Source: Myxococcus fulvus (GTDB lineage Bacteria > Myxococcota > Myxococcia > Myxococcales > Myxococcaceae). From it: a stretch of DNA of 64,000 bases. Position 1 is the first letter of the stretch, and each line of letters starts with the position of its first letter. The position numbers were made by a program, and so were the translations under genes. Below the pieces are notes generated by a model. That model was not told the DNA's origin. It made no database searches and saw nothing but the letters and a program-made list of their open reading frames with translations. The stretch is taken from contig NZ_FOIB01000006.1 in assembly GCF_900111765.1 (NCBI RefSeq), positions 372,001-436,000 of the forward strand, in the 5' to 3' direction. Shown one piece after another: positions 1 to 64,000 of the stretch.

Positions 1-851
1 AGGCGGTGGGCGCGGCGGAGGTGTCCGGCGCGGAGCTGGGCTCGCGAGAGCTGACGTTCCAGCCGCGCGCCCTGGCGGCGGGCAACTACCACTTCGCCGT
101 GGGCACGGCGGGCAGCGCGACCCTGGTGTTGCAGACGGTGTTGCCCGCGCTGCTGGCCGCGAAGGAGCCGTCCACGCTGATGCTCGAGGGCGGGACGCAC
201 AACCCGGCGGCGCCGCCGTTCGACTTCCTGGCGCGCGCCTACCTGCCGCTGTTGCGGCGCATGGGCGCCGACGTGACGGCGACGCTGGACCGGCCCGGCT
301 TCTTCCCGGCGGGCGGCGGGAAGTTCCGCGTGGACGTGCGGCCCCAGGCGCTCAAGCCCCTCTCGCTGATGTCGCGCGGACGGGTGCTGCGCCGCGAGGC
401 GAAGGCGGTGGTGTCGATGATTCCCTTCGACGTGGCGAAGCGCGAGCTGGAGACGGTGGGCTCGCTCCTGGAGCTGCGTCCCGACCAGCTCCGCCCGGAG
501 GAGCTGAAGCGCGGGCAGGGGCCCGGCAACGCGCTCGTGGTGGAGGTGGAGAGCGAGCACGTGACGGAGGTCTTCACGGGCTTCGGGGAGCGCGGCAAGC
601 GCGCGGAGACGGTGGCGGAGGAGGTGGCCGCCGAGGTGAAGCGCTACCTGAACGCGGAGGTGCCCGTGGGCGAGCACCTGTGTGACCAGTTGCTGCTGCT
701 GTGCGCGCTCGCGCGCGGTGGTGAGTTCCGCACGCTGCCCCTGGATGGGCACGCGCTGACGCAGCTCGAGACGATGGCTCACTTCCTGGACGTGAAGGTG
801 GACGTGGGCGAGGTGGACCGCGACGTTCGCGACGTGGTGGTGCGCGGCTGA
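1..851 (+). CDS. rtcA: RNA 3'-terminal phosphate cyclase (5' end outside window)
   Basis: RtcA converts RNA 3'-phosphates to 2',3'-cyclic phosphates using ATP, through a covalent histidine-AMP intermediate. The reading frame is open to the left edge, so the start and roughly the first 60 residues are missing; about 282 of the usual 330-345 are visible. Family signatures seen: HFAVGTAGSATLVLQT, EGGTHNP, and near the C-terminus LPLDGHALTQLE, whose His (codon 750-752) aligns with the catalytic His of E. coli RtcA. No rtcB or rtcR is visible in the window. It ends convergently to the S41 peptidase, with a hairpin between them. Confidence 0.93.
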   Translation, partial: AVGAAEVSGAELGSRELTFQPRALAAGNYHFAVGTAGSATLVLQTVLPALLAAKEPSTLMLEGGTHNPAAPPFDFLARAYLPLLRRMGADVTATLDRPGFFPAGGGKFRVDVRPQALKPLSLMSRGRVLRREAKAVVSMIPFDVAKRELETVGSLLELRPDQLRPEELKRGQGPGNALVVEVESEHVTEVFTGFGERGKRAETVAEEVAAEVKRYLNAEVPVGEHLCDQLLLLCALARGGEFRTLPLDGHALTQLETMAHFLDVKVDVGEVDRDVRDVVVRG

Positions 852-862
852 TTCGCGCCGAT

Positions 863-895
863 GGGGCTCCAGGCCGTTGTGGCACCTGGAGCCCC
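863..895. terminator. Inverted repeat between convergent genes
   Basis: A perfect 11-bp inverted repeat (GGGGCTCCAGG / CCTGGAGCCCC) with an 11-nt loop lies between the stops of rtcA (851) and the S41 peptidase (916). There is no T-tract, so its action as a bidirectional terminator is inferred from position and stem strength. Confidence 0.55.
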
Positions 896-915
896 CGGTG
901 TTCACCGCGTCGTCA

Positions 916-3159
916 TCACTGGCCGGTGTGCAGGAACTGGATGGCGCGCAGCAGCTCCGGGTCGGTTCCGGTGGCGATGTCCTGGACGGTGGGCGCCACC
1001 TCGATGTGCGGGACGATGCCCACGCCGTGGAAGCGGGACTGGTCGGGGAAGAGAATCCCCATGCCGGTGAAGCTGACGGCCATCTGCCCTGGCAGCAGCA
1101 GCCGGGTGACGTTGCCGTTCGTCCCCGCGCTGCGCCGGCCAATCACCGTCACGCGCTGGGCGCCGGTCAGCATGATGCTGAAGTTCTCCGCCGCCGACAC
1201 GGTGCGAGGGCCGACGAGCAGGACGATGGGGCCCGCGTAGGACGGGTTCGTCAGCGGCTGCCGCGTGTGGCCGGAGTCCCAGGTCTCGAAATGGTCGGGC
1301 CCGACCCAGATGGGATAGCGGAAGACGGGCGTGCGGAACGGCGTGGGGATGAGCCGGTCCGCGACCTCGTAGTGGCTGATGCCCGGATAGCCGCGCATGT
1401 CGACCACCAGCCCGCTCGCGCCTTGCGCCGCGGTGAGCGCCGCGCGGAAGGCGTCCGGTGAGGTGAGCACCTCGCTCGCCATGTTGAGGTAGTGCAGGTC
1501 CGGCGCGCCGAGGTCCGCGAGGCTGCCCGCGGCCCTTAGCGAGGGAGGACCACTCACCTGGTTGAGCAGCTCCACCGGCTGGGGCTGGACCTGGACGACG
1601 CGTGTGGTGCCATCCATGGCGCGAAGGCCGACGTCCATGGGGGCATTCATGATGAGGAGCCGGCGGATGGCCACGTCATGCAGGTAGCCCGGCGTGGCGG
1701 CCGAGGCGTGGGCCTGCTCCTCGGCGAGCCACTCCGACATGGGCGTGCCGTTGATGCTCACCAGCGTGTCACCCGGTTGCATGTCGGGGAGCGCGGAGCG
1801 GCGGATGATGGGCTGGCCCTGCACCTCCTCCAGGGAGACGGGGAAGAAGCCCGCCGGCGGGGGCCCTCCGTACATGGTGACGAAGCCGTGGCCGTCCTTC
1901 AGGACCTCGTTGAAGCGCAGCAGCAGTCGACGTGTCTGGTCGCGGTGGGTGACGGGGGTGGCGTCCACGCGGGCCAGCGTCTCCAGCAGGCGCCCGTCGA
2001 TGCCGTCTCCCACGATGTCGAAGTAGGGATAGAACAGCCGGGTGGCGCCATGGAGCGTGAGCAGGTCCGCGCGGGCGATGGCCGACGAGGCGCCGATGGG
2101 CGGGACGGCCTCGAGGGAGATGCGCTCGGGCGGTGCGTTGCGGACGACGGGCGTGGTCCGGTCCACGGCGGGCGGCGCGCCGAGCCAGGACGTGAGCTGG
2201 AGGGATTGCTCCGATGGGAGCGCCTCGGCGCTCAGCGCGCTCATGCCGAGGGTGGCGAGCGACAGGTCCGCGGGGAGGACATCTGGAATCGGGCCCTGGG
2301 CATCCTCGAGCCGCATGGTGCGCACGAGCAGTCCGCGTGAACTCACCGGCATCCACCTCGACTCGGCGACGGCCGCGTGGACGGGCGCGCCGATGAGCCA
2401 GGCCCGTCTGGCCATCCGCAGGTCCGCAGCGAAGCGCGCCGTGGCGGGGGCGAGCGTCGGCTCCGTCAACAGCGCGACGGGGAGCTGGGTCTGGCCCGTG
2501 GCGGCGTGGGGCTCGTGTGCCAGCCGGTCGATGTAGTTGCCATAGACGTTGTAGGGCGTCGTCTCGTCCAGCATCCCCACGTGTGCGCGGACGAGCCCGG
2601 CCAGGCGCTCGACGGGGGTGGTGCTGATGGCGCCGATGGCTCGGGCCAGGGCCTCTTCCAGGCCAGGGGCGGCGGGCAGTCCGCGCAGGTCGATGATGGC
2701 CGCGCGTGCGTGACGCGGGATGCGCAGCTCACCGGTGCCGGGGCGGATGAACGCGATGGGGCCCACGGTGAGGACGCGCGCCCTGGGGAGCGTCTTGCTG
2801 GTGACGTCGAGGGCACAGACGCCTTCCATCGTGCTGGCGTAGTGGCGGGTGGCCTCGGCCCAGTCCACGGTGCTTCCATTCAGGGCCATGACCAGGGACA
2901 GGTCCGCGTCGGTGTAGCTGGGGCCCACGCCGAAGAAGCGGACCTGTCCGTGCGCGGCGGACATGGCGACGGGGGCTGGCTGCGTCGCCGCGGGGCCGGC
3001 CCGGCCGAAGTCGCACCATTCCTCGGGTGGAGGGAACTGTGATTGCGCGCCCGCGCTCCCTCCCATCAACGAGAGGAGGCTCGCGGTGAGCAGGGGATGA
3101 CGGCGCGCACGACGAGCCCACGAGGCGCCGCGCGCGGCGCCCTTCTGGATGAACGACAT
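916..3159 (-). CDS. Secreted S41-family peptidase with two S41-like halves
   Basis: A 747-aa exported protein. The ATG at 3159 is preceded by GGGAGG 11 nt upstream, and the N-terminus is an Arg-rich, hydrophobic signal peptide ending near GGSAGAQ. The C-terminal half has a PDZ-like stretch (GDTLVSINGTPMSEW) and an S41 tail-protease core: LVVDMRGYPG, then VGPRTVSAAENFS with the expected nucleophile Ser, then a RRSAGTNG strand. The N-terminal half repeats the pattern more loosely (AAIIDLRGLP, then VALLTEPTLAPATARFA) but lacks the Ser, so it looks like a degenerate duplicate. Role: probable periplasmic or extracellular proteolysis; substrate unknown. Confidence 0.85.
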   Translation of the reverse strand: MSFIQKGAARGASWARRARRHPLLTASLLSLMGGSAGAQSQFPPPEEWCDFGRAGPAATQPAPVAMSAAHGQVRFFGVGPSYTDADLSLVMALNGSTVDWAEATRHYASTMEGVCALDVTSKTLPRARVLTVGPIAFIRPGTGELRIPRHARAAIIDLRGLPAAPGLEEALARAIGAISTTPVERLAGLVRAHVGMLDETTPYNVYGNYIDRLAHEPHAATGQTQLPVALLTEPTLAPATARFAADLRMARRAWLIGAPVHAAVAESRWMPVSSRGLLVRTMRLEDAQGPIPDVLPADLSLATLGMSALSAEALPSEQSLQLTSWLGAPPAVDRTTPVVRNAPPERISLEAVPPIGASSAIARADLLTLHGATRLFYPYFDIVGDGIDGRLLETLARVDATPVTHRDQTRRLLLRFNEVLKDGHGFVTMYGGPPPAGFFPVSLEEVQGQPIIRRSALPDMQPGDTLVSINGTPMSEWLAEEQAHASAATPGYLHDVAIRRLLIMNAPMDVGLRAMDGTTRVVQVQPQPVELLNQVSGPPSLRAAGSLADLGAPDLHYLNMASEVLTSPDAFRAALTAAQGASGLVVDMRGYPGISHYEVADRLIPTPFRTPVFRYPIWVGPDHFETWDSGHTRQPLTNPSYAGPIVLLVGPRTVSAAENFSIMLTGAQRVTVIGRRSAGTNGNVTRLLLPGQMAVSFTGMGILFPDQSRFHGVGIVPHIEVAPTVQDIATGTDPELLRAIQFLHTGQ

Positions 3160-3499
3160 GTCTTGGATGACCTCCCAGACCCGGCCGGAATGGCTCATCA
3201 GGTCGGCCGGGAAACGCCACGCCGCGCGGCGCGATATCGCCGGGAATTCTCCGTCACTTCGCGCGGAAACTATTCCCGAACGACTTTGTCGACCGACGAC
3301 CCGAATACGAAGGGGGCTCCGTACAGGGGGGGCGAACGTCTGGGAATGACAAGACCGCATGGAGGCGGTGGGGCGAGCGCCCGTGCCGAGACATCCATGT
3401 CCGGTCGGGACCCGGCCGGGCGAGCGGTGGTGCTCACCCTGTGACTGGCGCAGCGCCTTCGTCGGACGACAGTAAAGAGGACGGAGGTCGTGAGACGGG
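3160..3499. other. Divergent intergenic region, S41 peptidase / fpg
   Basis: This 340-bp non-coding stretch holds the promoters of both flanking genes. A 7-bp inverted repeat (CCGGCCG at 3181-3187, CGGCCGG at 3204-3210) lies just upstream of the S41 start. I could not identify a convincing -35/-10 pair on either strand, and see no gene. Confidence 0.5.
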
Positions 3500-4354
3500 A
3501 TGGCCGAGGTCCCCGAAGTCGAAATCATCACGCGTGACTTGCGGCAGGCCGTCATCGGCCGGCGTATCGCCGACCTCGAGGTGCTCGCGCCCGCGGCGGT
3601 CCGCTTCCCCTCGCCGGACGACTTCGTCACGGCGCTCCGGGGCCGACGAATCGTCGACGCGCGGCGACGGGCCAAGTTCATCCTGTTGGGGCTCGATGAC
3701 GGACAGACGCTCGCCGTCCACTTCATGCTCTGGGGCGAGCTGTCATTGCGGCCCGAAGGTGCGGAGCGCCCCTCCGAGACGCTGGTCATCCTGACGCTGG
3801 AGGACGGCGAGGCGCTCTTCCTCACGGACACGCTGGGCTACGCGCGCGTGGCGGTGGGGCCCACGGCCGAACTGTGCGCGCGGTTGAAGCTGGAGGAGCT
3901 GGGGCCGGAGGTGCTCGACACGGCCTTCACGCCCGAGGTGCTCGCGCGCCGTCTCGGCCGACGCAGGAGCCCGCTCAAGACGGTGTTGCTCAACCAGCGC
4001 ATCATCGCCGGGCTGGGCAACCGCGACGCGGACGAGAGCCTGTGGCGCGCGGGACTCGACCCACGGCGTCTGGCGACCTCGCTGTCCCGCGACGAGGTGT
4101 CACGGTTGCACCAGGCGATGCGGACCGTGCTCGAGGAGGGGCTCGCGTTGCGAGGCACGCAGCGGGACTTGTTCGGCGTGAAGGGCAAGGCGAAGCACCG
4201 GCGCAACGTCTTCGAGCGCACCGGCGCCCCCTGTCCGAGCTGCACCACCCCCATCACCCACGAGCGCGTCGGCGGGAGGAACACGCACTGGTGCCCTCGC
4301 TGCCAGCCGGAGGAAGGCACCGCCACGGGGCCGACCCAGGGCGTCCTCTGGTAG
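3500..4354 (+). CDS. Fpg/Nei-family DNA glycosylase lacking the N-terminal Pro
   Basis: A 284-aa base-excision-repair glycosylase. The ATG at 3500 has GGAGG 12 nt upstream. The N-terminus MAEVPEVE matches the Fpg MPELPEVE motif, but residue 2, the catalytic Schiff-base Pro of Fpg and Nei, is Ala; the following Glu is kept. Also kept: the RRRAKFILLGL Lys segment, a helix-two-turn-helix region with GLGNRDADESLWRAGLDP (usually GNIYADE), and a C-terminal zinc finger CPSC...CPRC with the GR-N-T loop. It may be a glycosylase with altered lyase chemistry; NEIL3 shows that another N-terminal amine (Val) can act. The original mutM may lie elsewhere in the genome. Confidence 0.85.
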   Translation: MAEVPEVEIITRDLRQAVIGRRIADLEVLAPAAVRFPSPDDFVTALRGRRIVDARRRAKFILLGLDDGQTLAVHFMLWGELSLRPEGAERPSETLVILTLEDGEALFLTDTLGYARVAVGPTAELCARLKLEELGPEVLDTAFTPEVLARRLGRRRSPLKTVLLNQRIIAGLGNRDADESLWRAGLDPRRLATSLSRDEVSRLHQAMRTVLEEGLALRGTQRDLFGVKGKAKHRRNVFERTGAPCPSCTTPITHERVGGRNTHWCPRCQPEEGTATGPTQGVLW

Positions 4355-4450
4355 GGCGCCCATCGCCCGGGCTTCTCGCGCATGGCAGCAGGGCTTGTCC
4401 CCGGGACACCCCTGCTGCGCTTCCCGCCGACACGCTGTTATGAAGTGGCT

Positions 4451-4693
4451 GTGTCCGACGTCCCCGCGCCCGCACCGTCCGAGCTCGACTCCGCGCTGGC
4501 CCGCGCCAGTGAGGAGCTGGGCTTTCCCAGCTACTACCAATCCTGTGTGCGCCCGCTGCTGCGCAACCCGGAGGGCCGCTGGCCCCGCTGCTGTGGCGGC
4601 GGCTGCGAGCCGTGCGCCCAGACGCTCATCCAGGTGGCCCTGAGGACCCTGGAGCTGCTGGGCACTCCGCGCCAGGCACCCCTGCCGGACTGA
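4451..4693 (+). CDS. Small Cys-rich protein, oxidoreductase-like (CCGxGCxxC) type
   Basis: An 80-residue protein starting at GTG 4451 (upstream in-frame starts at GTG 4445 and ATG 4382 are possible). It carries PRCCGGGCEPC, matching the CCGxGCxxC signature of the small Oxidored-like family (PF09791), whose function is not established; the trailing aromatic residues of that family are not obvious here. It lies 9 bp upstream of the NtrC-type regulator on the same strand, suggesting co-transcription. Confidence 0.6.
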   Translation: MSDVPAPAPSELDSALARASEELGFPSYYQSCVRPLLRNPEGRWPRCCGGGCEPCAQTLIQVALRTLELLGTPRQAPLPD

Positions 4694-4702
4694 GCCTCCA
4701 CC

Positions 4703-6076
4703 ATGGCCCCCGCCCAGCCGCTGCTGCTCGTCGATGACGACGCCGCCTTCCGCAAGGTCTACGGCAGCCTGCTGCGTGACGCGGGCTACGAAGTGGTGGA
4801 GGCCGGCGACCGTCCCTCCGCACGCGCCGCCTTCGACGCGCGCGACTTCCCCCTGGTCCTGTTGGACTTGATGCTGCCGCCGGATGGCAGCGTCTCCGCG
4901 GGCCTGGAGGGGCTGGCCGCGCTGCTCGAGGCACGGCCCGGTGCCAAGGTCATCGTCGTCTCCGGCGCGGGTGACACCCGCCACTCGCTGGAGGCCATCC
5001 GCCTGGGCGCGCATGACTTCCTCACCAAGCCGGTGGACCCGGACGTGCTGCTCGTCGTCGTGCAGCGCGCGCTCGCCCGCGTCACGCTGGAGCGGCGCGT
5101 GGAGACGCTGCGCACGTCCCTGGAGCGCGCCTCGGCGGACGCGGCGATGGTGGGGCAGAGCGCCGCGTTCCTCGCCGCCGTGTCGCTGGCCGAGCGCGTG
5201 GCCGCCAGTGACTTGCCCGTCCTCGTCACGGGGGAGAACGGCACCGGCAAGGAGCTGCTCGCGCGCACCGTGCACCTCAAGAGCCGCAGACACGCGGGGC
5301 CCTTCATCCCCGTCAACTGCGGCGCGCTGCCGGAGACGCTGCTGGAGAGCGCGCTCTTCGGTCACGTGAAGGGCAGCTTCACCGGCGCGACGAAAGACCA
5401 TCGCGGGCTCTTCGCGGAGGCGGACGGCGGCACGCTGTTCCTCGATGAGCTCGGGGACATGACGCCCTCGCTCCAGGTCAAGGTGCTGCGCGCGCTGGAG
5501 ACCGGAGACCTCCTCCCGGTGGGCGCGGACCGCCCTGTCCACGTGGACGTGCGCCTCGTCACGGCCACGCACCGCGACCTGGGCCGCATGCTCCAGGAGG
5601 GCACCTTCCGCGAGGACCTCTACTGGCGCGTCAAGGGCGTGGAGGTCCGCCTGCCGCCCTTGCGCGAGCGCGCCTCCGACCTGCCGCTGCTCGCCAAGCA
5701 CTTCCTCAACCAGTGCGCGCACCTGTGTCCGGATGGCAGGGCACGGCTGTTGTCGGACGCCGCCGCGGAGGCGCTCGCCGCACACGGGTGGCCCGGCAAC
5801 CTGCGCGAGCTGCGCCACGAGATGCAGCGCGCGTCCGTGCTGGCCGGAGAGCGCCGCGAGCTCCAGCCCGAGGACCTGTCATTCACCGGCAGCGAGCGGC
5901 CGCGCGCGAGCACCTCGGGTGGCACCACCCTGGCCGCGAAGGTGGAGGCGCTGGAGCGGCGCGAAATCGAGAGCGCGCTGGAGCGCTGTCACAACAACCG
6001 CACGCACACCGCGGAGGCGCTCGGCCTGTCGCGGCAGGGGCTGCTCAAGAAGCTGGAGCGCTACGGCCTGACGTGA
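4703..6076 (+). CDS. NtrC-family sigma-54-dependent response regulator
   Basis: A 457-aa three-domain regulator. The receiver (about 5-120) has the acidic pair in LLVDDD, the phospho-acceptor Asp in LLDLMLPPDG and the Lys in FLTKPVD. The AAA+ domain (about 145-380) has Walker A GENGTGKE, a sigma-54 contact loop GSFTGA (the GAFTGA motif with Ser), Walker B GTLFLDELGD and an arginine-finger region FREDLYWRVKGVEV. The C-terminus is a Fis-type helix-turn-helix (NNRTHTAEALGLSRQGLLKKLERYGL). It should activate sigma-54 promoters when phosphorylated. No cognate histidine kinase is adjacent, which is common in myxobacteria. Confidence 0.95.
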   Translation: MAPAQPLLLVDDDAAFRKVYGSLLRDAGYEVVEAGDRPSARAAFDARDFPLVLLDLMLPPDGSVSAGLEGLAALLEARPGAKVIVVSGAGDTRHSLEAIRLGAHDFLTKPVDPDVLLVVVQRALARVTLERRVETLRTSLERASADAAMVGQSAAFLAAVSLAERVAASDLPVLVTGENGTGKELLARTVHLKSRRHAGPFIPVNCGALPETLLESALFGHVKGSFTGATKDHRGLFAEADGGTLFLDELGDMTPSLQVKVLRALETGDLLPVGADRPVHVDVRLVTATHRDLGRMLQEGTFREDLYWRVKGVEVRLPPLRERASDLPLLAKHFLNQCAHLCPDGRARLLSDAAAEALAAHGWPGNLRELRHEMQRASVLAGERRELQPEDLSFTGSERPRASTSGGTTLAAKVEALERREIESALERCHNNRTHTAEALGLSRQGLLKKLERYGLT

Positions 6077-6077
6077 G

Positions 6078-6791
6078 TCAGAACAGGCGCGCCCCCAGGC
6101 CCGCCCTCACGCCCCAGCCCAGGCGCGTGTCGGAGAGGCCCACGCGCTCGCGGAACGTCTCCAGTCCCAGCTGCCCCGCGAGCAGGATGGACACGTCGTT
6201 GCCCAGGTACACCTCCACGCCGCCGCCGCCCAGCACCTGCGCGCGCCGCGACTCGGACTTGGAGAGGCCCACGTCCACCGGCACGTCGACCAGGCCCAGA
6301 ATCGTCACCGTCTCCGCCACCCGCCAGCCCACCACCAGCCCGGGGGACAGGCGCAAGAGCACGCCCGAGAAGTTCTGGTCGTCCATGTACGTGGAGCCGG
6401 AGTTGAGCACCACGCCCAGCCCCAGCGTGGGCGCCATGGACACCGTGCCGTTGTCCATCACCTTCACCCGGCCCACCAGCTCCAGCGCCGCGGACAGCTG
6501 GAACCAGTTGAAGCGCGCCCGCGCCTCCAGCTCCAGCAGCGACAGCCCCTGACGGAAGCCCACGCCCAGCTCCGGCGCGCCCGCGTAGCCGTACACCGCC
6601 GTCACCCCGGCCGGCAGCGTCACCGGCGCAATCACCGCGCCCAGCCGGTCCTCCCCGGACTCCATCGCCGTCTGCTCCACGCTGACCGAACCCGCCTCCC
6701 CCGGTTGCCCGGGCGAGCCCTGCTGGGCAAAGGCGGCGGAGGCCAGGAGCAGTGCGGACACCAGGACGGAGCGAGGGCTCGAGCGCGTCAT
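6078..6791 (-). CDS. Predicted outer-membrane beta-barrel protein
   Basis: A 237-aa protein with a clear signal peptide (LVSALLLASAAFAQQ). Most of the mature part is alternating hydrophobic/polar strands rich in Gly (LGAVIAPVTLPAGVTAVYGYAG, ALELVGRVKVMDNG, LSPGLVVGWRVAETV), and it ends in ...GLGARLF, with the terminal Phe typical of barrels recognised by BAM. The start is ATG 6791; a GTG three codons upstream is possible. It ends 1 bp from the NtrC-type gene (convergent) and is divergent from the pseudo-receiver gene. The specific function is not recognisable. Confidence 0.7.
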   Translation of the reverse strand: MTRSSPRSVLVSALLLASAAFAQQGSPGQPGEAGSVSVEQTAMESGEDRLGAVIAPVTLPAGVTAVYGYAGAPELGVGFRQGLSLLELEARARFNWFQLSAALELVGRVKVMDNGTVSMAPTLGLGVVLNSGSTYMDDQNFSGVLLRLSPGLVVGWRVAETVTILGLVDVPVDVGLSKSESRRAQVLGGGGVEVYLGNDVSILLAGQLGLETFRERVGLSDTRLGWGVRAGLGARLF

Positions 6792-6858
6792 GCCGCGCAC
6801 CCTACCGCGCCAGGAGGGTGACGGAAACTCAACGATTCCGAGGACTTGTGTCCAGGTT

Positions 6859-6878
6859 GCGAAGTTGTCGAACTTCGC
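6859..6878. promoter_or_regulatory. Perfect 8-bp palindrome, candidate operator
   Basis: GCGAAGTT-gtcg-AACTTCGC lies in the 105-bp divergent region between the barrel gene and the pseudo-receiver gene, 19 bp before the ATG at 6897. A palindrome of this size in a divergent promoter region suggests a dimeric regulator site. Which protein binds is unknown. Confidence 0.45.
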
Positions 6879-6896
6879 TGGAATAATTCGTTATCC

Positions 6897-8021
6897 ATGG
6901 CTGCCGCGCTTCCCCATCTGCCCCTGTCGAGCCCTTCCGAGGACCCGGTGCCCTCGGAGGTCGGCTCGCGCCGGCGTGGGGGACGGAGCCGGGCGCGGGT
7001 GCTGCTGGTGGACTCGGACGCGCTCGCGCAGTCGGCGCTGGCGGCGGCCCTGGTGGAGGCGGGCTTCGAGGCGCTGCTGGTGGGCGACGTGCGCGGCGCG
7101 CTGGAGGCGCTGGCCTCGGACGGGCCGTTGCCGCGGCTGGTCATCGCCGAGGTGGAGCTGCCGGACGGTGACGGCTTCAGCCTGTGCGGACAGCTCCGCG
7201 CGGACGTGCGCACCGCGGGCGTGCCGGTGTTGCTGCTGGCCCGGCGCGAGGAGGAGTTCCACCGAGATTTGGCCGCCGGGGTGGGCGCGGACGACTACCT
7301 GACGCGGCCGGTGGACGTGGAGGACGTGGTGGCGCTGGCGCGGCTCAAGTCGGAGCGGGCCACGGGCGAGTCCACCTTCGAGTCCCACACCGCGCGGCTG
7401 CCGCTGACGAAGGTGGCGCGGGCGCTGCTGTCGGGCGTGCGCTCCGGGCGGGTGGTGCTGGCGGAGGGCGAGGGCTGGTTCTCGTTCCGGCACGGGCTGG
7501 TGGTGGACGCGATGTTCCACGGCGTGCGCGGCAGCCTCGCGTTCCGGAGGATGCTGGGCTTCGCCCACGGCGACTACGCGGTGGCGCTGGGGCCGGAGCT
7601 GCACAAGGGCTCGTTCACCATGGACCGGGCCTATCTCTCCGAGTCGGTGCTGCCGGCGCTGGAGCGCTTCGAGGCGCTCAGGGCGCGAGGGCTGCCGCTG
7701 GCGTCGCGGCTCACGGTGGACTTCGCGAGGCTCGCGCGGGAGCTCGCCACCCTGCCCGAGGACGTGGGCGTGCTGGTGCGGCTGTTCGATGGGCGACGCA
7801 CGGTGCGCGCCGTGCTGCTCGAGTGCGACTTCCCGGAGGTGGTGACGTACGAGGCGGCCACGCGGCTGTTCGCGCTGGGCGTGCTCGTCCCCGCCTGTCT
7901 CATGGAGGAGCGCGAGCGCGGGGCGGGCTCGGGCGACGTGCCCGGCTTCTTCGAGCCCCTGCCCTCGGTGGAGCCCGGGGCCACCGTGACGGAACCGGAC
8001 GCGGACCGACGAGAGGTTTGA
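6897..8021 (+). CDS. Pseudo-receiver plus DUF4388-like regulatory protein
   Basis: A 374-aa protein from ATG 6897. Residues about 30-145 have the receiver fold (RVLLVDSD, LVIAEVELPDGDGF, DDYLTRPVD), but the phospho-acceptor Asp is Glu, one of the acidic pair is Ser and the invariant Lys is Arg, so normal phosphorylation is unlikely. Residues about 160-260 resemble DUF4388/PatA-type modules (SGRVVLAEGEGWFSFRHGLVVDAMF, SLAFRRMLGFAHGDYAV). The C-terminal region is of unknown function. DUF4388 proteins are frequent in myxobacteria and are linked to signalling. The role here is unknown. Confidence 0.75.
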   Translation: MAAALPHLPLSSPSEDPVPSEVGSRRRGGRSRARVLLVDSDALAQSALAAALVEAGFEALLVGDVRGALEALASDGPLPRLVIAEVELPDGDGFSLCGQLRADVRTAGVPVLLLARREEEFHRDLAAGVGADDYLTRPVDVEDVVALARLKSERATGESTFESHTARLPLTKVARALLSGVRSGRVVLAEGEGWFSFRHGLVVDAMFHGVRGSLAFRRMLGFAHGDYAVALGPELHKGSFTMDRAYLSESVLPALERFEALRARGLPLASRLTVDFARLARELATLPEDVGVLVRLFDGRRTVRAVLLECDFPEVVTYEAATRLFALGVLVPACLMEERERGAGSGDVPGFFEPLPSVEPGATVTEPDADRREV

Positions 8022-8070
8022 CTCCGCGCCCCGGGCTGGGAGACAAGGCCGCCACGAGGCGACACCTTCC

Positions 8071-8820
8071 ATGTCCGGTCACAATCGGTGGTCGAAGATC
8101 AAGCGCCAGAAGGCCGCGATGGGCGCGACCAAGGGCAAGCTCTATTCGAAGGTCATCAAGGAGATCACCGTCTCCGCGAGGCTCGGAGGAGGAGACCCCG
8201 CTGGCAATGCCCGCCTGCGCGTGGCGCTGGGCCTGGCCCGCGACGCCAACATTCCCAAGGACACCATTGAGCGTGCCGTCAAGAAGGGCACCGGTGAGCT
8301 GGAAGGGGAGAGCTACGAAGAGGTGATGTACGAGGGCTACGGCCCCGGCGGCGCGGCCGTGCTCGTCGAGTGTGTCACCGACAACCGCAACCGCACCTCC
8401 GCGGACGTGCGCTCCGCGTTCGGCCGTCACGGCGGCAACCTGGGCGCCGAGGGCGCGGTGGCCTGGATGTTCCAGAAGAAGGGCGTCGTCACCGTCAAGC
8501 CGGGCCCCTCCGAGGACACGGTGCTGGAGAAGGCGCTGGAGGCGGGCGCCGAGGACGTGGTGCCCCAGGGCGCGGACGGCTTCGAGGTGCGCTGCGCGCC
8601 GGCGGACCTGCACACGGTGGCCACGGCCCTGGAGGCCGGGGGCCTCTCGCTGGGCGAGCAGAAGTGGGTGTATCTACCGCAGAATACGCTCCAGCTCGAC
8701 GGCGACAACGCCAAGAAGATGCTCAAGCTGCTGGATGCGCTCGACGAGAACGACGACGTGCAGAACGTGCACGCGAACTTCGAGATCGAGGAGTCCCTGA
8801 TGGAGTCCTTGTCGCAGTAG
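8071..8820 (+). CDS. yebC: YebC/PmpR-family protein
   Basis: A 249-aa protein matching the family length and signatures: MSGHNRWSKIKRQK at the N-terminus, KGKLYSKVIKEI, GGDPAGNARLR, IPKDTIERAVKKG, YEGYGPGGAAV and NRTSADVRSAFGRHGGNLG. Members act as DNA-binding regulators, and some are translation factors that relieve stalling at proline motifs. It sits directly upstream of ruvC-ruvA, the common yebC-ruvCA arrangement, so it is probably in the same operon (23-bp gap). Confidence 0.95.
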   Translation: MSGHNRWSKIKRQKAAMGATKGKLYSKVIKEITVSARLGGGDPAGNARLRVALGLARDANIPKDTIERAVKKGTGELEGESYEEVMYEGYGPGGAAVLVECVTDNRNRTSADVRSAFGRHGGNLGAEGAVAWMFQKKGVVTVKPGPSEDTVLEKALEAGAEDVVPQGADGFEVRCAPADLHTVATALEAGGLSLGEQKWVYLPQNTLQLDGDNAKKMLKLLDALDENDDVQNVHANFEIEESLMESLSQ

Positions 8821-8843
8821 CAGCAGGTGGAATGGAGTCAACG

Positions 8844-9419
8844 GTGCGCGTCCTCGGTGTGGACCCCGGCAGTCGCTTCATGGGCTACGGCGTGGTGGAA
8901 GAGAAGCGGGGCCGCCTGGTGCACGTGGGCCACGGCGTCATCAAGGTCGACGAGGACGCGCCCCTGGCCCTGCGCCTGAAGGAGCTGCACGCGGCGCTCA
9001 GCGCCCAGCTCGCGCACTTCCGTCCGGAGGCGGTGGCCGTGGAGGGCGTGTTCACCTTCCGCAACGCGAGAAGCGCGCTGGTGCTGGGACACGCGCGCGG
9101 CGTGGCGCTGCTGGCGGCGGCCCAGGTGGCGCTGCCCGTCTTCGAGTACCCGCCCGCGAAGGTGAAGAAGTCGGTGGGCGCCGGCGGCGCGGACGGCAAG
9201 GACGCCGTGGCGCGGATGGTGAAGACGTTGCTGGGGCTGCAGGCGGTGGACCTGGGGCGCGCGGACGCGAGCGATGCCTTGGCCGTGGCGCTGTGCCACC
9301 TCAATCACGGGCGTTCCGCCATTCCCACGGCGGGCCCGACCACGAAGAAGCGCAAGGGCGCCGCGGCGCTGCTCGCGGACAGGCTGGCGCCGTCCTATCG
9401 GCGCCCGGAGGCGGGATGA
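8844..9419 (+). CDS. ruvC: Holliday junction resolvase RuvC
   Basis: RuvC cuts Holliday junctions symmetrically as a dimer working with RuvAB. From GTG 8844 (GGAG 6 nt upstream) the protein is 191 aa and starts MRVLGVDPGSRFMGYGVV, the usual RuvC N-terminus; an ATG at 8832 is the alternative. Acidic catalytic residues are visible: Asp in GVDPG, Glu in AVEGVFTFRNARSALVLG, and the paired Asp residues in RADASDALAVALCHL. The C-terminal tail (about 35 aa, KKRKGAAALLAD...) is longer and more basic than in E. coli. Its stop overlaps the ruvA start (ATGA). Confidence 0.96.
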   Translation: MRVLGVDPGSRFMGYGVVEEKRGRLVHVGHGVIKVDEDAPLALRLKELHAALSAQLAHFRPEAVAVEGVFTFRNARSALVLGHARGVALLAAAQVALPVFEYPPAKVKKSVGAGGADGKDAVARMVKTLLGLQAVDLGRADASDALAVALCHLNHGRSAIPTAGPTTKKRKGAAALLADRLAPSYRRPEAG

Positions 9420-10024
9420 TTGCTCGGCTGCGGGGCGTGGTGCTGGAGAAGGACGCCGAGGACGCCGTCATCGACGTGCAGGGCGTGGGCTACCGGGTGA
9501 ACCTCTCCACCCTGTCGTTGGGCAAGCTGCCCCCGGAGGGCCAGCCGGTGGAGGTGCGCATCCGCACCGTGGTGCGCGAGGACGCCTTCGAGCTGTTCGG
9601 CTTCCTCACCAAGGCCGAAGAGGATGTCTTCCTGCTGCTCAACGGCGTCTCCCGCGTGGGCCCCCGCATGGCGCTGGGCGTGCTGTCCGGCATGGAGGTG
9701 CCGGAGCTGGTGGCGGCCCTGTCGCGCGGCGAGGTGGCCCGGCTGGCGAAGATCCACGGCGTCGGGAAGAAGACCGCCGAGCGGCTGGTGCTGGAGCTCA
9801 AGGACAAGATGAAGAACGTCCACCTGGAGGCGGTCTCCCGGGGCACCGCCCCCGCACCGGCCAGCGCCACCCAGTCCGACCTGGTCTCCGCCCTCCTCAA
9901 CCTGGGCTACAAGCCCCCGCAGGCGGAGAAGGCCGCGGAGCTCGCCACCAGCCGGCTGGGCGCCGACGCCTCCTTCCAGGACCTGTTCCGCGAGGCCCTT
10001 AAGTCCCTCCGGGCAGGGGGCTGA
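9416..10024 (+). CDS. ruvA: Holliday junction branch-migration protein RuvA
   Basis: A 202-aa protein (E. coli RuvA is 203). It begins MIARLRGVVLEK and has the domain I OB-fold motif VDVQGVGYRVN-like (VIDVQGVGYRVNLS), two helix-hairpin-helix elements (LLNGVSRVGPRMALGVLSG and LAKIHGVGKKTAERLVLELKDK) and a C-terminal domain III (SDLVSALLNLGYKPPQAEKA) that contacts RuvB. RuvA tetramers bind the four-way junction and load RuvB. It is translationally coupled to ruvC. ruvB is not in this operon but about 3 kb downstream. Confidence 0.97.
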   Translation: MIARLRGVVLEKDAEDAVIDVQGVGYRVNLSTLSLGKLPPEGQPVEVRIRTVVREDAFELFGFLTKAEEDVFLLLNGVSRVGPRMALGVLSGMEVPELVAALSRGEVARLAKIHGVGKKTAERLVLELKDKMKNVHLEAVSRGTAPAPASATQSDLVSALLNLGYKPPQAEKAAELATSRLGADASFQDLFREALKSLRAGG

Positions 10025-10097
10025 TGCCTTCCAGACAGCCTCGTCCCCGGGTGTAGCGGGGAGGCCAATTCAAGACCTCCCTGTACAGCCCGCACAA

Positions 10098-10125
10098 CCG
10101 TTTCTCCTCTAAGAAATCGAAACGG
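10098..10125. promoter_or_regulatory. Inverted repeat downstream of ruvA
   Basis: CCGTTTC (10098-10104) and GAAACGG (10119-10125) form a 7-bp inverted repeat with a 14-nt spacer in the 276-bp gap between ruvA and the ELWxxDGT-repeat lipoprotein gene. No T-tract follows, so an operator or weak hairpin are both possible. Nothing else is recognisable in the gap. Confidence 0.3.
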
Positions 10126-10300
10126 TCCGAGGTCCGACGGGCCCGGTGTCCTCCGCGTGGCACCCGTTGGCCTACGTCGCAGCATGGCGGACACCCTGAG
10201 CCTCCCGGTTCCCACGGTGAGTAGCGGGTTCCGCCACCGGTGACACTTTCCAGCCACAGCGGTGGGGTCGCGGCCTCACGCAGGACAAGGAGTTGCTCAC

Positions 10301-11764
10301 ATGAAGGCATGGCGTGGCATCCCGGTGCTCGTGTCCGTTCTCTGGGGAGGGCTCCTCGCGGTGGGGTGTGGTCCCGCGGTCGAAGGAAGCGACGCGGAGG
10401 GCGAGGCGGCGGTGGAGTCCGCGCGGGCCGACGTGGTGGCGGCGGGCCGGGCCTGCACGTCGGAGCGGGTGATGCCCTCGGGCACGAAGCCGGAGTGGCT
10501 GGTGCGTGGCGTGGACCGGCTGTTCTTCAGCGCGGACTCGGAGGGGCAGGGCCGCGAGCTGTGGAGCAGCCCGGGAGGCGGCGGCTGCGCGGGCGTGGTG
10601 AAGGACATCCGGGCGGGAGCGCAGGGCTCGGTGCCGCGCTACCTGACGGCGCTGGGGCGCTGGGTGCTCTTCGCGGCGGATGACGGGCTGCAGGGGCCGG
10701 AGCTGTGGCGCACGGACGGCACGGAGGCGGGCACGGTGCGGGTGCTGGACGTGTGGCCGGGCGAGCGGGGCTCGGCGCCGCGCGCGCTCACCCGCGTGGG
10801 CACGTTCGTCTACTTCCTCGCGGAGGCGCCGGGAAATGGCCAGGAGCTGTGGCGCACGGACGGCACCGCGTCCGGCACGCGGCGGGTGCACGCGTTCGTC
10901 CCCGGCAGCGACGTGTTGCAGCTCACGGCCTGGGGTGAGCGGCTCGCGCTGGTCTCCTACGACGCCGAGGCCGCGGTGCTGTGGGTCGTGGAGCCGAGCG
11001 GCGAGACGCGCGAGGTGTTCCGCTCGGCCGTGGGCGTGTTCGACTCGCTGACGGCGGTGGAGCGTCGGCTCTTCTTCGTGCGCGACACGGGCGAGGGCAT
11101 CGTGGAGCTGTGGGTGGTGGCGGGGCGCCAGGCCGTCGCGACGAAGGTGCGCGACTTCAGCGGAGGGGCGCCCTCGGAGCTGACCGCGTTGGGGGGCCAG
11201 GTGTTCTTCCATGCGGGCTCGGACGGCAACTACGGTGAGCTGGGCGACACGCGGCACGGCGGCGAGCTGTGGCGCAGTGATGGCACGACGCTGGGAACCC
11301 GCATGGTGCGGGACATCTGGCCGGGGCCGAAGGGCTCGCTGCCCTCGGACCTGGTCGCCATGGACGGCGTGCTGTACTTCGCGGCGGAGGACGGCTGGCG
11401 CGGGCGCGAGCTGTGGCGCAGCGACGGCACGGCCCTGGGCACGTGGATGGTCTGGGACCTCCAGTGGGGGGCGGAGGGCAGCGAGCCGCGGCAGCTGGTG
11501 GCGCAGGACGGCTGGCTGTTCTTCTCGGCGACCACCGCCGCGCATGGCCGCGAGGCGTGGAAGAGCGACGGCTGGCTGTGGAACACGCGCCGGCTGACGG
11601 ACATCGCCCCCGGCACGTCGTCGTCCAACCCCCGCTCGTTCGTGCGCTCGGGCCGCGACGTGTTCTTCCTCGCCAACGAGGCCGCCGTGGGCGAGGCGCT
11701 CTGGGTGTTGCCGCTCCACGGCGCGTGGCCGTGCGCGGGCCCCCAGGGCGGGAAGGGCTGCTGA
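10301..11764 (+). CDS. ELWxxDGTxxGT-repeat lipoprotein
   Basis: A 487-aa lipoprotein. The start at ATG 10301 has AGGAG 9 nt upstream; the signal peptide ends in a lipobox (GLLAVGCG). The mature part is built of repeats with the signature ELWR(T/S)DGTxxGTxxVxDxxPGxxGSxPxxLTxxGxxxxF, at least five copies (e.g. ELWRTDGTEAGT, ELWRTDGTASGT, ELWRSDGTTLGT, ELWRSDGTALGT). This repeat family is abundant in myxobacterial surface proteins and is expected to fold as a beta-propeller. The function is unknown; an outer-membrane or surface location is likely. It ends 6 bp from the convergent MBL-fold gene. Confidence 0.85.
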   Translation: MKAWRGIPVLVSVLWGGLLAVGCGPAVEGSDAEGEAAVESARADVVAAGRACTSERVMPSGTKPEWLVRGVDRLFFSADSEGQGRELWSSPGGGGCAGVVKDIRAGAQGSVPRYLTALGRWVLFAADDGLQGPELWRTDGTEAGTVRVLDVWPGERGSAPRALTRVGTFVYFLAEAPGNGQELWRTDGTASGTRRVHAFVPGSDVLQLTAWGERLALVSYDAEAAVLWVVEPSGETREVFRSAVGVFDSLTAVERRLFFVRDTGEGIVELWVVAGRQAVATKVRDFSGGAPSELTALGGQVFFHAGSDGNYGELGDTRHGGELWRSDGTTLGTRMVRDIWPGPKGSLPSDLVAMDGVLYFAAEDGWRGRELWRSDGTALGTWMVWDLQWGAEGSEPRQLVAQDGWLFFSATTAAHGREAWKSDGWLWNTRRLTDIAPGTSSSNPRSFVRSGRDVFFLANEAAVGEALWVLPLHGAWPCAGPQGGKGC

Positions 11765-11770
11765 AGTCCC

Positions 11771-12850
11771 TCAGGCGGCGCGGCGGCTCGCGGGCGTGGG
11801 CCGCACGTCGCCGAAGTTGGGCGCGGGCAGGACGATGGTGGGCGACAGCCCTGGCGCCAGCAGGTGGGACGTCAGGAGCGAGGACGGGTGGAAGTTCACG
11901 AAGGCGCCCTCCACCGCGGAGGGCCCGGCGAAGAGCTTCTCCACCACCATGGAGGAGTATTGCAGCAGGGAGTCCTCGCGGCTGTTGCCGTTGAGCACCA
12001 CCTCCCAGCCCATGTGCTCGGCGAAGCGGCGCACGCCGGGGATGGCGGAGAGCAGCGGCGTGTAGCTCTCCGTGGCCACGCCGTTCTCGCTGGTGACGAA
12101 CACCTCGCGCGAGGTGGCCACCGCCAGGGACATGTTGCCGCGCGTGTGCCCCGGCGTGCTCAGGATGGCCGCGCCCGTGCCCAGCCACGTGTCCCCGTCC
12201 AGCAGCACCACGCGCTCCTCGGGGATGTCCGCGCCGCCGGGGACGAACCACACCGACTGCATGGGGTGCAGGTCCTTCACCATCTCCCACTCCGCGCGCT
12301 GCACGAGCAGCTTCGCGCGCGGGAAGTACGCGGACAGGCCGTCACCGCCCAGCCACCCGCGCAAGTCCTGGATGTGCAGGTGGTCGAAGGCGAGGAAGTC
12401 CACGTCCCCGGGCGTCAGCCCCAGCGAGGCCAGGTGGCTCTGCACCGTGCCGTGCTGGGTGGACATCACCTTGTCGGAGACGAACGCGCCGTAGCGCTCC
12501 CTCAGTGAGCGGTAGAAGGGCGCCGCCTGTCCCCGCTCGTAGTCGGAGGGGTTGAACAGGAGCGTGCGCCGCTCGCCGTTGGCGTCGACGAACTGCACCA
12601 CCTGCATGCGGTGGGTCATCATCACGTAGGGCGCCGGCGAGCTGGCCGCGCCGCTGAAGGCGAACAGCGAAGGGTAGGGGAAGGTGACGAGCTCGCACGT
12701 GGCCACCGCCGCCACCGGGCCCTCCTGGACGAAGCGCTCGCGGGCCTGGAGCGCCGCGCGGCGCAGCTTCTGGAGGCGCGGGCCGGGCAGCGTCTCGGCG
12801 TGGGCCTCGGCGAGGAAGGGCAGGGGGCGGAACGCGGGGCTCTGGCTCAT
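11771..12850 (-). CDS. MBL-fold metallo-hydrolase with altered metal motif
   Basis: A 359-aa protein from ATG 12850 (GGTGAG just upstream). The metallo-beta-lactamase fold is suggested by VDFLAFDHLHIQDLRGWLG, ILSTPGHTRGNMSLAV and the C-terminal Asn/His loops. The canonical HxHxDH box reads HLHIQD, with the fifth position Gln and the sixth Asp, so metal binding may differ from typical members. No signal peptide. The substrate cannot be read from sequence. It is divergent from ruvB across a 296-bp gap. Confidence 0.7.
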   Translation of the reverse strand: MSQSPAFRPLPFLAEAHAETLPGPRLQKLRRAALQARERFVQEGPVAAVATCELVTFPYPSLFAFSGAASSPAPYVMMTHRMQVVQFVDANGERRTLLFNPSDYERGQAAPFYRSLRERYGAFVSDKVMSTQHGTVQSHLASLGLTPGDVDFLAFDHLHIQDLRGWLGGDGLSAYFPRAKLLVQRAEWEMVKDLHPMQSVWFVPGGADIPEERVVLLDGDTWLGTGAAILSTPGHTRGNMSLAVATSREVFVTSENGVATESYTPLLSAIPGVRRFAEHMGWEVVLNGNSREDSLLQYSSMVVEKLFAGPSAVEGAFVNFHPSSLLTSHLLAPGLSPTIVLPAPNFGDVRPTPASRRAA

Positions 12851-13146
12851 GGGCTCACCGTGACTGCGAGAGGTCGATGACCTTGGCGACCGGAAAGGTG
12901 ATTCGTGAGGGCATGTTCTCGCGCCCCCGGGCCGTCCCGCCAAGTCGCCTGGGACGTGTTTCGCACGAGCGTCCGCCAGTCCACAGGCGCTCCTTCCGGG
13001 CGGCCTCACTCCGGGCGAATCGGGCCTGGACGTCGACGGGCGTCCGAGGCGGGTTTCCGCTCGCCGGTCGGCTGGTCCCCGGGGCGTCCCGTGGGGCTTG
13101 TTCCGAGGATGTGGGCGACACGCGCGGCCTTCCTGTATAGGGTCAC

Positions 13147-14178
13147 ATGGTCATGGCGAGGAAGTCCGACACTCTCTCCGAAGAGGTCCTCCCGGAGGAC
13201 GTCCGGCTCGAGGCCTCCCTGCGTCCGCGCTCGTTCGACGAGTACGTGGGGCAGGGCTCCGTCGTCGAGAAGCTCAAGGTCTACGTGCAGGCGGCCCGGA
13301 GCCGCGGTGAAGCGCTGGACCACTGCCTGTTCTCCGGGCCCCCGGGCCTGGGCAAGACGTCGCTGGCGCACATCATCGCCAACGAGCTGGGCGTGGGCAT
13401 CCACGTCACCAGCGGCCCCGCGCTCGAGCGCAAGGGCGACCTGGCCGGTCTGCTCACCAACCTGAACGCGCGCGACGTCCTCTTCATCGATGAAATCCAC
13501 CGCCTCAACGCCGCCGTGGAGGAGTACCTCTACCCGGCGATGGAGGACTTCCGGCTGGACATCACCATCGACACGGGGCCCGCCGCCCGGGCGATGAAGA
13601 TTGACTTGCCGCCCTTCACCCTCATCGGCGCCACCACGCGCACGGGCCTGCTCACTTCTCCGCTGCGCGACAGGTTCCAGATTCAGGAGCGCCTGGAGTA
13701 CTACGACGCCCAGGCGCTGGAGCTCATCCTCCACCGCTCCGCGCGCATCCTCGGCATCCCCCTGGACAAGGACGCCGCGCACGAGGTGGCCACGCGCTCG
13801 CGTGGCACGCCCCGCATCGTCAACCGGCTCCTGCGCCGGCTGCGCGACTTCGCGGAGGTGGAGGGTGACGGGCGCATCACCCTGGCGCTGGCCAAGAAGT
13901 CCCTGGACCGATTGGGCGTGGACGCCAGCGGGCTGGACTCCATGGACCGCAAGATTCTGCTCACCATCCTGGACAAGTTCGGCGGGGGCCCGGTGGGGGT
14001 GGAGACCATCGCCGCCAGCGTGGGCGAACAACGCGATACCATTGAGGACGTGTACGAGCCCTTCCTCATGCAGGAGGGCTTCCTCCAACGCACGCCCCGG
14101 GGCCGGATGGCCACGCACCGCACCTACCAGTATTTCAAGAAGCAGCCACCGCCCACGCCCCAGGGCAGCCTCTTCTGA
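13147..14178 (+). CDS. ruvB: Holliday junction branch-migration ATPase RuvB
   Basis: A 343-aa AAA+ helicase motor (E. coli 336). Seen: [16 protein letters not shown] at the N-terminus, Walker [12 protein letters not shown], Walker [12 protein letters not shown], sensor 1 [12 protein letters not shown], arginine-finger region PLRDRFQ, sensor 2 [17 protein letters not shown], and the C-terminal winged-helix with [11 protein letters not shown]. The start is ATG 13147, with ATG 13153 also possible. It has its own promoter region (a TATAGGGT-like -10 near 13134) rather than following ruvCA. Confidence 0.97.
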
Positions 14179-14191
14179 CCCCCCGCGAGCC

Positions 14192-15688
14192 ATGAGCCAG
14201 GCCACCTCTCCCGCGTCTCCCGCCTCCGGACCCACCACCCTCCGCGTCGCGCGTGACTTCTACGCGGACCTGATGCGGGCCTCGCAGACGTCGCGCGCGG
14301 GCTACCTCGCCGAGCGCGAGCGCTGGCTGCGCGGCGTGCCGGTGGATGGCCGCGAGGAGCTGCTCTTCGAGTTCGAGATGCTGCTGCGCGCGGTGGAGCG
14401 CTACCTCAACCTCACCGCCGTGGTGGACGCCAAGGACCGGCCGCTCGTCACCCGCGACTTCCACGAGGAGCTGGTGGACGTGCGCGACGCCATGGACCGC
14501 GCCATCCGCGTCGCCCGCCACCTGCAGGACCCCGACAGCGACCAGAAGATGGTCTTCCGCAAGTACGTGGAGACCCAACTGGCCGACGACCGGGTGCGCC
14601 GCGCGCTCATCGAGGAGGAGCTGGACCAGCAGACCGCCCCGGAGAGCCTCTTCGTCCTGCGCGAGGACCTGGACGCGCTGCGAAACCTCCTGGACCACCT
14701 GCTCCAACTGCCCACCGCGCGGCTCAACCTGTTCCAGGACCTGGGCAAGCTCGCGCTGAAGGAGATCGTCCTCAACCGCTACTTCCGGCCCTTCCGCCCG
14801 CTGGAGTTCCGCGTCGAGTACGACCGGCTGCGCTCCGTGCGCATCCTGGACACCCTGTCACAGATGTCAGAGGAGCCGCGGACGGCCTTCGCCACCGCCT
14901 TCCTGGGCCTGTTCCGGCTGTTGCACTACCTGTCCTACGTGGACGCGGAGGCCACGCCGCCCGTGCCGCGCCGCGTCCGGGTGCTGCTGGCCCTGGTGCG
15001 CAGCGAGACACACGCCCTGGCCACGTGGATGCACGCGGAGCTGTCCCCGAAGGCAGGCTCCAAGGCGCTCCAGGCCGCCGCGCTGAGGGCCGCGCGGGAC
15101 CTCGCCAAGGAGGCCGAGCGCATCGGCCGGGAAGTGCTCGCCCACGTGGACCGGGAGCCGGACGCGCCCCAGCGCGCCGCCGCAGCCTTCACCACGCTCC
15201 TGCGCACGCAGGTCGTCGCGCTGGTGGAGTCGCTCGCGCCCAATGGCGGCCTGACGGACGGCGTCTTCGACCACCTGGTGAGCCCCCAGGACGCCGCGCT
15301 GCGGCTGCGCAAGGACCTGTGGGTCTACGCCCAGCTGTGCCGCGCCGCCGAGGGACACCTGCGCGCCGACGACGTCCCCGCCGCCGAGCGGGCCCTGGAC
15401 GCCCTCAAGAGCTTCCTGGGCTACTTCCACGACGGCGGCTACCAGCTCTTGCGCTACGCGGACTACGACGCCTTCGACCGCTTCACCGCGCTGCTGGTGG
15501 AATTGCCCTGGCCGCCCGAGGGTCCCGGCATCCGCTCCCGCCTCGCCGAGGACCTGCGCCGCTTCAGCCAGACCCTCGAGTCCACCTTCCACGCTGTCAG
15601 CCGCCGCACCCTCCTGCAGGGCAGGGGCTTCGACCGCCAGGAGGCCGAGGCCCTGAGGGACCGCTTCGTGGCCCCCGCGCCCCGCTGA
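14192..15688 (+). CDS. Uncharacterised helical protein downstream of ruvB
   Basis: A 498-aa soluble protein starting at ATG 14192, 13 bp after ruvB on the same strand, so probably co-transcribed. It has no signal peptide or membrane segment and is almost entirely predicted alpha-helix with many Leu/Arg/Glu heptad-like stretches (e.g. VLREDLDALRNLLDHLLQL, AAALRAARDLAKEAERIG). I do not recognise a family. Its position suggests only a possible link to ruvB expression; no enzymatic motif is visible. Confidence 0.75.
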   Translation: MSQATSPASPASGPTTLRVARDFYADLMRASQTSRAGYLAERERWLRGVPVDGREELLFEFEMLLRAVERYLNLTAVVDAKDRPLVTRDFHEELVDVRDAMDRAIRVARHLQDPDSDQKMVFRKYVETQLADDRVRRALIEEELDQQTAPESLFVLREDLDALRNLLDHLLQLPTARLNLFQDLGKLALKEIVLNRYFRPFRPLEFRVEYDRLRSVRILDTLSQMSEEPRTAFATAFLGLFRLLHYLSYVDAEATPPVPRRVRVLLALVRSETHALATWMHAELSPKAGSKALQAAALRAARDLAKEAERIGREVLAHVDREPDAPQRAAAAFTTLLRTQVVALVESLAPNGGLTDGVFDHLVSPQDAALRLRKDLWVYAQLCRAAEGHLRADDVPAAERALDALKSFLGYFHDGGYQLLRYADYDAFDRFTALLVELPWPPEGPGIRSRLAEDLRRFSQTLESTFHAVSRRTLLQGRGFDRQEAEALRDRFVAPAPR

Positions 15689-16172
15689 GCCGTTTGTCGC
15701 GGGGTTGCGAGGACCCACGCCCACGCGCACCGTATGACGCAAGCCCCCACGACGGGTGCTCATACGGGGCGTGTTTGCTTCCAGCCAGTTCCTTGCGCTA
15801 TGGACGCCCCCGTGTTGCATGGAAGACACGCTTCGTTACGAAGCGCGTCACGGTGATGGGCGGCGGCGGAGGCGGTGATGGAATCCCGGACACCAATGTC
15901 ACGGTTTCGGGCGATTTCACCGGGCCTCCAACGGGGGGCGGGTGTCTGGCCACGATGGACACCCACCGCGATGTCAGAAAAAGACCAGCCATTCCAACGG
16001 GTTCGAGCCACTCAAGGACCCCACGGAGGCCCCCGGGATGTCACGTAGTCGTGGCATGCCACTTGCTGAATCTGCGCGTCGCGTCAGACCACTGTTGAAC
16101 GATTCCGGCGCCATCTGGCCAGATGACCGTTCGGAAGTCCCGCAGCACGAGCAGCCACGAGGCGACACCGAC
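15689..16172. other. 484-bp non-coding region upstream of lpxC
   Basis: No convincing gene is seen. Possible reading frames lack ribosome sites and normal codon bias. The notable element is the sigma-54-type promoter at 16052-16067. The region 15830-15990 is locally less GC-rich and repetitive (GGCGGCGGAGGCGG), and may hold activator binding sites. Confidence 0.55.
16052..16067 (+). promoter_or_regulatory. Sigma-54 (-24/-12) promoter upstream of lpxC
   Basis: TGGCATGCCACTTGCT matches the sigma-54 consensus TGGCACGNNNNTTGCW at every fixed position except C6 (T here), with the correct GG-to-GC spacing. It lies on the coding strand 106 bp upstream of the lpxC start, predicting a transcript start near 16079 and a leader of about 95 nt. 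Transcription from it would need an enhancer-binding protein. Confidence 0.6.
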
Positions 16173-17117
16173 ATGCCCCCGTCTTCCTACAACCAGCGCA
16201 CCCTCTCGAAGACCGCCAGCCTCCAGGGCATCGGGCTCCACTCGGGCGCGAAGGTGACGCTCACGCTGCGTCCGGCCCCCGCGGGGCACGGCATCGTCTT
16301 CGTGCGTACGGACCTGCCCCGGCCGGTGAGCATCCCCGCCCTGGCGGAGTACGTGGTGGACACGGTGCTGGCGACGACGCTGGGCCGCGACGGCGCCAAG
16401 GTGGCCACGGTGGAGCACCTGATGTCGGCCATGGCGGGCATGGGCATCGACAACGCCCGGGTGGAGCTGGACGGCCCGGAGGTCCCCATCATGGACGGCA
16501 GCGCCGCCCCCTTCGCGGCCCTCATCCAGGAGGCCGGCGTCCGCGAGCTGGACGCGCCCAAGGAGCTGCTCGTCATCAAGAAGCCGGTGTCCGTGGTGGA
16601 CGGTGACAAGCAGGCCTCGCTCACCCCGTCTCGCCACTTCCGCATCAGCTGCACCATCGACTTCGAGCACCCCGTCATCCAGGGCCAGGCGTTCGACCTG
16701 GACTTCAGCGACCGGGACTTCTCGCGCGAGATTTCGCGCGCGCGCACGTTCTGCTTCCTGCGCGACGTGGAGAAGCTCAAGAGCCTGGGCCTGGCGCGCG
16801 GCGGCTCGCTGGACAACGCCATCGTCGTGGACGAGGTCTCCATCCTCAACCCCGAGGGCTTGCGCTTCACCGACGAGTTCGTGCGTCACAAGATCCTGGA
16901 CGCCATCGGTGATGTGTCTCTGTTCGGCAGGCCTGTCATTGGCCACCTGACGGCCTACAAGACGGGCCACGCGCTCAATCACAAGCTGGTGCGCAAGGTC
17001 CTGTCGGACCCGAGCTGCTATGAGATTGTCCCGGCGCGTCGCCGCGACGTGGAGGGCCTGGAGCTGGGCCTGCCCGGGCTTGCTGGCGCGTTGGAGCTGG
17101 AGCCGCTCGTCGCCTGA
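16173..17117 (+). CDS. lpxC: UDP-3-O-acyl-N-acetylglucosamine deacetylase
   Basis: LpxC is the zinc enzyme for the committed step of lipid A synthesis. The protein is 314 aa from ATG 16173 (E. coli 305). Seen: NQRTLSKTASLQGIGLHSG at the N-terminus; the zinc-site His in TVEHLMSAMAGMGIDN; PEVPIMDGSAAPF; SRARTFCFLRDVE; RHKILDAIGDVSLFG, with the second His and the Asp zinc ligands; and the catalytic His in YKTGHALNHKL. It stands alone rather than in the usual cell-division cluster, with a sigma-54-like promoter upstream. Confidence 0.96.
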   Translation: MPPSSYNQRTLSKTASLQGIGLHSGAKVTLTLRPAPAGHGIVFVRTDLPRPVSIPALAEYVVDTVLATTLGRDGAKVATVEHLMSAMAGMGIDNARVELDGPEVPIMDGSAAPFAALIQEAGVRELDAPKELLVIKKPVSVVDGDKQASLTPSRHFRISCTIDFEHPVIQGQAFDLDFSDRDFSREISRARTFCFLRDVEKLKSLGLARGGSLDNAIVVDEVSILNPEGLRFTDEFVRHKILDAIGDVSLFGRPVIGHLTAYKTGHALNHKLVRKVLSDPSCYEIVPARRRDVEGLELGLPGLAGALELEPLVA

Positions 17118-17173
17118 AAGGGCGTCTTGCATTTCCTTGCAGGTCGGGGCTGCCTCGACTAAGTCGCGGGCTT

Positions 17174-18268
17174 ATGCCCATGCGTCCAACCCCCGTCATC
17201 CTCGCCGCGCTGCTGGCGGCTTCGTTCACCGCCGGTTGCAACAAGGAGAAGGCGCCGGCCACCGCGCAGGCTCCCGCCGCCGCCGCGGCCACTGCGGGTG
17301 AGCCCACCCCGGAGACCGTGGTCGCCACCTTCGGCGACGGCCAGAAGATCACCTACAAGGAGCTCAACGAGCGCGTCTCGGAGCCCCTGGCCAACCTCGA
17401 GAAGCAGAAGTTCCAGCTGCGCAAGCGCGGCCTCGAGGGCATGGTGACCGAGAAGCTGGTCGACGCGGAGGCCAAGAAGCGCGGCATCTCCCAGGACCAG
17501 TTCCTCAAGGCGGAGATCGACGACAAGGTCCAGGCGCCCACCGAGGAGAAGATCAAGGAGGTCTTCGACGGCGCCAAGGGCCAGCTGCCCCCCGGCTCGA
17601 CGTTCGAGCAGATGAAGCCGCAGATCGTCGACTTCCTCACCCAGCAGCCCAAGCAGGAGCGCGCCCAGGCCCTGTTCGCGGAGCTGCGCAAGAACGCGAA
17701 CGTGCAGATCACCCTGCCCGAGCCCCCGCGCCCGCCCGCCGAGCGCAAGCAGGTCGCCGCCACCGGCCCGTCGAAGGGTCCGGACAGCGCGCCCATCACC
17801 ATCGTCGAGTTCAGCGACTTCCAGTGCCCGTTCTGCAGCCGTGCCAACGCCGCGGTGGACCAGGTCTTCAAGGAGTACGACGGCAAGGTGAAGCTGGTGT
17901 TCCGCCAGTTCCCGCTCGACTTCCACAAGGAGGCGCAGAAGGCCGCAGAGGCCTCGCTGTGCGCGGCGGACCAGAACAAGTTCTGGGAGATGCACGACAA
18001 GCTGTTCGCCAGCCAGAGCGCCCTGCAGGTGGAGAACCTCAAGAAGTACGCGGGCGAGCTGCAGCTGGATCAGGCCAAGTTCGACAAGTGCCTGGACTCC
18101 GGTGAGAAGGCCACCATCGTGAAGACGGACATGGCGGACGCGCAGAAGGTCGGCGTCAGCGGCACGCCGGCGTTCTTCATCAACGGCGTCATGCTCTCCG
18201 GCGCGCAGCCGTTCGAGGAGTTCAAGAGCATCATCGACGCCGAGCTGAAGCCGACGGCGCAGAAGTAA
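17174..18268 (+). CDS. DsbA-like thioredoxin-fold lipoprotein with SurA-like N-domain
   Basis: A 364-aa lipoprotein (LLAASFTAGC lipobox). Residues about 40-190 are charged and helical and resemble the SurA/PrsA chaperone N-domain (ATFGDGQKITYKELNERV...LEGMVTEKLVDAEAKKRG). Residues about 195-360 are a DsbA-type thioredoxin fold with APITIVEFSDFQCPFCSRA (CPFC active site), the VRQFPLDFHKEA-like segment (FRQFPLDFHKEAQKA) and the cis-Pro loop VSGTPAFFING. Such proteins catalyse periplasmic disulfide formation or isomerisation. It lies 56 bp after lpxC and 25 bp before the DUF4388 gene, probably in one transcript. Confidence 0.88.
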   Translation: MPMRPTPVILAALLAASFTAGCNKEKAPATAQAPAAAAATAGEPTPETVVATFGDGQKITYKELNERVSEPLANLEKQKFQLRKRGLEGMVTEKLVDAEAKKRGISQDQFLKAEIDDKVQAPTEEKIKEVFDGAKGQLPPGSTFEQMKPQIVDFLTQQPKQERAQALFAELRKNANVQITLPEPPRPPAERKQVAATGPSKGPDSAPITIVEFSDFQCPFCSRANAAVDQVFKEYDGKVKLVFRQFPLDFHKEAQKAAEASLCAADQNKFWEMHDKLFASQSALQVENLKKYAGELQLDQAKFDKCLDSGEKATIVKTDMADAQKVGVSGTPAFFINGVMLSGAQPFEEFKSIIDAELKPTAQK

Positions 18269-18293
18269 TCCCGACGCACGGAGGACACGGGCG

Positions 18294-19529
18294 GTGGCCC
18301 AGAAACCCAAGGCCACGCCCCGGCTCGGTGGCGAGGCGACTTCCCTCGACCTGGAGAAGTCGCTTTCCCAGGGCCTGTCCTCCTCCCGTCCCCTCTCGGC
18401 CTGGTTCCACGGGCCGGAGGGGATGGTGCTCCTCCATGAGCCCTCGGGCTTCGCCGGCTTCCTGGCCGGGACGCTCGGGACGTTGTCCGTGGAGGAGGTC
18501 TTCGCCCACGTCCTGACGGGCATCCGCAGTGGCCTGTTGGCCGTGCAGCACGGCGCGGTGCGCAGGACGGTGTCCTTCCGGGATGGGCAGGTGGTGTTCG
18601 CCACGTCCACGGAGCGCTGGGAGCGGCTGGGCGCGGTGCTGGTGCGGTTGGGGCTGGTGACGCAGGCGCAGCTCACGCAGGCGCTCTCGCGCGTGACGCC
18701 GTCGCGGCGCATCGGCCAGGTGCTCACGTCCGAGGGCATGGTCTCCGAGGCGAACCTCTACAGCGCCATGACGTACGTGGTGCGCGAGGTGGTGCTGAGC
18801 CTCTTCGAGCTGACGGAGGGCAGCTTCCTGTTCGTCGAGGGGCCCGCGCCCATGGCGGACGTGGTGAAGCTGCCGGAGCGCACGCGGGATCTGGTGCTCA
18901 CCGGAATCAAGCGCTCGGAGGAGCTGTCGCGGCTTCGGCGCCGCTATCCGGACGACACGCGCGTGGAGGTGGGCCCTTCGGGGGCGCGCGCGGGCGAGGA
19001 GCGCTTCTGCCAGCGGATGGGCTCGGGCACGACGGTGGGCGAGCTGCGGCTGGTGCGCGAGAGCGGCGCGCACACGTTCTTCACGTGGCTGGAGGAGTGC
19101 GTGCGGGGCGGGCACCTCCAGGTGAAGCCCGCGGCGCCGCCCGTGCCTCCGGCGCCCGCGGTGGAGGGCATGGCGTGGGAGCTGTTGTCCGCGGAGGAGC
19201 GCTACAACCTGTTGTTGTCGCTCATCCACCGCGCGCTGCGCGACGCGGGGCAGGACGTGGACTTGATGCGCGGCTTCCTCGACGCGCCGCCCTCGGGGCT
19301 GGAGGACGCGTTCTCGGGCGTGGTGCTGGGGCCGGATGGGCGGGTGGACGTGACGCGGCTGCGCGCGAACCTGGCGTCCGGTGGTGAGGCCGTGGCGCGG
19401 GCGCTGACGCTGGAGGCGCTGGACGCCATCGTGTCGTATGCGCTGTTCACCGCGCGCAACGTGTTGCCCCCGGACGTGGCCGAGCGCCTGTCCAACACCT
19501 ACCGCACCCTCCAGGGAGGGCTGGCCTAG
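18294..19529 (+). CDS. DUF4388 domain-containing protein
   Basis: A 411-aa cytoplasmic protein with a GTG start at 18294. Residues about 65-185 match DUF4388 (VEEVFAHVLTGIRSGLLAVQHGAVRRTVSFRDGQVVFA split over the core, then WERLGAVLVRLGLVTQAQL and IGQVLTSEGMVSEANL, with an ELTEGSFLFVEG end). The C-terminal third (about 290-405) has a helical region of unknown function. DUF4388 modules occur in Myxococcus motility and signalling proteins. The gene is probably co-transcribed with the preceding DsbA-like gene and the following lipoprotein gene. Confidence 0.75.
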   Translation: MAQKPKATPRLGGEATSLDLEKSLSQGLSSSRPLSAWFHGPEGMVLLHEPSGFAGFLAGTLGTLSVEEVFAHVLTGIRSGLLAVQHGAVRRTVSFRDGQVVFATSTERWERLGAVLVRLGLVTQAQLTQALSRVTPSRRIGQVLTSEGMVSEANLYSAMTYVVREVVLSLFELTEGSFLFVEGPAPMADVVKLPERTRDLVLTGIKRSEELSRLRRRYPDDTRVEVGPSGARAGEERFCQRMGSGTTVGELRLVRESGAHTFFTWLEECVRGGHLQVKPAAPPVPPAPAVEGMAWELLSAEERYNLLLSLIHRALRDAGQDVDLMRGFLDAPPSGLEDAFSGVVLGPDGRVDVTRLRANLASGGEAVARALTLEALDAIVSYALFTARNVLPPDVAERLSNTYRTLQGGLA

Positions 19530-19577
19530 CAGGCGCCACATGCCCACGTTCGCGACCACGGCGTTGGTGGTCGGGGG

Positions 19578-20222
19578 ATGCGTGTCATGGGTGTTCTGCG
19601 GAAGCTGGCGTGGGGTTTCCTGTTGTGGGGCACGGCGTGCAGTGGCTCGCGCCAGGCCGTGAAGGCCGACGCGGCGGCGACGGAGCCGGGCACGGGTGGC
19701 TCCGGGCCCCCGGTGGCGGCGCAGACGGCGTCGGTGTCCGGGCCCTACGTCGACGAGGAGCTGGGCTTCGAAATCATCCGCCCCAGCGACGAGTGGCACC
19801 TGGTGGTGACGAATGAGCGCACGCCGGAGGGGCTGGCGATTCCCGTCGTCCTGCGCCACCCGCCCTCCAACGCGCAGGTGGTGCTCCAGGTGGCGCCGGA
19901 GGTGGTGTCGCCCACCCAGTTCGCCGAGCGGCTCGCGGAGGGCCTGCGTCAGCAGCCGGGCTTCACCACCACGGACCCGGCGCCGCTCGCCTTGTCGGAC
20001 AAGGCGGTGGGCTTCGACTTCCAGGTGGGGGACGGCGTGCACGGCCGCGTCGCCGTGCGCGAGGGACAGGAGGGCCGCGTGCTGATGATGCTGGCCACCT
20101 GGCCCGCGCTGGCGCCGGCCAGTGACATCCAGAACGTGGATGCCCTCATCCAGGGCATCCGGCCGCTGCCGGAGCGCAAGAAGCCGCTTCCCGGCACCGT
20201 GCCCCAGGCCGCGCGTCCCTGA
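19578..20222 (+). CDS. Lipoprotein of unknown function
   Basis: A 214-aa protein with a signal peptide and lipobox (WGFLLWGTACSG). The mature part resembles a PsbP/DcrB-like fold in outline (EELGFEIIRPSDEWHLVV, AVGFDFQVGDGVHGRVAV, GRVLMMLATWPALAP), but this is a weak impression. ATG 19587, with GGGGGA 7 nt upstream, may be the true start rather than ATG 19578. Location: periplasmic face of a membrane. It ends convergently to pepA. Confidence 0.7.
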   Translation: MRVMGVLRKLAWGFLLWGTACSGSRQAVKADAAATEPGTGGSGPPVAAQTASVSGPYVDEELGFEIIRPSDEWHLVVTNERTPEGLAIPVVLRHPPSNAQVVLQVAPEVVSPTQFAERLAEGLRQQPGFTTTDPAPLALSDKAVGFDFQVGDGVHGRVAVREGQEGRVLMMLATWPALAPASDIQNVDALIQGIRPLPERKKPLPGTVPQAARP

Positions 20223-20258
20223 GCTTCATGGGACGCAGGCGAGCGCTGGGGAACCTCC

Positions 20259-21851
20259 TCAGCCGCGCGTGGACTTCTTCGCGCCGCGCGCCTGGCGAGC
20301 GGGCTTGGCGGGCGCCTCGGCCACCTCGTCGCCCTGCGTCTGCGCGCGCAGCCGCACCCACTCGACCAGGGTGCGCACGCCCACGCCGGTGCCGCCCTTG
20401 GAGAGGTAGCCGCGCTCCTTGGGGCTGTTGGACGGCCCCGCGATGTCCAGGTGCACCCACGGCGTGTCGCCGACGAACTCCTTGAGGAACAGCGCGGCGT
20501 TGATGGACCCGCCCCAGCGCTCGCCGGAGTTCTTCATGTCGGCGACCTCGGAGCGCAGCGCGTCCTTCTGCAGCTCGCTCACCGGCAGGCGCCACATCTC
20601 CTCGCCCGCGGTGCGCGCGGACTGGAGCACCTGGTTGACGGTGTCGTCGTCGTCACCGAAGGCGCCCACGATGTAGTTGCCCAGCGCGACGATGCACGCG
20701 CCCGTGAGCGTGGCCAGGTCGATGACGGCGGACGGCTTGTGCTCGCACGCCCACGTCAGCATGTCGCCCAGCACCAGCCGGCCCTCGGCGTCCGTGTTGG
20801 TGATCTCCACCGTCTTGCCCAGCCGCGACGTGAGGATGTCACCGGGCTTGTACGCGTTGCCGGCCGGCATGTTCTCGCACGCGCCGATGAAGGCATGCAC
20901 GGGGAAGGGCGGCTTGAGGGCGGCGATGACCTGCATGGCGCCCAGCACCGCGGCCGAGCCCGCCATGTCCGTCTTCATGTCCACCATGCCCTCGGTGGGC
21001 TTGAGCGACAGGCCGCCCGAGTCGAACGTAATGGCCTTGCCCACCAGCGCCAGCGGAGGCCGCTTCGCGTCGCGCGCGTTCTTCGGCGTGTACTCCACGT
21101 GGATGAGCCGGGGCTCCTCGGTGCTCCCGGCCGTGACGCCCAGGAACATGCCCATCCGCAGCTTCTCGATTTCGCGCTGCCCGCCGATGGTGATCTTCAG
21201 CCCGTGCTCCTTGGCGGACTTGCGCGCCGCCTCGGCCAGCACCGTGGGCGTCACCGCGTTGGGCGGCTCGTTCACCAGATCCCGGGCCCAGTTGGCCGCC
21301 TCCGCCACGCGCTTGCCCAGCGCGAGCGCGTCCTCGAGGTCGCGCGACTTCTCCACGCCCTCGGGCAGCACCAGGGACACCTTGACGGGCTTCTTCGCGC
21401 CCTTCTCCTCGCGCGCGGAGGACTTGTACTTGTCGAACTTGTACGCACCCAGCTCCAGCCCCTCCACCACCGCGCGCACCGCGTCCGCCCCCGCGTCCGT
21501 GACGGGAAGCGCCACCACCAGCGAGACCACCTTGAGCCGCTGGGCCGTCTTCGCCGCGCGTCCGGCGGCCAGCCGTAGCACCTCCGGGTGGAAGCGCGCG
21601 CGGCTGCCCAGGCCCAACAGCAGCACCCGGCCCGCCGTGGTGCGGCCGAGCGTGTGCATCACCAGGGACTGGTCCGCCTTCGCCTTGAAGCCCTCCTGGG
21701 TGGCGGCGCCGCGCAGGCGGCCCTCCAGCGCGCTGTCCGCCGCGACGAGACCCGCCGGGGCGCCCTCACCCAGCTCACCCTCGAAGAGCGGGATGACGAG
21801 CAGCTCTCCATTCGCAAGGGAGGCGTCGCCGGAGACGAAGGAGAAATTCAT
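20259..21851 (-). CDS. pepA: Leucyl aminopeptidase (M17 family)
   Basis: A 530-aa cytosolic aminopeptidase with two metal ions per subunit. The C-terminal catalytic half shows GKAITFDSGGLSLKP (metal Lys and Asp), MKTDMAGSAAVLGAM, GACENMPAGNAYKPGDIL and the family signature NTDAEGRLVLGD, then IDLATLTGACIVALG. The N-terminal half (about 1-190) is the M17 N-domain. The start ATG 21851 has GGAG 12 nt upstream. The C-terminal tail (EAPAKPARQARGAKKSTRG) is a low-complexity basic extension beyond the usual end. Confidence 0.95.
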   Translation of the reverse strand: MNFSFVSGDASLANGELLVIPLFEGELGEGAPAGLVAADSALEGRLRGAATQEGFKAKADQSLVMHTLGRTTAGRVLLLGLGSRARFHPEVLRLAAGRAAKTAQRLKVVSLVVALPVTDAGADAVRAVVEGLELGAYKFDKYKSSAREEKGAKKPVKVSLVLPEGVEKSRDLEDALALGKRVAEAANWARDLVNEPPNAVTPTVLAEAARKSAKEHGLKITIGGQREIEKLRMGMFLGVTAGSTEEPRLIHVEYTPKNARDAKRPPLALVGKAITFDSGGLSLKPTEGMVDMKTDMAGSAAVLGAMQVIAALKPPFPVHAFIGACENMPAGNAYKPGDILTSRLGKTVEITNTDAEGRLVLGDMLTWACEHKPSAVIDLATLTGACIVALGNYIVGAFGDDDDTVNQVLQSARTAGEEMWRLPVSELQKDALRSEVADMKNSGERWGGSINAALFLKEFVGDTPWVHLDIAGPSNSPKERGYLSKGGTGVGVRTLVEWVRLRAQTQGDEVAEAPAKPARQARGAKKSTRG

Positions 21852-21983
21852 GGGCCGATGGACTCCTGAACGGATGAGGGAAGACGAAAGGCCGCGGACT
21901 GTAACGCCCGCCTTGTTGCACGCAAAGCGTTGGATTTCATTCGAGCGTTGCATTGCCGCGAGGGGCTGGGTAGCAGTCAGGCA

Positions 21984-22877
21984 ATGCCCACCTTGCTGAT
22001 GCATCTGACCGCCATCGAACGGTTGGCCGCCAACCCCGGAGAGCTGCCTCCGGAGTGGGTGCGTGCGCTCTCGGAGGACCTGCCCTACGCGCGCTTCGGC
22101 GCGGCGCTGCCGGACCTGCCCTTGTGCGAGGGCGTCCGCGGGGGGCTCGCCGCCTTCCTGCCCGAGCGCGAGATGCCGCTCTTCTCGCGGCTGTACCACG
22201 AGCGCGCGCCGGTGGGCTTCGGCCTGAAGATGGCGGAGCTCGTCGCCACGGGCGCGCTGGTGGGCACCGAGCCGGGACTGGCCCTGCTGTCCGGCTACTT
22301 CACGCACCTGTGCATGGACCGCAGGCTGCACCCCATCGTCGACCAGCTCGTGGTGAGACACCGCCGACGGGGCGAGCGGGCGCTGGCGGCGCACCGCGAC
22401 ATCGAGTGGGCGCAGACGCTCTTCTACCTGCGCGAATTGCACGGCGTGGACCTGCTCGGCACGCCCCGGCTGCGCGAGAAGTGTCAGGTGGTGAAGAGCC
22501 CGGGCTTCCCGTGGCGCGGCATCGGCCGGGGCATCTACGAGCTGGTGCGCCTGTCCTCGCAGGAGCGCGTGGGGCAGGCGCCCTCCAAGGCGGAGGTGGA
22601 TGGCTGGGTGCGTGGGCTGTACGTCTCCGGACTCTTCCTCTCCAGCCCCGTGGGCCGCACACGCGCGCTGCCCGCCTTCGCCCGCCTGTCCTTCCAGGAG
22701 CTGTATCGCAACGACACCTTCGACTTCGCCCAGGAGGTCGAAGGTGCGCTGGAGTCGGCGCGTGGAGTCCTTCGGAGGTTGCACGGCTACATGGCCAGGG
22801 GCACCTTCACGCCTCGGACGCGGGCGCGCTTCCTGGAGGCCTTCCCCGAGGGGACGCTGGGGGTTCGCGCGGCTTGA
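21984..22877 (+). CDS. Possible zinc-dependent phospholipase C-like protein
   Basis: A 297-aa protein from ATG 21984. The opening MPTLLMHLTAIERLA, LPYARFGAALPDLP and YFTHLCMDRRLHPIVDQLV resemble the PF00882 zinc-dependent phospholipase C fold, in which scattered His and Asp residues bind zinc (H7, D53, H116 and H122 region here). There is no signal peptide, unlike secreted members, so a cytoplasmic housekeeping relative is likelier. Substrate unknown. It is divergent from pepA. Confidence 0.55.
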   Translation: MPTLLMHLTAIERLAANPGELPPEWVRALSEDLPYARFGAALPDLPLCEGVRGGLAAFLPEREMPLFSRLYHERAPVGFGLKMAELVATGALVGTEPGLALLSGYFTHLCMDRRLHPIVDQLVVRHRRRGERALAAHRDIEWAQTLFYLRELHGVDLLGTPRLREKCQVVKSPGFPWRGIGRGIYELVRLSSQERVGQAPSKAEVDGWVRGLYVSGLFLSSPVGRTRALPAFARLSFQELYRNDTFDFAQEVEGALESARGVLRRLHGYMARGTFTPRTRARFLEAFPEGTLGVRAA

Positions 22878-23003
22878 CGCACCGGCCCCACGCCCTGCGG
22901 TACCAGGACGTTTCGCGCGCAGAGCAACCGTCCTGGCGAGCCTGCCTGCCGTCGGGGAATGCCGCTGTGCGCGGCGGGGAACCGCTCCTATCCTCGTGGA
23001 GGA

Positions 23004-23786
23004 ATGACGGTACTTCTCCTCATGGTGGTGGGCGGGCTCGCGGGGGCGTTGGGAGCGATGCTCGGCATCGGAGGCGGCATCGTGCTGGTGCCCGCGCTGG
23101 TGCTGGGCTTCGGACTGCCGCTGGAGGAGGCGGTGCCCGCCAGCCTCATGTGCGTGGTGGCCAACTCGTGCGCCGCCGCCGCGGGCTACGTCGACAACCA
23201 CCTGAGTGACATCCGGCTGGGGCTGACGCTGGAGCTGGCCACGGTGCTGGGCGCCATCGCGGGTGGCCTCGTCGCGGCGCTCATCGCGCCGGCGATGGTG
23301 GCGGTGGTGTTCGGCCTGTTCACGCTCTACGTGGCGCTGCAGATGATTCTGCTGCGCTCGCCCCGACGCGAGCCGGCGACGCTGGACGACTACCAACCGA
23401 CGAACTACCCGCTGGGCATCTCCGGCTCGTTCGTGGCCGGTGGCCTGTCCGCGCTGCTGGGCGTCGGGGGTGGGCCGCTGAAGGTGCCGTTGATGAGCTA
23501 CGGCATGCACGTGCCCTTCAAGGTGGCCAGCGCCACGAGCAACCTGATGATTGGCGTGACGGGCGCGGCGAGCGTGGCCGCGTACGCGCTGCGCGGACAC
23601 CTCAAGCTGGCGCTGGTGTCGCCGCTGGTGGTGGGTGTGTTGGCGGGCGCCTATGTCGGCAGCCGGTTGATGCCGAAGGTCCCCACGGCGGTGCTCAAGC
23701 GGCTGTTCGCGCTGGTGCTGCTGACGGTGGCGGGGCAGATGTTGTGGAAGGGAGGGGCGGGACTGTGGCCGAGCATCTGGGAGTGA
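23004..23786 (+). CDS. TauE/SafE-family membrane permease
   Basis: A 260-aa polytopic inner-membrane protein with about eight hydrophobic segments. The start ATG 23004 follows GGAGGA. The two-repeat architecture of the sulfite exporter TauE/SafE family is visible: MLGIGGGIVLVPAL in the first half and LLGVGGGPLKVPLM in the second. Family members move sulfite, sulfoacetate or other organosulfur anions, but the substrate here cannot be inferred. The downstream DUF1634 gene overlaps it and is its usual partner. Confidence 0.88.
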   Translation: MTVLLLMVVGGLAGALGAMLGIGGGIVLVPALVLGFGLPLEEAVPASLMCVVANSCAAAAGYVDNHLSDIRLGLTLELATVLGAIAGGLVAALIAPAMVAVVFGLFTLYVALQMILLRSPRREPATLDDYQPTNYPLGISGSFVAGGLSALLGVGGGPLKVPLMSYGMHVPFKVASATSNLMIGVTGAASVAAYALRGHLKLALVSPLVVGVLAGAYVGSRLMPKVPTAVLKRLFALVLLTVAGQMLWKGGAGLWPSIWE

Positions 23787-24274
23787 GGGGTGAGGACCCG
23801 GACGGAGAAGAACCTCCATCGGTATCGGCAATGATGGCGGACCCGGCGAGGCTTTCGCCCAACACGGCGGTGGCGACGCCCGCTCCGGCCTCGGAGGAGG
23901 CGCCGGAGCTGGAGTCGGAGCCCGTCACCGCAAGCACCCTGGAGGCCCCCGCGCCGAGCACCACGCGCGTGCGCGACAGGGCGCTGGCCGGAGACCGGTG
24001 GATTGCCCGCGTGCTGCGCGTGGGCGCGGTGCTCAGCGGCGGCATGTTCGTGCTGTCACTGGGGCTGGAGGCGCTGCCGGGCTCGGAGAGCACGCACGTG
24101 GCCATCGACCAGCTTCGCAAGGCGGCGGCGTCGCTGCTGCTGGTGACGCCGGTGGCGCGGCTGGGCGTGGCGGGCACGCTGCTGGGGCTGCGCGGCGAGT
24201 GGCGCTACGCCGTCATCGCCGCGGGAGTGCTGGGCCTGTTGGCCCTGGCGGTGGGGGCCGGCATCCAGGCGTGA
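23765..24274 (+). CDS. DUF1634 membrane protein, TauE/SafE partner
   Basis: A 169-aa protein from GTG 23765 (GGAGG 9 nt upstream), overlapping the permease gene by 22 bp, which implies translational coupling. After an acidic, Pro/Ala-rich cytoplasmic N-terminus (about 1-75) it has three hydrophobic segments (VLRVGAVLSGGMFVLSLGLEA, ASLLLVTPVARLGVAGTLLG, AVIAAGVLGLLALAVGAGI) as in DUF1634. Such proteins are commonly encoded next to TauE/SafE permeases; the biochemical role is unknown. The long N-terminal extension is unusual for the family. Confidence 0.75.
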   Translation: MAEHLGVRGEDPDGEEPPSVSAMMADPARLSPNTAVATPAPASEEAPELESEPVTASTLEAPAPSTTRVRDRALAGDRWIARVLRVGAVLSGGMFVLSLGLEALPGSESTHVAIDQLRKAAASLLLVTPVARLGVAGTLLGLRGEWRYAVIAAGVLGLLALAVGAGIQA

Positions 24275-24287
24275 CGCGGTGGGCGCT

Positions 24288-25166
24288 TCAGGCGCCCCGG
24301 GCGGCGAAGTGGGCGAGGATGTTGCGCACCTTGGCGACCTCGTCCATGCGCCCCTGCTCCTCGTAGAGCGGCAGGACGGCCTCCAACTGCTCACGGGCGG
24401 CGGGCAGGTCCTGCGTGTAGTAGCAGGACAGGCCCAGATCCCACCGGGCGCGCGCCTCGTGCACGTGGTCGTGCAGCTCCTGGTACAGCTCCACCGCGCG
24501 CAACAGGTGCGAGCGCGCGCCCTCGTGGTTGCCCAGGAGGCCCTCGGACTCGCCGAGCAGCAGGTGGCCCAGCGCGAGCGCCTCGCTGTCATCGCCCTGC
24601 TCCAGCAGGGGAATCGCCTCGAGGAAGCGCTTCCGGGCCGGCTCGTACTCGGCCTTCTCCATGCGGATGTCGCCGATGTCGAGCAGCAGCCGCGCGGTGC
24701 GCCCGGTGTTGCGCGTCTGGCGGTAGAGGATGAGCGCCTCCTGGTACTTCTCCTCGGCGGCCTCGGGCTGGCCCAGCGCGCGCAGGGACTCGCCGACGCA
24801 GGCACGGCACATCGCCTCGCCCTCGCGGTCCTTGGTCTCGTTGAAGAGCATCGCGGCCTTGGCGATGAGCTCCAGCGCGCCGCGGTGGTCCTCGAAGTTC
24901 GCCTTGGCCACGCCCATGCCGAAGTACGCCTGGGCCAGGCCCGGCTTGTAGCCGGCCTCCTGGAACATCCCGAGCGCCTCCTCGTAGCACTGGCGGCTGG
25001 CGGCGTGGTCCTCGAGCAGGCCGTGCAGCTCCGCCAGGCTCACCAGGCCCTGGCCCACGGTGGTGGGCGTGCCGGTGATGCGCAGGGTGGCCAGCTGGTT
25101 CTTCTGCTTCTGGAGCGCCTCCAGCAGATGGGCGCGTTCGGTGTCTTCGGGCGGGTGCATGCTCAC
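24288..25166 (-). CDS. TPR-repeat protein coupled to RamB-like regulator
   Basis: A 292-aa soluble protein made of about six tetratricopeptide repeats (ASRQCYEEALGMFQEAG, AAEEKYQEALILYRQT, ARKRFLEAIPLLEQG, ARSHLLRAVELYQEL, AREQLEAVLPLYEEQ). It starts at GTG 25166, whose GTGA overlaps the stop of the upstream regulator; ATG 25160 is an alternative. The coupling suggests the TPR protein works with or modulates that regulator. No catalytic motif is present. Confidence 0.8.
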   Translation of the reverse strand: MSMHPPEDTERAHLLEALQKQKNQLATLRITGTPTTVGQGLVSLAELHGLLEDHAASRQCYEEALGMFQEAGYKPGLAQAYFGMGVAKANFEDHRGALELIAKAAMLFNETKDREGEAMCRACVGESLRALGQPEAAEEKYQEALILYRQTRNTGRTARLLLDIGDIRMEKAEYEPARKRFLEAIPLLEQGDDSEALALGHLLLGESEGLLGNHEGARSHLLRAVELYQELHDHVHEARARWDLGLSCYYTQDLPAAREQLEAVLPLYEEQGRMDEVAKVRNILAHFAARGA

Positions 25167-26806
25167 GCGTCGCCACCCTTGCGGCGCCGGGCCGCCTTGT
25201 CCAACGAATCGTGCTTCTCGCTCCCGTCAGCGCCATTGACGCCTGGCTGCGCGCCGCCGCCATTTCCAGTGGCGCCGTGGCCACCCCCGACGTGGCGCTC
25301 CTTCTCCACCTTGTCGGCCTGCTCGTAGCCCAGCAGCGGGGAGAAGAAGCAGTCCTTCTTCGTGTACTCGTCGAACGCGAAGGCGAAGCGGTAGCTGGCC
25401 GCCGCGCGCTGGTTGCAGTCGGTGCGCTCGCAGAAGCGGCAGGAGATGCCGGAGGGGATGGCATCCTTGCGCAAGTCGTTGGTGGGCAGACCGTACGCCA
25501 GGTACTTGGCGTTCTCCGCGTGGGTGCCCAGGCCGATGGAGTAGGCGGTGCCCTTGACGATGGAGCCCTCCGTCGGCTGCAGCTGCACCTTGGCGAAGCA
25601 GAAGTACGTGGTGCCGTCCGGCATCATCGAATACTGCCGGGTGAGCTGGGACGGGTTGAGGAAGGCCAGGTGCACGGCCCACTTGCCGCAGCTGCCGCCG
25701 CCGCTGGCGAAGCGGATGCCGGTGCCGCTGTAGCGCTTGGAGATGTTGCCGGCGATGTCCGAGCGCAGGAAGTGGAACGGGATGCCCGGGCGCTTCGGGT
25801 CCGACAGGTTGCACAGCCGGTGGGCCACCGTCTCGTAGGTGGAGCCGAAGATGCTCGACAAGAGCTCCACGTCGTAGCGCGTGCGCTGCACCTCCTTGAA
25901 GAAGTCCCCGTACGGCAGCATCAGCGCGCCGGCGAAGTAGTTGGCCAGGTTCACCTTGATGAGCCGCGTCGTCTCGCCGTGCCGGGTGCGCCCCGCGCCG
26001 AGGATGCGCTCGACCAGCTTCTCCTTGTCCAACATGAGCAGGCCGATGGACGCCGCGATTTGGAACTTCAGCGGCTGCTCGGTGAGGTCCGGCGACAGCG
26101 TGAGCGTCTGCTCCTCCGGGTCCAACCGCCGCACCACGGACGAGCCGCTGGGCGAAGCGTCGATGAGCACGCGGTAGCCGAAGCGCTTCTCCAACAGCTG
26201 CACCAGCTGCCCGCTGGTGAGCTGGCGCTCCAGGCTCACGTCGCGCCGCAGCGCCTCCGCCTGCTCCTCGATTTCGGGGAAGTAGTTGCGGTGCGTCTCC
26301 AGGAAGTCACTCACCTCGTCGAAGGGCGAGTAGTCGAAGCGCACGCCGGGCACGGTGCCGCTGCCGGCGCTGGCTCCTTGCGTGCGCGTGCGCTCCTCCA
26401 CGTTGAGCTGCGCGAGCACGTTCTCCAGCTGCGTGCGCGTGTTCTTGTAGAGGTTGAAGAGCGCGGCCACGGTGCCGGCGAGCTTCGGCTCGGCCGACAG
26501 CGACTGGAGCGACTCCGGGTCGATGTCCAGGCTCTTGAGCAGCGGCTCGTCGAGCAGCTTCGCGAGCGCCTCGTCCACCCGGCCCTCGCCCAGCGTGGAC
26601 ATGAACTGCTCGGGGTCCTGGTCGAAGTAGCGCAGTGCCTTCCAGAGCAGCGGGAAGGGCATCACGCGCTTGCCCTTCTCGATGAGGTTCAAGTAGGCGG
26701 GGGAGACCCCCAGGTCCTTCGCCGCGTCTGCCTGCTTGATGTTGCGGGCGAGCCGCAGACCCCGGAGCTTCAGGCCCACGTTGGCGTTCAGTGCGTTGTC
26801 GTTCAT
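25163..26806 (-). CDS. RamB/ScfR-type XRE transcriptional regulator
   Basis: A 547-aa regulator. Residues about 10-65 are an XRE helix-turn-helix (LRGLRLARNIKQADAAKDL, VSPAYLNLIEKGKR). The middle (about 185-290) is an ImmA/IrrE-like region, but the HExxH is degenerate (QIAASIGLLMLD), so it is not an obvious protease. The C-terminal part (about 300-500) matches the short-chain fatty-acyl regulator domain (DUF2083) with a Cys cluster CRFCERTDC. Characterised relatives (RamB in actinobacteria) control acetate, glyoxylate and propionate metabolism and repress themselves. An inverted TTTGCAAA-type repeat lies 61 bp upstream. A Gly/Ala-rich tail of about 45 aa follows the domain. Confidence 0.85.
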   Translation of the reverse strand: MNDNALNANVGLKLRGLRLARNIKQADAAKDLGVSPAYLNLIEKGKRVMPFPLLWKALRYFDQDPEQFMSTLGEGRVDEALAKLLDEPLLKSLDIDPESLQSLSAEPKLAGTVAALFNLYKNTRTQLENVLAQLNVEERTRTQGASAGSGTVPGVRFDYSPFDEVSDFLETHRNYFPEIEEQAEALRRDVSLERQLTSGQLVQLLEKRFGYRVLIDASPSGSSVVRRLDPEEQTLTLSPDLTEQPLKFQIAASIGLLMLDKEKLVERILGAGRTRHGETTRLIKVNLANYFAGALMLPYGDFFKEVQRTRYDVELLSSIFGSTYETVAHRLCNLSDPKRPGIPFHFLRSDIAGNISKRYSGTGIRFASGGGSCGKWAVHLAFLNPSQLTRQYSMMPDGTTYFCFAKVQLQPTEGSIVKGTAYSIGLGTHAENAKYLAYGLPTNDLRKDAIPSGISCRFCERTDCNQRAAASYRFAFAFDEYTKKDCFFSPLLGYEQADKVEKERHVGGGHGATGNGGGAQPGVNGADGSEKHDSLDKAARRRKGGDA

Positions 26807-27138
26807 GGCTGAGTCGAGTCCACCGCAGGGCGCGCCTGGCCTCGCGCCTCACGGACCCTTTCAGTCACTTTGCAAATCGATTTACCGATTTGCAATCAGC
26901 GTTTTTCGACCGCGCGCTCCCTGTGCGGCCGGCGACGGAACAGCCCTCGTTCACCTGTCCGATACCCGTCGAGTAGATGCAACCACATGTAATCGTTGTG
27001 CTTTGCTGTCGCGCGGATGTGCGTTCCGGGCGGTGGTCGACGCACCTTGTCAAGTGTTTACCGCCGCGATGCGGCATGCCGTTCGCGTGCGTTGGTAAAC
27101 GAGTTTTCGCGGTTTACAGGGATGGTGCGGGACAAGGC
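26807..27138. other. 332-bp regulatory region, RamB-like gene / fabF
   Basis: No gene is seen. Besides the operator at 26867-26895 it contains several TTTACC/GGTAAA motifs: TTTACC in 26881-26886, GTTTACC near 27056, GGTAAAC near 27095 and GGTTTACA near 27111. This clustering is unusual in such GC-rich DNA and suggests further protein-binding sites. It also contains the 3' flank of fabF, without a clear terminator. Confidence 0.45.
26867..26895. promoter_or_regulatory. RamB-type operator (TTTGCAAA inverted repeat)
   Basis: TTGCAAATCG (26870-26879) and CGATTTGCAA (26886-26895) are a perfect 10-bp inverted repeat with a 6-nt spacer. The left arm extends to ACTTTGCAAA (26867-26876), which matches the core of the RamB site as I recall it. 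Position 61 bp upstream of the RamB-like start fits autoregulation. Confidence 0.6.
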
Positions 27139-28383
27139 TCAGGGGATCAGCCTTCGGAAGATGAGCGACACGTTGGTGCCGCCGAAGCCGAAGGAGTTGC
27201 TCATCACGGCGTCGACCTGGGCGGGCCGCGCGGTGTTGGGCACGCAGTCCAGGCTGATGCGGGGATCCAACCGTTCGAGGTTGATGGTGGGCGGCAGCAG
27301 TCCCCGGGTGAGGGCGAGGATGCTGATGACGGCCTCGGCGGCGCCCGCCGCGCCGTTCATGTGGCCGGTCATCGACTTGGTGGAGGAGACGGCGACGGAG
27401 CGGGCGGCGTCACCGAAGACGCGGTGGATTCCTTGCGTCTCCATGAGGTCGCCCACGTCCGTGGAGGTGCCGTGCGCGTTGATGTAGCCGATGTCGGCGG
27501 GACGTAGCGCCGCGTCCTGGAGGGCCGCGCGCATGCTGCGCTGGGCGCCCTCGTGCTCGGGGGCAGGGGCGGTGACGTGGTACGCGTCGGCGCTGGCGCC
27601 GTAGCCGGTGAGCTCCGCGTGGATGCGGGCGCCTCGGGCGCGGGCGTGCTCCAGCTCCTCGAGGACGAGCATGCCGGAGCCCTCGGCGAGCACGAAGCCG
27701 TCGCGGTCCGCGTCGAAGGGGCGGCTGGCCGCGTGGGGCGCGTCGTTGCGCAGGGACAAGGCCTGCATGGCCGCGAAGCCGCCGACGCCGAGCAGTGAGA
27801 TGGGGGCCTCGGCGCCTCCGGCCACCGCCACGTCGAAGTCACCGCGCTGGATGCCGCGCATCGCCTCGCCGATGGCGTGGGCGCTGGTGGAGCACGCGGA
27901 GTTGGGCGCCCAGGAGGGGCCCTTGAGGCCATGGCGGAGGCTCACGTAGCCGGGGGCCATGTTGATGATCATCTGCAGGACGAAGAAGGGGCTGATGCGG
28001 TCGGGCCCCTTCTCCAGCGTGCGGCGGAAGGTCTCCTCCAGGCTGGTGATGCCGCCGATGCCCGAGCCGATGATGGTGGCGATGCGCTCGGCGTTCTCGG
28101 GGGTGACCTGCAGGCCCGAGTCCTCCAGGGCCATGTCGGAGGCCACCACGGCGAAGTGGGCGAAGCGGTCCATGCGTCGGGCCTCGCGCCGCTCGATGTG
28201 GTCCTCGACCTTGAAGTCCTTCACCTCGCCGGCGATGCGGCAGTCGAGCGCGCTCGCGTCGAAGAGGGTGATGGGGCCCACGCCGCTCTGGCCGCGCACC
28301 AGCGCCTCCCAGCTCTTCTCCACGCCCGTCCCACAGGGGCTGATGAGTCCCAGTCCCGTCACCACCACGCGCCGCTTCTGCAT
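27139..28383 (-). CDS. fabF: 3-oxoacyl-[acyl-carrier-protein] synthase II
   Basis: KAS II condenses malonyl-ACP with acyl-ACP in fatty-acid elongation. The protein is 414 aa from ATG 28383 (GGAG 7 nt upstream). Catalytic triad: Cys in [14 protein letters not shown], His in [12 protein letters not shown], His in [15 protein letters not shown]; glycine-rich [12 protein letters not shown] near the end. It stands apart from acpP/fabG, next to an acyl thioesterase and a RamB-like regulator, so it may be an extra paralogue used in specialised or secondary lipid metabolism rather than the main fabF. Confidence 0.93.
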
Positions 28384-28474
28384 CCGCCGCTCCCTTGCAT
28401 GGCACGCCAGGAGAACACACGGGCCGGCCGTCCGTGGGCCCTCCTTCTTCGCGGCGTGCACTCGATGTCCCTTT

Positions 28475-28502
28475 GTATTATGGGTATCATTCCATCTGGC
28501 AA
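28475..28502 (-). promoter_or_regulatory. Candidate housekeeping promoter for fabF
   Basis: On the minus strand TTGCCA (28502-28497) and TAATAC (28480-28475) are separated by 16 bp, close to a sigma-70-type -35/-10 pair, about 90 bp upstream of fabF. The surrounding AT content is raised. Confidence 0.35.
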
Positions 28503-28576
28503 GCCTCATTGTCGAGGAACGTGTGGATGTCCGGTCCTGGGACGATGACGGCCATCATTTCATCGAGGGAGAGGCC

Positions 28577-29101
28577 ATGAGCGAGGCGGAGAGCGACGCG
28601 CGGACCCGGACGGTGACGTGGCGGGACTATCGGGAGGGTGTGACGGCGGCGAAGACGATGTCGGGGCTGGAGTACCTGCGCGCCATCGTCCGGGGTGAGG
28701 TGCCGGGGGCGCCCATCGCGTCGCTGATGGGCTTCGCGCCGGTGGAGGTGTCCGAGGGGCGGGCGGTGTTCGAGGTGGAGCCGGGGGAGTACCACTACAA
28801 CCCGATCGGGACGGTGCACGGGGGATTGGCGGCCACGCTGTTGGACTCGGCGTTGGGGTGCGCGGTGCACAGCACGCTGCCGGTGGGGGCGGGGTACACG
28901 ACGTTGGAGCTGCACGTGAACATGGTGCGAGCCATCTCCCAGGACACGGGGAAGCTGACGTGCACGGGGGAGGTGATTCACGTGGGTGGGCGGGTGGCGA
29001 CGGCGCAGGCGAAGCTGACGGACGCGAGCGGGAAGCTGTACGCGCACGGGACGACGACGTGCATGGTCTTCAGGCCCGCGGGCCCGGGTGGCCGGGAGTA
29101 G
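28577..29101 (+). CDS. PaaI-type hotdog acyl-CoA thioesterase
   Basis: A 174-aa hotdog-fold protein from ATG 28577 (GGGAGAGG just upstream). The family core is clear: HYNPIGTVHGGLAATLLDSALGCAV, where the N-x-x-G-T-V-H-G-G motif and the following Asp/Ser form the active site, then YTTLELHVNMVRAI and GRVATAQAKLTDASGKLYAHGTTT. Substrate is probably an aromatic or medium-chain acyl-CoA. It is divergent from fabF and 7 bp upstream of tetR, likely one transcript with it. Confidence 0.9.
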   Translation: MSEAESDARTRTVTWRDYREGVTAAKTMSGLEYLRAIVRGEVPGAPIASLMGFAPVEVSEGRAVFEVEPGEYHYNPIGTVHGGLAATLLDSALGCAVHSTLPVGAGYTTLELHVNMVRAISQDTGKLTCTGEVIHVGGRVATAQAKLTDASGKLYAHGTTTCMVFRPAGPGGRE

Positions 29102-29108
29102 GGCGGCG

Positions 29109-29708
29109 ATGCGCTACGCACCCGAGCACAAGCAGGCCACGCGTGAGCGGATCCTGGCGGCGGCGGAGAGTCTCTTCCGGAAGGAGGGGTTCGCGGGCGC
29201 GAGCGTGGAGCGCGTCATGCGCGCGGCGGGGCTGACGGTGGGCGGCTTCTATGCGCACTTCGCGTCGAAGGACTCGCTGCTCGCGGAGTCGGTGCGGGCG
29301 TTCTTCCAGCATCAGCACGCGCGCTGGCTGGGGGGACTGGAGGAGCTGCGTGGCGCGGAGTTCCTGAGTCACTTCGTGCGGCGGTACCTGAACCGCCACA
29401 ACCGTGACGACCTGGACGAGGGCTGCATCCTGCCCTCCGTGTTGTCGGACGTGACGCGGGGCACGCCCGAGGCGCAGGAGGCGCTGGGCCAGGGCGTGGA
29501 GATGCTCGCGGCGGAGCTGGGGGCCCGGGTTCCGGGCGGCGAGGGTGTCACCGAGCGGCAGCGCGCGCTGGCGACGGTAGCGCTCCTGTTCGGGGCGATG
29601 ACGCTCGCGCGGGCGACGAAGGCGACGCCGCTCTCGGATGAAATCCTGGAGGCGGCTCGCGCCTTCCTGCTCGCGGGTGCGGCGCCTCCGGAGAAAAAGG
29701 GCCACTGA
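29109..29708 (+). CDS. TetR/AcrR-family transcriptional regulator
   Basis: A 199-aa one-component regulator. The N-terminal helix-turn-helix (about 10-60) is typical: TRERILAAAESLFRKEGF, ASVERVMRAAGLTVGGFYAHFASKDSLLAESV. The C-terminal ligand domain is helical. ATG 29109 is preferred (AGGG 7 nt upstream); a GTG at 29088 would overlap the thioesterase gene. Likely controls the thioesterase operon and perhaps fabF. The ligand is unknown, possibly an acyl-CoA given the neighbours. Confidence 0.88.
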   Translation: MRYAPEHKQATRERILAAAESLFRKEGFAGASVERVMRAAGLTVGGFYAHFASKDSLLAESVRAFFQHQHARWLGGLEELRGAEFLSHFVRRYLNRHNRDDLDEGCILPSVLSDVTRGTPEAQEALGQGVEMLAAELGARVPGGEGVTERQRALATVALLFGAMTLARATKATPLSDEILEAARAFLLAGAAPPEKKGH

Positions 29709-29750
29709 CGTTGGGTGTGGGGTCTCCGCGTCTGATGGGAATGCATCCCT

Positions 29751-29768
29751 ATCCCTAGGACTAGGGAT
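29751..29768. promoter_or_regulatory. Palindrome ATCCCTA-ggac-TAGGGAT
   Basis: A perfect 7-bp palindrome with a 4-nt spacer, preceded by an extra CATCCCT half-site (29744-29750). It lies 43 bp after tetR and 75 bp before the next lipoprotein gene. It is a candidate operator, possibly for the adjacent TetR protein; no T-tract supports a terminator. Confidence 0.4.
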
Positions 29769-29842
29769 GTTTGTATGCGATTCGTCGCGCTATCTGATTG
29801 TGCGGTTGGAGGAACACATTCCATGTGAGTCGGAGGTACACG

Positions 29843-30739
29843 ATGAAGCTCGGGTGTCCGATTCGGCGGGAAGTCTTGTTGATGGCGGCCGTTCTCTGTG
29901 CGGCGGGATGCAGCGGCGCTCCAGGGGAAGAGCAGGCGCCCCTGGACCTGAATCCCTCGTCACAGGAAGAGGCGCGGCTGACCCTCCAGCGCATTCGCGA
30001 GCTCCACGATGAAGACCCCGTGGCCGCCTTGGACGCCGCGCGAAGACTGGGCCCCAGACTGGATGCGCTCAATCATCTGATTGCCCGAGTCGAGGTGGCA
30101 CCCGAGCACTTCGTCGACTTCTACGAGCTGAAGCCTGACGGCATCCTCGTCTCGGAGAGCGGGCGGTTGGGCGAGGGGAGCGTCTTGGGGGACAGGGAGC
30201 TTGCCGCCCACTCCTCCGCCGAACTCTATCGCCAGCTGACGGGAGGCGCCGTGCCGCCAGCGGCCTTGCTCAGGGCCCAGGGGCACCGTGAGGTCTCCAG
30301 TGGCTCTCGGGCTCCCGCGTGGGCCGCGGTGGAGCCCGAGGCTCGTTCTTCGGCGGCGGAGGCATCCCTGCTCAACAGCTTCTGCTATCCGAGCGGGGAC
30401 TTCGTCAAATGCTGGCTGAACGTCGCCGGGAATGGATGGGCGTCCGCGAATTCGAAGTCGTCGTTCGCCAAGGTTGAAGCCTGGGGCACTGTCGCGGGGA
30501 TCTGGTTCTCATACGAGCTCTCCGTGAATGGCTCGTGGAACATCAATCCGGGATACTGGCGGTCGTTCTCCGCGTACAGCGGCAGCTACGCGACGTGTCC
30601 GCCGCTCGTGGCTTGTGGCAACTTCGAGTACTACATCCGCAATCATCGATGGGACACGTTCAATAACGCTGGCGGCGGCTATCACGCCACGCTCGCGTTC
30701 CGGTGGAATTGCAGCTACGGCTTGTGTGGTAGCCCCTGA
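29843..30739 (+). CDS. Accessory lipoprotein of unknown function
   Basis: A 298-aa lipoprotein (ATG 29843, GGAGG 7 nt upstream; lipobox LCAAGCSG). The middle is acidic and helical (about 25-110). The C-terminal 110 residues are rich in aromatic residues, Asn and Ser with paired Cys (NSFCYPSGDFVKCWLN, CPPLVACGNFEYY, WNCSYGLCGSP), resembling a secreted beta-rich domain. I do not recognise a family. Codon use is less GC-biased than in the neighbours, consistent with an accessory gene. It is followed by a Tat-exported protein gene. Confidence 0.7.
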   Translation: MKLGCPIRREVLLMAAVLCAAGCSGAPGEEQAPLDLNPSSQEEARLTLQRIRELHDEDPVAALDAARRLGPRLDALNHLIARVEVAPEHFVDFYELKPDGILVSESGRLGEGSVLGDRELAAHSSAELYRQLTGGAVPPAALLRAQGHREVSSGSRAPAWAAVEPEARSSAAEASLLNSFCYPSGDFVKCWLNVAGNGWASANSKSSFAKVEAWGTVAGIWFSYELSVNGSWNINPGYWRSFSAYSGSYATCPPLVACGNFEYYIRNHRWDTFNNAGGGYHATLAFRWNCSYGLCGSP

Positions 30740-30785
30740 CGTCCGCAAAGACAGTCCCCACTCTTCGTTGCGCGGGAGGAATATC

Positions 30786-31436
30786 GTGCGTCAGCCAGGC
30801 AAGCTTCCGATGAACAGGCGAGGTTTTCTTCGTGCAGGCACGCTGCTGGGAGTAGGGGCGGGTGGCATGCTCTCCGCGCGGACCTCCGACGCCTGGGCGA
30901 ACGGGTGGAGTGGCATTCCCGGGGTGGCCCCAACGGGGGCATTCGGCGCTCGACCCGTAGCTGGAATCACGGCTCGTGAGGGGCCGCTGACGGAGCTCAC
31001 GGACTTCAACAGCGTGAATGATTCGCCGGGGCTCATTCATCGGATTGAGACCCCTTCGATTCAGGAGCCTGCACTGCTGGCGACGGAGCGCGAGCTGCGC
31101 TTCCGCAACAGCTACGGCTCGACGATCTGGATCTTCATCGCCTTCCCCGATGCGGTCGCCTGCGGAGGCGCTTCGGGGGGCCATGTCGCTCGGGGATGGT
31201 GGGGCATCGGTCTGAACCAGGAGGTGTTCGTCCTCCGGACGCAGGCCTCGACGGTCTACTACTACGCCGAGGCCGACGATGGAGGCATCTGGACCCAAAC
31301 AAGCGGCCTGTCTGCGTGCGTCCCACAGATTGGCTTCAATCACTGCACGGAGAACTGCCTGTTCGGGGACCGGAGGCTGGTGCTGCGGCCGAAGACCTTC
31401 GGTTCCGGGAACCTGACGGTCAACCTCGTCAGGTGA
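30786..31436 (+). CDS. Tat-exported protein, DUF1036-like
   Basis: A 216-aa protein from GTG 30786, chosen for the GGAGG 7 nt upstream; ATG 30810 is possible. The N-terminus has a twin-arginine motif (NRRGFLRAGTLLGVGAGG). Residues about 120-215 resemble DUF1036: ELRFRNSYGSTIWIFIAFPD, a Gly/Trp loop GGHVARGWWGIGLNQEVFVL, STVYYYAEADDG and paired Cys. DUF1036 proteins are small secreted proteins of unknown function. Tat export implies folding, or cofactor or metal binding, before export. Confidence 0.7.
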   Translation: MRQPGKLPMNRRGFLRAGTLLGVGAGGMLSARTSDAWANGWSGIPGVAPTGAFGARPVAGITAREGPLTELTDFNSVNDSPGLIHRIETPSIQEPALLATERELRFRNSYGSTIWIFIAFPDAVACGGASGGHVARGWWGIGLNQEVFVLRTQASTVYYYAEADDGGIWTQTSGLSACVPQIGFNHCTENCLFGDRRLVLRPKTFGSGNLTVNLVR

Positions 31437-31460
31437 GCAGGCCTGCGTCGCTCGTCATCG

Positions 31461-31497
31461 CTGGTCGCGGCGCTCCGGGGCTGAGCGCCGCGACCAG
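31461..31497. terminator. 15-bp perfect hairpin between convergent genes
   Basis: CTGGTCGCGGCGCTC (31461-31475), a 7-nt loop and its exact complement (31483-31497) lie between the stops of the Tat protein (31436) and the oxidoreductase (31503). Very stable, no T-tract; probably terminates from both sides. Confidence 0.65.
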
Positions 31498-31502
31498 GCG
31501 GC

Positions 31503-32408
31503 TCAGTTCACGAGCAGCACCTTGCCCGTGCCGCCCTTCTCGGCGTGCTTCTGGGCAGCCTTCGCCTCGTCCAGCTTGAAGGTCTTGCCAATGGGGATGC
31601 GCAGCTCGCCCTTCGCCACGCTCTCACCCAGTTGCGCGAGCCGGCGACCGTCCGGGTGAGAGAGGAAGCTGCTCACCCGCAGGCCCTTCTCCTTCGCCCC
31701 CTTCGGCTCGCCCACCACGCTGCACACGAGCCCGCCGGGCTTCACCTTGTCCAGCACCGCCATCACGGCCTCGCCACCCACCGTGTCCGCCACGGCGTCC
31801 AGCATGGGAAGCTTCGCGACCTCGCCGGAGTCATCCAACGCGACGACTCCATCCGCGCCGAGCTCGCGGGCCTCCTCCACCTGCGTGGCCCTCACGCCGG
31901 CCCAGACCTTCACCCCCCGCGCCTTCGCCGCGAACAGGGCGGCGCGCCCCACCGCTCCCACCGCGCCGGTGATGAGGACGGTGGCCCCCTTCGCGGGCTT
32001 CAACTGCTCTTCAATCAGCTGCGCCCCCGTCAGCGTCACCAAGGGGAGCGCGGCCGCGTCCTTCAGCTCCAGCGAGTCGGGCACCCTGGCCCATACGTTC
32101 GCGGGAGCGACCACCGTCTGCGCATAGCCCGAGGACACCAGGCCCATCACCCGGTCGCCTCGCTTGAAGTCCTTCACGTCCGGCCCCACCTCGAGGACCT
32201 CGCCGGAGACGTCTCGTCCTAGGATGGTGGGGAAGGTCACCGGCATCATCTCCTTCATGTCACCCCTGCGGATCTTCCAGTCCACCGGGTTGATGCTCGC
32301 GGCCGTGACGCGGACCTTCACCTCTCCGGGGCCCACTGTCGGCTCGGGCATCTCCCGCACGACGAGGTTGTCCACGTCCCCATAGGCGTTCAGCACGACG
32401 GCTTTCAT
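31503..32408 (-). CDS. NADPH-dependent quinone oxidoreductase-like MDR protein
   Basis: A 301-aa medium-chain dehydrogenase/reductase of the zinc-free quinone reductase branch. Start ATG 32408 with GGAG 7 nt upstream. Seen: MKAVVLNAYGDVDNLVVREMP split over the first strand, the N-terminal GroES-like fold (ASINPVDWKIRRGDM, ILGRDVSGEVLEVG), and Rossmann motif LITGAVGAVGRAALFAAKARG, with a GVRATQ segment that could contact NADPH. The catalytic zinc ligands of alcohol dehydrogenases are absent. Substrate unknown; enoyl or quinone reduction is likely. Confidence 0.88.
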   Translation of the reverse strand: MKAVVLNAYGDVDNLVVREMPEPTVGPGEVKVRVTAASINPVDWKIRRGDMKEMMPVTFPTILGRDVSGEVLEVGPDVKDFKRGDRVMGLVSSGYAQTVVAPANVWARVPDSLELKDAAALPLVTLTGAQLIEEQLKPAKGATVLITGAVGAVGRAALFAAKARGVKVWAGVRATQVEEARELGADGVVALDDSGEVAKLPMLDAVADTVGGEAVMAVLDKVKPGGLVCSVVGEPKGAKEKGLRVSSFLSHPDGRRLAQLGESVAKGELRIPIGKTFKLDEAKAAQKHAEKGGTGKVLLVN

Positions 32409-32660
32409 GGGTGTCTCCCAGAACGAAGTGGCACGAAGCGCGCTCCAATGACAGGGCAACGATAAGTACCGACGAAGGAGGTGACATCGTTCGCTGGCGC
32501 CTGTCTCCCTGGCCCCCTTCCTGGAGGAAGGCCTGGGCGGCACGGGGGGGCTTCGCCTGTCCGCGTGCCCTGTCCCAGGGGGCGCTGGACGACGTGGGCC
32601 TTCGGCCTCACCTCAAGAAAAGAAGCCTCGCGCTCCCTGGGGCCCGGCAGGAGAACACCG

Positions 32661-32948
32661 ATGCACCCCTCCGCGATGCTGCTTCCCACCCTCGATGTGC
32701 TGCCCAGTCAGGCCGCGGTCCCGCCGCTGGCGAAGGGACGCACCCTCGTCACCTTCCATCCCTCGCCGTGCAAGACGCTGGAGACCCGGCTGAGCGTGAT
32801 GAGCTTCAACATCCTGCTCGGCGGACTGCGCCGCCAGGCGCTGCTGGGCTACTTCGCGCGCCTTGAAGGAACAGGCCGGATGCCAGACATCATCGGCCTC
32901 CAGGAGGCGAGCTTCTCCATCGCCGGCGGTGGCCGTGTGCATGGATGA
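32661..32948 (+). pseudogene. Truncated endonuclease/exonuclease/phosphatase-family gene
   Basis: A 95-aa reading frame with a good ribosome site (AGGAG 8 nt upstream of ATG 32661). Residues about 45-90 match the start of the EEP fold (RLSVMSFNILLGGLRR, then MPDIIGLQEASF, with the metal-binding Asn and Glu). It then runs into a stop at 32946-32948, while the family needs about 250 residues. The later motifs are not seen in other frames before the convergent gene at 33008, so the 3' part looks deleted rather than frameshifted. Confidence 0.7.
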
Positions 32949-33007
32949 CGCCTGGGACGACCTCGGGAGCGGGCCAGCGGTGTCTCGGTCGCGAGTCGTG
33001 GACCCCT

Positions 33008-34318
33008 CTACGAGCCCCACACGAGATGAAAGCGAGCGGGGCTCGAGTCCAGCGGAGAGCCGAGCGCGGCCTCCAACGCTCCGAGCCCATCGTGTGCCAA
33101 GGGGTTGTCCTCGGGGAAGAACTCCCGGTCCAGGTCCTCCAGATCCAACAGCGTCTCGACGGCCTCCGCGAGTGCACCGGGTGCATCGAACGCATGGACC
33201 TGGTGCTCCCCCGCGGGGACCAACGTGTCGAGGAGGAACCGGCGATAGCTCACCAGCGTGTCCTGGATGTTCTTCTGGAGGGGCGCACTCGCGAGACACG
33301 CATCGAGCCAGTGGATGTGCCCGCGCAGGCTCTTGATGGGCACGGAGCTCGCTTCTCCCTCGGACTGGCGCGCCTCGGCCCAGAGGACCCAGCGACCGAG
33401 GTCACTTGGCGCAGGTGGGGCCCGGGGCGCGCGGAGGGGCTCGAGGTTGCGCAGCACACGTCCCGCGGTCGTCAGCCGGATGCGCGGGCCGTCCATCGTG
33501 ACGAGCCCGGCGGAGCGCAGGCGCGCGAGCAGCGCGGGCAGCGAGCCCACCGCGGCGAAGTCAGCGCCATACGACTCCTCGAGCCGGCCACAGTCGGGTT
33601 GCTCCTGCACCGCTTCGAGCGCGAGCTCCAGCTCCGCGTCCTCCACCCACGGACCGCGACGACCTTCCGCGTCGGGCGTGCCCAGCACCTCGACTCCGTC
33701 CGGAACAGTGAGGGTGCTCCCGGAGGCAGGGAGATGTCCCTGGCCTACGTACACGCGACGCACGGTGGGGTGGGCGAAGGCGTCGAATGGAGGGCGTGAC
33801 CCCAACAGGTGAAGCTCCTGGAGATGCGGAGTCGCGGCGATGAGCGCGTCTCGCACCGTGTCACTGACGCGCACGGTTGGACCGGTGGGAATGAAGGTGA
33901 GCTGAACCAACCAGGGCCGTGGACGGCTCGCGAGTCGTGCCAACGCCCGTTCATCGCCCCGCACCGTGTATTGCCTGACGAAGGTTCCCAGCGGACCGTC
34001 GAGCAGTCCTGGCGGATGGAAGCGGTCATCGCGGAGCGCGTGGATGAAGCCATGCTGGACCAGGGGTCCCGCGAGGGCCGCGAGCGGCGCCCCCAACCAG
34101 GCGGCGAGCACCTCCTGCCTCCGATGCCGCCAGCCACGGTCCTCGGGCTTCGGATTCAAATCCAGCGCCATCAGTTCGCCGCGTGGGTCTCCTCGTCGCT
34201 GGAGGAGGTCCGCCAGCACGGCGAGCGTGTCCAGCCTCCAGGCCGTCACGAGCGAATGGTCCAGCTCACTCCAGTCACTGTCGGATGCCAGCGCGGAAGA
34301 GAGGCCACGGAAGGTCAT
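33008..34318 (-). CDS. TIGR02996-type leucine-rich-like protein
   Basis: A 436-aa cytoplasmic protein from ATG 34318 (GTG 34324 possible). Residues about 30-55 (LAVLADLLQRRGDPRGELMALDL) match the short repeat-companion domain TIGR02996, found in large paralogous families of myxobacteria and planctomycetes. The middle has LRR-like spacing (RDALIAATPHLQELHLLGSRPP). The C-terminal half has a winged-helix-like segment (LARLRSAGLVTMDGPRIRLTTAGRVLRNL). Function unknown; neighbours give no clue beyond an accessory setting. Confidence 0.6.
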   Translation of the reverse strand: MTFRGLSSALASDSDWSELDHSLVTAWRLDTLAVLADLLQRRGDPRGELMALDLNPKPEDRGWRHRRQEVLAAWLGAPLAALAGPLVQHGFIHALRDDRFHPPGLLDGPLGTFVRQYTVRGDERALARLASRPRPWLVQLTFIPTGPTVRVSDTVRDALIAATPHLQELHLLGSRPPFDAFAHPTVRRVYVGQGHLPASGSTLTVPDGVEVLGTPDAEGRRGPWVEDAELELALEAVQEQPDCGRLEESYGADFAAVGSLPALLARLRSAGLVTMDGPRIRLTTAGRVLRNLEPLRAPRAPPAPSDLGRWVLWAEARQSEGEASSVPIKSLRGHIHWLDACLASAPLQKNIQDTLVSYRRFLLDTLVPAGEHQVHAFDAPGALAEAVETLLDLEDLDREFFPEDNPLAHDGLGALEAALGSPLDSSPARFHLVWGS

Positions 34319-34392
34319 GCCCACACTCTCGCACGGAAGCGCCGATGGCCGCTCCCGCGCACGCTTCGCTCCAGGCTAGGGTTTCACCCGTG

Positions 34393-35853
34393 ATGTCCCA
34401 TGCGCGCATCCGTTCGATGCTCCCGCTGCTCTGCCTCGTGACGCTGTCGTGCCTCGGCGGTGTCCGCCCGCGCGCGGCGAAGGACCCGGCGGCGCTGCGC
34501 TACAACCTCACCTACGTCCGCGAACCCACGCCCGCGCTCGACGTGGAGGTCGTCCTCGTCCGAGGCACGCCGCGCACCTTCCGCTTCACGCGCCCCGGCG
34601 GCGTGGACTCCGTCAGCGCATTCCGCGAGGACGGCGAGCGGCTCGACGTCCCGGTCCGCGACGGCCTGGTGCAGCTGCCCCGGGACATCCGCTTCCTGCG
34701 CTATCGCTATGCACTCGAGCCCCGTCGTCGTGGACACGGCTCGGACCTCTTCGCGGGGAGCGCCGAGGACGACGCGTGGCACCTCACGGGCCGCACGTAC
34801 CTCATCCGCCCCAACCTGGCGCCACCCGACCTTCGCGTGGAGCTCGTTGTCGAGGGCATCGATGCCCTGTTGCCCTGGCAACCGGATGACAAGGGCCTGT
34901 ACCACCTGCGCGCTGAGGACCTCGTCGACTCGGGGTTCCACGCCTTCGGCGGGCGACGGTGTCAGGTGGTCCTCCAGGACGCGGTGCTGGATGTCGCGGT
35001 GCTCGGCCACTTCACCCACCTCGACGACGCGCGGGTGTGTCACTGGCTGAAGCGGACCGCGGACGAAGTGCTCACCGTGCGCCGCGCCTTCCCGTATCCC
35101 CGGGTCACCGTGCGGGTCATCTCCGTCCCCGGACGCGACGGCCCCGGGCTCTTCGGCATGGTGCTGTGGAGTTCACCGCCCAGCATCTCGCTGCTCGTGG
35201 GACAGGACGCGACCGAAGCGTCGTTCGAGCGGGACTGGGTCGCGCTCCACGAGATGCTCCACCTCGCGCACCCCGCCATCCTCCCGCGCGTGCCGTGGTT
35301 GTCGGAGGGGCTCGCCACCTACCTCACGGAGATGGCGCAGGTCCGCTCGGGACGACAGAGCGCCCAGCGCGCCTGGGGCGAGCTGGTGGACGGCTTCGCG
35401 CGCGGCCGCGACGCGTCGCAAGCCCGCACCATGAAGGAGGTCGTCGCCGACAGTGACTTCTCGCCGGGCACCTATTGGACGGGCGCGCTCTTCGCGCTGC
35501 ATCTCGATGTGGAAATCCGCCGTGTCACTGGAAACCGACGTCACCTGGAGGATGTGTTGGAGTGGCTCGCGGCGCGGGGGAGCACGTCCACCTTCGGTGC
35601 CTTCGGCGTGGCGGTGGATGAGGTCGCGGGGCAGCCGCTGTTCGATGCGTTGCTCGCCCGCCACCTCGAGCGGCCGGCTTTTGTGGAGCAGGAAGGTTTG
35701 CTACAAGCGCTGGGCGTGACGACCGGCGCTGATGGCATCCAACTGGTGCCGGCCCGTGACAGCGCGCTGCGCGAGGCACTGGAAAGTGGTGGGTGTAACC
35801 CACGTGCGGGAAGTTGCGTATCCGATGCATCCGCGATTCATCGACATCCGTAG
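34393..35853 (+). CDS. Lipoprotein gluzincin metallopeptidase
   Basis: A 486-aa lipoprotein (ATG 34393; GTG 34390 possible; lipobox LVTLSC). Residues about 25-160 are a beta-rich N-domain like those of M1/M61 peptidases. The zinc motif is clear: VALHEMLHLAHPAILPRVPWLSEGLATYLTE split around HEMLH, with the third ligand Glu in SEGLATY 19 residues on. This HExxH-x18-E spacing is the gluzincin pattern. It acts in the periplasm or at the outer membrane. It lies 106 bp upstream of the RiPP precursor on the same strand, so a role in leader processing is possible but unproven. Confidence 0.8.
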   Translation: MSHARIRSMLPLLCLVTLSCLGGVRPRAAKDPAALRYNLTYVREPTPALDVEVVLVRGTPRTFRFTRPGGVDSVSAFREDGERLDVPVRDGLVQLPRDIRFLRYRYALEPRRRGHGSDLFAGSAEDDAWHLTGRTYLIRPNLAPPDLRVELVVEGIDALLPWQPDDKGLYHLRAEDLVDSGFHAFGGRRCQVVLQDAVLDVAVLGHFTHLDDARVCHWLKRTADEVLTVRRAFPYPRVTVRVISVPGRDGPGLFGMVLWSSPPSISLLVGQDATEASFERDWVALHEMLHLAHPAILPRVPWLSEGLATYLTEMAQVRSGRQSAQRAWGELVDGFARGRDASQARTMKEVVADSDFSPGTYWTGALFALHLDVEIRRVTGNRRHLEDVLEWLAARGSTSTFGAFGVAVDEVAGQPLFDALLARHLERPAFVEQEGLLQALGVTTGADGIQLVPARDSALREALESGGCNPRAGSCVSDASAIHRHP

Positions 35854-35959
35854 ATGAGGTCCGCCATGTCCAGAACGACGCTGGCGCTCATCGCGCTCCA
35901 GATGACTCGTGCGCTCGAGCAGTAACCCCCTCAACGCAGTACCGAAAGGAAGCAACCCC

Positions 35960-36226
35960 ATGAACGCGAAGGCTCTTGCGGCGATTGTCGGCACCCTGTC
36001 CCTGGCCTCCCTCGCCACCGGCTGTGCCTCCACCAAGTCCGCCGAGGCCCAGCCGGCCGCCGCGGAGAAGGGCGCCGAGGGCAGCTGTGGCGCGCAGAAG
36101 GCCGAGGGCGACAAGGGCGCCGAGGCGGGCTGCGGCGCGCAGAAGACCGACGGCACCGCCCCCGCCGCCACGCCGGAGAAGGGCACCGAGCACGCCTGCG
36201 GCGCGGGCGGCTGCGGCAAGAAGTAG
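35960..36226 (+). CDS. RiPP precursor with EGxCG-type repeats (HvfA/bufferin-like)
   Basis: An 88-aa protein with a signal peptide (NAKALAAIVGTLSLASLATG) and Cys22 placed as in a lipobox, although position -3 is Ala. The mature part is low-complexity with three imperfect repeats (E/D)KG(A/T)Exx-CG-A, around Cys43, Cys58 and Cys80, plus a final Cys85; every core Cys is followed by Gly (EGSCGAQK, EAGCGAQK, EHACGAGGCGKK). This matches signal-peptide-bearing precursors such as HvfA of Haemophilus, whose EGKCG Cys residues are oxidised by a DUF692 enzyme to give a copper-binding peptide. The DUF692 and DUF2063 genes follow at once, which supports the assignment. Confidence 0.85.
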   Translation: MNAKALAAIVGTLSLASLATGCASTKSAEAQPAAAEKGAEGSCGAQKAEGDKGAEAGCGAQKTDGTAPAATPEKGTEHACGAGGCGKK

Positions 36227-36253
36227 TCGTCACGGGCCGCATCCAGGCCCCCT

Positions 36254-36287
36254 CCGGGCGGTGGGAACAACAGCTCCCACCGCCCGG
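36254..36287 (+). terminator. Hairpin between RiPP precursor and enzyme genes
   Basis: CCGGGCGGTGGGA and its exact 13-bp complement flank an 8-nt loop, followed by TTTCG, 27 bp after the precursor stop and 32 bp before the DUF692 start. Read-through terminators in this position keep precursor levels above those of the enzymes in many RiPP operons. Confidence 0.7.
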
Positions 36288-36319
36288 TTTCGCTTCGACT
36301 CCGGAGGAGGTATCCCGCC

Positions 36320-37168
36320 GTGGTGGCGACGTACGCGCGAAGACACGGACTGAAGCCCCTGGGCGCGGGCATCGGCCTGCGCCGGAGCTTCTATGAGGAG
36401 CTGCCGCGCACGGAGCGCACGCTCGACTGGGTGGAGATCATCCCGGAGAACTTCCTGTCGCTCGGCGGTCGTCCCCAGCGCGCGCTGGACGCGTGCGTGG
36501 AGCGCTGGCCCGTGTTGCCGCACGGCGTGGGCCTGGACATCGGCGGGCCGGACGCGCTGGACGTGGACTACGTCACGGCCCTGGCCGCGCTGGTGAAGCG
36601 CGTGGACGCGCCGTTCTTCTCCGACCACCTGTGCTACTCGCGGCTGGGCGGCGTGTACCTGCACGACCTGTTGCCGCTGCCCTTCAGCGAGGCCGTGGTG
36701 GAGCACGTCGTGCCGCGCGTGCGCGAGGTGATGGCCCGCGTGGGCCGCCCCTTCCTGCTGGAGAACCCGAGCTACTACGCGAACATGCCCGGGGGCACGC
36801 TGAGCGAAGCGGACTTCCTGCGGCACGTGGTGGAGCAGGCGGACTGCGGCCTCCTCCTGGACGTGAACAACGTCTACGTCAACGCGCTCAACCACGGCTA
36901 CGACGCGCGCGCCTTCGTGGACGCGCTGCCGCTGGAGCGCGTGGTGCAGGTGCACCTCGCCGGCCACACGCGCTACCCCGACGTCATCATCGACACGCAC
37001 GGGGACCGCGTCTGTGACGACGTGTGGTCGCTGTATCGTTACGTGCTCGAGCGCACCGGCCCGGTGTCGACGCTCATCGAGTGGGACCAGGACATCCCGT
37101 CGATGACGGCCGTGCTGGACGAGGCGGACCAGGCGCGCGCCGTGCTCGGCGCCCCGGAGCGACGATGA
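36320..37168 (+). CDS. DUF692 multinuclear non-heme iron oxidase (MNIO)
   Basis: A 282-aa TIM-barrel enzyme with the GTG start at 36320 and GGAGGAGG 9 nt upstream. MNIO enzymes use two or three irons to oxidise Cys or amide groups in RiPP precursors (MbnB, TglH, HvfB). Metal ligands visible: His68 (LPHGVGLDIG), His103 (FFSDHLCYS), Glu149 (LLENPSYY), Asp181/Asn184 (LLDVNNVYVNALNHG, His192), His212/His216 (VHLAGH), Asp225/His227 (IDTHGD), Glu254/Asp256 (IEWDQDIP). All usual ligands are kept, so it should be active. Substrate is probably the upstream Cys-repeat protein; its stop overlaps the start of the partner gene. Confidence 0.92.
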   Translation: MVATYARRHGLKPLGAGIGLRRSFYEELPRTERTLDWVEIIPENFLSLGGRPQRALDACVERWPVLPHGVGLDIGGPDALDVDYVTALAALVKRVDAPFFSDHLCYSRLGGVYLHDLLPLPFSEAVVEHVVPRVREVMARVGRPFLLENPSYYANMPGGTLSEADFLRHVVEQADCGLLLDVNNVYVNALNHGYDARAFVDALPLERVVQVHLAGHTRYPDVIIDTHGDRVCDDVWSLYRYVLERTGPVSTLIEWDQDIPSMTAVLDEADQARAVLGAPERR

Positions 37169-37890
37169 AGCCCGAGCTGAAGCACTTCTTCGACGGCATG
37201 GGCGCCTACCTCGCGAAGCCGGGCACGGCGTCGCTGGAGCAGCTCTACGCCAGGCACCCGGGCTGGGACGCGCCCGCCCGGCGCGTGTCCATCTATGGCG
37301 ACTTCGTGCGAGGCCACGTGCGAGGCGCGGTGGAGAAGCTCTACCCGCTCCTGCGCCGCGCGGTGGGGCCGGAGGCGTGGACCTCGCTCGTGGAGGGCTA
37401 CACGCTGACGCGCCCCGCGCGGCACCACGAGGTGAACCGGCTGGGCGAGAGCTTCCCCGCGTTCATCGCGGACTCGCTCGTGTCCCACGGCCTGCCGCCC
37501 CACGCCGCCGAGCTCGCGCGCTTCGAGTGGACGGACTTCGCGGTGTTCTCGTCCCAGTCGCCATCGCCGGCCCGCGTGGAGGCGCTGACGCCGAACCCCA
37601 CCCTGGCCGTGCTGGAGCACACCTTCCGCCTCTGCGCGCACGTGCGGAGTCGGGGGGAGGGTGGGGCGCCCGAGCGCGGCGAAGAGCTGGCGCTCCTGTG
37701 GCGCCACCCCGTGGACCTGGTGACGTACTACCAGGAGGCCACGCCGCCCACGCTGCTCGTGCTGAAGATGGCGGTGGAGGGCCTGTCCGCGTCGGACGTG
37801 ACGGCGGCCACCGGGATGCCCGAGGCCGACGTCCTCGACGCGGTGGCTCGGCTCTCCCGCGACGGGCTCGTGCTCACGCCGGGCGGGTGA
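37165..37890 (+). CDS. DUF2063 partner protein of the MNIO enzyme
   Basis: A 241-aa protein whose ATG at 37165 overlaps the DUF692 stop (ATGA), indicating tight co-expression. The N-terminal half matches DUF2063 (LYARHPGWDAPARRVSIYGDFVRGHVRGAVEKLYPLLRR split, then HEVNRLGESFPAFIADS, LARFEWT). In HvfC, MbnC and TglI-type systems the partner binds the precursor and is needed for MNIO activity. The C-terminal part (about 150-241) is winged-helix-like (ASDVTAATGMPEADVLDAVARLSRDGLV). No DoxX-type fourth gene (as in hvfD) follows; the next gene is convergent. Confidence 0.88.
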   Translation: MKPELKHFFDGMGAYLAKPGTASLEQLYARHPGWDAPARRVSIYGDFVRGHVRGAVEKLYPLLRRAVGPEAWTSLVEGYTLTRPARHHEVNRLGESFPAFIADSLVSHGLPPHAAELARFEWTDFAVFSSQSPSPARVEALTPNPTLAVLEHTFRLCAHVRSRGEGGAPERGEELALLWRHPVDLVTYYQEATPPTLLVLKMAVEGLSASDVTAATGMPEADVLDAVARLSRDGLVLTPGG

Positions 37891-37899
37891 CGCGGGCCC

Positions 37900-38997
37900 T
37901 CAGTCGCGGACCGAGCACACGCGCCCGTCCAGGGTGTCCTCGCAGCGCGAGGCGCCCGGGCAGTCCAGGTCCTCGACGCACGGCACGGTGCACTGGCGCT
38001 CCACGCACAGGCCCGTGGACATGCCCAGCCCCTGGCAGCGCTCGTCGTCCGCGCACTCCGCGCCGAACTGCAAGAGCGCGCTGCAGCTCAGGAAGCGCTG
38101 CGTGTCCGGCAGGCAGTTGCCCGCCTGGCAGGTGAAGCCCGCCTCGCAGCGGCTCGCGGCCAGGTCGTCCTCGTCCACCGTCTCCGTGCACGACTTCACG
38201 CACGTCGGCCCGCCACCGACGAGCAGCATGCACGCGGAGCCATCATCACAGCTGCGGCCATTCACGCACGCGCCGCACTGGGGGCCGTTCGCGGTGCAGC
38301 GGAAGCCCTTGCACGTCATGTCCCCGCCGCACTGGTCGTCCGCGACGCACTCCACGCACCGGCCACCCGGGCCGCACACCAGGCCGTCCTCGCAGCCCGT
38401 CGCGGCGCACCGGTTCACCAGGTCCGCGCGGGGCTGCAGCTGGATGCGCAGCTCCTTCTTCTCCCCCGCGCCGACACACGCCGAGGAGCGCACCTCCGGG
38501 AAGCCCATGCCGGCGATGGACAGCTCGTAGCACCCGTCCGGCAGGGGACCCACCCGCAGGCGCCCCTTGCCATCCAGTTGCAGCTGGTCCAGGTGCGTGC
38601 CCAGCACCGTCACCTCCACGCCCGCCACCCGCTCGCCCTGGGTGGACTTCGCGCGCATCTCCAGGAAGCCCGCAACCTTCGGCTCGACGCGCTCGACGTC
38701 GAGCGCCTTGCCCGCGGAGACCTTCACCTTCACCCGCGTCGCCTTCTCCTGCGTGGCGACGACGAACAGCTCGACGTCTCCGGAGGGGACCTTCTCCAGC
38801 TTGAAGCGTCCCTGGTCGTCCACCGTCGAGCGCAGCTCCGGCGCGCCCACCACCGACACCAGGGCGTGCGCCGGGTCGAACTCCGACAGCTGCCCTTCGA
38901 TGGTGCCCAGCCGCAGGGGCGCGTTCTCCAGGTTGCCGCACGCTCCCGCGCCCAGGGCCAGGAGGACTCCCAACGCGATGTGCAGTTTCGAGCGCAT
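37900..38997 (-). CDS. Cys-rich lipoprotein, last gene of the sigma-caspase operon
   Basis: A 365-aa lipoprotein (lipobox LALGAGACGN). The N-terminal half has carboxypeptidase-regulatory-like beta-sandwich repeats (VSVVGAPELRSTVDDQGRF, VEVTVLGTHLDQLQLDGKG, PDGCYELSIAGMGF). The C-terminal half is Cys-rich with about 25 Cys in myxobacterial CxxDxxCxxGxxC-like repeats (CEDGLVCGPGGRCVEC, CTETVDEDD...RCEAGFTCQAGNC). Such tails are typical of myxobacterial cell-surface proteins. Its start shares one base with the stop of the caspase gene (TGATG), so the two are translated together and may act together at the cell surface. Confidence 0.8.
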   Translation of the reverse strand: MRSKLHIALGVLLALGAGACGNLENAPLRLGTIEGQLSEFDPAHALVSVVGAPELRSTVDDQGRFKLEKVPSGDVELFVVATQEKATRVKVKVSAGKALDVERVEPKVAGFLEMRAKSTQGERVAGVEVTVLGTHLDQLQLDGKGRLRVGPLPDGCYELSIAGMGFPEVRSSACVGAGEKKELRIQLQPRADLVNRCAATGCEDGLVCGPGGRCVECVADDQCGGDMTCKGFRCTANGPQCGACVNGRSCDDGSACMLLVGGGPTCVKSCTETVDEDDLAASRCEAGFTCQAGNCLPDTQRFLSCSALLQFGAECADDERCQGLGMSTGLCVERQCTVPCVEDLDCPGASRCEDTLDGRVCSVRD

Positions 38998-40643
38998 CAA
39001 AAGCGGTACCCCACACCGGCCCAGCCGCCGGTGAAGCCCACGGCCTGTCCCTTCCCGTCCAACACCACGTACGTCAGCATGAGCTGCGCCTGTCCCACCA
39101 ACTCCAGGCGCTCTCCCACCCTCAGCACCACGCCTCCCACCACGCCGGGGCTGACCGTGAAGAAGCTCTGCCCGGCGGCGTACGTCTCCACATCGAAAGA
39201 CCGCCCCAGGTACAAGGTGGCCACACGCGGGCCGGCGAAGAGCGTCAGCCGCTCCCAGCGCCACAGGTAGGGCAGCGCCACGCCGGCGGAGAAGGTCGTG
39301 TAGCGGAAGGGGACCGCGTCCTCCGGGAGGAGCTGGAGCGAGCGCCGGCCCGTGCTGAAGCTGACATCGAACAGGAGCCCGAAGTCGCGCAGCGGACGGT
39401 CCTCCAGCCGCAGCGACACCGCCACCTCCGGCGCCATGGGCAACAGCTCCTCGCGGCTCTTCGCGTCCGCGAAGGTGAACATGCCGCCCAACAGCGACAG
39501 CGAGCGCCGGGGGAAGGCCTCCGACAACAACTGCTCCAGGGGCAGCCGCTCCCCTTCGCCCACCTCCACCTCGCGGCGCACCAGCACCGCGTCACCCTTG
39601 GTCAGCTCCACCGTGCGCTTGCCCGGCACCACCGCCGCCCCGCCCGGCAGCTCCGTGCGCGGCTCCCCGTCCACCTTGAGCGTGAAGCCATCCAGCCGCG
39701 GGTTGTAGGAGAACAGCTCGGGCCGGCCCGTGCGGGCGATGCTGCCCGACAGCACCACCGGGTCCGCGCCCACCTCCAGGATTTCCGCCGACGGCCGCTG
39801 CCGTCCTTCCGTGAAGGCGAACGTGCGCCGGCGCGCGTAGTCGTGCGCCTCCGTCGCGGTGACGGCCCCGTCCGCGTTGCGGTCCGCGCCGCCGCCCAGC
39901 CCCTCGACGAGGAAGTGCGTGTAGATGTCGTTCTGCAGCCCTTCGTCCTCGCGCGCCGTCTCACCCCAGTCACAGGCGGCGAACACCATGGACGCCCGCG
40001 AGGACTCCTCCAGCGGCCGCGCGTAGAAGCCGGACTTGATGCCCGACAGCTCCTTCTCCAGCTCCTTGGGCAACAGCGACTTGCCGTTGCCGCTGTGACA
40101 CGAGGCGAGCACCAACAGGCGCCGCCGGCTGGAGAGCGCGTCGAACTCCGCCTTCAGCGCGTCCATGGACAGCGCCGTCTGCGCGATGGCGCGATAGGAC
40201 GCGTCCCGCGTCACCAGGAAGCGGCGCAGCTCCCCGGTGGCGTCGCGCGCCAGCGTGCCGTGCGCGGAGAAGTAGACCACCACCACGTCATCCGGACGGT
40301 GCGCCTCCTTCCGCAGCTGCCTGAGCGCGGCGAGGATGGCCGCGCGCGTCGTCTCCTCCGGCCGCGTGAGCACGCGCACCTGGTCGAAGCGGCCCTTCGT
40401 GGGGTCCAGCATCGCCGCGGCCAGGTCCTTGGCGTCCTTCGACGGATAGCGCAGCCCCCGCCAATGAGGGTCGTCGAACTCGGAGATGCCCACGAGCAGC
40501 GCCATCCGCCGGGGCGTGTAGGCGCTGGAGAGCGCCTCCTCGTCGAGCCGCAGCGGCACGAGTCCGCCCTTCTCCGTCCCCTGGGACGAAGGAGTCGCGC
40601 ACGCCATCAGCGCCGCCAGCAGGATGAAGAGGAGGGGCCTCAC
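38997..40643 (-). CDS. Caspase-like lipoprotein with EF-hand and C-terminal beta-barrel
   Basis: A 548-aa protein. The N-terminus is a lipoprotein signal (LLAALMACAT). Residues about 45-300 are a peptidase C14-like caspase domain: RRMALLVGISEFDD, catalytic His128 in VVYFSAHGT and Cys182 in LASCHSGNGKS. An EF-hand loop DRNADGAVTATE (254-265) follows, as in some bacterial caspase-like proteins, and may make it calcium-dependent. Residues about 310-365 resemble a PEGA-like sandwich. Residues about 380-548 have amphipathic strands ending in WAGVGYRF, like an outer-membrane barrel. The combination predicts a periplasmic or surface protease tethered to the outer membrane. Weak ribosome site before GTG 40643; follows the anti-sigma gene. 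Confidence 0.82.
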   Translation of the reverse strand: MRPLLFILLAALMACATPSSQGTEKGGLVPLRLDEEALSSAYTPRRMALLVGISEFDDPHWRGLRYPSKDAKDLAAAMLDPTKGRFDQVRVLTRPEETTRAAILAALRQLRKEAHRPDDVVVVYFSAHGTLARDATGELRRFLVTRDASYRAIAQTALSMDALKAEFDALSSRRRLLVLASCHSGNGKSLLPKELEKELSGIKSGFYARPLEESSRASMVFAACDWGETAREDEGLQNDIYTHFLVEGLGGGADRNADGAVTATEAHDYARRRTFAFTEGRQRPSAEILEVGADPVVLSGSIARTGRPELFSYNPRLDGFTLKVDGEPRTELPGGAAVVPGKRTVELTKGDAVLVRREVEVGEGERLPLEQLLSEAFPRRSLSLLGGMFTFADAKSREELLPMAPEVAVSLRLEDRPLRDFGLLFDVSFSTGRRSLQLLPEDAVPFRYTTFSAGVALPYLWRWERLTLFAGPRVATLYLGRSFDVETYAAGQSFFTVSPGVVGGVVLRVGERLELVGQAQLMLTYVVLDGKGQAVGFTGGWAGVGYRF

Positions 40644-40653
40644 GGTGACTCGG

Positions 40654-41469
40654 TCAGCGCGGATTCTCGCCGCTTCCCACGCGCACGTCGAACCTCGTCA
40701 CGGCGAGCGTGCCTTGTTCCCATCGCTCACCTCCTCCCACCAGGACCCGCCGCACCTCGTCGGGCGAGGGCTCCAGGCCCGAGGGGGTGGCGGCCAGCCA
40801 CAACGTCACCGGCCCTGATTCGCCCTCCAGGCTGACGCCCGACAGGCCCTGCGGGTCGCGCAGGTCATGCGTCCCCGCCTCCAGCACGAAGGTGCCCAGG
40901 AGCTCCGGCTCCTGCTCGGCCCGCTGCTGGAAGAGCAGGCCCGTGCCCGCCTCGGTGGCGTGGTAGCGAAGGAGCAGCACGTCGCCCGCGGCCACCTGCG
41001 TGTCCGGGTCCAACCGCCGCAGGCTCCCATCCGCGCCGCGCGCCACCACCGCCAGCTCCAGGGCAATCTTCCCCACCTGGCCCTTCACGCCGGGCGCCAG
41101 CGAGTCCGTCCCCACCTCCACCCCCGCGTCCGACTGGCGCACCCGGGGCACCACCACCACGGCGAGCAGCGCCGCGGCCACCGCGCCCGCCACCACGCCC
41201 CAGCGCTGCGCGTCCCACCGGGGTGGTGCGCGAAGCTGCTTCTTCACCCGCGCCAGGCCCACCTCGTCCAAGGGGGCCTGGGGGCGCGGGGGCGAGAGCG
41301 CCAGGAGCACCGCGTCCACCCGCCCGTCCAGGAGGTCCGGGCCGGAGTGGGTGGCGAGGTAGCCCTCACACGCCTCACACGCGGTGGCCAGGTGCTCGCG
41401 GAAGTACGTCACCGCGTCCGGCTCACGACGGGCAAGGGCGCTGAGCGCCTCGTCATCCAGGTGTCTCAT
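40654..41469 (-). CDS. Anti-sigma factor, membrane-anchored
   Basis: A 271-aa protein encoded just after the ECF sigma factor (6-bp gap). The N-terminus has FREHLATACEACEGYL, a His26-x4-Cys31-x2-Cys34 motif like the zinc-binding anti-sigma ZAS motif (usually His-x3-Cys-x2-Cys), followed by a single membrane segment (WGVVAGAVAAALLAVVVVP). The C-terminal about 150 residues are periplasmic and beta-rich (DTQVAAGDVLLLRYHATEAGTG), similar to DUF4384-type regions. It should hold the sigma factor inactive until an envelope signal arrives. Confidence 0.78.
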   Translation of the reverse strand: MRHLDDEALSALARREPDAVTYFREHLATACEACEGYLATHSGPDLLDGRVDAVLLALSPPRPQAPLDEVGLARVKKQLRAPPRWDAQRWGVVAGAVAAALLAVVVVPRVRQSDAGVEVGTDSLAPGVKGQVGKIALELAVVARGADGSLRRLDPDTQVAAGDVLLLRYHATEAGTGLLFQQRAEQEPELLGTFVLEAGTHDLRDPQGLSGVSLEGESGPVTLWLAATPSGLEPSPDEVRRVLVGGGERWEQGTLAVTRFDVRVGSGENPR

Positions 41470-41475
41470 GACCTC

Positions 41476-42051
41476 TCACTCCCACCGACCGGCGAGCACT
41501 CGCCGCAGCAACTCTCTCTTGATACGGCCCCGGAAGCGCTCGAGTCTCATCGTCACGGCGCTTTTGCCCACGCCCATCTGCTCCGCAATCTCACGCGCGG
41601 ACAGCTCCCCTTCGATATAGAAAAGCTGCACTGTCCGCTTCTCCTCGCCCTCGGGCAGCTCGGCGATGAGCTGACGGACCACCTCGATGTCGCGCTCGAG
41701 CTGCAGGGACTCCGGCACGGGCGGCACCGCCTCGGGCTCCGGGTCCGCGATGTCGTCCTCCAGCCTCCGGAGGTGGGCCTTGCGCTCCAGCCGGGTGCGT
41801 GCCCGGTTGCGAGCGATGGACAAGAGCCATGCCTCGAAGGCCCCCGGCTCCTTCAGCCGGGGCAGCGCCCGGAACGCCCGGACGAAGGACTCCTGGATGA
41901 CGTCCTCCACCTCGTCCGAGTCCAGCGGGGCGAACCCCGCCACCAACCTCGCCACGAGGGGGCGGGTGCGCCGATACAGTTCACTGAAGGCGGAAGTCTC
42001 CCCACTCGCCGCGCGCCGTACCCACTCCGCCAGTCCCTCCGTGGAACCCAC
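41476..42051 (-). CDS. ECF-type RNA polymerase sigma factor
   Basis: A 191-aa sigma factor. GTG 42051 has GGAGG 4 nt upstream; GTG 42087 would add 12 residues. Region 2 is AFSELYRRTRPLVARLVAGF, DEVEDVIQESFVRAFRALPRL, FEAWLLSIARNRARTRLERK. Region 4 is ELPEGEEKRTVQLFYIEGELSAREIAEQMGVGKSAVTMRLERFRGRIKREL in outline, with a helix-turn-helix. It should direct transcription of its own operon (sigma, anti-sigma, caspase-like protein, Cys-rich lipoprotein). It is divergent from serC. Confidence 0.9.
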   Translation of the reverse strand: MGSTEGLAEWVRRAASGETSAFSELYRRTRPLVARLVAGFAPLDSDEVEDVIQESFVRAFRALPRLKEPGAFEAWLLSIARNRARTRLERKAHLRRLEDDIADPEPEAVPPVPESLQLERDIEVVRQLIAELPEGEEKRTVQLFYIEGELSAREIAEQMGVGKSAVTMRLERFRGRIKRELLRRVLAGRWE

Positions 42052-42121
42052 CTGACCTCCAGACCCCCGGGACGGCCCGGTGGCCACGCTGCATTTCCAG
42101 TCTCCCCGGGGCCGCTCCTGG

Positions 42122-42150
42122 AGGAAGCGGACGAGGGCGGGCCGCTTCCT
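42122..42150. promoter_or_regulatory. 9-bp inverted repeat in sigma/serC divergent region
   Basis: AGGAAGCGG (42122-42130) and CCGCTTCCT (42142-42150) form a perfect inverted repeat, centred about 85 bp from both starts. It could be an operator for either gene; no ECF promoter was confidently found. Confidence 0.35.
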
Positions 42151-42223
42151 ACTGGCTCCCGGGGGGGCGTCGGGAGGAAGAATGGGCCCCGCCGTTTCAT
42201 TTCGAAGAGGAGCCCTGTCCGCC

Positions 42224-43312
42224 ATGCGCGTCATCAACTTCAACCCCGGTCCCGCCGGCCTGCCCCTTCCCGCCCTGGAGCGCGCCCGGGACGAGCTGCT
42301 CGACTTCCAGGGCTCCGGCATGTCCGTCATGGAGCACAGCCACCGGGGCAAGGAGTACGAGGCCGTCCACGACGAGGCCATCGCCCTCCTGTCGGAGCTG
42401 ACGGGCCTGCCGTCCACGCACCAGGTCCTCTTCCTCACCGGCGGCGCTTCGCAGCAGTTCGCCCAGGTGCCGATGAACTTCCTCACCCCCGACACGAGCG
42501 CCGACTACCTCATGACGGGCGTGTGGAGCGAGAAGGCGCTCGACGAGGCGAAGTACTACGGCAAGCCCCGCGTCGCCGCGACGACGGTGCAACCCGACAA
42601 GCACTACACCCGCGTGCCGCGCCAGGACGAGCTGTCCTTGGATGCCAGGGCCGCGTACGTCCATGTCACCACCAACAACACCATCTACGGCACGCAGTGG
42701 CACGCCATGCCGGACACGGGGCAGGTGCCGCTGGTGGCGGACATGAGCTCCGACTTCCTGTGGAAGAAGATGGACCTGTCGCGCTTCGGGCTGGTCTACG
42801 CGGGCGCGCAGAAGAACCTGGGGCCGTCCGGTGTCACGCTGGTGGTGGCCCAGAAGGACTTCATCGCGAAGGGCCGCAAGGACATCCCGAAGATCTTCCG
42901 GTACGCCGTCCACGCGGAGAACAACTCGCTCTACAACACGCCCCCCACGCTGGCCATCTACCTGGTGCGCAACGTGCTCGCGTGGATGAAGGACGTGGGC
43001 GGGCTGGGCCAGCTTGAAGCGTGGAACCGGCAGAAGGCGGACCTGCTCTACGGCGCGCTGGACACGCACTCGGGCTTCTACCGGGCCCCCGTGGAGCGCG
43101 CGTCGCGTTCAGTGATGAACGTCGTGTTCCATCTGCCCACGCCGGAGCTGGACGCGGCCTTCGTCGCTGACGCGAAGCGGCAAGGAATGGTGGGGCTCAA
43201 GGGCCACCGGACCGCTGGAGGAATCCGGGTTTCCACGTACAACGCGGTGACTGTGGAGAATGTGCGCACCCTCGTCACCTTCATGGAGCATTTCGTGAAG
43301 ACGCGTGGCTAG
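42224..43312 (+). CDS. serC: Phosphoserine aminotransferase
   Basis: SerC makes phosphoserine from phosphohydroxypyruvate with PLP, in serine and pyridoxal biosynthesis. The protein is 362 aa from ATG 42224 (AGAGGAG upstream). Seen: [18 protein letters not shown], the substrate loop [29 protein letters not shown], the PLP Asp region VADMSSDFL, and the PLP Lys in [15 protein letters not shown]-terminal [20 protein letters not shown]. Length and motifs are complete. It is followed by a chalcone-isomerase-like gene and a terminator. Confidence 0.97.
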
Positions 43313-43353
43313 TGTGCGTCGGAGCACGTGAAACAACCCACTTGGAGGGATTC

Positions 43354-43929
43354 ATGAAAGCCACCCTGTCCGCCGTCGCGCTCTGTCTGCTGTTCGCCCT
43401 GCCTGCCTCCGCCGCTCCGGGAGAGGCCCAGGAGGTCGCCGGGGTGAAGTTCCCCGGAACCGCCAAGGTGGAGGGCAAGGAGCTGAAGCTCAACGGCGTG
43501 GGCCTGCGCAAGAAGATGATGTTCAAGGTCTACGCGGTGGGCCTGTACGTGGAGACGCCGAGCCAGGACGCCGCAGCGCTCGTGTCCGCCGACGAGTCCA
43601 AGCGCGTGCGCATGTACATGCTGCGGGACTTGGACAAGAAGAGCATCACCGACGCCATCGTGGAGGGCTTCAAGAAGAACGCGGGCGACAAGCTGCCGGC
43701 GCTCCAGGAGCGGCTGAACACCTTCGCCAACGCGATTCCGGACGTGAAGAAGGGCGAGGAGATCATCCTCACCTACGTCCCGGGTTCCGGCACGAGCGTG
43801 CGGAGCACCAAGGTGACGGAGCCCATCTCGGTGGAGGGCAAGGACTTCGCCGACGCGCTGTTCTCCGTGTGGCTGGGCAAGTCGCCGGTGGACGGCGGCC
43901 TGAAGGACGGGATGCTCGGCAAGGACTGA
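43354..43929 (+). CDS. Chalcone isomerase-like exported protein
   Basis: A 191-aa protein with a signal peptide (AVALCLLFALPASAA) and GGAGG before ATG 43354. The fold of CHI-like proteins is evident: GVKFPGTAKVEGKELKLNGVGLRKK split, FKVYAVGLYVETP, then VRMYMLRDLDKKSI and VVWLGKSPVD-like FSVWLGKSPVDGGLK. Bacterial members are periplasmic and of unknown function, not flavonoid enzymes. It lies 41 bp after serC on the same strand, with a strong terminator after it. Confidence 0.85.
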   Translation: MKATLSAVALCLLFALPASAAPGEAQEVAGVKFPGTAKVEGKELKLNGVGLRKKMMFKVYAVGLYVETPSQDAAALVSADESKRVRMYMLRDLDKKSITDAIVEGFKKNAGDKLPALQERLNTFANAIPDVKKGEEIILTYVPGSGTSVRSTKVTEPISVEGKDFADALFSVWLGKSPVDGGLKDGMLGKD

Positions 43930-43951
43930 GCCTCGCTTCGTGTCGTACACG

Positions 43952-43987
43952 CGCCCCATGTCTCCCTCGGGAGGCGTGGGGCGTTTT
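43952..43987 (+). terminator. Rho-independent terminator after CHI-like gene
   Basis: CGCCCCATGTCTCC / GGGAGGCGTGGGGCG form a stem of about 14 bp (two wobble pairs) around a short ctc/ctcg loop, followed at once by TTTT (43984-43987). It ends the serC-CHI transcript 22 bp after the stop. Confidence 0.8.
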
Positions 43988-44102
43988 CGTGAGCGGGCGT
44001 GGGGCCTTGAAATACGTGGGCACGTGGGCCGTAGTGGCCTGTGTGTGCCCGGGTGCACGGCGACGCCGGGTCTGATAGCAACCCGCCGGTCAGGAGGATG
44101 AC

Positions 44103-44351
44103 ATGGGAATCTGCTCGTGGCTGGTGCTGGGAGGGCTCGCGGGGTGGATCGCGAGCATCATCAAGGGAACGAACGCGAGGATGGGAATCTTCGCCAACAT
44201 CGCGACGGGCATCGTCGGCTCGATGATTGGCGGCTTCCTGTTCAGCCTGCTGGGTGGACGCGGCGTGACGGGGTTCAACCTCTACTCGTTGGCGGTGGCC
44301 ACGGTGGGGGCGGTCATCCTCATCAGCATCGTCCAGGCGATACGCAAATAG
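44103..44351 (+). CDS. GlsB/YeaQ/YmgE-family stress membrane protein
   Basis: An 82-aa membrane protein with GGAGG before ATG 44103. It has three hydrophobic segments with the family Gly motifs: SWLVLGGLAGWIASIIKG, GIFANIATGIVGSMIGGFLF, and LAVATVGAVILISIVQAIRK. Members are induced by stress or in stationary phase and anchor Asp23-type proteins in Gram-positives; the role in Proteobacteria is unclear. It stands alone, ending convergently to the radical SAM gene. Confidence 0.9.
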   Translation: MGICSWLVLGGLAGWIASIIKGTNARMGIFANIATGIVGSMIGGFLFSLLGGRGVTGFNLYSLAVATVGAVILISIVQAIRK

Positions 44352-44357
44352 GCGCGC

Positions 44358-45395
44358 TCAGAAGAGGCTGAGCTGGGGCGAGGGCGGTGGCCTTCGCGGC
44401 GGGCGCCGGAAGGTGTCCGGTGCCGGCTCGGTGATGTACGAGGTGCGCAGGCCCACCCTGCGCGCCGTCGTCTGGAAGAGGCTGTGGATGGTCTGGGCGT
44501 AGAGCCCCTCGCCTCGCATGCGGTGCTTGAAGCGGGAGTCGCTGAGCTCCCCGCCGCGCGTCTCTCGGATGCGGTGGAGCACGCGCTCGGCGCGCAGGGG
44601 GAGTTTGGCGCGCAGCCGCTCCTCGAAGACCTCCTTCACGGGGCCGGGCAGGCGCACCAGGGTGTAGTGGGCGCGGCTGGCGCCGGCCTCCTTCGCGGCG
44701 GTGAGGACACGGTGGATGTCCTCGTCGTTGAGGCCGGGGATGATGGGCGCGAAGGAGATGGCCACGTCGATGCCCGCCTCGGCGAGGCGGCGGATGGCGA
44801 GCAGCCGCCGCTGGGGCGAGGCCGCGTAGGGCTCCATGGCGCGGGCGATGTCCGCGTGGTGGAAGGGCAGGCTGATGCTGACCCACAGCCGGGCGTCGCG
44901 GGAGATGCGCTGGAGCACGTCGATGTCCCGCTCGATGAGCACGCCCTTGGTGACGATGCCGACGGGGTTCTTGTACTCGGCGCAGACCTCCAGGCACGCG
45001 CGCGTCAGGCGCATGGAGGCCTCGAGCGGCTGGTAGCAGTCGGTGACGCCGCTGAAGACGACGGTGTCGCCCTTCCAGGAGGGGCGCTCGAAGGCGTCGC
45101 GGAGCAGCTCCGCCGCGCGCGGCTTCATCACGAGCTTCGTCTCGAAGTCGGTGCCGGCGCCGAAGTCGAGGTACTGGTGGGTGGGGCGCGCGTAGCAGTA
45201 GGCGCACGCGTGCAGACAGCCCCGGTAGGGATTGACGCTCCAGTCGAAGCCCACGTCCGGGCTGTCGTTGTGGGAGAGGACCTGGCGGCTGTGGTCCTCC
45301 CAGACCTCCAGCTTCGCGGGAGGAATCTCGTCCAGGTACTCCACCTCGGTGCTCGCCCACGGGTTGGGCGGATTGTCGACGGGGCGGGCTTTCAC
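44358..45395 (-). CDS. PA0069-family radical SAM protein
   Basis: A 345-aa enzyme with the radical SAM cluster motif CLHACAYCY (Cx3Cx2C), preceded by DWSVNPYRGC, and followed by HQYLDFGAGTDFETKLVMK, FSGVTDCYQPLE and IPGLNDEDI. This pattern belongs to the PA0069/SPL-related radical SAM family (COG1533). Members resemble spore photoproduct lyase, but the reaction is unknown. Length is normal. The C-terminal tail (PRRPPPSPQLSLF) is low-complexity. Confidence 0.9.
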   Translation of the reverse strand: MKARPVDNPPNPWASTEVEYLDEIPPAKLEVWEDHSRQVLSHNDSPDVGFDWSVNPYRGCLHACAYCYARPTHQYLDFGAGTDFETKLVMKPRAAELLRDAFERPSWKGDTVVFSGVTDCYQPLEASMRLTRACLEVCAEYKNPVGIVTKGVLIERDIDVLQRISRDARLWVSISLPFHHADIARAMEPYAASPQRRLLAIRRLAEAGIDVAISFAPIIPGLNDEDIHRVLTAAKEAGASRAHYTLVRLPGPVKEVFEERLRAKLPLRAERVLHRIRETRGGELSDSRFKHRMRGEGLYAQTIHSLFQTTARRVGLRTSYITEPAPDTFRRPPRRPPPSPQLSLF

Positions 45396-45470
45396 CCGCC
45401 CAGAGTGGGGCTGAAATTCCGTTCAGTCAAGTGCGAGGACGATGTCTGTCATTCCCACGGGCCTTCGCCC

Positions 45471-45935
45471 TCATGCGCCCAGATAGGCGAGCATGACGTC
45501 CTTGTCCCCCGTCGCGAGCACGTACGGCGTACCGGGAGCAATGACGTCCTGGCGTGCCGCGACACCCTCCACCGCGTCCTGGGCATGGACGAGCTGCACG
45601 CCAGCTCCGCCTCCGCCGAGCACGAGCGGCGCGCCCATCTTGAGGTCCAGCACCACCACCTGTCGCCGGGCGGGGCGCGGCTCCGCCATGTCCACGACGA
45701 CGAAGTCCCCCGCGAAGCGGCGCTGGTCGCAGCGGAAGACCCACAGGTTGCGCTTGCGCTCCAGCAGCTCTTTCACGAAGGGCTTCTCGTTGCTCTTCAA
45801 GGCGTAGCGCTCGGAGAGCAGGGCGGCGGTGGAGAGCGGATGGCCCTCCTCCTTCACCAGCAGCAGCGCCCACGGGTTCGCGTGCCGGAGCAGCGGCAGC
45901 AGGACGGGCAGGACGATGGGCGGCTCGCGAGGCAT
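45471..45935 (-). CDS. Conserved protein of unknown function
   Basis: A 154-aa protein from ATG 45935; an in-frame start further upstream (45989) would add 18 residues of unusual composition. No signal peptide, membrane segment or known motif is visible. It has a mixed alpha/beta pattern (PWALLLVKEEGHPLS, ERKRNLWVFRCDQRRFAGDFVVVDM, RQVVVLDLKMGAPLVLG). Codon use fits a real gene. I do not recognise it. Confidence 0.6.
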   Translation of the reverse strand: MPREPPIVLPVLLPLLRHANPWALLLVKEEGHPLSTAALLSERYALKSNEKPFVKELLERKRNLWVFRCDQRRFAGDFVVVDMAEPRPARRQVVVLDLKMGAPLVLGGGGAGVQLVHAQDAVEGVAARQDVIAPGTPYVLATGDKDVMLAYLGA

Positions 45936-46090
45936 GCGCGGACGGGCTCGACGAGCCACGTGGCTCGTGTCGGACGGACAGTCGAACACATCACGGCGTG
46001 TCTCGACGATGACGTTTGTATCCGGGCTCCCTCAGAATCCCGGGCTCTGGTAGAGGGGCGACGTCGTCAACCCACTCCTGGAGTCTCCGC

Positions 46091-46615
46091 ATGTCCCGGT
46101 TCTCGCGTCACGCGCTCGTGCTCTCCCTGTTGCTCACCTCCACCTCGGCGCTCGCGGGCTCGCAGTGGGTGCAGGCGCGCACGGTGCTCAACACGTGTGG
46201 CTACTTCAGCACCTCGCAGGCGGAAATCACCCTGACGTACCGCAACGATGAGCTGCCCTGGGGCACCAGCGTGTTCCTCATCTACGGCTGGGGCGGCAGC
46301 TCCGGTCCGTCGAACCCGTTCGACTGGGCTCCGGCGCCGCAGACCGTGGAAGTGCCCGCCGTGGCTCCGTGGCACTGGGGCACCACGGTGACGGGTGTCA
46401 TCCGGTCGCGCTCGTCCACGCAGTACACGAGCATCAACTACGTCTGGAAGGTGGTCCTCCCGGACGGGCACGAGTTCTACGAGAAGGGCAACGGCTCCAC
46501 CTACGGCTACTACGCCGCGGACTTCTCGCAGGTGCCCATGCCGTGCACGAACACCGCCGGCGCCTTCATCGGCAACGCGACGCCGTTGACCATCACCACC
46601 GTCGTCAAGAACTGA
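46091..46615 (+). CDS. Small secreted protein of unknown function
   Basis: A 174-aa protein with a signal peptide (LVLSLLLTSTSALAG). The mature part is beta-rich and aromatic with two Cys that may pair (VLNTCGYFSTSQ, VPMPCTNTAG). Features such as SVFLIYGWGG, VTGVIRSRSSTQYTSINYVWKVVL and EKGNGSTYGYYAADF suggest an immunoglobulin-like or carbohydrate-binding sandwich. I do not recognise a family. It is transcribed alone. Confidence 0.65.
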   Translation: MSRFSRHALVLSLLLTSTSALAGSQWVQARTVLNTCGYFSTSQAEITLTYRNDELPWGTSVFLIYGWGGSSGPSNPFDWAPAPQTVEVPAVAPWHWGTTVTGVIRSRSSTQYTSINYVWKVVLPDGHEFYEKGNGSTYGYYAADFSQVPMPCTNTAGAFIGNATPLTITTVVKN

Positions 46616-46775
46616 CGCCCGTCGTCCCCGCTCGCGCCACGGGGCCCTGCGAAGGAAACCCCCGCCTGACGTCGTGTGTCACCGCGGGGGACCTTCTCGA
46701 AAAGGGGGGCCCCGAGGTAGACCCTGTCCCCGAGGCCGGCACTCGGGGCGGCCGGCAGGAGAGGGGGACGTCTTG

Positions 46776-48437
46776 GTGTCGAGCCAACGTGGTGCCGAGC
46801 GGGAATACCGACATGACAACCTGCGCAGCGGTCTGAAGACCGACACGCGGCTGGATGGCGTGATGCCCCACCTCGGGGTGGGGTGGATTGCCTGGGACAG
46901 TGGGTTTCGTGGCTCGGGCCTGCGCGTGGGCGACCGCATCGTCGCGGTCGACGGCGAGCCCATCGTCACGCCTCCGGACATGCCCACCCGGCAGCGCACC
47001 GGCCCCTGTTTGATTGGCCAGCACGCCGAGAACCAGACCTGGGTGCGACAGGGACGCAAGGAGGGGGACCTGGTCCGCTTGCGAGTCCTGCGCAGGCGCG
47101 CGCCGGGGGACGGCTGGGAGACGCTGGAGCTCAGCGGCACGCTGCTCCACGAGCGCCTCTGGAGCCTGGGCGAGACGACGACGCGAATCCTCGGACCGGG
47201 CGGGCCCGAGCAACTGGGCCGCGACGGCTTCGACGAGTCCTGGTCGGGCTGGGTCGACAAGCGGGTCTTCGAGTGGGAGCGCCTCCTCGACGGGACGTTC
47301 GGCATCTGGCGCACCGCGCGCGGGACGCGGATGGAGCTCGCCAACCACCTGGCGCACAAGGCGCGCGTGGACTACCTGGTCGAGCACTTCCCCGGTCCCC
47401 TGGCGACGGCGATGCGCGATGACTGGGAACACGTGCGTGCTTGCCTCGAGGGTGAGCGCGTCTCGCTCCCCGAGGGCGCCCTCGACTTCCGCAGCCGGGG
47501 CGAGGAGCAGGTCAAGGCCATCGGCCTGCGGGCCACCGCGGCCTGGAAGGCCCTGCTGGAGTCGCGCGCCTCGGAGACCCTCGGCGCGTTCCCCGTCGTC
47601 GACCCCTTCCGCGGCGACCGCTCGGTGGTGACGGGCAAGCTGGTCGCGCTGCCGCAAGTGAGTCAGCGCGACTGGATTGTCGACATGGGCAATGCCTACC
47701 TGGCCTGGAACCAATCGGGGGCGTGGGTCTTCTGTCCCGTCAACACCCCGGCCATGGCCCGGGTCTTCGCCGCCATGTATCGCTATCAGCGGCGCGTCTC
47801 TCCATCGATTCGGGTCGACATCACCCTGCTCGGTCGCATCCTGCCGGATCCACGTCTGCTCGCCGGCTCGGGGCGCACCGCCGCAGGTCTGGAGGTGGAG
47901 CCCATCGCGGCCCTCATCGGCGGCGCGGTCTGCGTCGACGTCACGGACACGCGCGAGGGTGGGCCGTTCTTCGCGGGGGAGGAGTCGCTGCGCCAGGAGA
48001 CCTCGGGTCCCCTGGCCGACGACGCGGGCCCGCGCGAGGTGCTGGAGGCGATGATTGCCGCCGTGAAGCGAGGCGACCAGGAGACGTGGAACAGCCTCTT
48101 CGCCGACTGGCGCGCCGTTCCCGATGAGCAGCGGCCCATCTACTACCCGGTCTACACCTGGAACGGCCGCGACAGCGAGTGGGTGCGCTCGCGGCGGCTC
48201 TTGCTCGACAAGGTCCTCGACGCGCGGGTGCACTGGTGCGGGGACGCGCGCACCGTCATCCGTGGTGACGAGGCCCCGGGCCTGCCGCGCATCGAGCAGG
48301 TGGAGCTGGAGGTCGACCACGTCGGCCTCTTCGAGGGCCAGACGCGCACGTTCAACTCGGTCGAGGTGCACCGGCGCTGGGAGCTGCAGCGCCGCGCCGG
48401 AGGCCCCTGGCGCATCACCAGCCAGCAGAGTCTGTGA
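46776..48437 (+). CDS. PDZ-like cytoplasmic protein of an unknown gene pair
   Basis: A 553-aa protein; GTG 46776 has a GGGGGA site upstream. No signal peptide is seen. Residues about 28-110 look like a PDZ domain (MPHLGVGWIAWDSGFRGSGLRVGDRIVAVDGEPI split). The middle (about 130-400) is unrecognised, with Trp-rich strands and FPVVDPFRGDRSVV. The last about 100 residues begin like an NTF2-like fold (LEAMIAAVKRGDQETWNSLFADW). It lies 9 bp before the helical-protein gene, so the two are probably one operon. Function unknown. Confidence 0.7.
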   Translation: MSSQRGAEREYRHDNLRSGLKTDTRLDGVMPHLGVGWIAWDSGFRGSGLRVGDRIVAVDGEPIVTPPDMPTRQRTGPCLIGQHAENQTWVRQGRKEGDLVRLRVLRRRAPGDGWETLELSGTLLHERLWSLGETTTRILGPGGPEQLGRDGFDESWSGWVDKRVFEWERLLDGTFGIWRTARGTRMELANHLAHKARVDYLVEHFPGPLATAMRDDWEHVRACLEGERVSLPEGALDFRSRGEEQVKAIGLRATAAWKALLESRASETLGAFPVVDPFRGDRSVVTGKLVALPQVSQRDWIVDMGNAYLAWNQSGAWVFCPVNTPAMARVFAAMYRYQRRVSPSIRVDITLLGRILPDPRLLAGSGRTAAGLEVEPIAALIGGAVCVDVTDTREGGPFFAGEESLRQETSGPLADDAGPREVLEAMIAAVKRGDQETWNSLFADWRAVPDEQRPIYYPVYTWNGRDSEWVRSRRLLLDKVLDARVHWCGDARTVIRGDEAPGLPRIEQVELEVDHVGLFEGQTRTFNSVEVHRRWELQRRAGGPWRITSQQSL

Positions 48438-48446
48438 GGACCACCC

Positions 48447-49871
48447 ATGGGTTGGTATTCGAGCCGAGTCTCCGAACTGCAGGACCAGATGACCCGCGCC
48501 GCCGAGGGCGCTCCGGACACGGTGAAGCGCGCCTTGGCGGAAGGCCTCAAGCGGGCGGGGCGCGCGGCGGAGGACGCATTGACGGCCCTGCTCGACGCGA
48601 GCGAGCGCGCCAGCGCCGGCAACCTGGGCACCCAGCGCAAGTGGCAGGACCGCTGCGCCACGGCCCGGGCGGAGATCAGCCGGGCCTTCGGTGACGCCGC
48701 CAAGGACCACCTGCTGACGCCGCCCCTCCAGCTCTTCTGGTACCAGACGCTCGAGCACGAGATGGCCTTCTTCGACTCGCTCGCGAAGGTCCAGACGCCC
48801 CAGCTGCACGATGACCTGCTCGTGCATCAGGACGTGCTCAACAAGATGCTCGGTGAGCTGTGGGACAAGTGGACCTTCCTCTTGTCCAAGGACGTGGCGT
48901 TCGAGAACGACCAGCGTCAGGTGGTGCAGCAGGTCGCGCAGATGGCGCAGAAGATCGTCGACGACCTGGCCCCCGGCGCCGTCAAGCGCCTCTCCGAGGG
49001 CGTCGCGCGCGCCACCTCGAAGTCGCTCGACAAGGCCCGCCAGCTCGATGACAAGCACCTGGGCGGCAAGGGCATCGACCTGGCGAAGTTCATCACCTCG
49101 CTGTTCGACATCGACATCCCCGACGGCATCGACCGGGACCTGCTCGACGCCGTGCAGAGCGGCTCGGACGTCTACCAGACGCAGAAGGGCCACTACCGCG
49201 CGCTGGTGTCGACCTACCAGGGCCTGGTGCAGGCGGAGAAGGGCAGCGTCCTGTTGCTCTTCAACGCGACGCGGGCGGAGGTGCTCACGTACTACGACAA
49301 GAACGACCTGGGCAAAGCGCGCGTCCTGCTCGACCAGGCCAAGGGCTACCTCTCCGACTGGGCCTCCCGCGTTGCCAGCTCCGCGCAGCGTGGCGAGGCC
49401 TCGGGCTTCAAGGACAAGGTCTGCGCGGCGCTCGACACCGACTGGAAGCTCACCGAGGAGCTCGACGGCAAGTTCCGCGACAAGTTCAAGGGCATCTTCA
49501 TCCAGTCGCTGGGCAGCGAGACCATCGAGCAGCTCGCGGAGTCCTATCTCTTCAGCAAGCACCTGGAGGAGGTCACCCGCAGGGGCGCGGCCAGCACGCT
49601 CAAGGCGCTGCCGGGACGTCTGCAGAGCGAGGTGGACCGGGCCGTCGACCAGGGGCTGCGGCCGCTGGAGGACCTGGCCGGCCGTGTCCCGGACGAGGTG
49701 CGTGAGCTGGCTCGGATGAAGAACCAGAAGTTCAAGGAGCACGTGCGCGCCCGGCTCAAGGACCGCATCCAGACCCTCCTGCCCATCATCATCGAGCTCG
49801 CCGAGTTCCTGGAGCCCAGCAACCTCTCCCGGGACTTCAGCCGCGATGAGCTGACGCGGAGCCTGCGCTGA
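48447..49871 (+). CDS. Large helical protein, partner of the PDZ-like protein
   Basis: A 474-aa protein, almost wholly predicted alpha-helical with coiled-coil-like heptads (VKRALAEGLKRAGRAAEDAL, VVQQVAQMAQKIVDDL, LKDRIQTLLPIIIELAEFL). It has no signal peptide, no membrane segment and few Cys. The composition recalls cytoskeletal or membrane-sculpting scaffolds, but I do not recognise a family. Encoded 9 bp after the PDZ-like gene; an inverted repeat follows. Confidence 0.7.
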   Translation: MGWYSSRVSELQDQMTRAAEGAPDTVKRALAEGLKRAGRAAEDALTALLDASERASAGNLGTQRKWQDRCATARAEISRAFGDAAKDHLLTPPLQLFWYQTLEHEMAFFDSLAKVQTPQLHDDLLVHQDVLNKMLGELWDKWTFLLSKDVAFENDQRQVVQQVAQMAQKIVDDLAPGAVKRLSEGVARATSKSLDKARQLDDKHLGGKGIDLAKFITSLFDIDIPDGIDRDLLDAVQSGSDVYQTQKGHYRALVSTYQGLVQAEKGSVLLLFNATRAEVLTYYDKNDLGKARVLLDQAKGYLSDWASRVASSAQRGEASGFKDKVCAALDTDWKLTEELDGKFRDKFKGIFIQSLGSETIEQLAESYLFSKHLEEVTRRGAASTLKALPGRLQSEVDRAVDQGLRPLEDLAGRVPDEVRELARMKNQKFKEHVRARLKDRIQTLLPIIIELAEFLEPSNLSRDFSRDELTRSLR

Positions 49872-49881
49872 GAAAAGACGA

Positions 49882-49911
49882 ACCGGGAGGCCTCGACAGG
49901 AGCCTCCCGGT
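49882..49911 (-). terminator. Terminator between helical-protein gene and M36 gene
   Basis: ACCGGGAGGC and GCCTCCCGGT form a perfect 10-bp stem with a 10-nt loop. On the minus strand it is followed by TCGTCTTTTCTC, so it should end the M36 transcript; it may also work on the plus strand. Confidence 0.65.
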
Positions 49912-49968
49912 CCGGTGTGTCACTCAGGACGGTGGCGGAGCATGTGCCCCACTACCCGTCATGTCGAC

Positions 49969-52032
49969 TCAGAGGGCCGCGCAGGTGGAGGGCACCTGGA
50001 AGCCGTTGGTCGGCGTGGTGCTGGCCGAACCGCCGGAGACGGCGTTGCTGCCCAGACCGAAGGCGGCGAAGGCCGTCCACAGGCGGCACACGTCCTCGCC
50101 GTTGTGCAGGGTGGTGGCGGCGCTGATGATGCCGTCACGCACCTGGGTGAACGTCGGGCTGCAGGGCGTGCGCTTCAGGCCCTCGGTGAAGTACAGCATC
50201 ATGCGCTGGTTACCCGCGTTGCCCTGGGCGTTGTAGAGGTTCGCGTCGAAGCCCCACTGGTTGACGAGCGCCCAGTATGCCTCCCACATGCCCTGGGTGA
50301 ACACGGAGCCCACGCCGTGCGGCACGGCCATGCCGTTGATGCTCGCGTACGTCCACGTGTTGCGCGTGGAGTCGAGCGTGTACGGCTGGGTGCGGATGCC
50401 GTTGCCAGTGGTCGCCTGGTTCAGCGCGTACGTGCCCACGCCGCGAATCTTGTTCGCCGTGTCACCCGTGCGCGCCGTGTAGAAGAGCGAGAGGAAGTCG
50501 CTGATGCCCTCGCCCGGCTGCTGACGGTTGGTGAGGCAGGAGACGTTGCTCGGACCGCCGACGAGGCGGTTCGAGATGCCATGGCCGTACTCGTGCACGA
50601 TGATGCCGCTGTCGAGGTCGCCGTCCTTGTCCGGGTTGGGCGCCGTCCAGATGTACATCTGCATGCGCGGGGGCGAGCCGTCCGCGGGCGTGGAGAAGTT
50701 GGCGTTGTTGGTGCCGCTGCCGTCCTGCGCCTCGGCCCGCACGTAGTCGTTGCCCGCGCCGCCGCGGCCGTAGTTGTTCTGCTGGAAGTTGCCGGCCACT
50801 TCGTTGAAGCCGTACTGGTACTGCACGTCGTGGATGATGTTGTTCCAGTAGAACAGGTTGGTGACGGCCGCCGGGATGTACGTGGAGGGCGCGCCGGCCA
50901 GGTTGATGGTGAACACGCAGTTGATGGCCGCGCCGCAGTCCGGCTGGGAGGCGGGCGCCGCGTTGTTGGCGTCGCGGTCCTCGTAGGCGTGGACGTTGTT
51001 GCCGCGCGGGATGGTGTACTCCGCGCCGGCGACGCCGTTGGTGTCATGCCAGCCGTAGGGCGAGGCGAGCGCGTTGGCGGGGTTGGTCACCGTGACGCGG
51101 CCATCCGCGAGCGGCAGCGGCGTGGTGTGGTTGGGGCTCTCCACGGGCACGGGGTAGACCTTGTAGGAGTCCGCGGCCACCCAGTCGAAGCGCGTGAGCA
51201 CCTCGCCCGTGTTGGCGTCCACCGTCACGTCGTAGTCGTGCTGCGAGTCCAGCGTGTACACCTGGAAGTGCCACACCAGGCGCGCCTCGCCGCGGCGCAT
51301 GGGGAGGATGGCCAGCTGCGCGTGGATGGGCTCGCGCGACAGGCCGTCCACCTCCACGCTCGTGCGGCGCTGCGTGCCCGCCTCGGCCTTCAGCGCGCGG
51401 GGCTGGGCCGCCAGCTCCACGCCCAGGTGCCGGGCGAGACCCGCGACGGCCTGACCCGCGTTGATGCGCGGCTCGGTGCCGGCGAGCGCCTTCTCGATGG
51501 AGGGCAGGAAGTCGCTGTGCACGCCCAGCACGCTGCCGTCCTTGGCGACGTTGACCTGCAGCTGCGCGTTGTAGACGGGCAGGCCCTTGAAGGTCTGGCG
51601 CAGATACAGGTGCGTGGCCCCGCTGACCTCGGAATAGACGCGGTCCGTAACTTCGAACGTGGACACGTCACTGAGGCTCAGCCCGAGCGCCTCGTGGTGC
51701 TTCTGGACGAAGTCCACCGCGATGGACATCGGGTCGCCGCTGCTGGGGCCCGTCAGCGCGCCCACCGGGTTGACCAGCGAGCGCACCAGACCCGTCGACT
51801 CGTCCGTCTCGACCATCAGGTCGGGGACGCTGCGGCGCAGGGACTCGACGTGGGCCTTCTGGGCCGACGAGAAGCCGAAGCGCGCCTGCGCGTTGTAGCT
51901 GGTGCGCGCGTCGAAGTGACGCTCGCCACCATGGGCATGCTCCGGCGCCACTGCGAACGCCGTGGACCCGGAGAGGGTCGCCGTGAAGACCACCGCCTGG
52001 AACAGCCGCCTTCGGTATGCACCTACGGACAT
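49969..52032 (-). CDS. Secreted M36 (fungalysin-like) metalloprotease
   Basis: A 687-aa secreted protease; ATG 52032 has AGGAG 7 nt upstream. The signal peptide (VVFTATLSGSTAFA) is followed by an FTP-like propeptide (about 75-140: FTP/PepSY features with HLYLRQTFKGLPVYNAQLQVNV in outline) that keeps it inactive until cleaved. The zinc motif HEYGHGISNRL lies near residue 478 and the third ligand Glu in GEGISDFLSLFY. Family hallmarks NNIIHDVQYQYGFNE and GNFQQNNYGRGG are kept. Likely a predatory or nutritional protease. A long AT-rich stretch upstream may be its promoter. Confidence 0.93.
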   Translation of the reverse strand: MSVGAYRRRLFQAVVFTATLSGSTAFAVAPEHAHGGERHFDARTSYNAQARFGFSSAQKAHVESLRRSVPDLMVETDESTGLVRSLVNPVGALTGPSSGDPMSIAVDFVQKHHEALGLSLSDVSTFEVTDRVYSEVSGATHLYLRQTFKGLPVYNAQLQVNVAKDGSVLGVHSDFLPSIEKALAGTEPRINAGQAVAGLARHLGVELAAQPRALKAEAGTQRRTSVEVDGLSREPIHAQLAILPMRRGEARLVWHFQVYTLDSQHDYDVTVDANTGEVLTRFDWVAADSYKVYPVPVESPNHTTPLPLADGRVTVTNPANALASPYGWHDTNGVAGAEYTIPRGNNVHAYEDRDANNAAPASQPDCGAAINCVFTINLAGAPSTYIPAAVTNLFYWNNIIHDVQYQYGFNEVAGNFQQNNYGRGGAGNDYVRAEAQDGSGTNNANFSTPADGSPPRMQMYIWTAPNPDKDGDLDSGIIVHEYGHGISNRLVGGPSNVSCLTNRQQPGEGISDFLSLFYTARTGDTANKIRGVGTYALNQATTGNGIRTQPYTLDSTRNTWTYASINGMAVPHGVGSVFTQGMWEAYWALVNQWGFDANLYNAQGNAGNQRMMLYFTEGLKRTPCSPTFTQVRDGIISAATTLHNGEDVCRLWTAFAAFGLGSNAVSGGSASTTPTNGFQVPSTCAAL

Positions 52033-52321
52033 GTCGTGCTCCTGCGCTGCGGGTGAAGTCGCCCCGTGCGGGGCGGGACTGGCAGTATGAGGAAACACGC
52101 ATTTCTAGTTTAATGCAAATCAACGGAAATACGTGAAAAATACGATTAAATTGTAGATGTGGTAGTGGCGCCGCCGCGGGTCCTGGGCGGAACGCGGCGC
52201 GGAGGGAGCTTGGTGGGTGGGGATGGGGAGGTGTTGGTGGCGCGCGTCGGGGTGGCAACTTCTCCAGCAATTTGGCGCTGTTCAGGCGGCGCTGGAGGGG
52301 AGGGCGGTGTCGCCAACGTCC
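52033..52321. other. Upstream region of M36 gene and tRNA, with AT-rich island
   Basis: No protein-coding gene is seen. 52085-52158 is strikingly AT-rich for this genome and contains two AAATACG direct repeats (near 52127 and 52138), fitting a promoter with an UP-element for the M36 gene. 52160-52321 is GC-rich and without recognisable features. Confidence 0.5.
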
Positions 52322-52350
52322 TTGACGCTCCCGGGGGGCTGCGGTACACC
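52322..52350 (+). promoter_or_regulatory. Promoter of tRNA-Gly(CCC)
   Basis: TTGACG (52322-52327) and TACACC (52345-52350) are spaced 17 bp apart, ending 13 bp before the tRNA 5' end. The -35 fits well, the -10 is weak. Confidence 0.5.
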
Positions 52351-52363
52351 GGCCGGGTCGCTC

Positions 52364-52436
52364 GCGGTGGTAGCTCAGTTGGTAGAGCACGAGCTTCCCA
52401 AGCTCGGGGTCGAGGGTTCGAATCCCTTCCGCCGCT
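52364..52436 (+). tRNA. tRNA-Gly(CCC)
   Basis: A complete 73-nt cloverleaf. The acceptor stem GCGGTGG/CCGCCGC has one G-T pair; D-arm GCTC...GAGC; anticodon arm CGAGC-TTCCCAA-GCTCG with anticodon CCC reading GGG; T-arm GAGGG-TTCGAAT-CCCTT; discriminator T73 as expected for bacterial glycine tRNAs. The 3' CCA is not encoded. Confidence 0.96.
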
Positions 52437-52439
52437 CTT

Positions 52440-52489
52440 GAAGGCCGGTAGTCCTCGAGGAAACTCGGGACTGCCGGCCTTCTTGTTTT
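52440..52489 (+). terminator. Terminator of tRNA-Gly
   Basis: A stem of about 19 bp (GAAGGCCGGTAGTCC / GGACTGCCGGCCTTC plus CGAG/CTCG around a GAAA loop, one bulged T) is followed by TTGTTTT. A very strong intrinsic terminator. Confidence 0.85.
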
Positions 52490-52527
52490 CGGGCCTCGCG
52501 GCGGCTGGCGCGCAGCCGGGGACCCTG

Positions 52528-52565
52528 GAGCACGAGCTTCCCAAGCTCGGGGGCGAGGGTTCGAA
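52528..52565 (+). repeat. Partial second copy of tRNA-Gly(CCC)
   Basis: These 38 nt repeat positions 52385-52422 of the tRNA with a single mismatch (T to G at 52552). They cover the 3' D-stem, whole anticodon arm and T-loop start, but not the acceptor stem, so they cannot form a functional tRNA. The copy lies 143 bp downstream of the original and could be an attachment-site remnant. Confidence 0.85.
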
Positions 52566-52725
52566 GCTCGTTCAGGGGGCTGCTCACCTTCACGATTCCG
52601 GGTCTGCGCTCCCGCAACGTCATGCAGGTGAACGTGGCGAGTCCGCCCTCCTTGTTCGGTCCAAGAACGCTGCGAGCATTCGCACGCATTTCCCATGCGG
52701 TGTGAGCTGAGGAAGGAGCGTTCCG

Positions 52726-53025
52726 ATGAAGGCGGCTTGGGGTGTCGTGGTGGCCCTGTCGTTGGGGCTCGTGGTGGGGTGTGGTGTCGGTACGGATGCA
52801 ACGGAAGATCGCCCGGTGGCGGATGACGCGCTTGCCACGTCGGAGTCCGCGCTCGCCGTCTGTGGCGACGGCATCTGCGAGCCCATCGAACGGCTGCGGT
52901 GCCCGGCGGATTGCCGCGGCGAGTACTGCGGAAATGGGGCGTGCTGTCCGGGGGAGACGGCGCAGAGCTGCCCTGGGGATTGCACCCAGGGAGACCCGGG
53001 CCAGTTCTGCTACCGGGGCTTCTGA
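52726..53025 (+). CDS. Small Cys-rich lipoprotein
   Basis: A 99-aa lipoprotein (ATG 52726 after GGAAGGAG; lipobox GLVVGCG). Mature part: a 30-residue acidic linker, then two copies of CGxGxCxPxExxxxCPxDC (CGDGICEPIERLRCPADC, then CGNGACCPGETAQSCPGDC). This motif is common in myxobacterial secreted proteins and probably forms small disulfide-bonded knots. Function unknown. It lies in a cluster of three small Cys-rich lipoproteins. Confidence 0.8.
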   Translation: MKAAWGVVVALSLGLVVGCGVGTDATEDRPVADDALATSESALAVCGDGICEPIERLRCPADCRGEYCGNGACCPGETAQSCPGDCTQGDPGQFCYRGF

Positions 53026-53052
53026 GTCAGCCCGTGCCACGCGTCACGGGCG

Positions 53053-53081
53053 CGCGAGCGATGCACGTTCCATCGCTCGCG
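53053..53081. terminator. Hairpin between convergent small lipoprotein genes
   Basis: CGCGAGCGATG and CATCGCTCGCG form a perfect 11-bp stem with a 7-nt loop between the stops at 53025 and 53108. No T-tract. Confidence 0.6.
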
Positions 53082-53107
53082 TACCGTGTCGTCGATGGGC
53101 CGGGTGG

Positions 53108-53383
53108 CTACATCGCGATGCAGCCGTAGACCTTCTCGTAGTGCGTCGTCTGGGTGCCGGTCAGCACCCGCTCGGGCACGGTGCAGCCGCACTGGAGCTC
53201 GCCGACCTTGGTGAGCTTCGCGGCCTCCGCGTAGTAGGTGATGACGTAGTCGCGTCCCGTGATGTCACGACACGGAATGGCCTGGGCCTCCGTCTCGGCT
53301 TCGACGGTGACATCGCCGTCGACTCCGCCGCAGCCCGCCATCAGTCCCACCGCCAGCAGTCCCGCCATGATTCCCGCGCGCAT
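53108..53383 (-). CDS. Small lipoprotein, DUF6289-like
   Basis: A 91-aa lipoprotein (lipobox GLMAGCGG). The mature part includes YVITYYAEAAKLTKVGELQCGC and a C-terminal YEKVYGCIAM. The pattern TYYSDAxxTxxVGxxxxxC of small DUF6289-type secreted proteins of myxobacteria and actinobacteria fits, but I cannot verify it. Function unknown. It is followed downstream by the convergent Cys-rich lipoprotein and has a similar small gene just upstream. Confidence 0.65.
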   Translation of the reverse strand: MRAGIMAGLLAVGLMAGCGGVDGDVTVEAETEAQAIPCRDITGRDYVITYYAEAAKLTKVGELQCGCTVPERVLTGTQTTHYEKVYGCIAM

Positions 53384-53412
53384 GTGTCTCTCCGTTCGGG
53401 GTGTGGTGGGGG

Positions 53413-53757
53413 TTACATCGTGCAGGTGTAACGGACGAGGCAGCCGCCCGAGTACACCGGAGTAATCGTGCCGAACTCACAGAAGCCGGGGCCCGGGTAG
53501 ACGATCTGGGGACAGTTGGCCTTGGCGGCGCGGGGAACACACTCGAAGCCGATGAGGCACGTGCCCGAGTAGATGGGGTAGAGGTCGCCGTCCTCGCACA
53601 GCGGAGGCATCACTTCCGGGCAGATGGGAGGCGGCACGCGGCCACCCGCCATGCTGGTGACAGTCTCTTCCGAGGTCTCCGCGACGGGGGCTTCCGGACC
53701 GCAACCAACCAGCGCCAACAGGCCGCACATCGCGGCGAGACGTCCAAGGGTGTTCAT
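53413..53757 (-). CDS. Small lipoprotein with two Cys repeats
   Basis: A 114-aa lipoprotein (lipobox LLALVGCGP). The mature part holds two homologous repeats of about 40 residues: PPLCEDGDLYPIYSGTCLIGFECV and GPGFCEFGTITPVYSGGCLVRYTCT in outline, each with three Cys and the core YSGxCLxxxxC. An internal duplication is clear. Function unknown. It is 29 bp upstream of the DUF6289-like gene and probably co-transcribed with it. Confidence 0.75.
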   Translation of the reverse strand: MNTLGRLAAMCGLLALVGCGPEAPVAETSEETVTSMAGGRVPPPICPEVMPPLCEDGDLYPIYSGTCLIGFECVPRAAKANCPQIVYPGPGFCEFGTITPVYSGGCLVRYTCTM

Positions 53758-53770
53758 CCAGGTTCTCCGT

Positions 53771-53798
53771 GTCAGACCCGCCAGAGCGGCGGGCTGAC
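53771..53798 (-). terminator. Weak terminator after TPR protein gene
   Basis: CCCGCC (53777-53782) and GGCGGG (53788-53793) with outer GTCA/TGAC arms form an interrupted hairpin downstream of the minus-strand TPR gene (stop 53928). The 170-bp gap has no gene. Confidence 0.3.
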
Positions 53799-53927
53799 GG
53801 AGCCTCTACCAGCCTCGTCTGACATCAGCAAAACCCAGCACTCCGGGTATGGATGTCGCAAGCTCACGGACGCCGAGAACAGCTTTGTCTCGTGCGACTG
53901 CAATGACACGCTGTTGGGTGACTGACG

Positions 53928-54722
53928 TTACAGACAGTCACCGCTCAGCGGACCGATGCGCAGCGGCCCGGTGCTCCAGCCGTACTCCGCGGGCTGCGGC
54001 CCTTCACCCGGCACGAGCTGCACCTCGAAGTAGAAGCGCTGACCCTGGTCGAAGGGGTACTTGCCGGCCTCCAGCTTCCAGGGGCGCGCAGGCTCCTTCC
54101 CCGCCGTGATCTCCACGCCGCTTCCCAAGGGGCGCCACCGGCCCGCGGGCTGCTCCGTCATGTCCTGGAGCGTCTCCACGACGCGCTTGTCCGCCGCGAG
54201 GGTGATGTTCTTCGGCAGCTGCCCCGGCCGGAGGAACCACCAGTCGGACGTGGTGCCCAGCACCTTCTCCCGGATGCCCTTCTCCTCCACCAGCACCGAG
54301 ACGGCCTGACGCCACTTCTTGTACTCGTCACGCGCCTTGAGGGCCTTGAGTCCCTGGGTGTCCTCGTCGATCTTCGGCAGGATGGCCTTGGCGTCCAGCT
54401 CCACGGCCTTCGACAGGTCGGCCAGCGCCAGGTAGATCCAATTGCTCTCGTAGGCGCAGTAGTCGAAGTCGTCGGCGTCCTCCTTGCCCTGGTTGAGCAG
54501 GGTGGTCGTCCTCGCCCGGTTGAGCCGTGCATAGACGTTGGACGGGTCCTGCTTCAGCGCCTTCTCGAAGAGCGCGTGGGCCTTCTTGTAGTCCCCTTTG
54601 CCATACGCCGCGAAGCCCTGGGCGTTGGCCTCCGGGGCCTTGGCGAGCACGGGCTGGCTGATGCCCAGACAGAGCATCAGGAGCAGCGAACCTCGGGTGG
54701 GCTTGGACAGGGAAGTGGGCAT
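53928..54722 (-). CDS. Exported TPR-domain protein
   Basis: A 264-aa protein with a signal peptide (LLLMLCLGISQPVLA). Residues about 30-75 are a TPR (AQGFAAYGKGDYKKAHALFEKALKQDPSN, then VYARLNRARTTTLLNQG split), with a second degenerate repeat. The rest is beta-rich with a Trp-rich segment (DWWFLRPGQLPKN) and a C-terminal YGWSTGPLRIGPLSGDCL. Periplasmic adaptor of unknown function. It is transcribed away from the LysR gene. Confidence 0.7.
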   Translation of the reverse strand: MPTSLSKPTRGSLLLMLCLGISQPVLAKAPEANAQGFAAYGKGDYKKAHALFEKALKQDPSNVYARLNRARTTTLLNQGKEDADDFDYCAYESNWIYLALADLSKAVELDAKAILPKIDEDTQGLKALKARDEYKKWRQAVSVLVEEKGIREKVLGTTSDWWFLRPGQLPKNITLAADKRVVETLQDMTEQPAGRWRPLGSGVEITAGKEPARPWKLEAGKYPFDQGQRFYFEVQLVPGEGPQPAEYGWSTGPLRIGPLSGDCL

Positions 54723-54790
54723 CACGCCCAGGCCTTCTAGCACAGCCCGTGTGGGCTGGGATGCGCCGCCGCGAGGCATGTGGGGGGCGC

Positions 54791-55726
54791 TCAGCCCACG
54801 CGTGACAAAGCTTCCTTCCGTGAGCGTGTCCGTGGCGAGGGCTGCCCTCGGGTGGAGAACCTCTCTGCGAGCAGCTCGATGAAGCGTGCCAGCGGCGCGG
54901 AGCGCTGACGGGACGCACGGGTGACGGCGCTCCAGCGGCGTCGGATTCCCCGAGGGGTGAGTCGGACGGTCCTCAATCCCTGGCGCTGCTGCGGCAGCAT
55001 CCACTCGGGCAGCGCCGTGACGCCGATGCCTCCGCGCACCAGTTCAATCAGCGCCTCGGTGAGGGGCACGGGGGAGACACGTTGCGGCTCGAGTCCCGCG
55101 GGCCACAGCACCCGCGTGAAGACATCGAGCTGTTCCCGGGGCGCGGCGTAGGTGAGCAGGTGTTCGCGCACCAGGTCCTGCGCCGTGACGTGTCCACGCC
55201 GCGCGAAGGCGTGTGTCTCGGGGACCACCAGCATGAGCTCGTCCTCGAAGAGGGGCGTCCGTGCGAGCCGTGCCTGCTTCGGGACGTCGGGCGTCAGGGC
55301 GAGGTCCAGCTGTCCATCCATCAGCGCCCCGAGCGGCTGCCGCGTGGCCTCCAGGACGATTCTCAGCTCGACGCGAGGGTGCTCGGCCTGCCACTGCCCG
55401 AGGATGGGCGGCAGCCAGCCATACACGGTGTAGCAGCCCGTGCTGAGCCTCAAGAGGTCGTCCTGGGGATGTGCGCGGCACACGGCCTCCGCCTGGGCGA
55501 CTTCACTCAGGACCCGTCGCGCGGACAGGAGCAGCTTCTCCCCCGCGCCGGTCAGCAGCAGACGTCGCTGGCGACGCTGGAAGAGCTGCACGCCCAGGCG
55601 CTCCTCGGCATCCCGGAGCTGGTGGCTCAGCGCCGAGGACGTGAGGTGGAGCTGCCGGCTCGCGGCGGCCAGACTTCCCGTGTCGGCGACCGCGGCAACC
55701 AACTTGAAGTGACGAAGCTCGAGCAT
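54791..55726 (-). CDS. LysR-family regulator, MetR-like
   Basis: A 311-aa LTTR from ATG 55726. The N-terminus LELRHFKLVAAVADTGSLAAASRQLH and TSSALSHQLRDAEERLGVQLFQRR most resembles E. coli MetR, the homocysteine-responsive activator of methionine genes, more than typical LysR proteins. The effector domain (about 90-290) is complete. The Arg-rich C-terminal tail is an addition. It is divergent from the cupin-MBL pair, its likely target. Homology to MetR does not prove a role in methionine metabolism. Confidence 0.88.
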   Translation of the reverse strand: MLELRHFKLVAAVADTGSLAAASRQLHLTSSALSHQLRDAEERLGVQLFQRRQRRLLLTGAGEKLLLSARRVLSEVAQAEAVCRAHPQDDLLRLSTGCYTVYGWLPPILGQWQAEHPRVELRIVLEATRQPLGALMDGQLDLALTPDVPKQARLARTPLFEDELMLVVPETHAFARRGHVTAQDLVREHLLTYAAPREQLDVFTRVLWPAGLEPQRVSPVPLTEALIELVRGGIGVTALPEWMLPQQRQGLRTVRLTPRGIRRRWSAVTRASRQRSAPLARFIELLAERFSTRGQPSPRTRSRKEALSRVG

Positions 55727-55838
55727 GGCCCGGGCAGCTTCACATGAATCCCGTTCAGCATCTTGGCGAAATCGTTTCGCTGCGCTCAGCGCGCGGTGCT
55801 CCTTAACGTGGGTGCACCACAGCCAGAGGAGCGGATGG

Positions 55839-56192
55839 ATGCCGCGAACAGACAGCTTCCCGAGAGTGCAGGGCCCCTTCGTCCCCGTGAGGATCGACGA
55901 CGTCGAACCCGTCATCGTGGGGCCCGGCTGTCTGCGGAGGGACCTGCCGAGCACCCGTGACGTGAGGGTCTGGGTGGTGGACATGGCCCCGGGGAGTCAG
56001 TGGCCCTTCGTGGACGTCCATGACACGGGGGAGGAGGTTTTCGTGCTGAGCGGTGAGCTCATCGAGGGAGAGCAGCGCCTGGGCCCGGGCTCGTACCTGT
56101 TCTTCCCACCGGCGAGTCGTCATCAGCCGAGGACGGAGACGGGCGTGCGTCTCTTCGGCATCAACCCCGTGGCTGACTCGGAGACGCGATGA
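55839..56192 (+). CDS. Cupin-domain protein
   Basis: A 117-aa single-cupin protein from ATG 55839 (GAGGAG upstream). The cupin core is visible: PGSQWPFVDVHDTGEEVFVLSGEL in outline, with a His and Glu as metal ligands, then GSYLFFPPASRHQPRTETG with the second His box. It may be a metal-dependent enzyme or a sensor. Its stop overlaps the start of the MBL gene (ATGA), so the two are made together. Confidence 0.85.
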   Translation: MPRTDSFPRVQGPFVPVRIDDVEPVIVGPGCLRRDLPSTRDVRVWVVDMAPGSQWPFVDVHDTGEEVFVLSGELIEGEQRLGPGSYLFFPPASRHQPRTETGVRLFGINPVADSETR

Positions 56193-57037
56193 ATCGCCGA
56201 GGCTTCCTGCGCGCGGCGGTCTCGCTCTCCGCGGGGGCGGTCCTGCTTCCTCCTGGCCTGAGCCGGGCCGCGAAGCCCGTGGAGAGCGCGTCGCTCCGAG
56301 CCCAGCGTCTGGCGTGGGCCGGAGTGCGGTTGCAGTTGGGGAAGGACACGCTCTTCCTGGACCCGTTGAGCGACCCCTCCGTATGGGGCGCGGCGCTGAA
56401 GGACCCGCTGGTCCCGATGGAGGTGGGGGAGGGCAACCGCTACGTCCTGGTGACACATCGTCACCCCGACCACTTCGACCGACAGGCGGTGCGACAGGCG
56501 TTGGGGGACACGGGGACGCTGGTGTGTGGTCCGGACATGGCGGCGACGGCCGCAGCGTCGGGCTTCCGGGTGCGGCCCGCGCCGCTCTACGAGCCCGTCC
56601 TGCTCAATGAGTTCACCGTGACGGCCGTTCCCGCTGTGGACGGTTACGGAGACCCGCAGGTGTCGTGGGTCGTCTCCGGGGGAGGGCGTCGCATCATCCA
56701 CTGCGGAGACACGCTGTGGCATGGCTCCTGGTGGAGCATCGGCCGACAGTTCGGTCCCTTCGATGCGGCCTTCCTGCCCATCAACGGCGCGCGCTTCGGG
56801 TGGCGCAAGCCCGTCAGTGACGTGCACGGCGTCCTGACACCGGAGCAGGCGGTGGCCGCGGCGAAGGTGTTGGGCGCGAGGCTCCTCGTGCCCATCCATT
56901 ACGGTGTCGCGCCCTCCGAGGACTATCGGGAGGTGCCCGATGCGGAGGCGCAGGTCCTCGCCGCCGCCCGTGCGCGGAAGGTGGACGTGGAGCTGGCGCG
57001 TCCCGGGGAGTGGCTGACCTGGCGGCCCAGGACCTGA
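56189..57037 (+). CDS. Tat-exported MBL-fold hydrolase
   Basis: A 282-aa protein with a twin-arginine signal (MNRRGFLRAAVSLSAGAVLL). The zinc box is canonical: LVTHRHPDHFD (HxHxDH). Later ligands are in IHCGDTLWHG and LLVPIHYGV. It resembles the UlaG/NAPE-PLD-like branch of the MBL fold. Tat export suggests metal loading in the cytoplasm. Function unknown, but an operon with a cupin and control by a divergent LysR protein are likely. Confidence 0.88.
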   Translation: MNRRGFLRAAVSLSAGAVLLPPGLSRAAKPVESASLRAQRLAWAGVRLQLGKDTLFLDPLSDPSVWGAALKDPLVPMEVGEGNRYVLVTHRHPDHFDRQAVRQALGDTGTLVCGPDMAATAAASGFRVRPAPLYEPVLLNEFTVTAVPAVDGYGDPQVSWVVSGGGRRIIHCGDTLWHGSWWSIGRQFGPFDAAFLPINGARFGWRKPVSDVHGVLTPEQAVAAAKVLGARLLVPIHYGVAPSEDYREVPDAEAQVLAAARARKVDVELARPGEWLTWRPRT

Positions 57038-57062
57038 GACCGCTGGCCTCGTGCCGCTCGCG

Positions 57063-57497
57063 CTACACCGGGCGGAGCGAGGCGCGGTCGATGTCGATGG
57101 AGTCCTCGTCATCCCCGAGGTGGACCTCGGTGCCCCGAAGCCGCTTTCCATCCGGCGTCACCAGGTACCAGGTGATGGCGATGGCGGGGTCGCCCGAGGG
57201 GGGAGACACGAGGACCTCCTCACCGAGCAGCACGGCCACCCTCGCGGCCAGCTCCTGCGAGGTGAGCGCCTCACCGCCGCTGACGCGAGACGCGTCGACG
57301 TACAGGCTCACGTCCGTCCGGAACCCCGCCGGCCGCGACGTGGTCGTCACGAGGACGATTTCATTCCCGGGCAGGTCGACGTCGAACAGCGACACCTCCC
57401 CGACCTCGATGCCGAGCGCGCGAGCGATGCCGTCGAAGAGCCGCTCGTCGCTCAGCGCGGCTCGGACGAGGAACCCCAATGGAAGTCTGTCGGCCAT
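57063..57497 (-). CDS. Unknown protein, possible immunity-type partner
   Basis: A 144-aa soluble acidic protein without signal peptide or motif (LGIEVGEVSLFDVDLPGNEI, IAITWYLVTPDGKRLRGTEVHLG). It is co-directional with and 8 bp from the next exported protein gene upstream. A small acidic cytoplasmic protein after a secreted one resembles effector-immunity pairs, but there is no direct evidence. Confidence 0.5.
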   Translation of the reverse strand: MADRLPLGFLVRAALSDERLFDGIARALGIEVGEVSLFDVDLPGNEIVLVTTTSRPAGFRTDVSLYVDASRVSGGEALTSQELAARVAVLLGEEVLVSPPSGDPAIAITWYLVTPDGKRLRGTEVHLGDDEDSIDIDRASLRPV

Positions 57498-57505
57498 GTT
57501 TCCTC

Positions 57506-57991
57506 CTACCCGGCCTTGAAGGCCTTGAGCGCGGCCTTCCTATCAGCTTCGGGGACCTTCATTTTGTCCAGGACCTCCTTGGCGCGGGGCGTGTCCTTCA
57601 TCTCGTTGTAGATGCCCAGCGCCTTGAACGCCCCGCGGTTCAGCTCGTGGATGCCATCGCCGCGCATGGGGTACAGGGTTCCATCGTGGCTGCCATAGGT
57701 CCGCCGGTTGATGGTCCATGTCTGGACCCCGGACTCGTTGCCCTTCTTGGCCTTGCCTTCGTTGATGTCCTGCACGTCCCGGTTGATGTTCACCCGGGAC
57801 TCCACGACGCTGTTGTCTTCACGGACGTAGGACTTCTGGTGGACCTTGCGGATGGAGTGCCGATCGGCCGGCTTCTTCAGCGGCTTCGCCGGCATGTCAC
57901 CCGCCCAGGCGGGCATCCCGCTCAGCAACACCCCGAGCACCAACAGCAGGGTCATCGGGAGCGGGACTCGCGAGGTCGTGGAGCGATGCAT
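57506..57991 (-). CDS. Secreted protein of unknown function
   Basis: A 161-aa protein with a signal peptide (MTLLLVLGVLLSGMPAWA). The mature part is basic and contains VQTWTINRRTYGSHDGTLYPMRGDGIHELNRGAF in outline, followed by a helical tail. The compact basic C-terminus is reminiscent of small secreted toxins, but I recognise no family. It is transcribed ahead of the 144-aa acidic protein. Confidence 0.55.
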   Translation of the reverse strand: MHRSTTSRVPLPMTLLLVLGVLLSGMPAWAGDMPAKPLKKPADRHSIRKVHQKSYVREDNSVVESRVNINRDVQDINEGKAKKGNESGVQTWTINRRTYGSHDGTLYPMRGDGIHELNRGAFKALGIYNEMKDTPRAKEVLDKMKVPEADRKAALKAFKAG

Positions 57992-58126
57992 CGGGTTCCT
58001 CCTGCGCAGATGGACGAGCGTCGTGCTGGACCAGTCTGGCTCGACGCGCGAGATTCGAGGAGTGGGTATTCATGAGGCCAGGCGGGTGGAAAGCACCCTC
58101 CCGAGGACTCCAGGAAAGGTGCATCC

Positions 58127-59002
58127 GTGACCGCCGCTCCGACACTCCGTTTCGAACGCTATCGCGAGGTCCATCGCGGGGATGCCCGCCCCGTCATCGA
58201 GCGGTGCGAGCTGGTGCCGCCCCAGGACGTCGACCCACTGTCCTTGAAGCTCAGCTTCCTCCCGCACTTCGGCGAGACGAAGCCCGACACCACGCTGGGA
58301 GCGTTCCTGGAGGAGCAGGAAGCCCATGCAGGGAGCGCTCAGCGGGCGCTGTTCCCGGCGAACCTGGAAGGCTATCTGAGCCACCCGGCCGAGGAGCGCC
58401 GCCAGTTCCGCACGCTCGTCGAGCCCCAATCCCAGTACACCGACCTGCTCGTCGTGAGACGCGGCGATGTGCGGTGGTACGTCGACGAGGTCTTCTACCG
58501 CATCGAAGGGCTGTCGGGCTGGGCGCCAGGGGCGTGCGCGGACGTCGTCGAAGGCCGGTTCGAGGACTTCCGCCGCTTCTCCCCGCTGGTCCAGTTGCGA
58601 CTGCACGAAGGGCTCCCGTGGCTCGCGCATCCGGAGGCCGCGCCCGCGCGCTCCGCGGATGACCACGTCCTCGAGCTGTCGAAGTCGCCCGGCCTGCCCA
58701 ACACGAGGAGCTTCTCGCTCACCGTCTTCCGGGACGGCCGCTTCCTGCGGCGCTCCACTCTCGAAGGGGTGCAGTCCGGCGCCGACGTCCATCGGCTCAC
58801 GACGTTGCTCATCGCCGCGAGTCGGCTCGCGCCCATCAAGGCGTCTCCGATGCCGCCGGGCTTCGCCCACGATGCTCAGACGCTGTCCGTCTCCTTCCCC
58901 GTGGCGAGGGGGCTGGAGCGCGTCACGTTGGATGAGGGCGCGCCGGCCGATGTCATGGCCTTCGCACGGCAGGTGGCCGCGGCCTACGCCCTGGAGTTCT
59001 GA
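58127..59002 (+). CDS. Unknown soluble protein
   Basis: A 291-aa protein from GTG 58127 (AGGAAAGG upstream). No signal or membrane segment. Mixed alpha/beta with VRRGDVRWYVDEVFYRIEGLSG, LELSKSPGLPNTRSFSLTVFRD in outline. Codon use supports a real gene. I do not recognise it; it is divergent from the 161-aa secreted protein gene. Confidence 0.6.
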   Translation: MTAAPTLRFERYREVHRGDARPVIERCELVPPQDVDPLSLKLSFLPHFGETKPDTTLGAFLEEQEAHAGSAQRALFPANLEGYLSHPAEERRQFRTLVEPQSQYTDLLVVRRGDVRWYVDEVFYRIEGLSGWAPGACADVVEGRFEDFRRFSPLVQLRLHEGLPWLAHPEAAPARSADDHVLELSKSPGLPNTRSFSLTVFRDGRFLRRSTLEGVQSGADVHRLTTLLIAASRLAPIKASPMPPGFAHDAQTLSVSFPVARGLERVTLDEGAPADVMAFARQVAAAYALEF

Positions 59003-59073
59003 GTCGGCGACTCAGCGGCGCGACGAGGACGGGCTGCGGTTCTCCATGAGCTGGGTCCGCTTGCGGGACCCGT

Positions 59074-59325
59074 ATGGCCGCTGAGCCAGTGCCCCAGGGC
59101 TCGACAGCGCGTCGCGTGCCGGGCGTGTCACTGGTCCTGGGCCTGCTGGCCGCGCTCCTCCCGAAGTGCCCCGTCTGCATCGCCACGTACCTGTCATTGC
59201 TCGGCGTGACGGTCGGCGTGGCCGGAGCTGTCGGGACGCTCCTGCGTCCCGCGGGCTTCGCCCTGGTGGCGCTCTCCCTCGGTGTCCTCATCGCCCGTCG
59301 TTGGCGCCGAAGGCGGAGCGGGTAG
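59074..59325 (+). CDS. Small membrane protein with CPVC motif
   Basis: An 83-aa protein with two hydrophobic segments (VSLVLGLLAALLP and VAGAVGTLLRPAGFALVALSLG), and between them KCPVCIATYLSLLGV. The CPxC before a membrane segment recalls MerC/MerT-type mercury transporters or redox-active membrane proteins, but no mer genes are near. Basic C-terminus. Function unknown. Confidence 0.6.
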   Translation: MAAEPVPQGSTARRVPGVSLVLGLLAALLPKCPVCIATYLSLLGVTVGVAGAVGTLLRPAGFALVALSLGVLIARRWRRRRSG

Positions 59326-59579
59326 GGCGCTTCGGCGCTTGTGCGCGACCTGTCGTCGAGCGAGAACGTGGCCGAGTCACTCACCCTCCACTCCGTGAGG
59401 CGAACACCTTGCGCAGACGCGGGCTTGCGAGCCGAGTTCGTCCTCCTCCCGCCAAATGACGAGGCAGGTCGAGCTCGAGGCCCACGAGGAGCATCACCCG
59501 TCCGGACGCGCCCGCCGGAGAGTGTTCTCCGAGGAATCGACCGGCGAGGGACCTGGCCATGGACGGCTGACGATTCGCT

Positions 59580-61775
59580 ATGGTGGCCAGGATGCCTTTG
59601 GAACCTCCCGTGGAAGCCTCCTGGCGTTGGCGGTGGTTGCCCTGGGTCCTCGGCCCGGGAGAGTGGCTCGCGCTCCAGGATGGTGGGCTCCTGGCGATGG
59701 ACGAGTCGCTGGAGGGAAAACCCGTCCGTTACGCCACGGGCGCGGCGGTGCCCGAGGTGTTGGAGGCGATGTCGCCGCATCGCACCGGCGCGGCGCGTGT
59801 CGTCCTGGGCGACGGGCGCGTCCTGGTGACGGGGGGCATGGATGGCGACGGGAAGGCGTTGAGGGGCGGCGCGTTCCTGTCACCGGGCTCACGGCACTGG
59901 AGCCCAGGCCCCAGCTTGAGGCTGGCCCGAAGTGACCACTCGATGCTCGAGGTGGGCGATGGCCAGGTCTTGGTCGTCGGAGGGTTCAGTGACGGCCGGG
60001 AGCTCACGGACGTGGAGCTGGTGGCGACTGGCTCCGAGCGCTCCACGCACACGGGCGACCTGCTGTTGCCGCTGGGCAATCCGTGGCTGTGGAGGACCCA
60101 GGAGGGGCTCGTCCTGGCCCTTCCGCGTGGCGCCCCGACATCGATGCCGCCCCAGCGCTACGACTTCGCATCGAGTGCCTGGTCCCGAGGGGCGGCGCTG
60201 CCTCGCGATGGGGTGGTGGTGGAGCCCCCCTGTGGGCTTCCACGAGGGTTCCTGGTCGTGCTCGAAGGACGGCAGCCGGGTGTCTGGTGTTATGACGCGC
60301 ACGCGGACACCTGGTCCGAGGTCCAGGTTCCGCGCCACTGGCGCGTGGGCAGCGCCGTGGCCCTGCGCGAGGGCTGGGTGCTCTTCGTCACGCGCAACTT
60401 CTTGGATGGATGGCTTTGCCATCCGGAGAGCGGCACATGGCTTCCCGGGGCCTCGTCGCACCGTCCCCGGCGTGCCCGACTCCTGGCGTTGGCGGACGGT
60501 CGAATCCTCGCCGCGGCACCCGACGCGGATGGATGCGATGTCCGCGCGGAGTTGTTTGCACCGGAGGAGGCGCGGGACGCTCCCCCATCCTCGCCCGAGC
60601 CCTCGCGCGAACCTGAGGCGCTGGAGGACTGGTGGCGATTCTCCCACGATGTCTCGGAGAGAAGGCCCTGGCGGGCGCCTTCCCATGTCTGGGGGGAAGA
60701 GGACAGCTTTCGCGTGGCCCGGCTGCGCGACGCCATTCGCGCGAGTCCCGAGGGAACCGCCTGGACCCGCACCGAGGCCGAGCACGTCCTGGAGCGAGTC
60801 GTCGAGCAGTGGGAGCTGGGCATCCGCGTCGAGAGGTCTCTGGGTGCCCTCGGGTTGGAGCGTCCGGAGGTGCCCCTGGCGGCCTGGGGAGGCGTGGATG
60901 GGGTGGAGCTGCTTCCCGTCCTGCTGCATGCGCCGTCGATGCAAGGGGTGCGGGCGCTCGTGGCCGAACCCACCTGGCCTCAGCTTCCGGAGCACCATCC
61001 CCTGCGCACGCTGGATGACGAGCTGCGCGACGGGTATCTCCAAAGCCCCGGCGCCGCGATTCGCACCGATGCTCGGGAGCGGCTGGACTGGGCCTTGAAA
61101 GGGATGAGCAGCGCGGGCGTCCTGCCCTCACTGAAGTACCTGCGCGTGGGGCCGAGGCCGATACCACGCGAGCTTCACTTCGACGCACCCCTCGAGACGC
61201 GGCGTTCCCGGGGGCAGCTCTGGCTCGGCGAGGCACGCCAGCTGTCGTCGATGGCGCCAGCCTTGAGGGGGCTGCACGTGGTGGCCAATGGCATCCTCGC
61301 CGGGGACTGGACGTTGCCCTGGCTCGAGGAGCTCGTGCTCGTGAGCGGAGGGCTGAGTGGCCGGACGGTGCGAGGGCTTGCGCGCTCGTCACTGCCCCGC
61401 TTGAAGCGGCTCCGGTTGGGGCTGGGATGCGCCGCTCGAAGGCACCCCGAGGACGAGCCCATCGCCACGGAGGAGGAGGTGCTGGCCTTGCTGGAGAGCG
61501 CGGTGCTCTCCGGGCTCGGCTGGCTGGGGTTGACGAACACGCCGCGGACAGACCTCTGGGTCTCCGAGCTCATGAAGGGGGACGTGTTGGCGAGGCTGGA
61601 TTTCTTGGACCTCTCCACGGGGCGACTGTCAGACCCCGGTGTGGAGACCTTGTTGCGCGCCTCCTCGTCATTCTCCAGGTTGCGCCTGGTGTTGACCGCG
61701 ACGTCGGTGAGCGTGGAGGGGATGCAGGCCCTTGAAGTTGCCTGGGGGCGGCGGCTGCTCGTTCAACCGCCGTAG
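59580..61775 (+). CDS. Kelch-like plus LRR-like protein
   Basis: A 731-aa cytoplasmic protein (ATG 59580; ATG 59592 possible). The N-terminal half (about 1-310) has Kelch-type repeats (GDGRVLVTGGMDGDGKAL, GDGQVLVVGGFSDGRELTDVEL, PQRYDFASSAW), predicting a beta-propeller. The C-terminal half (about 540-720) has LRR-like spacing (LPSLKYLRVG, MAPALRGLHVV, WLEELVLVSGG, LPRLKRLRLGL, LARLDFLDLSTG). The combination recalls TIGR02996 paralogues. Its last 13 bp overlap the 3' end of the convergent Rhs gene, so the two cannot be separated cleanly. Confidence 0.7.
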   Translation: MVARMPLEPPVEASWRWRWLPWVLGPGEWLALQDGGLLAMDESLEGKPVRYATGAAVPEVLEAMSPHRTGAARVVLGDGRVLVTGGMDGDGKALRGGAFLSPGSRHWSPGPSLRLARSDHSMLEVGDGQVLVVGGFSDGRELTDVELVATGSERSTHTGDLLLPLGNPWLWRTQEGLVLALPRGAPTSMPPQRYDFASSAWSRGAALPRDGVVVEPPCGLPRGFLVVLEGRQPGVWCYDAHADTWSEVQVPRHWRVGSAVALREGWVLFVTRNFLDGWLCHPESGTWLPGASSHRPRRARLLALADGRILAAAPDADGCDVRAELFAPEEARDAPPSSPEPSREPEALEDWWRFSHDVSERRPWRAPSHVWGEEDSFRVARLRDAIRASPEGTAWTRTEAEHVLERVVEQWELGIRVERSLGALGLERPEVPLAAWGGVDGVELLPVLLHAPSMQGVRALVAEPTWPQLPEHHPLRTLDDELRDGYLQSPGAAIRTDARERLDWALKGMSSAGVLPSLKYLRVGPRPIPRELHFDAPLETRRSRGQLWLGEARQLSSMAPALRGLHVVANGILAGDWTLPWLEELVLVSGGLSGRTVRGLARSSLPRLKRLRLGLGCAARRHPEDEPIATEEEVLALLESAVLSGLGWLGLTNTPRTDLWVSELMKGDVLARLDFLDLSTGRLSDPGVETLLRASSSFSRLRLVLTATSVSVEGMQALEVAWGRRLLVQPP

Positions 61776-64000
61776 AGGGTGCTCCAGATATTCCCGTCGA
61801 ACGCATTGCCGGGGACGTTGTTGCTGAAGAAGGGGAGGTTGCCTCGACTGGGGCCTGGAGGGGCCTCGACGCCTCCCGATTGAAGGATGTCACGGACGTG
61901 GGTGACGCAGTTGTTGCTGTCCACGTTGTAGCGACCGCCGCCGCCGCCCAGGCTGGCCTGATGGCGCGCCATCATGGCGTCGACGTTGATACTCCGGCCC
62001 GCGGTGTCGCTGGTGATGAGGAAGTCCTGGACGGCACTGTTTCCCATTCCGTCGCTGTTGCTGAAGATTCGGACAGGAAGGCCTGCGTTCTGCAGGTCCT
62101 GTGGCGTGGCGTTCCGGACGAAGTTGTCGAACTGCGCCTGGGAGGTGAAGCGGCGGGCGGAGCCCTGGCTGGTCACACCCAGCGAGCTCCAGGTTCGATT
62201 GCCCTGGGAGTCCACGAGGTAGATGGCCACGTGACCGTCGCTGACTCTCACCACGGCGGAGTTGGGTGGGAGGTCCAAGAGGTCCTGCCGGGAGCAGGAC
62301 GTCAGCCCCAGCGGATCCCACTGCGTGAGCGGATCCGCGACATACCGGTAGGCGTTCAGTCCTCCCACCAGCCCGAGGGGATCCGCCGAGAGATAGCCAC
62401 CCGTCTCGGGGCTGTAATAGCGGAAGCGATTGTAATAGAGCCCGGTCTCCGGGTCCTCGTACTGGCCCGGCCATCGGAAGGGGCAATCCGTCTGGTGCTC
62501 CTCCACGCTCGTGGCGCCATGGAGGCCCATCTGCATGCGCCAGGCGAGCTGTCCCTCCTCGTCCACCATCTCGGTGGGCGTGCCGAGGTGGTCGGTGAGG
62601 ATGCTCCACTGGCGCTCTCCCTGGAGCCTGGCCAGGGGCGTCATGCCATGAGGTTCGAAGAGCCAGGTGATGGGCTCCTGTCCCAGCCGCTGCTCGTGCA
62701 GCGGGACGGCTCCATCCCAGACCCAACGCGTCTCCGAGACGGTCTCCTCGTTTCGATGGATGCGCTTCCGGGTACGCCTGCCCATGGCATCGTATGTGAA
62801 TGAAACGCGCTCACCGCCGGGAAGCAACACTGTTTCCAGCATGCCCGCGCCATTCCATTGATAGCGCGTCACCGTGTCACCCCGCCGGGCCTCGATGAGC
62901 TGTCCATCGTCGTCATGGCGGTACGTGACGCCGTCCGCGCAGAGGAGCCGGCCCCCGGGCCCATGGCTGCGATGGCTCGGGTCGGGGTGCTGAAAGAGAT
63001 TGCCCGCCTCATCCGGGAAGCGTGACTGGTAGGACCCGTCGGGGAGATGAGCGCCCAGGAGCCCGCCGCCCGCCGTTCGCTCCGCGCGAAGCTTTCCTTG
63101 CGCCCCGCCGTCGATGGCCAGGAGCTGTCCTCCCGGGGACCACTCATAACGCCGCTCCGCCATGAGTCGGTCGCCGTGCACGGAGGCTCTGCGCGCGGGA
63201 AAGCCTTGGGCGTCCCAATCCCAGAGGCTCTTGACCTCGCCTGGAAACGCGCGCTCCCGCTCCCGTCCAAGCTCATCGCGTGTGAAGGTGGCTGCCCATT
63301 TCGCGCGCTCCGTGGATGCGGCCAGGGCCTCTATCCGATGGGCGGCGTCGAAGTGGAGGTGGGCGTTGAGTCCCTGGCTGCTCAGGAGCTGCACGCGCAC
63401 ACCGGATGGCGCATATGTCGACTCCACCCAGTCATCGTCGCTGCGCTCACGCAGGACCCTCCCCTGGGCATCCCGCTCGAATCGAAGCGCCACATCGTCG
63501 TTGATGGCCTCCAGCATGGCGCCGGAGGCGTCATCATACCGGTAGGACTCCGAGCGCCCGTCGGGATAACGAACCCGGGTCATCTGGTCCCGGTCGTCGT
63601 AGTCATACAGGGTCCGCTTGCCGCTCGCGCGTTGAAGGGCGACCACCCGCCCGCATGCGTCGTACTCGTAGGTGTGGGTTCGCCCGTCGAAGGAGGTGGA
63701 CTGCTTGACGCGAGAGCATGCATCGAGCTCGTAGCGATAGAGTTCTCCCGCGGTATTCGTGACGCGGACGAGCTGCCCCTCGAGGTCGTGTGTCAGGTGG
63801 ACGCGAAGGCCCCGCTCCTCCGTACTCGCGAGCCAATGATTGCCTGCATACGTCATGCGGACGTGTTGGCCCGGGTCCTTCACCTCCAGGACATGTCCCT
63901 CGGCGTCGTAGCGATACTCGCGCCGGAACCCTGTGTCGCTTTGAAGCTGCGCCACCCTGCCCAGACTGTCGTAGACCCTCGCTGTCACCGCGCCATGGCG
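61763..64000 (-). CDS. Rhs/YD-repeat protein with papain-fold tip (5' end outside window)
   Basis: The frame is open to the right edge, so the N-terminus is missing. The visible 745 residues are YD repeats (e.g. YRYDDASGAMLEAINDD, FERDAQGRVLRE) that build the Rhs cocoon, then the RHS core ending YYSPETGGYLSADPLGLVGG...WDPLGL. The about 175-residue tip after DPLGL has SDGHVAIYLVD (His codon 62231-62233) and later SNNCVTHVRDIL (Cys codon 61907-61909), the His-then-NC order of permuted NlpC/LRAT-like papain folds. A cysteine-peptidase or transferase toxin is likely. No immunity gene follows; the next gene is convergent. Confidence 0.88.
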   Translation of the reverse strand, partial: RHGAVTARVYDSLGRVAQLQSDTGFRREYRYDAEGHVLEVKDPGQHVRMTYAGNHWLASTEERGLRVHLTHDLEGQLVRVTNTAGELYRYELDACSRVKQSTSFDGRTHTYEYDACGRVVALQRASGKRTLYDYDDRDQMTRVRYPDGRSESYRYDDASGAMLEAINDDVALRFERDAQGRVLRERSDDDWVESTYAPSGVRVQLLSSQGLNAHLHFDAAHRIEALAASTERAKWAATFTRDELGRERERAFPGEVKSLWDWDAQGFPARRASVHGDRLMAERRYEWSPGGQLLAIDGGAQGKLRAERTAGGGLLGAHLPDGSYQSRFPDEAGNLFQHPDPSHRSHGPGGRLLCADGVTYRHDDDGQLIEARRGDTVTRYQWNGAGMLETVLLPGGERVSFTYDAMGRRTRKRIHRNEETVSETRWVWDGAVPLHEQRLGQEPITWLFEPHGMTPLARLQGERQWSILTDHLGTPTEMVDEEGQLAWRMQMGLHGATSVEEHQTDCPFRWPGQYEDPETGLYYNRFRYYSPETGGYLSADPLGLVGGLNAYRYVADPLTQWDPLGLTSCSRQDLLDLPPNSAVVRVSDGHVAIYLVDSQGNRTWSSLGVTSQGSARRFTSQAQFDNFVRNATPQDLQNAGLPVRIFSNSDGMGNSAVQDFLITSDTAGRSINVDAMMARHQASLGGGGGRYNVDSNNCVTHVRDILQSGGVEAPPGPSRGNLPFFSNNVPGNAFDGNIWSTLYGG

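Follow-up and report, generated by a model that had tools for sequence, protein, structure and literature searches.

A 64,000-nucleotide stretch of DNA from Myxococcus fulvus (the window) carries, on its forward strand at 35960-37890, genes for an 88-residue precursor peptide (A), an MNIO/DUF692 enzyme (B) and a DUF2063-RRE (PME1) partner (C). The explanation preferred here for the whole, with a probability of roughly 60%, is that this operon makes a lipid-anchored, oxazolin-like (captophorin-type) metal peptide, and that an M61-like lipoprotein peptidase encoded upstream belongs to the same system. The genes, their folds, the intact catalytic motifs, the conservation and the synteny are seen directly. 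Since the window precursor falls outside the EGKCG/HvfA criterion, the system is counted among the MNIO-PME1 operons, in a lipid-anchored form, and not with the HvfA family. Lipidation of MNIO peptides is already known from NedA of Neisseria dentiae, and its fixation across a whole family is, as far as found, new. In the literature available to the search, no paper names such an operon from Myxococcus, and none links a peptidase or YceI to MNIO operons.

The operon, its enzymes and its distribution

A sequence-only reading of this DNA had placed a HvfABC/bufferin-type RiPP operon here, an assignment supported by the domains and folds of the proteins, by synteny and by the conservation of the Cys motifs. 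Its three genes are present, as judged from frames and starts, and the last two do overlap by the 4 nucleotides ATGA (MNIO stop codon TGA at 37168, partner ATG at 37165). The description of the operon as complete holds for the three genes but not for the unit, as the conserved unit reaches upstream to 34393; that reading had overlooked the linked M61-like peptidase, a remnant of yceI and a hairpin after the precursor gene.

The MNIO (36320-37168, forward strand, 282 aa, GTG start to TGA) is HvfB/BufB-like and is preceded by a good ribosome-binding site, GGAGGAGGT. It matches PF05114 (1.2e-102) and the NCBIfam BufB profile NF050167 (319.7 bits, cut-off 310), and is ranked higher by NCBIfam as BufB than as HvfB. 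Its PDB relatives are 3BWW, TglH and MbnB. The motifs LDVNN (180-184) and DTH (225-227) are intact, and the site-3 iron ligands, whose identity is known from earlier work (PMC13419390), were placed by alignment to 3BWW. In the MNIO tree the enzyme groups with the HvfB-like 3BWW, apart from the DUF2282 and Buf2 MNIOs (99/100); the reference is a single, long-branched and incomplete sequence, and a sister relationship is not claimed for this reason.

The partner (37165-37890, forward strand, 241 aa, ATG to TGA) follows directly and holds a DUF2063 and an RRE-like domain. It matches PF09836 (7.2e-14) and reaches 59.5 bits against the HvfC profile NF050145, under the cut-off of 142. Its AlphaFold model (pLDDT 90.8) best matches 3DEE, the gonococcal PME1, followed by TglI and, weakly, MbnC. 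A further match, at 56 bits, is to the N-terminal part of the radical-SAM thio(seleno)oxazole maturase SbtM (TIGR04082); one recognition domain seems to be shared by two unrelated enzymes.

The same three genes are found in 28 named loci, with MNIO orthologues 73-93% identical, and such a conserved set is more than chance. MNIO matches occur in 85 of 96 Myxococcaceae genomes, including 27/27 in the genus of the window, and a scan of GTDB contigs locates orthologous operons in Myxococcus, Pyxidicoccus, Corallococcus, Citreicoccus, Hyalangium and Archangium, with M. xanthus among the carriers. One further record, titled Comamonas sp. KCTC 72670 (L013, BNCN01000006.1), holds the myxobacterial operon with an 88% identical MNIO and its synteny kept, and is probably mislabelled.

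Other MNIOs turned up alongside. The second one of the window's genome (L002, G000:C3:164850-168629) overlaps a TIGR04222 membrane protein (146 bits) ending in a Gly-rich tail with Cys-Gly (GGCGGCGGGGD), and a third, divergent MNIO domain (L003, G000:C7:253136-256849) opens a 607-aa frame with a long C-terminal extension. In L034, L036, L128 and L131, whose MNIOs form a clade of their own (97/97), lipoprotein-like precursors of about 200 aa lie just upstream of the MNIO, and in them GCPA repeats precede a cytochrome P460-like domain (in L131, 22.9 bits against a cut-off of 27); these proteins are a possible protein-sized MNIO substrate.

Next door, DoxX is absent and no metal gene is apparent. 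The lack of DoxX had already been observed, and extends to the whole contig: the eight DoxX matches of the genome all lie on other contigs. The convergent caspase operon noted before is real, but it stands next door in only 6 of the 28 loci and was rejected as a partner, being incidental as far as synteny tells. It lies on the minus strand at 37900-42180 and encodes an ECF sigma factor, a putative anti-sigma protein, an EACC1-type caspase lipoprotein and a lipoprotein with a carboxypeptidase-regulatory domain and a Cys-rich tail.

A precursor with a predicted lipoprotein signal

The precursor gene (35960-36226, forward strand, ATG to stop) is preceded by the ribosome-binding site GAAAGGAAG (35944-35952), and nearly all loci keep AAAGGAA ahead of the start. 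The earlier claim of a signal-peptide precursor with Cys-Gly repeats stands, with the refinement that the signal is predicted to be of the lipoprotein (SPII) type and not a plain Sec signal. The predicted lipoprotein signal and leader, residues 1-22 (35960-36025), ends with the lipobox LATGC at Cys22. By pattern, a lipobox closes the hydrophobic stretch in all 28 readable precursors, over which all precursor counts are given: LATGC in 25, LAAGC in two and LASGC in one. Position -3 is Ala here, where Leu is more usual. The precursor is hence predicted to be a lipoprotein, and its product a lipidated oxazolin-like peptide.

The signal is also the best conserved part of the protein. Across 14 diverse loci, mean pairwise identity is 84.5% for residues 1-22 and 54% for the rest of A; the lipoprotein signal of the neighboring peptidase is only 37% identical in the same loci, though the body of that protein reaches 60%. 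The leader codons show pS 0.36 and pN 0.09 (pN/pS 0.26). Conservation so far beyond that of the neighboring lipoprotein's signal suggests that this one probably doubles as the leader for the B and C enzymes. Such a constraint agrees with the case of HvfA, which HvfBC modifies efficiently only when the signal is present, its removal causing a sharp drop in modification (PMC13419390).

In the distant Myxococcota loci L030, L032, L033, L035, L112, L126 and L130 the precursors have ordinary signals without Cys. As the lipid-type operons form one clade in the MNIO tree (100/99), a single change from a plain to a lipoprotein signal is suggested. Regarding the final location, lipoproteins of M. xanthus are marked for the matrix by Ala at +7 of the mature form and for the inner membrane by Lys at +2 (PMC3222651). 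The mature precursor has Ala at +2 in 27/28 cases and at +7 in 25/28, which would fit sorting to the outer membrane or matrix, although in a protein rich in Ala throughout this is suggestive only.

The linked peptidase and the elements between the genes

The peptidase gene (34393-35853, forward strand) encodes a 486-aa lipoprotein with an HExxH-E site (H286, E287, H290, E305). Against PF05299 (M61, cut-off 22) the window copy scores 13.6 bits and its homologue in L032 29.2 bits. The AlphaFold model (pLDDT 86.9) has the M61/M1 aminopeptidase fold, with 4FGM (Z 26.9), 8J9C (Z 22.9) and 7XYO (Z 19.9) as matches, and the HExxH and distal Glu are invariant across 21 homologues.

This gene is single-copy in the window's genome. 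Of the 65 Myxococcaceae genomes that carry it, 60 have an MNIO no more than 2.6 kb away from it. Among the exceptions, G019, G027 and G048 have it at or near contig ends (in G019 the next genes are yceI and A), and G046 and G050 have it truly apart. The lipid-type clade has the order peptidase-A-B-C; in L112, L032 and L033 the peptidase comes last (A-B-C-peptidase), and in L030 it is divergent; outside Myxococcaceae the order is B-C-peptidase in L144 and L145 and peptidase-B-C in L150, and in L148 the peptidase stands beside C at a contig end. The signals vary in step: a Cys ends the peptidase signal in 25/25 lipid-type loci, and in L032, L033 and L112, with their plain-signal precursors, the peptidase apparently has a plain signal too, so that precursor and peptidase seem to have switched compartment together. 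Adjacency that recurs in different gene orders argues for a working link beyond shared ancestry, and the peptidase probably belongs to the same system as the operon.

It could also be that the lipidated metal-binding system is as described and the peptidase merely a conserved neighbor with an unrelated substrate, acting for instance in general peptide degradation. This is a possible reading, if a somewhat unlikely one. The four genomes of genus g7 and the second copies in Archangium keep A-B-C and lack the peptidase, while L146, L147, L149 and L151 (within the stretch examined), like G046 and G050, have a peptidase with no MNIO adjacent; the link, moreover, is one of gene position. Against a mere neighbor stand the adjacency in 60 of the 65 genomes, the single copy in the window's genome, the changed orders of L112, L032, L033, L030, L144, L145 and L150, and the apparent parallel switch of signal in both proteins. 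As an observation apart, L145 (G114) encodes at 1968-5357 a Buf2-like precursor with repeated CKGKG/CKGQ, an MNIO, its partner and an M61-like peptidase; the linkage may extend beyond oxazolin-type precursors.

Between peptidase and precursor, the window holds a 23-codon stub of a deleted yceI (35854-35925, forward strand; MRSAMSRTTLALIALQMTRALEQ). An intact yceI (PF04264) occupies the same place in about half of the loci, and other remnants are kept in L004 and L006; together with the stub, these indicate that yceI is being lost repeatedly. In the 3' extension of the peptidase frame lies an ECF-type promoter-like element, TGTAAC-N17-CGTA (35794-35820, forward strand). In most loci TGTAAC-N16/17-CGTA stands downstream of the peptidase gene, but it is missing from the M. 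xanthus group (L010, L011, L013, L028); strict matches number five genome-wide against one for a reversed control. A regulon was considered and rejected, as the other strict matches have no sigma-factor or copper gene behind them, and no regulator can be named.

The precursor and enzyme genes are separated by a terminator-like, G+C-rich hairpin of 14 bp (36255-36287, forward strand) with the T-containing tail TTTCGCTT, which recurs at this position in almost every locus, L026 being an exception. In the alignment 96.7% of cells are paired and three pairs show double changes; covariation is modest, 12 to 37 of 500 shuffles reaching the observed values, and the conserved place and form are the stronger argument. 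An Rfam search gave no match. The simplest reading would be a partial terminator giving more precursor than enzyme.

Core cysteines, proposed mechanism and related systems

The window precursor has cysteines at 22, 43, 58, 80 and 85, with four Cys-Gly in the repeats EGSCG, EAGCG, EHACG and AGGCG; Cys43, Cys58, Cys80 and Cys85 are the candidate modification sites. The absence of conserved Cys-Gly motifs among orthologues had been named beforehand as an outcome that would refute the earlier reading; the terminal motifs are in fact conserved, with C-x4-C and its cysteines exactly five residues apart in 28/28 precursors (for example EGSCGAGSCGAGSCGG). Internal Cys-Gly sites are present in some precursors and absent from others, some having Ser, Asn or Lys after the Cys, and the precursor of L008 is left with only two non-lipid cysteines. 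Before the Cys stand small residues (Ser, Gly, Ala) where oxazolins have Lys, and the repeated EGKCG motif is absent from the window precursor. The precursor of the MAG L012, on the other hand, has EGKCGEGKCGEGKCGG, with the canonical oxazolin repeat EGKCG three times, and scores 14.2 bits against the HvfA profile, below the cut-off of 19.5.

No profile in Pfam or NCBIfam, that of HvfA included, matches the window precursor. It consequently lacks the DUF2282 that defines Buf1, and it gives no match at E <= 10 to the Buf2 profile BufA2 (NF050166), which scores 97.6 on a plasmid Buf2 precursor for comparison. With its cysteines five residues apart and the EGKCG repeats of L012, the precursor resembles in sequence oxazolin/HvfA and is unlike the DUF2282 or Buf2 bufferins. 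As precursors of the lipid-type branch match no current profile, annotation misses them. A search for orphan precursors with the same leader elsewhere in the genome yielded none that was convincing.

In the mechanism proposed here, the modification, the lipidation, the location, the metal and the substrate of the peptidase are inferred. In the cytoplasm, the B-C complex would bind the precursor through its signal peptide, acting as the leader, and oxidize the C-terminal Cys-Gly cysteines, at least C80 and C85, most likely to 5-thiooxazoles with a loss of 4 Da each. In FonBC assays (PMC13097082) the residue before the Cys may be Ala or Thr instead of Lys, the one after it must be Gly or Ala, and a substrate needs two repeats. 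The terminal pair EHACG-AGGCG fits these substrate rules, and C43 and C58, as single sites, may by analogy be left unmodified. The modified precursor would then be exported by Sec, diacylated on Cys22 and cut by signal peptidase II, and the mature peptide would come to lie in the outer membrane or in the extracellular matrix, sequestering a soft metal, most likely copper. The hairpin probably holds the precursor in excess over the enzymes, and the peptidase, in the same compartment, would most likely trim, release or turn over the peptide. The lack of a profile for A, the Ala at -3 of the lipobox, the poor conservation of the internal cysteines, the higher BufB than HvfB score and the lack of DoxX and of an apparent metal gene beside the operon count against this explanation, as do the operons without a peptidase (genus g7, second copies in Archangium) and the genomes whose peptidase lies away from an MNIO.

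A different Cys modification by the MNIO, yielding a peptide for another metal or for redox or sulfur stress and not for copper, is rather unlikely. The small residues in place of Lys, the variable internal cysteines (with only two non-lipid ones in L008) and the absence of a copper gene next door would be in line with it, but the invariant terminal C-x4-C and the intact site-3 iron ligands are not, and the MNIO-PME1 products characterized to date carry 5-thiooxazole, those tested binding copper (PMC13097082). As the products tested so far bind copper, this is, by analogy, the best guess for the metal. Finally, that A is an ordinary Cys-rich lipoprotein, with B and C acting on another peptide, is highly improbable: A matches no profile and the hairpin parts it from B-C, but in each of the 28 loci A comes directly before B and carries the same leader sequence, no other gene of the genome shares that leader, and bufferin operons have this strict A-B-C order too (PMC12452194).

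The closest known systems to the lipid-anchored peptide proposed here are the EGKCG captophorins, namely HvfABC oxazolin, FonABC fontiphorin and gonophorin, which share the signal-peptide precursor, the MNIO, the PME1 and the A-B-C order, as well as a five-residue spacing of the cysteines, with small residues behind them, and, in the orthologue L012, EGKCG repeats. The window operon differs from them in its EGSCG/EAGCG/EHACG/AGGCG repeats, its lipoprotein signal, the lack of DoxX, the M61 peptidase and the hairpin after A. NedA, a DAG-RiPP, likewise combines an oxazolin-type precursor, a lipoprotein signal and an MNIO with its partner, and there lipidation (a triacylated oxazolin) and a loss of 4 Da per EGKCG site have been demonstrated (PMC12636315); here the arrangement is family-wide, in another phylum, mostly without EGKCG and with a linked peptidase. 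The bufferins Buf1 (DUF2282) and Buf2 are alike in the MNIO and DUF2063 partner, the Sec-exported precursor and the BufB score, but the window precursor is neither DUF2282 nor BufA2, and its MNIO falls outside those groups of the tree. The bulbicupramide clusters mmrABC of Microbulbifer are comparable in being near-universal in their genus, with a conserved leader and a variable core; theirs is a copper-binding EGKCG peptide, with no protease nearby and no report of a lipoprotein (PMC12538549).

The peptidase itself shares its fold and HExxH-E site with M61 glycyl aminopeptidases and M1 peptidases (4FGM, 8J9C, 7XYO; EryP, 7V9P), from which the window copy is set apart by its lipoprotein signal, its score under the Pfam cut-off and its link to an MNIO operon. 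EryP, a lanthipeptide zinc-metallopeptidase by its PDB title, offers a precedent for this superfold in RiPP biosynthesis. Whether a protease cleaves EGKCG-type peptides after export has been stated as open (PMC13097082), and an exported peptidase whose linkage recurs across Myxococcota makes that question testable in the model predator M. xanthus. In M. xanthus, copper builds up where predator and prey meet (PMC7010606). This contact zone would be a natural setting for the peptide, although the window shows no feature that connects the operon with copper. The fullest version of the proposal, a lipidated thiooxazole copper peptide of Myxococcaceae held in the outer membrane or matrix (Ala at +7) and freed or processed by a dedicated M61 lipoprotein peptidase, is doubtful in all its parts together. 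If true, the peptidase would be the first protease associated with captophorin-type peptides, and the peptide a possible copper buffer shared where predator and prey meet. A clear metal-resistance setting is seen for a relative on a plasmid of Pseudomonas mandelii (L137, 1-5792), where a Buf2-type MNIO operon is flanked on one side by genes for a heavy-metal P-type ATPase and a MerR regulator and on the other by a TolC gene.
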